From Candidatus Latescibacterota bacterium (lineage in GTDB: Bacteria; JAAXHH01; JACQVL01): a stretch of 18,607 nucleotides of DNA. The notes below the pieces were generated by a model that was not told the origin of the DNA, did not search any database, and saw nothing but the letters and a program-made list of their open reading frames with translations. The position numbers were made by a program, and so were the translations under genes. Location of the stretch: the NCBI GenBank assembly GCA_016209865.1, contig JACQVL010000212.1, positions 1 to 18,607 on the forward strand, given 5' to 3'. Each line of letters opens with the position of its first letter. Position 1 is the first letter of the stretch. Shown here piece by piece: positions 1-18,607 of this stretch.

Positions 1-1131
1 CACCCGCGCCACCGGTTCCAGGGTGGCGATCTCCACGTACTCGCCCGCTTCGTGGAGTCCGGCCCCGGCCGGCCCGAACGTCACCGTCGGGATGCCGCCT
101 TCGGTGACGTAGATGTTGCCGTCGATGATCCCGCGCCGTCCGGCCAGCACCGGGCTTCTTCCTAATACAGTCCGGTACCCTTCTTGAAACGCAGCGAGCA
201 GGGGTGTGCGCTGATCGAGGAAGAACGGGTCGTAATACGGCGGGGGCGTCTCGACCGTCACACGGGAGGGCAGGTCGAGCGAGGCGATCAAGTCGTGCAT
301 ATCTTGAATAGCGGTCTCGCGGGTCTCGCCGGGCACGGTGAGGCGGGTGATAATGATCTCGCAGTGCTCGGGGACGACGACCGCGTACTCCCGGTAGCCC
401 CCGTCGACCTTCAGGGTCGAGTAGTTCCCCTGGCCGATCAGCGGATGCGCGCCCAAGCGTAAGCGCGGCAGGGCGGCGAGAATCTTCCCGGCGTCCTCGA
501 CCGCGTTCACCCCCCGCTCTGGATGAAACGCGTGCGCCGCCCGTCCCTGCACCGTCAGCCTGTAGAGCACTTTCCCCGTCATGGCGAGGGGAATCGGCCC
601 TGTGTCGCTGTCCCCGTAGTACGGCTCGCCCAGTAGCAAGCCGTCGCTCTTCGCGTACTCCGTCTTCAGCAGGGCGCGGGCTCCGGTGCCGTACCCCTCC
701 TCGTCCACCGTGGCGGCAAACCCGACCCGTCCTAAGCGGCCCCGACATTCAGGGGATTCGACCAGCGTCTTGAACGCCACCAGCGCACAGGCCAGACCCG
801 CTTTCATATCCACCGACCCCAAGCCGTACAATCGGCCATCCTGCTCGACGGGGTCGAACGGGTCCGTCAGCCAGTTGCGCGCGACACCGACGGTGTCCGT
901 GTGGCCGGTGAGGGTCAGGAACCGGTCGCGGGGGCCCAGATCCGCCGAAGCATAGACGTTGGGACGGCCGGGGGCGACTTCGTCCCACTCCGGCTCCACG
1001 CCGATCTTCCGGAGTTCGTCCGCGATGAACTCGGCTAACGGCTGTTCATGAGGGAGGACGGACCTGATCCGGATCATCCGTTTCAGGACGTCTAACAGGT
1101 CAGCGGCGTCGATCGCCACGTCGCGCGCCAT
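1..1131 (-). CDS. M20-family metallopeptidase (ArgE/DapE/carboxypeptidase G2-like), 3' end cut by window edge
   Basis: A zinc-dependent hydrolase of the M20 amidohydrolase family, which cleaves amide bonds of N-acylated amino acids, succinyl-diaminopimelate or small peptides in the cytoplasm. At least 377 codons lie in the window and the last residues are missing. Metal-site motifs are in the expected order: GHTDTV (His77, Asp79), SVDMKAG (Asp108), catalytic DEEGYGTG (Glu144/145), GEP (Glu169), and a C-terminal LHEAGEYV (His360). A dimerisation (lid) segment with the TGKVLYRLTVQGRAAHA pattern sits between. The ATG is preceded by GAAGGA. It starts 10 nt after the CBS gene's stop, so the two are probably co-transcribed. 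The exact substrate cannot be told; ArgE, DapE and generic M20 peptidase are all possible. Confidence 0.9.
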   Translation of the reverse strand, partial: MARDVAIDAADLLDVLKRMIRIRSVLPHEQPLAEFIADELRKIGVEPEWDEVAPGRPNVYASADLGPRDRFLTLTGHTDTVGVARNWLTDPFDPVEQDGRLYGLGSVDMKAGLACALVAFKTLVESPECRGRLGRVGFAATVDEEGYGTGARALLKTEYAKSDGLLLGEPYYGDSDTGPIPLAMTGKVLYRLTVQGRAAHAFHPERGVNAVEDAGKILAALPRLRLGAHPLIGQGNYSTLKVDGGYREYAVVVPEHCEIIITRLTVPGETRETAIQDMHDLIASLDLPSRVTVETPPPYYDPFFLDQRTPLLAAFQEGYRTVLGRSPVLAGRRGIIDGNIYVTEGGIPTVTFGPAGAGLHEAGEYVEIATLEPVARV

Positions 1132-1141
1132 CGGATGTCCT

Positions 1142-1573
1142 TCACCGGGCTCCGATATACTCTTCGAGGCTCTGGATGGTCGTCTGCTGTTCGGAGATGA
1201 TATGCTTGACGACATCCCCGATCGTCAGCATCCCGCGCAGCCGGTCGTTGTCGAGGATGGGCAGATGGCGAATATGTTTATCCGTCATCAATTTCAGACA
1301 GTCATCCAGCGAATTGTCCGGGTGGATGGAGAACACCCGGCCGGTCATCACGTCACGGACGGGCGTATCCTTCGACGCTCTCCCTTTCAAGATGCCCTTC
1401 CGGGCGTAATCACGTTCGGAGAAGATGCCGACGAGCTGCTCGCCCTCGACGACCAGCAACGCGCCCACGTTCTTCTCCGCCATGATTTCCAGCGCCGTAT
1501 AGACCGAGGTATCGGGAGTGATCGACCAGATCTCCTCTCCTTTGGCTTTTAAGAGCTCTTTGACGGTTGTCAT
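1142..1573 (-). CDS. CBS-domain pair protein, 143 aa
   Basis: A small stand-alone protein made of two CBS motifs, roughly residues 8-62 and 72-132. Such modules fold as a Bateman pair and usually bind adenosine nucleotides (AMP, ATP, SAM) to sense energy state; no catalytic domain is attached. Visible signatures are GIFSERDYARKGI in the first repeat with TPVRDVMT following, and the matching HIRHLPILDND and GMLTIGDVVKHII in the second. The ATG has AAGGAG ten bases upstream. The M20 peptidase gene follows after 10 nt, which suggests co-expression, though a direct functional link is not established. The length is typical of single Bateman-module proteins. Family assignment is secure; ligand and partner are unknown. 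Confidence 0.93.
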   Translation of the reverse strand: MTTVKELLKAKGEEIWSITPDTSVYTALEIMAEKNVGALLVVEGEQLVGIFSERDYARKGILKGRASKDTPVRDVMTGRVFSIHPDNSLDDCLKLMTDKHIRHLPILDNDRLRGMLTIGDVVKHIISEQQTTIQSLEEYIGAR

Positions 1574-1667
1574 AAGTCGTGTTCTCCTTTGGGCTGAGTG
1601 TTACACGGACACGCGCGTGCCTCCTCTCATCGTTCACGTGACGTCAGGTCAGTTTCGAGATGACTGG

Positions 1668-1687
1668 ATTCCCGCTTTCGCGGGAAT
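1668..1687. repeat. REP-like palindrome ATTCCCGC-TTTC-GCGGGAAT
   Basis: Perfect 8-bp arms (1668-1675 and 1680-1687) around a TTTC loop, flanked by GACTGG on the left and GACG on the right. The form GGATTCCCGCTTTCGCGGGAA is a widespread bacterial REP/RAYT-type palindrome. Only one copy is visible in this window. It lies about 95 bases upstream of the CBS gene start. Confidence 0.75.
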
Positions 1688-1784
1688 GACGATTCTTCTA
1701 TCGGGGAAAAATGGGATGAGAAAGGATTCCAACTCCTCAGAGGGTTACCATAAATGTGTGCCATGAACGACAAAAAGTCAACAG

Positions 1785-1810
1785 GTCTGATGAAAATTTT
1801 TTCAGCAGAC
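1785..1810. repeat. 26-bp inverted repeat with an AT core
   Basis: GTCTGATGAAAA (1785-1796) is mirrored by TTTTCAGCAGAC (1799-1810) with one mismatch around a TT centre. It lies about 80 bases past the PhyH stop on the minus strand. It could act as a hairpin slowing PhyH read-through or as a protein-binding palindrome ahead of the CBS/M20 genes. Only the symmetry is seen; the role is inference. Confidence 0.5.
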
Positions 1811-1890
1811 CGCCAGCCAGAATTCATTTGACACCCTCGGCTCACGCTGATAGTGTATGCGCATGCGCGCTCACTCGACGGCGATGTGTC

Positions 1891-2784
1891 TCACACGTGC
1901 CGGCGCAGCGGGGACGGGATGCCCATCTGGTCGGCCCCGTCGTGGACGAGCGGGACGCGCGCGGACAGGATCGGCCAGCACTGTCCCCCTCGCTTGACGT
2001 ACTGGTCGTCGATCCCGCACAGCCAGCAGAACATCCGGGCCGCGGCGATCCCGCCGTGGAACTGCTCGAACTGCCCGACCTGCGGCGGTTCGAAGTCGAC
2101 CACGTTAAAATCGAGCGTGGGGTCGATGATCCAATCGCGCTGGGGCGGACTCGTCCGCCAGTAGTTGTACTTCAGGAGATTTCGGAATGTGCTCTTGCCG
2201 CGCGGCTCGGAGGTTGCGCGGGTCCGGCGGTGCCAGATGCTATAGACGGTCAGGAAGATCGTCCCGGCCGGTCCGGCGGTGGAGACGGCCCCGGCGATCT
2301 TGCCGTAGTGCGCCATCAGCGGGGCCTTCGTCCGCATGAAATGCGAGCCGGGCAGGACTTCGGTCGGCCCCATGTCGTCCGTACATTCCTCTGGCCAGTA
2401 GAACACCTGGAGGTACTCGAGCGCCGGGGTGTAGATCGACCCGCCATCCCGGTGCCATCCGCCCGTGTGCGGCCAGGGCAGCGGGCCGCGATGGTTGGCG
2501 ATAAGGTTGGGCAGGGTAAAGTTGCGCCCTAACAACGACCGCACCGCGCCCGCCGCCTGAGGGTTCTTCACCACCCCCTCGACAAACCAGTCCTGAGTCA
2601 TGATAAGGGTGGGAGCGTATGTGCTGTCCACGGTGTCGAGGTAGTTCACCACCTGCTGGTTGACCTCGTCCGGGACGACGCCGGGGAGGATCAGGTATCC
2701 ATTCCGGCAGACATCGATCACCTGCTGGTCGGTCAGAGTCGGCGCGCAATCGTACATCTCGTTGTACGGGGCTTTGATCGTCAT
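1891..2784 (-). CDS. PhyH-type Fe(II)/2-oxoglutarate dioxygenase, 297 aa
   Basis: A member of the phytanoyl-CoA dioxygenase superfamily. These non-haem iron oxygenases hydroxylate or halogenate small molecules using O2 and 2-oxoglutarate. The double-stranded beta-helix iron ligands are visible as HRD (His111, Asp113, in GGWHRDGGSIY) and a distal His185 (SIWHRR), with nearby Arg195 a candidate 2-oxoglutarate anchor. The segment TEVLPGSHFM is typical of PhyH proteins, where a substrate-gating loop precedes the second half of the barrel. GGAGG precedes the ATG by about ten bases. The gene is divergent from the class III aminotransferase and 317 bases upstream of the CBS gene. No sequence feature reveals the substrate; ectoine or phytanoyl-CoA roles cannot be claimed. 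Confidence 0.88.
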   Translation of the reverse strand: MTIKAPYNEMYDCAPTLTDQQVIDVCRNGYLILPGVVPDEVNQQVVNYLDTVDSTYAPTLIMTQDWFVEGVVKNPQAAGAVRSLLGRNFTLPNLIANHRGPLPWPHTGGWHRDGGSIYTPALEYLQVFYWPEECTDDMGPTEVLPGSHFMRTKAPLMAHYGKIAGAVSTAGPAGTIFLTVYSIWHRRTRATSEPRGKSTFRNLLKYNYWRTSPPQRDWIIDPTLDFNVVDFEPPQVGQFEQFHGGIAAARMFCWLCGIDDQYVKRGGQCWPILSARVPLVHDGADQMGIPSPLRRHV

Positions 2785-2823
2785 CTCAGCGTCCCTCCGG
2801 CGGTTCTTCTAGGGTTATCTTTT

Positions 2824-2870
2824 ACTCGTCACTCGTCACTGGTCACTCGTCACTGATTCTTACCGACCAC
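2824..2870. repeat. ACTCGTC heptamer tandem repeat plus ACCGACCAC block
   Basis: Four direct heptamers occupy 2824-2851 (ACTCGTC twice, ACTGGTC, ACTCGTC), followed by CACTGATTCTTACCGACCAC. It lies in the 130-base gap between the divergent PhyH and aminotransferase genes. A second copy with the same two-block order is at 14470-14510. Confidence 0.8.
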
Positions 2871-2914
2871 TGTCTTTTACCGCTCTCATCGCAAAAAGTC
2901 AAGGAGAAATCACG

Positions 2915-4237
2915 ATGCACGACTCCATCGCGTCCTTAGAGGAACGGTATCGTGCCAGCAGCCCACGGTCGCGGGCGGCGTTCGAGCGCGCGTGCGCGGT
3001 CATGCCCGGCGGGGCGAAAGGGGCGTATTTTCACCCGCCGTACCCGCTCACGATGGCGCGCGGAGAGGGGTGCGCGCTGTACGACGTGGACGGCCGCCGG
3101 TTCGTCGATTTCGCCAACCACCACACCGCGCAGATCTTAGGGCATCGCCATCCGGCCGTCCTGGCGGCCATCCAGGAGCAGTTGGAGCGCGGCATCGCTT
3201 TAGGCGCGCCGGTCGGGGTGGAGACGGAGTTAGCTGAAGAGATGTGCCGGCGGGTGGCGTCGGTCGAGAAGCTCCGGTTCTGCAACTCGGGCACCGAGGC
3301 GACCCTGCACGCCGTCCGGCTCGCGCGCGGGTTCAGCGGCCGGCCGAAGATCGCTAAATTCGAGGGCGGCTACCACGGCAGCCACGACGCCGTCGAGGTC
3401 AGCGTCTCCCCCCCGCTCGACCGGGCGGGGCCGGAGACCGCGCCGCACGCCGTCCCGAACGCCGGCGGGATGTCCCCGCATGCCGCCGAGGAAGCCGTCA
3501 TCCTGCCCTACGACGACGAAGCGGCTGTCGAGCGCCTGATCACTCAGCACCGGCATGAGTTAGCGTGCGTCATCTTCGACCCCAAAGCGGGCATCCTGCC
3601 GCAGCGTCCCGCGTTCGTCCAGGCCGTCCGGGAGATCACCCGGACGAACGAGGTGCTGCTGATCGTCGATGAGATCGTGGGGTTCCGCGTGGGCACGGGC
3701 GGGCTGCAGGAGTCGTACGACATCACGCCCGACCTGACGACGTTCGGCAAGATCATCGGCGGTGGGTTTCCCGTCGGGGCGTTCGGCGGGCGGGCGGATA
3801 TCATGGGCTTGCTCGACACCACACGGGGCAGCACCGGGTTCTTCCAGAGCGGGACGTTCAGCGCCCATCCGGTGGCGATGGCGGCTGGACTGGCGACGCT
3901 GCGGCACCTGACCCCGGAGGCGTTCGCCCGGCTGAACGGATTGGGCGAGCGGTTGTGCGCCCGACTGAACGACCTGTTCGCCCGCCGCCAGACCCCCGTC
4001 CAGGCGGTCGGTCTGGGTTCATTGTTCAGCATCCACTGCGCGAGCGGCCGGCTCGCCACGTACCGTGACTTAGCCCGCGCCGACAGTGCGATGGCGCATC
4101 GGCTCTTTCTCGCGCTCCTGGAGCACGGGTATTTCTTGAGTCACGGCCTGGTGATGAACGCGCTGTCCCTGGCGATGGATGAAACCCATGTGGACGGGCT
4201 GGTCGAGGCGATCGACCGGGCTCTCGCGTCGTCATGA
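2915..4237 (+). CDS. Class III aminotransferase, glutamate-1-semialdehyde 2,1-aminomutase-like, 440 aa
   Basis: A fold-type I PLP enzyme of the class III aminotransferase family closest in motif pattern to glutamate-1-semialdehyde aminomutase (HemL-like). The Schiff-base lysine is Lys279 in TTFGKIIGGGFPVGAFGG; Asp252 (IVDEIVGFR) should pair with the pyridine nitrogen; NSGTEA (124-129) and GGYHGS (151-156) form the phosphate and ring pocket. Length fits the family. AAGGAG lies ten bases before the ATG. No other haem-biosynthesis gene is nearby, and such paralogues often act on other amino or oxo acids in secondary pathways, so a true HemL role is unlikely on context. Its stop lies 5 bases from the stop of the convergent methyltransferase. 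Confidence 0.9.
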   Translation: MHDSIASLEERYRASSPRSRAAFERACAVMPGGAKGAYFHPPYPLTMARGEGCALYDVDGRRFVDFANHHTAQILGHRHPAVLAAIQEQLERGIALGAPVGVETELAEEMCRRVASVEKLRFCNSGTEATLHAVRLARGFSGRPKIAKFEGGYHGSHDAVEVSVSPPLDRAGPETAPHAVPNAGGMSPHAAEEAVILPYDDEAAVERLITQHRHELACVIFDPKAGILPQRPAFVQAVREITRTNEVLLIVDEIVGFRVGTGGLQESYDITPDLTTFGKIIGGGFPVGAFGGRADIMGLLDTTRGSTGFFQSGTFSAHPVAMAAGLATLRHLTPEAFARLNGLGERLCARLNDLFARRQTPVQAVGLGSLFSIHCASGRLATYRDLARADSAMAHRLFLALLEHGYFLSHGLVMNALSLAMDETHVDGLVEAIDRALASS

Positions 4238-4242
4238 TGGAA

Positions 4243-4845
4243 TCATCCGCGTGGGGTCGTTGCCACAATAATGACGTTATAGCCCGACCGAAGGGGGAAG
4301 TGTTCGACGTGGTGGAAATGGTGGTTCATGAATGGGATGACCGGCTGTTCCGTGTCGACCCCGTGCAGGTGGAGCCATCGTTTGAACGGCGGGTAGAACG
4401 CGCGCAACCGACCGTACCAGGTGTGAAAATCCAGGATGACGAGCACCCCGGTCTCGCTCAGGGCGTGCTTCATCCGCAGGAGCGCCTGCTGCCAGTCGTC
4501 CACCATCGAGAGGGCGTACGTGCAGAGGATCCGGTCGGCGGTGCGGGGAGCGATGCATGGGGTGGTCATGTCCCCTCGGATCAGCTTCAGCCACGGATAC
4601 CGGCGTCGTGCGATGTCCAGCATGGCGGTCGCGTAGTCGATCCCGATCAGCCGGTCCGGGGAGGTTTTGGCCAGGAGGAAGGGGATGTTCAGGCCGGTGC
4701 CGCAGCCATAATCGAAGATCAGGTTGTCCGGCTGAATGTCCAACCGTTCGACCGCCCGCTGCCGGTCGAGCAGGTAGAACCGGCGCGTGAGGTTGTAAAA
4801 TTTCGCGTGAATCCGATAGAACCGCTCCAGGCGGGAAACCTTCAT
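4243..4845 (-). CDS. Class I SAM-dependent methyltransferase, 200 aa
   Basis: A Rossmann-type methyltransferase. Motif I is DYGCGTG (45-51) after hydrophobic LIF, and GIDYATAMLDIAR (69 onward) provides the acidic residue that holds the SAM ribose. CTYALSMVDDW is the usual post-motif segment. The compact shape, the N-terminal RFYLLDRQRAVERL segment and the C-terminal HHFHHVEHFP stretch recall phospholipid or betaine-lipid N-methyltransferases (PmtA/BtaB-like), but this is only pattern similarity. A very strong AAGGAGGT sits just before the ATG. The gene is last in the minus-strand unit, 35 bases after the lipoprotein gene. The acceptor substrate is unknown. Confidence 0.88.
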   Translation of the reverse strand: MKVSRLERFYRIHAKFYNLTRRFYLLDRQRAVERLDIQPDNLIFDYGCGTGLNIPFLLAKTSPDRLIGIDYATAMLDIARRRYPWLKLIRGDMTTPCIAPRTADRILCTYALSMVDDWQQALLRMKHALSETGVLVILDFHTWYGRLRAFYPPFKRWLHLHGVDTEQPVIPFMNHHFHHVEHFPLRSGYNVIIVATTPRG

Positions 4846-4880
4846 CCTACCTCCTTAGTTGATCCCAGCTCACCACCGAG

Positions 4881-6629
4881 TCAATGGGCCATGTTCACCG
4901 TGTCGACCTCGTTGCCGATATAGAGTTCGTAGTACGCGGTTGAGACATTCGCTCGGAATGGATAATTTCCCCACCGGTCGGGCTTCAGTCCTTTGACCCA
5001 GGGCTTGCGCAGTTCGTAGACCCGGGTGTGCCAGAGGAAGGCGGCGCCCACATCAGCGGCCAGGATCCGCTCGGCCTCGTCATACAACCGGGGGCGCTTC
5101 TGGGGGTCGAGTTCCCCGGCAGCTTGATCGATCAGGGCGTCGAAGGCCGGGCTCGTCCAGTCGTGGCGGCCATACCCCCGTGGTTGCGAGTGCCAGGGAA
5201 TGCCCAACAGACTCTGCGGATCGGGAAAATCGTACCCGAACCCGCCGATGGCGAGCGGAATCTCCCAGTTGTACATGCGCTGCAGGTACGTTTTCCCCTG
5301 TTCGTTCCGGATGGTGATCTGGATGCCTAAGACCTCCCGGAGCCGTTGCTGAAGAAACTGGGCGACCTGTCCGACCGGGGATGTCGGCGCGGCGTCCGAC
5401 AGCCACAGCTCCGTCGCCGGGAATCCCTTCCCGCCCGGGTAGCCGGCCTCGGTAAAGAGGCGCTTCGCCAGGGCCGGGTCGTAACGCTGGATGGACTGAT
5501 ATGTGCCCCCTACGTAGCCGGGGAAATGGGGGGGCAGCATCGTGTAGGCCGGAATGCCGGTGTCCCGCAGGATGACACGGGCGATGGTGTCCTTATCGAT
5601 CGCGTGGACGATCGCCCGCCGGACCTTCAGGTCATTGAACGGCGGCCGCCTGGTCTGGAAGAACAGATACTGCGTGGCGAACCCGTCATACGTCCAGAGT
5701 TCTTTGTTTAGACACGGGTCCTGCATGATGCGTTCCAGGTCGACTGGACTCGTGACGGTGATGAGATCGGCTTCGTTGTTCTCGTAGGGCAGGAGACCGA
5801 CTCCACCGGCGGCGCTCACCGCGCCCACGAACCCCGTAAACATCCGCACGACCTTCCGGAGACGGGCCGGGTTGGGGCCGTGATAATAGGGATTCAGCCC
5901 GAACGTCATCTGCTTCCCCGTCGTCCATTCCTCCAGTTGAAACGCGGAATTGCTGACGCACTTGCCCGCTTCGGTCCATCTGGGGCCGTACTTCTCGACC
6001 TGCCAGCGCGGGACGGGGGACGAGGTCGGGTACTGCGTGAGGTACGGCAAATAGGCGCAGGATTTCTCCGTCTCGATCACGAACGTCAGGTCATCGACGG
6101 CCCTGACCCCGACGGAGGTGGGAGAGGCGTTCTTCCGCTGGTTATACGCCTTCGCGCCCTTGATATCGTAGTAGAAGAACGCATACACGTTGCCGCCGTT
6201 GGGGTCGAGGAGGCGTTTATAGGTATACTCGAAGTCATGGGCGGTGACGGGGGCGCCGTCGCTCCATCGGCCCCCTGGGCGGAGATGGAACGTCCAGGTC
6301 TTGCCGTCGGGAGAGGTTTCCCAGCGCTCAGCCGCGCCGGGCACGAGTTCGAGGTTGTGGTCGAGCATACACAGCCGCTCGAACACGAACTCACTGCCGA
6401 GCGACTGGTAGGCAGTCATGCTAAAATCCAGGCCAACCGGCTCGAACGCTAAGTACCGGTATACCTGCCGGTCGGGCGGCGCCGCATCCGGTGGCAGCGG
6501 CTTGGCGACGCGATCGGGCGCAGGCGGAGTCGCTCCACCGGACGAGCGCCGGTCGCCGCACCCGATGAGAAGGATCAGACTCAGGGCGGTTGAGAGCAGC
6601 CATCCTCGTTGAGCCCTGGAGAGCGCCAT
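4881..6629 (-). CDS. Family 5 extracellular solute-binding lipoprotein (OppA/DppA-like), 582 aa
   Basis: An ABC-importer substrate-binding protein of the peptide/nickel/opine family. A lipoprotein signal is clear: basic start, hydrophobic segment to residue 23, lipobox LIGC with Cys24 as the acylation site. The following Ser/Gly/Pro-rich linker leads into the binding domain. Family hallmarks include LDHNLELVPGAAERWE, the DGKTWTFHLRPGGRWSDGAPVTAHDF block near residue 107, and a VRRAIVHAIDKD segment in lobe 2. Length is normal. GGAG lies ten bases before the ATG. No permease or ATPase gene lies in the window, so it must borrow a transporter from elsewhere or belong to one outside the window. 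Position between an SDR and a methyltransferase gene suggests co-regulated uptake of the compound processed there. Confidence 0.92.
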   Translation of the reverse strand: MALSRAQRGWLLSTALSLILLIGCGDRRSSGGATPPAPDRVAKPLPPDAAPPDRQVYRYLAFEPVGLDFSMTAYQSLGSEFVFERLCMLDHNLELVPGAAERWETSPDGKTWTFHLRPGGRWSDGAPVTAHDFEYTYKRLLDPNGGNVYAFFYYDIKGAKAYNQRKNASPTSVGVRAVDDLTFVIETEKSCAYLPYLTQYPTSSPVPRWQVEKYGPRWTEAGKCVSNSAFQLEEWTTGKQMTFGLNPYYHGPNPARLRKVVRMFTGFVGAVSAAGGVGLLPYENNEADLITVTSPVDLERIMQDPCLNKELWTYDGFATQYLFFQTRRPPFNDLKVRRAIVHAIDKDTIARVILRDTGIPAYTMLPPHFPGYVGGTYQSIQRYDPALAKRLFTEAGYPGGKGFPATELWLSDAAPTSPVGQVAQFLQQRLREVLGIQITIRNEQGKTYLQRMYNWEIPLAIGGFGYDFPDPQSLLGIPWHSQPRGYGRHDWTSPAFDALIDQAAGELDPQKRPRLYDEAERILAADVGAAFLWHTRVYELRKPWVKGLKPDRWGNYPFRANVSTAYYELYIGNEVDTVNMAH

Positions 6630-6647
6630 AGCACGGTCACTCCGTTC

Positions 6648-7439
6648 TTACAACATCCCTCGCACCGCTCCGCCATCGATCTGGATGGTCGTGCCCGTGA
6701 TGTGACTTGCTCGGTCCGAGACGAGGAACGCGACGAGGTTCGCCAGCTCGTCCGGCTCTCCCATCCGGCCGGTCGGGATGTCGTGCACCCACTCCGCCAG
6801 GACATCGTCCAGCGGCTTTCCGGTTTTCTCTGCCTGATTCGCAAGCAGACGTTCCGACCGCTGCGTCCGGAACGGGCCGGGACAGACGGTGTTGATCAGG
6901 ATATTCTCCTTCGCCAATGCCCGTGAGATCGTCTTCACCAGACTGACCACGCCGACCCGGAAGACGTTCGAGAGGATGAGCGTCTCCCACGGTTCTTTGA
7001 CTGTCGTCGACTCGATGTTGACGATCCGCCCCCACCCCTGCTTCCGCATGTGTGGGATGACTTCCCGGTACATCCGGACGGCGGACAGTAAGATCAGGTC
7101 GAACCCCTGCTGCCAGGTCTCGTCCGGGAGGTCGAAGAACTGGCCGGGCGGCGGCCCGCCGGTGTTGTGGACGAGGATGTCGATCCGGCCAAACCGGTCG
7201 ACGGTGGCCGTCACCGTCCGCCTGATGTCGTCGAGGCGGCTCCAGTCAGACGGCACGGCGAGCACTTCAGCGCCCGACGTGTGCCGGATCTCCTCAGCCG
7301 TTCGGTGCAACTCCTCCTCGCCACGGGCGCAGACGACGACGTGCGCCCCCTCAGCCGCCAGTCGGAGGGCACAGGCCTTCCCCAGCCCTTTGCTCGACCC
7401 GCCGATGATGGCCACCCGTCCCGCAATGTCCAGGTCCAT
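6648..7439 (-). CDS. SDR-family protein with SNxxR in place of YxxxK, 263 aa
   Basis: A short-chain dehydrogenase/reductase fold with the nucleotide-binding GGSSKGLG (13-20) and an HNTGG in the NNAG position. The catalytic Ser144 (NIESTT) is present, but the canonical Tyr-x-x-x-Lys is replaced by Ser157-Asn-Val-Phe-Arg161 (LSNVFRVG). A subgroup often labelled beta-ketoacyl-ACP reductase-like shares this SN-R pattern and an incomplete active site, so it may bind NAD(P) with altered chemistry. The C-terminal TGTTIQIDGG is standard. I chose the ATG at 7439 because AGGAGG lies six bases upstream and the reading would otherwise overlap the preceding gene's end. It starts 11 bases after the class IV aminotransferase stop and is followed by the lipoprotein after 18 bases. 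Confidence 0.88.
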   Translation of the reverse strand: MDLDIAGRVAIIGGSSKGLGKACALRLAAEGAHVVVCARGEEELHRTAEEIRHTSGAEVLAVPSDWSRLDDIRRTVTATVDRFGRIDILVHNTGGPPPGQFFDLPDETWQQGFDLILLSAVRMYREVIPHMRKQGWGRIVNIESTTVKEPWETLILSNVFRVGVVSLVKTISRALAKENILINTVCPGPFRTQRSERLLANQAEKTGKPLDDVLAEWVHDIPTGRMGEPDELANLVAFLVSDRASHITGTTIQIDGGAVRGML

Positions 7440-7450
7440 ACAACCTCCTC

Positions 7451-8374
7451 CTACACCGCCGTCCGCCATGCCTCGTACCGACGGTCGATCCCGCGGACGA
7501 GGTCGTGGTACATCCGGCGGAGCTGTTGCGTGATCGGACCGATGCCGCCGTTCCCGATCGTGTATCCGTCGACCGAGCTGATCGGGGCGACCTCCAGCCC
7601 CGTCCCGCAGAGGAAAGCCTCATCCGCAGAGTACAGCTCTGTTCGATCCATCTCCCGTCGCACCGCTTCAACCCCCAGCACCTCACGACAGACCTGAATC
7701 AGCGTCTCATGGGTGACACTCTCCAGCACATCGTCCGTCACCGTCGGGGCGAGGACGACCCCATCCCGAACGAGCATCAGGGCGGAGCCCGTTCCATCGG
7801 ACACTTTCCCGTGCGAGTTGATCATGATCGCCCAGTCGTACCCGTTGAAGGATGCCTCGGTCGAGGCCAAGGCGCTGTTCCGGTAGTTCGCCAGACACTT
7901 GACACGCGCCGGCAGGATATTGTCGACGATCCGCGTCCAGGAACTGACGCAGCACTTCAGGCCGGTCGGCCGGTCAAGCTGGGAGGGGCGCGGCCAGGTG
8001 TTGATGAGCACGTGCACAGGGCCGGAGGTGGTGGCCGCCTGAAAAGCCGCCGGGTCGAAGTAGGCAAGCGGCCGGATGTAGATGTCCTCCCGGTAGCCGA
8101 GCGCTCCGCAGAGAGCGACCGCCCCCTGGGCGATTTGCTCCTTCGAGAGCGTCGTGCGCATCCGCGTCAGCTTGATCGAATTGAGCAACCGTTTGAGATG
8201 GGCGTCCAGGCGGAAGATGTACAGCCGTTCCTGGGCAGGGTTCCAGTAGGCCCGGATTCCTTCGAAGACCGCATGGATGAATAAAGGGGCGTCGGTGACG
8301 TGCACCATCGTGCGTTCCCACGGCACGATCTCCCCGTCGAGCCAGACGTGAGCGGGATGAGCGGGTTCAGGCAT
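7451..8374 (-). CDS. Class IV (branched-chain-type) aminotransferase, 307 aa
   Basis: A fold-type IV PLP enzyme resembling branched-chain amino acid aminotransferase IlvE, exchanging an amino group between an amino acid and a 2-oxo acid. WLDGEIVPWE at the start, DAPLFIHAVFEGIRAYW, Arg residues around 50-70, and Lys159 (VKCLANYRNS) as Schiff-base lysine all fit; the lysine falls at the same number I recall for E. coli IlvE. The near-invariant glutamate of the SEGxGEN motif is an aspartate here (VSDGTGSALM, Asp193). GGAGGT lies before the ATG at 8374; the frame stays open upstream but only through a repeat and the preceding gene, so that extension is rejected. It is 11 bases ahead of the SDR gene. 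Confidence 0.9.
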   Translation of the reverse strand: MPEPAHPAHVWLDGEIVPWERTMVHVTDAPLFIHAVFEGIRAYWNPAQERLYIFRLDAHLKRLLNSIKLTRMRTTLSKEQIAQGAVALCGALGYREDIYIRPLAYFDPAAFQAATTSGPVHVLINTWPRPSQLDRPTGLKCCVSSWTRIVDNILPARVKCLANYRNSALASTEASFNGYDWAIMINSHGKVSDGTGSALMLVRDGVVLAPTVTDDVLESVTHETLIQVCREVLGVEAVRREMDRTELYSADEAFLCGTGLEVAPISSVDGYTIGNGGIGPITQQLRRMYHDLVRGIDRRYEAWRTAV

Positions 8375-8390
8375 GAGAGACCTCCATAGT

Positions 8391-8498
8391 TCTCGGGGTT
8401 CGGGATTAGGGATTCGGGGTTCGGGAAAGAACAGAAAGCCGAGAGTAGCTCTCTCTTTTTTGTTTCCCGAATCCCGTACCCCGTACCCCGAATCCCGG
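8391..8498. repeat. Inverted pair of five-unit heptamer arrays (G-rich arms)
   Basis: The left arm (8394-8428) is five heptamers: CGGGGTT, CGGGATT, AGGGATT, CGGGGTT, CGGGAAA. The right arm (8463-8497) read on the minus strand is CGGGATT, CGGGGTA, CGGGGTA, CGGGATT, CGGGAAA. A 34-base centre holds a small GAGAG-TAG-CTCTC stem. Each arm has four or more G-runs and fits the G-quadruplex rule. It fills the 127-base gap between the tandem-SIS and class IV aminotransferase genes. Confidence 0.85.
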
Positions 8499-8501
8499 CT
8501 T

Positions 8502-9737
8502 TTAATACCCGCGCTCGAGAAAGAAGGGGCGCATGATGTCACTGTATTCTCTGCCGCCGAGCCGGTAGAACCCCATCCAGAAGTAGGGCACGGCGCCGCG
8601 GCGGCACATCTCATCCACGAACTGGGCGGTCAGCATGTACATGATGAGGTTGTTGAGGATGCCGGTCGCCGGACAGACCGGTTCAGGACGGCCGGGGATG
8701 GGGATGACGCCCGCCGGTTCCTGGCACCGGTCATCGACGTAGACGTCGCACCGGTCGCGCAGCCCGTCATTGCTGGACGGGCCGATCCCGACGAGATAGT
8801 TCCCGTTCGCGCGGGCCTCGTCCGCCCAGGCCAGTTCCTGCGGGTCGTTGGGACTGACCGCCGCGATCAGGAAGACATCCCTGTCGCCCCCCTCACTGGC
8901 CGGCCGCGGGTCGAAGGCGTTGGTCAGCATCAGCCCCTGCGCCACGCCCTGCGACTCGGACTGCACCCCCATGTTGCGGCTGCGGACGTAATAGTGGCCG
9001 CCTCCGATAATCCGCCTGGCGATCGTCACGGCGGCCGCGTTCAGGCGATCCAGATCATGCGCGTACACGTCGGCGATCCGCTCTAAGAGGAGGTCGACAT
9101 ACTGACGTCCCACCCTGCCGTTCGGGGCGTGGCCGGTCGCTATGGCATGCGCGACCTCGGCGGTGATCATCCAGTGAATCGTGCAGGTGACGTTCGACGA
9201 CCCCGGACAGATGGGCATCTCAGGGATCTCAGGGGCATGGACGAGTCCTTGAGACCAGGGAATGTGCGAGTCGATCACGCGGGAGGCGACGTCTTCCGGC
9301 ATCCAGTCGTGCGGGTTGGGCGGGAGTTTTCCCGGCGGGGTGTGCCGGTTGCTGTAGTAGTAGGTGGTCACCACGACGACGTAGACCCCACGGTCACGCG
9401 CCGCGCGTACCGGCTCCCCGACGTAATTCGTGAGCAGGACATCCCCGGCCTGCATGGCGGCGAAGGATTCGGGCGGGCACTGATTGGGCGCGATAAACGT
9501 GAACAACGCCGGGTTGCCCTCACGCTCGTTGACGAGCTCATACTTCGGCATGTGACCGGCCGTGATGTTGGCATAGACGGTGCGGCCGGCCCGGAGCGCA
9601 TCGGCGGCGATGGCGGAGACGCCGGCGATCGACTTCGCCTCCCCGCGCACATCCTGGAGGAGCTTGACAGCGTTCTGATAATACGCTTCCCCGAACGGAA
9701 TCGTGTGACCCCAGGTATGTTCCGGGTTGGACAGCAT
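8502..9737 (-). CDS. Protein with two tandem SIS-like (phosphosugar-binding) domains, 411 aa
   Basis: I read two repeated units. Each begins with a helix of the form AYYQNAVKLLQDV (from about residue 18) or QYVDLLLERIADV (from 212), then an alanine-rich helix and a GRTVYANITAGHM or GGGHYYVRSRNMG strand, then a DVLLTNYVGE or DVFLIAAVSPND strand and a second sheet strand (VYVVVVTTY and YLVGIGPSS). The order matches SIS domains of the uncharacterised COG4821/UPF0309 phosphosugar-binding group, which have one such domain of about 240 aa. The ending GILNNLIMYML...RRGAVPYFWMGFYRLGG also recalls that group's C-terminus. AAGGA precedes the ATG by eight bases. It is first of the minus-strand unit. Sugar-phosphate binding is inferred from fold; no catalytic residues are recognised. 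Confidence 0.7.
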   Translation of the reverse strand: MLSNPEHTWGHTIPFGEAYYQNAVKLLQDVRGEAKSIAGVSAIAADALRAGRTVYANITAGHMPKYELVNEREGNPALFTFIAPNQCPPESFAAMQAGDVLLTNYVGEPVRAARDRGVYVVVVTTYYYSNRHTPPGKLPPNPHDWMPEDVASRVIDSHIPWSQGLVHAPEIPEMPICPGSSNVTCTIHWMITAEVAHAIATGHAPNGRVGRQYVDLLLERIADVYAHDLDRLNAAAVTIARRIIGGGHYYVRSRNMGVQSESQGVAQGLMLTNAFDPRPASEGGDRDVFLIAAVSPNDPQELAWADEARANGNYLVGIGPSSNDGLRDRCDVYVDDRCQEPAGVIPIPGRPEPVCPATGILNNLIMYMLTAQFVDEMCRRGAVPYFWMGFYRLGGREYSDIMRPFFLERGY

Positions 9738-9843
9738 GGTGCAGTCCTTGTGTGCTCAGAGCGCCCGGTTGGGAACGGGTGTAAAAAAGTCTAACCAGGA
9801 CACGCAGGACCTATTAGATTCTCTGTCGAGAAGAATGGGAGAT

Positions 9844-9852
9844 AATATAGCA
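9844..9852 (-). promoter_or_regulatory. Possible extended -10 promoter for the tandem-SIS operon
   Basis: On the minus strand TGC-TATATT (9852 to 9844) matches the extended -10 TGnTATAAT form, about 107 bases ahead of the ATG at 9737. A TTGACT lies upstream at 9877-9872, but its 22-base spacing is too long for a standard -35. Confidence 0.45.
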
Positions 9853-9918
9853 GGTTCGTGACCTTTTCGGTAGTCAAAATTTGATACGGGGTCGCGCCCG
9901 TGAGAAAGGAGACCATCC

Positions 9919-10266
9919 ATGATCCGCCGTGCGTTTACGATGCGACTCAAGCCCGGTGCCCTCACTGAGTATAAGCGTCACCACGACCACATCTGGCCAG
10001 AGCTCGTCGCGGAGGTCGAGCGGAGCGGGATCGCCACGATCACCACGTTTGAGAGCGATCCGCTGTTGTTCCTGTTCTCCGAGATCACGGACGAGGCGGC
10101 ATGGGACAGGCTCTGGAATACGGAGATTCACCGGAAATGGGCACAGGTGATGGAGCCGTACATGCAGTTCCGGGCGGACGGCATCGTGGACTTCGGGGAA
10201 CTGCGTGAAATCTTCCATGTGGAGACACCAGCCGGGCAACGTGCAGGCGGCGCCCAGGCGGGATGA
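9919..10266 (+). CDS. L-rhamnose mutarotase-like protein (RhaM/DUF718 family), 115 aa
   Basis: A small dimeric alpha/beta barrel protein of the family that interconverts alpha and beta anomers of L-rhamnose. The start MIRRAFTMRLKPGALTEY followed by HHDHIWPEL carries Tyr18 and His22 at the positions I recall from E. coli RhaM, and LLFLFSEI and RKWAQVM match the later strands and helix. An aromatic residue expected near 41 is Ile here, so specificity may differ. The Gly/Ala-rich tail after residue 104 is extra. AAAGGAG sits seven bases before the ATG. It is 27 bases ahead of the SDR gene and divergent from the tandem-SIS operon. No rhamnose isomerase, kinase or aldolase is visible, so a rhamnose role is unsupported by context. 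Confidence 0.82.
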   Translation: MIRRAFTMRLKPGALTEYKRHHDHIWPELVAEVERSGIATITTFESDPLLFLFSEITDEAAWDRLWNTEIHRKWAQVMEPYMQFRADGIVDFGELREIFHVETPAGQRAGGAQAG

Positions 10267-10293
10267 CCTCCGAGACGCTGGAAAGGGAACGCC

Positions 10294-11124
10294 ATGAACG
10301 TCGATTTAACGGGTCGCCTCGCGGTGGTCACGGGCGCGGGGCGCGGCCTCGGCCGGCAGGTGGCCGTCGGCCTGGCGACGCACGGCGCGAAGGTCGCGCT
10401 CGTCGCCCGGAGCGCGGAACAACTGGCCGAGACCGCGCGGATGATCGCGCAACACGGCGGCATCGCGCAGGCCATCCCGGCGGATGTGAGCACCCTCGAC
10501 GGCGTGGCAGCCGTGACGCAGGCGGTCGAGGAACGGCTCGGGACGGTCTCCATCCTGGTGAACGCCGCCGGGGTGTTCGGCCCGATTCGATTGATCAAGG
10601 ACAGCGACCCTCGGCGATGGATCGAGACGTTGTTGATTAACGCCGCCGGCCCCTATCTCCTCTGTCGGGCGTTTGTGGGCGGCATGATCCAGAGCCAGTG
10701 GGGCCGGATCGTGAACGTGACCTCTGCCGCCGCCCTGCATCCGCCCGGTCGCCTGAACAGCGCGTATGCCACGAGCAAGGTCGCGCTCAACCAGTTCACG
10801 CGTCATCTGGCGGCCGAATTGGACGGGACGGGGGTCACGGCGAACGTGATTCATCCGGGGGATGTGAAGACGGACATGTGGGCGTACATCCGCGACGAGG
10901 CGGAGCGAATGGGGCCGGAGGCGGAGGCGTACCGGGCATGGGTGCGCTGGGTCGACCAGACCGGGGGCGATCCCCCGCAGAAGGCGGTCGACCTTGTCCT
11001 GAGGCTGATGAGTGAGCAGGCGGCCTCCATTACCGGCCAATTCCTGTGGATCGAGGATGGCCTGCAGCCGCCGATTCCGAGCTGGGAAGCGCCCGCAGAC
11101 CCGCGACCCTGGCAGGAAGGGTGA
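10294..11124 (+). CDS. Classical SDR oxidoreductase, 276 aa
   Basis: A complete classical short-chain dehydrogenase/reductase. Cofactor motif TGAGRGLG (13-20), NAAG (90-93), catalytic Ser144 (NVTSAA) and Tyr158-x-x-x-Lys162 (AYATSK) are all present, so NAD(P)H-dependent oxidation of an alcohol or reduction of a carbonyl is expected. The C-terminal ITGQFLWIEDGLQPPIPSWE is longer and more Trp/Pro-rich than the usual IDGG ending. A GGAAAGGGA purine run precedes the ATG. With the mutarotase-like gene 27 bases upstream it probably forms a two-gene unit, which hints at a sugar or sugar-derived alcohol as substrate; this is inference. Contrast with the other SDR in this window, which lacks the Tyr-Lys pair. 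Confidence 0.93.
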   Translation: MNVDLTGRLAVVTGAGRGLGRQVAVGLATHGAKVALVARSAEQLAETARMIAQHGGIAQAIPADVSTLDGVAAVTQAVEERLGTVSILVNAAGVFGPIRLIKDSDPRRWIETLLINAAGPYLLCRAFVGGMIQSQWGRIVNVTSAAALHPPGRLNSAYATSKVALNQFTRHLAAELDGTGVTANVIHPGDVKTDMWAYIRDEAERMGPEAEAYRAWVRWVDQTGGDPPQKAVDLVLRLMSEQAASITGQFLWIEDGLQPPIPSWEAPADPRPWQEG

Positions 11125-11131
11125 CGGCCAA

Positions 11132-11178
11132 ATTTTTTGGAAAAAATCCTTGACAACTAAACACCAGTTTAGTATATT
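11132..11178 (+). promoter_or_regulatory. Strong sigma70 promoter with UP-element-like A/T tract
   Basis: TTGACA at 11150-11155 and TATATT at 11173-11178 are separated by exactly 17 bases. Directly upstream, A- and T-runs centred on a GG (11132-11147) resemble the UP element bound by the RNA polymerase alpha subunit. The start of transcription should be near 11185, about 53 bases ahead of the ankyrin gene ATG. Confidence 0.88.
11156..11173. promoter_or_regulatory. Perfect inverted repeat filling the promoter spacer (probable operator)
   Basis: ACTAAAC (11156-11162), ACCA, GTTTAGT (11167-11173): 7-bp perfect arms sit between the -35 and -10 boxes and touch the -10. A palindrome in this place is the classical site for a repressor that blocks RNA polymerase, such as many TetR or MarR types. 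No such regulator gene lies in this window. Confidence 0.7.
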
Positions 11179-11237
11179 CTACTCAACACACAGCGATCTT
11201 CACTCATAATTTTTTCATTCTGAGGGGAGGGGCGGGT

Positions 11238-11528
11238 ATGACGACGGCACAGGAGATCATCGCGACGGTGTCAACCGGGGATGTCACCAGCGTGAACACG
11301 TTGCTCGAGCGCGCGCCATTTCTGATCCACGCCCGAGACGGGGCGGGGCGAACCCCGCTGGCGGTGGCGGCCTGGTGTGGCCATACAGCGGTGGCGGAGC
11401 TCCTGCTCGCTCACGGTGCGGACGTGAATGCCCGGGACCGGTACGGGTGGACACCCCTGCGGGAGGCGGACTGCGGGGATCGGGCGGCGGTGGCCGACCT
11501 GCTGCGCCAGCATGGAGGGATGATATAA
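11238..11528 (+). CDS. Small ankyrin-repeat protein, 96 aa
   Basis: Two clear ankyrin repeats occupy residues 34-66 (DGAGRTPLAVAAWCGHT then ELLLAHGADVNAR) and 67-96 (DRYGWTPLREADCGD then DLLRQHGG). A degenerate capping repeat fills residues 1-33 (VSTGDVTSVNTLLERAP). Ankyrin units are protein-binding scaffolds; no catalytic part or signal peptide is seen, so it should be cytosolic. GGGAGGGG precedes the ATG. It is the first gene behind the strong palindrome-bearing promoter and is followed after 17 bases by the BNR propeller gene, and then by a MoaD/ThiS-like gene. Its binding partner is most likely encoded in the same operon (inference). Confidence 0.93.
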   Translation: MTTAQEIIATVSTGDVTSVNTLLERAPFLIHARDGAGRTPLAVAAWCGHTAVAELLLAHGADVNARDRYGWTPLREADCGDRAAVADLLRQHGGMI

Positions 11529-11545
11529 AGGAGGGAGGCACGTCT

Positions 11546-12688
11546 ATGCGGAACAAACCCACCACGGGGGCGGTCACGCTGCTGATCGGCACGCGCAAAG
11601 GGGGGTTCATCCTGCGGGGAGACCGCTCACACCGGACCTGGAAAGTCTCCGGACCGATCTTCCTGGGCAACATCGTACACCATCTGGTGCTCGACCCGCG
11701 TGATCGACGCACCCTGCTCATGGCGGCTCGCACCGGCCATCTGGGGCCGACGGTCTTCCGGTCGACCGATCGGGGACGAACATGGACAGAGGCGAGCCGT
11801 CCGCCCGCCTTTCCCAAGCCTGCGAATGGCCAGCCTGGGCTGATCGTCGATCACGTCTTCTGGCTCACGCCGGGACATGCGAGCGAGCCGAACGTCTGGT
11901 ACGCGGGCGCGTCACCGTCGGGGCTGTTCCGGTCGGAAGACGGCGGCGCGACCTGGGACGGGGTGGCCGGGTTTAACGAGCATCCGATGCGGGCTGCCTG
12001 GGTGGGGGACTACCCTCCACCAGACGGCGCAAAGCTCCATTCCATCCTCATCGACCCCCGCGACCCGAATCACCTGTACATCGGCCTCTCCGGCGGAGGG
12101 TTCTTCGAGAGCACGAACAAAGGGACGGACTGGACCCCGCTGAACACCGGATGCTTAGCGGACTTCATCCCGACGCCCGACCCGGAATACGGCCACGACC
12201 CGCATTGCGTGCGGCTCCATCCGCTCATGCCCGACCGCCTCTACCAGCAGAACCACTGCGGGATTTACCGGATCGACCGTCCGGAGGGCCGTTGGGTGCG
12301 GATCGGCAGCACGATGCCCAAGACGATCGGGGATATCGGGTTCCCCATCGTCCTGCATCCGCGCGACCCGGATACGGTGTGGGTGTTCCCGATGGATGCG
12401 ACCGAAGTCTGGCCGCGCGTTAGTCCAGGGGGCAAGCCGGCGGTGTACGTGACCCGCACCGCGGGGAAGACATGGAAACGCCAGGACAGGGGGCTTCCCC
12501 GAAATCAGGCGTGGTTCACCGTCAAACGCCAGGCGATGACGGTCGACGCGCACGAGCCAGTGGGGGTGTACTTCGGGACGACCAGCGGGGAGGTGTGGGG
12601 CAGTCGGAATGAGGGGGAAGCGTGGACGTGCCTGGTGAGCCATCTCCCTGAAATCTATGCCATCGAAGCGGCGGAGTGGCCGCGATGA
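11546..12688 (+). CDS. BNR/Asp-box beta-propeller protein (sialidase-like fold), 380 aa
   Basis: Five Asp-box motifs of the S-x-D-x-G-x-x-W type lie at 73-80 (STDRGRTW), 130-137 (SEDGGATW), 189-196 (STNKGTDW), 303-310 (TRTAGKTW) and 353-360 (SRNEGEAW), typical of a six- or seven-bladed propeller of the sialidase or VPS10/photosystem-stability-factor kind. Such proteins are often auto-labelled exo-alpha-sialidase, but I see no signal peptide and no sialidase arginine triad with FRIP motif, so enzyme activity is doubtful. The ATG is chosen because AAAGGAGGGAGG lies just upstream; an earlier in-frame GTG would overlap the ankyrin gene. Its TGA overlaps the next gene's ATG (ATGA), implying translational coupling to the MoaD-like protein. 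Confidence 0.88.
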   Translation: MRNKPTTGAVTLLIGTRKGGFILRGDRSHRTWKVSGPIFLGNIVHHLVLDPRDRRTLLMAARTGHLGPTVFRSTDRGRTWTEASRPPAFPKPANGQPGLIVDHVFWLTPGHASEPNVWYAGASPSGLFRSEDGGATWDGVAGFNEHPMRAAWVGDYPPPDGAKLHSILIDPRDPNHLYIGLSGGGFFESTNKGTDWTPLNTGCLADFIPTPDPEYGHDPHCVRLHPLMPDRLYQQNHCGIYRIDRPEGRWVRIGSTMPKTIGDIGFPIVLHPRDPDTVWVFPMDATEVWPRVSPGGKPAVYVTRTAGKTWKRQDRGLPRNQAWFTVKRQAMTVDAHEPVGVYFGTTSGEVWGSRNEGEAWTCLVSHLPEIYAIEAAEWPR

Positions 12689-12945
12689 CCGTCTACATTC
12701 CCTCCCCGTTGCGGTCGTATACCGGACAGCGCAGTGTGGTGGAGGCTGACGGAGCGACGCTGGACGCGGCCTTACGGGAACTCGACCAGTGCTATCCGGG
12801 CTTCCGGTTTCGCATCATCAGCGAACAGGACACGATCCGGGAGCATATCAACATATTCGTCAATCGAGCACCCGTGCAGCGCCTGGACGTCGCGCTCCAA
12901 CCCGGCGATACGATCCACATCATCTGCGCGATCAGCGGGGGGTAG
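12685..12945 (+). CDS. MoaD/ThiS-like ubiquitin-fold protein ending in Gly-Gly, 86 aa
   Basis: A beta-grasp protein of the sulphur-carrier family. It starts MTVYIPSPLRSYTGQ, has DGATLDAALRELDQCYPGF (strand-helix), NIFVNRAPVQRLD, and the strand QPGDTIHIICAISGG. The C-terminal Gly85-Gly86 is the site that is adenylated and thiocarboxylated in MoaD/ThiS, or ligated in ubiquitin-like systems. The ATG overlaps the BNR protein stop by ATGA; a GTG nine bases upstream is less likely. No MoaE, ThiF/MoeB-type activating enzyme or molybdopterin gene lies in the window, so its activator is unknown. The operon is followed by a GC-rich palindrome at 12951-12975. Confidence 0.9.
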   Translation: MTVYIPSPLRSYTGQRSVVEADGATLDAALRELDQCYPGFRFRIISEQDTIREHINIFVNRAPVQRLDVALQPGDTIHIICAISGG

Positions 12946-12950
12946 GACGT

Positions 12951-12975
12951 GTAGGGGCGACCCGGTGGGTCGCCC
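12951..12975. repeat. Palindrome GTAGGGGCGACCC-GGT-GGGTCGCCC (family with 13489-13530), possible terminator
   Basis: GGGCGACCC (12955-12963), GGT, GGGTCGCCC (12967-12975) is a perfect 9-bp GC stem. It sits between the convergent ends of the MoaD-like and SnoaL-like genes and may help end transcription, though no T-run follows. The outer GTAGGGGCGA matches the element at 13489. Confidence 0.75.
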
Positions 12976-13014
12976 GAGCAGGGATCATCAGATTGTAACC
13001 ATTGTGAAACGCCT

Positions 13015-13452
13015 TTATAACGGCAGTCCGGCCTGCCGCAGCACGTCTGCCTGATCCCAGTAGATCCGCTCGTTGGCGATCTTGCCGTCCCGGAACTCGA
13101 CGAAGATGACCGCCCGGAACTCAATCCGCTTCCCGGTCGGCGGCACGCCCGGCAGCAGCCAGTTCATCCGCCGGGTGTGCGTCAGCTTGAGCATCGCTTC
13201 TTCGACGATGTAATTGTCCGTCACGACCCGGTTGAGGAGTTCATGCGTCCAGTCGGGCGGGATGGACGGGATGAAGTCATCCCGGTAGAACGCCCGCAGA
13301 CCGTCTTTCCCCTTCCCGCCGATCCCGGTCGGCATGTGCATGACGTAACAATCGTCCACCATCGTGTCCATCGTCGCGTTCGCGTCGTGATCGACGAACT
13401 CCCCCTTCAGATGATCTGCCCACAATCGCAGGTTCGCTTCAGCCGGTGTCAC
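13015..13452 (-). CDS. SnoaL-like/NTF2-fold protein, GTG start, 145 aa
   Basis: A small cone-shaped alpha+beta barrel of the SnoaL/ketosteroid isomerase-like superfamily, which includes polyketide cyclases and many hydrolases or isomerases. Features are an early helix TPAEANLRLWADHL, the barrel segment ATMDTMVDDCYVMHMPTG, GKDGLRAFYRDDFIP, a long strand WLLPGVPPTGKRIEFRAVIFVEFRDGKIANERIYWDQ, and an ending QADVLRQAGL. The start is taken as GTG at 13452: AGGAGG lies five bases before it, while the upstream in-frame ATG falls inside a palindromic repeat. Genes upstream are the epimerase-like and the fused oxidoreductase. The repeat at 13489-13530 separates it from its operon partner. Catalytic residues cannot be assigned. 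Confidence 0.85.
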   Translation of the reverse strand: MTPAEANLRLWADHLKGEFVDHDANATMDTMVDDCYVMHMPTGIGGKGKDGLRAFYRDDFIPSIPPDWTHELLNRVVTDNYIVEEAMLKLTHTRRMNWLLPGVPPTGKRIEFRAVIFVEFRDGKIANERIYWDQADVLRQAGLPL

Positions 13453-13488
13453 GGTTGCCTCCTGGGTGAATAGGCGTTGGTGTGTGTC

Positions 13489-13530
13489 GTAGGGGCGAAG
13501 CATTCGTTCCATCGAATGCTTCGCCCCTAC
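13489..13530. repeat. 42-bp palindrome, 18-bp perfect arms (GTAGGGGCGA family)
   Basis: GTAGGGGCGAAGCATTCG (13489-13506) is the exact reverse complement of 13513-13530, with a TTCCAT loop. It lies in the gap between the epimerase-like and SnoaL-like genes. The outer ten bases match the element at 12951, but the inner core differs. GTAGGGGCGAAGCATTCG-type palindromes occur dispersed in several bacterial phyla (recalled, not checked). Confidence 0.9.
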
Positions 13531-13547
13531 AAAAACGTGCGAACGTG

Positions 13548-14450
13548 TCAACGCTGTTGTGACCATTCCCGCCACAATTCTTCCCCGCGCCGGACGAACG
13601 ACCGGAACCGGGGGAGCCAGCCAAGCTCCCGCTCCGAGGCGGCGCTGAGGACGACCTGATCGATGGCCAGCCCGTCCGCAAACCCGCCTAATGTCTGGCG
13701 TGCACTGTCCACCGGCCAGGTCTCCACCGCGCTGCTCCGTCCCGCGCTCCGGGCGATCGTCTCCACGATCTCCCGCACGGTCAGCGCCGACCCGTCCGTC
13801 CCGTGGAACACGCCCGTCAGCCGCCGCTCGACCGCCCGGCGGTACAGGTCGGCCAAGTCGTCCACGTGCACCATCGCCCAATGGTTCGTGCCATCCCCGA
13901 CGATGCGAATCGGCTGCCCTTCCGACGCCGCCTTGAAGTAGCCCGCCAGAATCCCCCGTGAGCCGCCGTACACCACACCCGGACGGATGACGACCGTCGC
14001 CAAATCGGCGGTTGCCGCCGACAGCATCAGGCGTTCGTGCTCCGGCCGCCAGACGACCGGGGGGATGGGGTTCACGGCCGCGGTCTCATCCATGGTCCGG
14101 CCGCCCGTGCTGCCCAGCACCCACACTCCCGACGTGAAGATGATCGTCTTCCGGCCGCCCGCCGTCTGCGCCGCCTTGATGAGGGTCTCGACGGTCGCCC
14201 GGTCGGCCGCCACCGTCTCCCCGCTCATGTCGAACGCGGTATGGATCACCGCATCATGCCGTCCAGCGATGTCACGGTACGTCTCCGGCTGCTTGATGTC
14301 CCCCACCACGGCCTTCGCCCCCTGCTGTTCGACGAGCCGCGCTTTCGCCTCCGACCGCACCAGCCCGCTCACCTCGTGCCCGGCGCGCACGAGGGCGGTC
14401 ACGACCGCCGACCCGATATAACCCGTTGCGCCTGTAATGAAGACGTTCAT
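13548..14450 (-). CDS. NAD(P)-binding epimerase/reductase-like extended SDR, 300 aa
   Basis: A Rossmann-fold protein of the extended SDR/NAD-dependent epimerase group. It opens MNVFITGATGYIGSAVV with GxxGxxG at residues 7-13, then VSGLVRSEAKARLVE, KAVVGDIKQPETY and GRHDAVIHTAFD. VVIRPGVVYGGSRG and WAMVHVDDLADLYRRAVE are typical later blocks. The usual YxxxK is not evident; the region reads VVWRPEHERL, so it may be a reductase or a non-catalytic relative rather than a sugar epimerase. AGGAGGT lies seven bases before the ATG at 14450. It starts 23 bases after the oxidoreductase stop, within one transcription unit. Substrate unknown. Confidence 0.88.
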   Translation of the reverse strand: MNVFITGATGYIGSAVVTALVRAGHEVSGLVRSEAKARLVEQQGAKAVVGDIKQPETYRDIAGRHDAVIHTAFDMSGETVAADRATVETLIKAAQTAGGRKTIIFTSGVWVLGSTGGRTMDETAAVNPIPPVVWRPEHERLMLSAATADLATVVIRPGVVYGGSRGILAGYFKAASEGQPIRIVGDGTNHWAMVHVDDLADLYRRAVERRLTGVFHGTDGSALTVREIVETIARSAGRSSAVETWPVDSARQTLGGFADGLAIDQVVLSAASERELGWLPRFRSFVRRGEELWREWSQQR

Positions 14451-14469
14451 CCCGATACCTCCTGTTCTG

Positions 14470-14510
14470 CTCGTCACTCGTCACTGTTTTTACCGACCAC
14501 CGACCACCGT
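14470..14510. repeat. Second copy of the ACTCGTC/ACCGACCAC repeat, overlapping a gene end
   Basis: CTCGTCACTCGTCACTG, a T-run, then ACCGACCACCGACCACCG. It shares block order with 2824-2870. It covers the last codons of the oxidoreductase gene (…WSVVGKNSDE) and the gap to the epimerase-like gene. Confidence 0.75.
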
Positions 14511-17500
14511 TTTTCCAACCGCTCCACCATCCGCTCAACCTCTCCCTTCACCCGCACGACGGCGCGATGCTTGACCGCCTCATACCCGCGCACCCGCTCC
14601 GGCGCGCGGACGACCTCGACCGCATCCGGGTACGTCCCCGGCGTGAGATGCGCGATGACCGTCTGGATGAGGGATTCGTACCAGTCGATGAGCGCCCGCT
14701 CCTCCCGCCTGTGCGCCGTCCGTCCGAACAGGTCGAACACGGTCCCCCGGAGGCATTTCAGGCGGCTCAGCCCGACGAGGACCGGCCGGAACCAGGGGCC
14801 GAGTTCGACCTTGCGGCCGAGCCCCATCCCCCGGAGGAGCGGCGGATGCAGGTTGTAAGAGAGTGACACCGTCCCGTCGAACGCCGCCCGGATGCGCCGT
14901 TCCCCGTCCCCGGTCAGCAGGCGGGCTACCTCGTACTCATCTTTATACGCCATCAGCTTGAAGAGGACGAACGCGACCGACTGCGTCAACCGGAACCTGT
15001 GCACTTCCCCTCCGTGGAGCCCATCCGCCTCGTACACGCTTGTCACTGTCTCGACGTACCGGCGAGCGTAGTCGAGTCCCTGGTAGTCGATCACCTCCGC
15101 CACCCGGATCGCCCACATCCGCCGGAACTCCTCGCTGTTGACCTGTATCCGGTCGAGCGCCTGCCGGTAGAAGGCGCTCGACTGCGCCCCTCTTCGCCCG
15201 CGGCCGAGCCGGTCGAGACGTTCCTGGATGACCGCATCGACGGACGGCGGCGGTGGGGCGACGAGTGTCGCCACGCGCTCCGGGTCGAGCACCGCCATCC
15301 GGCCCCACCGGAACGCCTGCAGGTTGGCGTCGACCGCCTGACCGTTCAGCCGGATCGCCCGCTCGATGTTCGCCGCCTCTAAGGGAATGCGCCCCGCCTG
15401 GTACGCGACGCCCAGCAGGAACACGTTCGCCAAGATGTGATCCCCGAACAGGGCGAGCGTCATCCCCTGCGCATCGAGGAACAGGTTCTCATGCGACCGG
15501 GTGTACTGGTTGATCGTCTGTTCCAGGTCTTCGACATCAGGGAACGACAGCGCCGGGTTGTAGACCATCTCGGCCGTCGGGATGGCCGACCGGCTGACGA
15601 CGGCGACCGTGCGCTCCGGGCTGGCGACGACGAGGTTGGAGGGGTTGACCCCGCCGATGAGGTCAGTCGCAAGGTAGAGATCACACCCGCCCGCCGGGAT
15701 GTGGCTGGACAGCGGCGGCGCGGCGTCCCCGATGATGACGGGCGACTCCACCGGCCCCCCTTTCTGCGCCAGGCCCGTCCGGTTCAGTTCCGCCACGTGC
15801 TTCCCTTCGAACATCCCGGCAAACCCGAGCAGATGGGAGACGGTGACGACCCCCGTCCCGCCGATGCCGATGATGTACATGCTGTACGGCTCGTCGATCT
15901 TCACTCTCTGCGCCGGTTCGGTCAGGTCGGTCTCGTGCAGGATGGGGGTCGCGGGCCGGCGGAGGCGCGCGCCGTTCACGGGCCGGACGGTCACGAACGA
16001 CGGACAGTCGCCCTTCAGGCACGACTCATCCCGGTTGCACGCCGACTGGAGGATCGTCGTCTTCCGGCCGAATTCGGTCTCGACGGGGTACAGCGCGAGA
16101 CACATCGACTGCTGGCCGCAATCCCCACAGCCTTCGCACACCTCCTCGTGGATGAACAGGTACCGCTCCGGCACGATGCCCTGCCGCTTCCGCCGCCGGC
16201 GGGTCTCTGTCGCGCATTCCTGGTCGAAGATCAGGATGTTGACGCCCGGCCGCGCCGCCAATGCCTGCTGGACGCGGTCGAGGTCGTTCCGGCCGCAGAC
16301 CTCCAGCCGCTGGTGCTTGCCGAGCGCCGCACGGGCGCGGTCTACGCGAATCTGACCGGGATATTTCGCCACGACCGCCACCTCCTGGACGCCCAGGCCG
16401 AGGAGGACGACGACGAACTCATCCAGACTGGGCTGGCCGGTGATGTCCTGTCCGCCCGTCATGGCGACGACATGGTTCCAGAGGATCTTGTACGTGATGT
16501 TCGCCCGGTGCGAGATCGAGCTGAAGATCGTCATCAGGCCGCTGTGCAGGATCGTCCCGTCCCCGACGTTCTGGAACAGGGGCTCGTTCCCGTTGAACGG
16601 GAACATCCCGTTGAACAGCGCCCCGCCCATGCCCATCGTCGGGATGTACCGGACGCCGCGGCCGTCCGCGCTGATGTACGCGTCCAGGGACGAGCAGCCG
16701 ATCTCCCCGCCCGCGACCTGGCCGGACGGGGCGCGCGCGGAGATGCTGTGGGGACAGCCCGGACAGTAATGCGCGGCGCGGCGAGGGAATGGGGCAATCT
16801 GACGGCCGGCGACCTCCCGGAGTTCCCGGAGACGCTGCGGAATCCGGCTCTCCGGGACGTGCTCTAACAGGACCGGCCCCAGCCGCTCGGCGAGCAGGTC
16901 GGGACTCAGTTCCCCGTGGGCCGGGATGAGCCGCTGTCCACCCGGTCCCAACTTGCCGTAGACGTGCCGGACGGGGCTGCCGAACAACGCATGCGCGACC
17001 GGTTCCTCCACGAACGGGCCTTTCTCCTCGACGACGATCACCGTCTCCAGCCCGTCCGCGAACTGACGGACGGTCTCCGGGTCGAGCGGGTAGATCAGCC
17101 CGACCTTCAGGACGCGCACCCGTTCCTCCAGGCCGATCTCGTCGAGCGCCTGCATCAGGTCGGCGTAACTCTTTCCGGTGGCGATCAGACCGACCGGCCC
17201 GGACGCGTCCGGGTTGATGATCCGGTCGATCCGGTTCAGCCGTGCATACGCCCGCGCCAGGTCGAGCCGGACATCCGCCACGTCCTGCTCGAACGGGATG
17301 CTCGCCGTGGCGATAACGACCGGCCGGAACTGCTTCCGGTACAGCCGGCCGTTGACCTGCACGTCGGGGAGGATGATGCCCGGTTCATCCGGGTCGACGG
17401 CGACCGTGCTCGCTCCGTCGCAGAGGGGGGTGACCAGCTTGAGAGCGGTGATCAGGCCGGAATACCGGCTCAAGGCGAGGGCATGATGGGCGAAGGAGAG

Positions 17501-18028
17501 GATCTCTGCGACGGACGCCGGGTAGAAGATGGCCGCTTTCACGTCCCGGAGCACCTGCTCGCTCGCCCCCGGATAGCCGGAGCTCTTCGCCCCGTGATCG
17601 TCGCCCGAGAACAGCACCACCCCGCTGTGTTCCCCGGTCCCGGAGAGGTTGGCCAGACTCAGTTCGTCGGGCGCCCACTTCGTCCCGTGGGCTTTGCCGT
17701 ACCAGAACCCGTCCACATCCCCGATGAACTGGCTCCCGTGCACCGCGGCGGCCGCGATCTTCTCGTTGACCGCAGGCTGATGGACGCACAGGCTCTCCGC
17801 GTTGAGCAGAGGCAGATGCCGCCGGATCTCCAGGTCGAGGCCGCCGAGCGGCGAGCCTTCGTACCCGGCGATGAACGTCCGCCGGACAAGGCCGCCAGAC
17901 CGCCGATCCCGCCGCTGCTTCTCGATCAGAAACCGGACGAGCGCCTGCACGCCCGTCAGGAAGACCGTCCCGCGTTCCCGGAGATACCGGTCGTTGAGGC
18001 TATCAGTTGAGGAAACCATATCAGGCAT
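14474..18028 (-). CDS. Fused indolepyruvate:ferredoxin oxidoreductase, about 1184 aa
   Basis: A single-chain 2-oxoacid:ferredoxin oxidoreductase of the fused IorA-IorB type, which oxidatively decarboxylates aryl 2-oxo acids such as indolepyruvate to the acyl-CoA while reducing ferredoxin. Order: pyrimidine-binding alpha domain from residue 1; YCPGCPH at about 420; TPP/Mg site GDGTILHSG at about 490; iron-sulphur region CEGCGDCG (about 630) to CLKGDCPSF (about 669); gamma domain beginning GIGGTGVV at about 720 with NRTGLAQKGGPVESPV; and a C-terminal region seen in the fused family. AGGA lies eight bases before the ATG at 18028; an upstream TTG at 18055 and an ATG at 18037 are less likely. The last residues come from a dispersed repeat. 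First of an operon with epimerase-like and SnoaL-like genes. Confidence 0.93.
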   Translation of the reverse strand: MPDMVSSTDSLNDRYLRERGTVFLTGVQALVRFLIEKQRRDRRSGGLVRRTFIAGYEGSPLGGLDLEIRRHLPLLNAESLCVHQPAVNEKIAAAAVHGSQFIGDVDGFWYGKAHGTKWAPDELSLANLSGTGEHSGVVLFSGDDHGAKSSGYPGASEQVLRDVKAAIFYPASVAEILSFAHHALALSRYSGLITALKLVTPLCDGASTVAVDPDEPGIILPDVQVNGRLYRKQFRPVVIATASIPFEQDVADVRLDLARAYARLNRIDRIINPDASGPVGLIATGKSYADLMQALDEIGLEERVRVLKVGLIYPLDPETVRQFADGLETVIVVEEKGPFVEEPVAHALFGSPVRHVYGKLGPGGQRLIPAHGELSPDLLAERLGPVLLEHVPESRIPQRLRELREVAGRQIAPFPRRAAHYCPGCPHSISARAPSGQVAGGEIGCSSLDAYISADGRGVRYIPTMGMGGALFNGMFPFNGNEPLFQNVGDGTILHSGLMTIFSSISHRANITYKILWNHVVAMTGGQDITGQPSLDEFVVVLLGLGVQEVAVVAKYPGQIRVDRARAALGKHQRLEVCGRNDLDRVQQALAARPGVNILIFDQECATETRRRRKRQGIVPERYLFIHEEVCEGCGDCGQQSMCLALYPVETEFGRKTTILQSACNRDESCLKGDCPSFVTVRPVNGARLRRPATPILHETDLTEPAQRVKIDEPYSMYIIGIGGTGVVTVSHLLGFAGMFEGKHVAELNRTGLAQKGGPVESPVIIGDAAPPLSSHIPAGGCDLYLATDLIGGVNPSNLVVASPERTVAVVSRSAIPTAEMVYNPALSFPDVEDLEQTINQYTRSHENLFLDAQGMTLALFGDHILANVFLLGVAYQAGRIPLEAANIERAIRLNGQAVDANLQAFRWGRMAVLDPERVATLVAPPPPSVDAVIQERLDRLGRGRRGAQSSAFYRQALDRIQVNSEEFRRMWAIRVAEVIDYQGLDYARRYVETVTSVYEADGLHGGEVHRFRLTQSVAFVLFKLMAYKDEYEVARLLTGDGERRIRAAFDGTVSLSYNLHPPLLRGMGLGRKVELGPWFRPVLVGLSRLKCLRGTVFDLFGRTAHRREERALIDWYESLIQTVIAHLTPGTYPDAVEVVRAPERVRGYEAVKHRAVVRVKGEVERMVERLEKRWSVVGKNSDE

Positions 18029-18118
18029 GCTGTTCATCCTGATGAAAGAACGCAAGAGAACGGAAAGGAGAACGGTCTTTCCCCTCTGCTCCTCTGCCCC
18101 TCTGCGATGTTTTCTCTA

Positions 18119-18147
18119 AGTATACCCCGCCAGCCATCCTCTGTCAA
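18119..18147 (-). promoter_or_regulatory. Sigma70 promoter of the fused oxidoreductase operon
   Basis: Read on the minus strand, TTGACA (18147-18142), 17 bases, TATACT (18124-18119). The predicted start near 18112 leaves a leader of about 84 bases before the ATG at 18028. It is back to back with the plus-strand promoter at 18171; the two -35 boxes are 23 bases apart. Confidence 0.88.
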
Positions 18148-18170
18148 CCGCCATTGAGACATCGAGACGC

Positions 18171-18199
18171 TTGACAGAAGAGAATATCCCTACTATTAT
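18171..18199 (+). promoter_or_regulatory. Plus-strand sigma70 promoter of unknown transcript
   Basis: TTGACA (18171-18176), 17 bases, TATTAT (18194-18199). Transcription should begin near 18206, just ahead of the TGTC/GACA cluster and about 395 bases before the ATG at 18601. The product could be a long leader for that gene or a small RNA. Confidence 0.75.
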
Positions 18200-18209
18200 T
18201 GAACTAACG

Positions 18210-18287
18210 CTGTCAGCGAACGACAGGGACGACTGAACCCCGCCCGTGACAGGGCTTGTCGGGAGTGTCATCGACTGACACGTTGTC
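18210..18287. promoter_or_regulatory. Cluster of TGTC/GACA half sites, with two TGTC-N7-GACA palindromes
   Basis: Site 1 (18210-18226) is CTGTC-agcgaac-GACAG; site 2 (18265-18281) is GTGTC-atcgact-GACAC. Both have the same seven-base spacing and their centres are 55 bases apart. GACA at 18248 with TGTC at 18257, and TGTC at 18284, add more half sites. They lie about 215-290 bases ahead of the predicted sigma54 start, the usual range of enhancer sites. Confidence 0.65.
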
Positions 18288-18475
18288 GCGTCATGATCAT
18301 AACTTGCTCAATTTCATTGTCTTATAACGATTTTCCTGTGTGATCTGTGGCGGGGACAGCGTCGATTCCGGGGTTGACTCGTGTCTTCTTACTGCCTGTT
18401 CTCTTCTCAAGCAAGATTTTCTATTATCTTGTCATACAATAGGTTATAAATTTTTTTCATGGCTGAACCTTCAGT

Positions 18476-18491
18476 TGGCACGCGGTTTGCA
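18476..18491 (+). promoter_or_regulatory. Sigma54 (RpoN) -24/-12 promoter
   Basis: TGGCACG-CGGT-TTGCA matches the RpoN consensus TGGCACG-N4-TTGCW at every fixed position, with GG (18477-18478) and GC (18489-18490) ten bases apart. Transcription should begin near 18502, leaving a leader of about 100 bases before the ATG at 18601. Confidence 0.9.
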
Positions 18492-18524
18492 TATAGGGAT
18501 GAAGCGTTAGCGTTGAGTCCAACG

Positions 18525-18570
18525 GCCACGGCCAGTGGCACGGGGTTCCCGAGCCGGGCGAGCGCCCGGC
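18525..18570 (+). promoter_or_regulatory. Two hairpins in the sigma54 transcript leader
   Basis: Hairpin 1 is GCCAC (18525-18529), loop GGCCA, GTGGC (18535-18539). Hairpin 2 is GCCGGGC (18553-18559), loop GAGC, GCCCGGC (18564-18570). They precede the AAGGAGG ribosome site at 18586-18592 and could stabilise the mRNA or regulate it. They do not match a riboswitch I know. Confidence 0.5.
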
Positions 18571-18600
18571 CATCTCACTTCACCCAAGGAGGTTCGTCCC

Positions 18601-18607
18601 ATGTTTC
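18601..18607 (+). CDS. Start of a sigma54-dependent gene, cut by the right edge
   Basis: Only ATG TTT C is in the window. A canonical AAGGAGG followed by eight bases precedes the ATG, and the RpoN promoter lies about 100 bases upstream, so this is very likely a real start. With two codons the product cannot be named. Genes of this control type elsewhere include pilins, flagellar, nitrogen-assimilation and transport genes. Confidence 0.75.

Follow-up and report, generated by a model that had tools for sequence, protein, structure and literature searches.

What does a ubiquitin-fold protein ending in Gly-Gly do when it is encoded beside a beta-propeller and an ankyrin-repeat protein? The question is raised by three forward-strand genes in the window, by which we mean the whole 18,607-nucleotide stretch of DNA analysed. 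An initial annotation had suggested that the MoaD-like protein may act for the propeller as a sulphur carrier or protein tag, with the ankyrin protein as adaptor. Our findings point to an undescribed two-protein module consisting of the propeller (BNR) and the MoaD-like protein.

The operon and its products

The first gene of the transcript, ank (11238..11528), encodes a 96-aa ankyrin-repeat protein (Pfam Ank, E 2.7e-13). In the ORF map of the window it is separated by 17 bases (11529-11545) from BNR (11546..12688), which encodes a 380-aa Asp-box propeller and in turn overlaps the gene for the 86-aa MoaD-like protein (12685..12945) by the bases ATGA (12685-12688). The tight three-gene arrangement described in the initial annotation is thus borne out, as is its promoter: a sigma-70-type site, TTGACA-17-TATATT, lies at 11150..11178 with 11/12 matches; the search gave two promoter-like sites, where shuffled sequences averaged 0.5. 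The domain assignments also held, with ankyrin and ThiS domains recognised by Pfam and the propeller matched weakly by Pfam BNR/Asp-box models but strongly by a profile comparison of its family with PDB 3b7f (E about 1e-204 (7.6e-204)).

An AlphaFold model of the propeller (pLDDT 80) aligns to 3b7f in VIA-align with Z 52.1 and an rmsd of 1.9 over 363 residues; the next fold matches are GH74 propellers at Z about 27, and sialidase matches of the profile are weak (E 0.003 or worse). On the profile match and the predicted seven-bladed fold, we place the protein in the Asp-box family of 3b7f, a Ralstonia eutropha propeller (YP_299179.1) that is reported to have seven blades and is entered with function 'not known' in the 2009 Asp-box paper (PMC2716378). 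The family is now annotated 'exo-alpha-sialidase', a name apparently taken from the fold alone.

The MoaD-like protein ends in ...AISGG, the Gly-Gly terminus that had been read from the sequence, and scores 45.5 bits against Pfam ThiS (PF02597, cut-off 22.5); together with its predicted beta-grasp fold, these features place it in the ThiS/MoaD family. Its structural model (pLDDT 94) comes closest to CysO (Z 17.1); Thermus MoaD-related proteins, SAMP1 (Z 12.8), Urm1 and MoaD follow. Narrower assignments fit less well. The protein scores 43.2 bits against the NCBIfam SAMP1 model NF041918, whose cut-off is 60. It does not qualify as the MoaD of a molybdopterin synthase, as the window has no MoaE and related loci adjoin BNR instead; MoaE was not found in the organism's own draft genome (83% complete) either. 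Nor does it qualify as a CysO, its neighbours being ank and BNR rather than a cysteine synthase (CysM) or JAB gene. The window contains no recognisable E1, MoaE or thiamine gene, in agreement with the initial annotation.

The same genome holds six ThiS-family genes. A CysO-like gene lies on contig C308 with Rrf2 and cysteine synthase, and ThiS lies on contig C337 between ThiO- and ThiG-like ORFs identified by eye; because these two are separate genes, the MoaD-like protein encoded in the window counts as an additional carrier. The genome's CysO-like protein (L028:7625-7930) runs ten residues beyond Gly-Gly (ATTTILDFGF), apparently into repeat-like sequence, so that trimming would be needed. 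A single rhodanese-ThiF E1, encoded downstream of a MoaA-like ORF, could activate the window's MoaD-like protein, and the lack of an E1 in the window is therefore not a problem. The genome's single JAB gene is beside an XdhC-like ORF (XdhC by eye).

Conservation of the propeller and MoaD-like pair

A conserved neighbourhood of the two genes had been suggested as a check. A first search with the MoaD-like protein returned eight loci in Nitrospirae and Delta-, Beta- and Gammaproteobacteria; a BNR gene lies directly upstream in all eight, and these distant BNRs are 58-76% identical to that of the window. BNR-profile searches blind to MoaD then covered the window's phylum, Gammaproteobacteria (in the GTDB sense, Beta included), the group to which the Delta MAG belongs and Nitrospirota, and records from a plasmid collection were added, giving 111 homologues in total above a threshold of 180 bits. 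A same-strand MoaD-like gene adjoins BNR in 100 of the 111, following it in 82 cases and preceding it in 18, with a gap of at most 50 bases in 81 pairs. When the eight seed loci are left out, 92 of the 103 BNRs found through BNR alone are still paired. Besides the phylum of the window, paired loci occur in Nitrospirota, Pseudomonadota and Actinomycetota and in a single MAG assigned to Myxococcota. This outcome is the opposite of a local pairing whose MoaD-like homologues sit mostly beside MoaE, the result that had been named as counting against the proposal, and it strongly supports a functional link, of whatever kind, between the MoaD-like protein and the propeller it was proposed to serve.

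The Gly-Gly terminus is exact in 97 of the 100 partners and followed by one further residue in two; the remaining partner, from Nonomuraea (L031), stops short of it. The residues just ahead of Gly-Gly are likewise conserved. The BNR tree comprises three large groups and smaller ones: clade I, which includes the window, has BNR first; clade II has MoaD first; and clade III has BNR first and partners with an AGG tail. Because the MoaD tree gives back the same three main clades, the pair has been inherited together. The clade III partners are highly diverged, and those missed by the initial MoaD profile, including the partners in 12 sister genomes, were recovered by eye and with an iterated profile (E near 1e-20). 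The pair is retained across loci while its remaining neighbours change, although VOC, YCII, TfoX_N and DUF1579 genes recur within phyla.

The 11 BNRs without an adjacent MoaD include alphaproteobacterial ones, one from Streptomyces, YqeC-linked ones, L027, and two (L118 and L146) that may be broken copies, as their scores, 519 and 507 bits respectively, fall below those of their clade, and the match in L146 has an internal stop. Across clades I-III, Lys18, Trp32, Trp152, His165, His220, Gln235, His237, Trp250, His271 and Arg328 are conserved in at least 90% of propellers, and no cysteine is conserved over all three clades. His165 and His220 begin the inner strand of their blades in the sequence register, so that register and conservation together suggest a central pocket. 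In the unpaired BNRs, His237 and His271 are less conserved. Lys18, His220, Gln235 and Arg328 are retained there, which argues that an adjacent carrier is not essential to the propeller.

In a P. aeruginosa plasmid record (L034), the two genes stand in the opposite order, close to VOC, YciI and a sigma factor. A literature search for PA1355/PA1356 as the possible P. aeruginosa pair gave no paper. A phage origin was rejected, as phages yielded no match.

The ankyrin gene and a probable LexA box

The conserved unit does not extend to the whole operon: BNR and the MoaD-like gene belong to it, whereas ank is a lineage-specific addition. The ankyrin gene is absent from all eight related loci of the first MoaD-like search, and ankyrin neighbours of the pair are confined to the window's phylum. 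There, the clade III pair of the 12 sister genomes borders on ankyrin genes of the opposite strand; ankyrin matches fall at two places in the window's own draft genome, one being the ank of the operon; and most of those in another genome, G006, lie within about 48 kb of the pair on both strands. A general role of the ankyrin protein as adaptor thus found no support, since in other phyla the pair has no ankyrin neighbour, and on the same ground we discarded the ankyrin protein as a general third component. The ankyrin link is phylum-specific and stands outside the general module. In G006 (C1:1431-1479 kb, L182-L185), a cluster of ankyrin-repeat genes begins at the BNR-MoaD pair and also contains VOC, DinB-, AHSA1- and sigma-factor-like ORFs.

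The promoter spacer of the operon contains a perfect palindrome, ACTAAAC-ACCA-GTTTAGT (11156..11173). A search of the whole draft genome found four further sites at one mismatch, compared with one in a reversed control. These four sites precede recA (PF00154), a Rad52/Rad22-family gene, nrdR and a small SWIM-like ORF, and a B12-dependent ribonucleotide reductase is encoded near this nrdR. The layout ttg(a/c)-palindrome-atatt is common to the window, recA, Rad52 and nrdR sites, and in G015, a genome of the same order, the exact palindrome precedes an impB/mucB-type polymerase gene beside a BNR. Because the palindrome also occurs in the recA, Rad52-like and nrdR promoters, ACTAAAC-N4-GTTTAGT (window 11156-11173; L193-L196; L027:1279-1296) is probably the LexA box of this lineage, although no recognised lexA is among the five palindrome sites found in the draft genome. 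The operon shares this operator with recA and further repair genes of its genome, as expected of a member of the LexA/SOS regulon. Judging from the sequence, the three genes are probably co-transcribed in the window's genome from a promoter under LexA repression, and the operon appears to be induced by DNA damage.

No BNR of another lineage was found to be preceded by the palindrome. As a candidate for a conserved SOS box elsewhere, the E. coli-type motif CTGT-N8-ACAG was sought ahead of every BNR locus; a single exact match, in L125, and scattered one-mismatch matches were judged to be at chance level, and this candidate was rejected. A literature search combining the palindrome half-site with LexA gave no clear relevant match.

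Possible roles of the pair and its relation to known systems

The reading we prefer, albeit tentatively and with a little less than even confidence, is a two-protein module in which a dedicated, E1-activated sulphur carrier works with a cognate propeller and which, in the window's genome, is SOS-controlled together with ank. The MoaD-like protein would be a ubiquitin-like sulphur carrier on whose Gly-Gly end the general rhodanese-E1 would form first an acyl-adenylate and next a thiocarboxylate. Once loaded, it would dock on the propeller at a site formed by Lys18, Trp152, His165, His220, Gln235, His237, His271 and Arg328, where sulphur would be passed to a substrate or the loaded carrier would be held. 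The module and ank would be expressed from one transcript whose promoter is repressed by LexA. We favour this reading because of the near-constant pairing (100/111), the mirrored trees, the Gly-Gly tail, the presence in the genome of an E1 and of a carrier additional to CysO and ThiS, the CysO-like fold, the conserved polar residues of the propeller, and a JAB-bearing subgroup of loci. JAB proteins are usual companions of sulphur carriers, and in the CysM and BexX systems a Gly-Gly protein (CysO) hands sulphur to a partner enzyme. Against the sulphur-carrier module stand the unpaired BNRs, the Nonomuraea partner that lacks Gly-Gly, the lack of a cysteine common to the three clades, and the location of the E1 elsewhere in the genome. 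A more ambitious version, which we regard as doubtful, is a new type of DNA-damage-inducible ubiquitin-like system in which the carrier would have the Asp-box propeller as its dedicated acceptor enzyme or recognition factor, and in which the pair would work across several phyla with no evident SOS control there.

The main rivals of the sulphur-carrier reading are a protein modifier and a purely structural role. A modifier would be conjugated to lysines in the manner of SAMP or Urm1, with the propeller either as its chief target or as an adaptor for target choice. The exact Gly-Gly tail of the partners, the resemblance to SAMP1 by NCBIfam score (below the cut-off) and by fold, and the invariant Lys18 of the propellers are in keeping with this, but Lys18 is equally invariant in the unpaired BNRs, CysO is closer in fold than SAMP1, the operon has no dedicated E1 or E2, and JAB is beside the partner in one subgroup only; we consider conjugation unlikely. 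A non-covalent role has a parallel in TmoB, a subunit of toluene monooxygenase: the MoaD-like protein would belong to a propeller enzyme as its structural or regulatory subunit, its tail perhaps lying in the propeller channel. Near-obligate pairing, mirrored trees, conservation of the residues before Gly-Gly and the Nonomuraea partner without it would all suit such a subunit; retention of Gly-Gly in 99 of 100 partners is instead what a chemically activated end would be expected to show, and a purely structural role is thus conceivable rather than likely.

Two further explanations carry much less weight. The propeller, YqeC or XdhC, the MoaD-like protein and JAB might jointly complete the molybdenum site of molybdenum hydroxylases by chalcogen delivery, as could be read from the BNR-YqeC arrangements in L081-L083 and L167, the BNR-YqeC-MoaD-JAB arrangements in L086 and L088, and the JAB gene beside the XdhC-like ORF in the window's genome. 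This is improbable, since YqeC adjoins BNR in one small clade only, no molybdoenzyme was recognised beside the pair in the window or the loci read, and MoaE was not found in the 83% complete draft. Finally, the two genes could be chance or hitch-hiking neighbours that share no function, and the recurrence of VOC, YCII, TfoX_N and DUF1579 shows that regional synteny exists. However, with two to seven ThiS-family genes per genome, adjacency would be expected in far fewer than 1% of genomes, compared with 90% here, both gene orders occur, and the pair persists as other neighbours change. Chance pairing is contradicted by the 100/111 adjacency and the matching trees, and we regard this explanation as very improbable.

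Bacterial ubiquitin-like carriers serve a short list of partners, namely MoaE, ThiG, CysM, TtuA, BexX and siderophore enzymes, and a propeller kept with its carrier over very deep divergence would add a new class. The pair also gives a concrete handle on the 3b7f family, of which P. aeruginosa, Burkholderia, Cupriavidus and Nitrospirota have homologues, and the SOS operator hints independently at the conditions under which one lineage needs the module. Our literature search, with subscription papers outside its range, found no paper describing the BNR-MoaD pair, nor one containing both 'MoaD' and 'BNR', and a 2006 survey of prokaryotic ubiquitin-like beta-grasp neighbourhoods does not mention propellers (PMC1779556).

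Among known propellers, 3b7f belongs to the same family as the window's BNR (66% identity over the model), and the consulted part of the Asp-box paper describes it solely as a putative glycosyl hydrolase, with no carrier protein mentioned there (PMC2716378). GH74 xyloglucanases, Ycf48/HCF136 and sialidases share the Asp-box propeller fold but only about 20% identity and weak sequence matches, and BNR aligns to one of the two propellers in GH74 enzymes. On the carrier side, MoaD-MoaE and ThiS-ThiG draw on the same Pfam family as the window's MoaD-like protein, which has neither MoaE nor ThiG as a neighbour; separate genes encode those carriers. SAMP1 and Urm1 are alike in their beta-grasp fold, their Gly-Gly end and the presence of one general E1 in the genome, whereas the MoaD-like protein falls below the SAMP1 cut-off and has a fixed propeller neighbour. 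The closest parallels are CysO-CysM-Mec of Mycobacterium tuberculosis (3dwg) and CysO-BexX of Amycolatopsis (4n6e), to whose CysO the MoaD-like protein is similar in fold (Z 17) at about 35% identity; as in the window's pair, a Gly-Gly tail is combined with a dedicated partner gene. Several CysO-like proteins in this comparison carry residues beyond Gly-Gly, whereas the BNR partners end exactly there, and the genome's separate CysO, unlike the window's MoaD-like protein, lies beside a cysteine synthase. In the CysO systems the partner is a PLP enzyme or a thiosugar synthase; in the pair described here it is a propeller.
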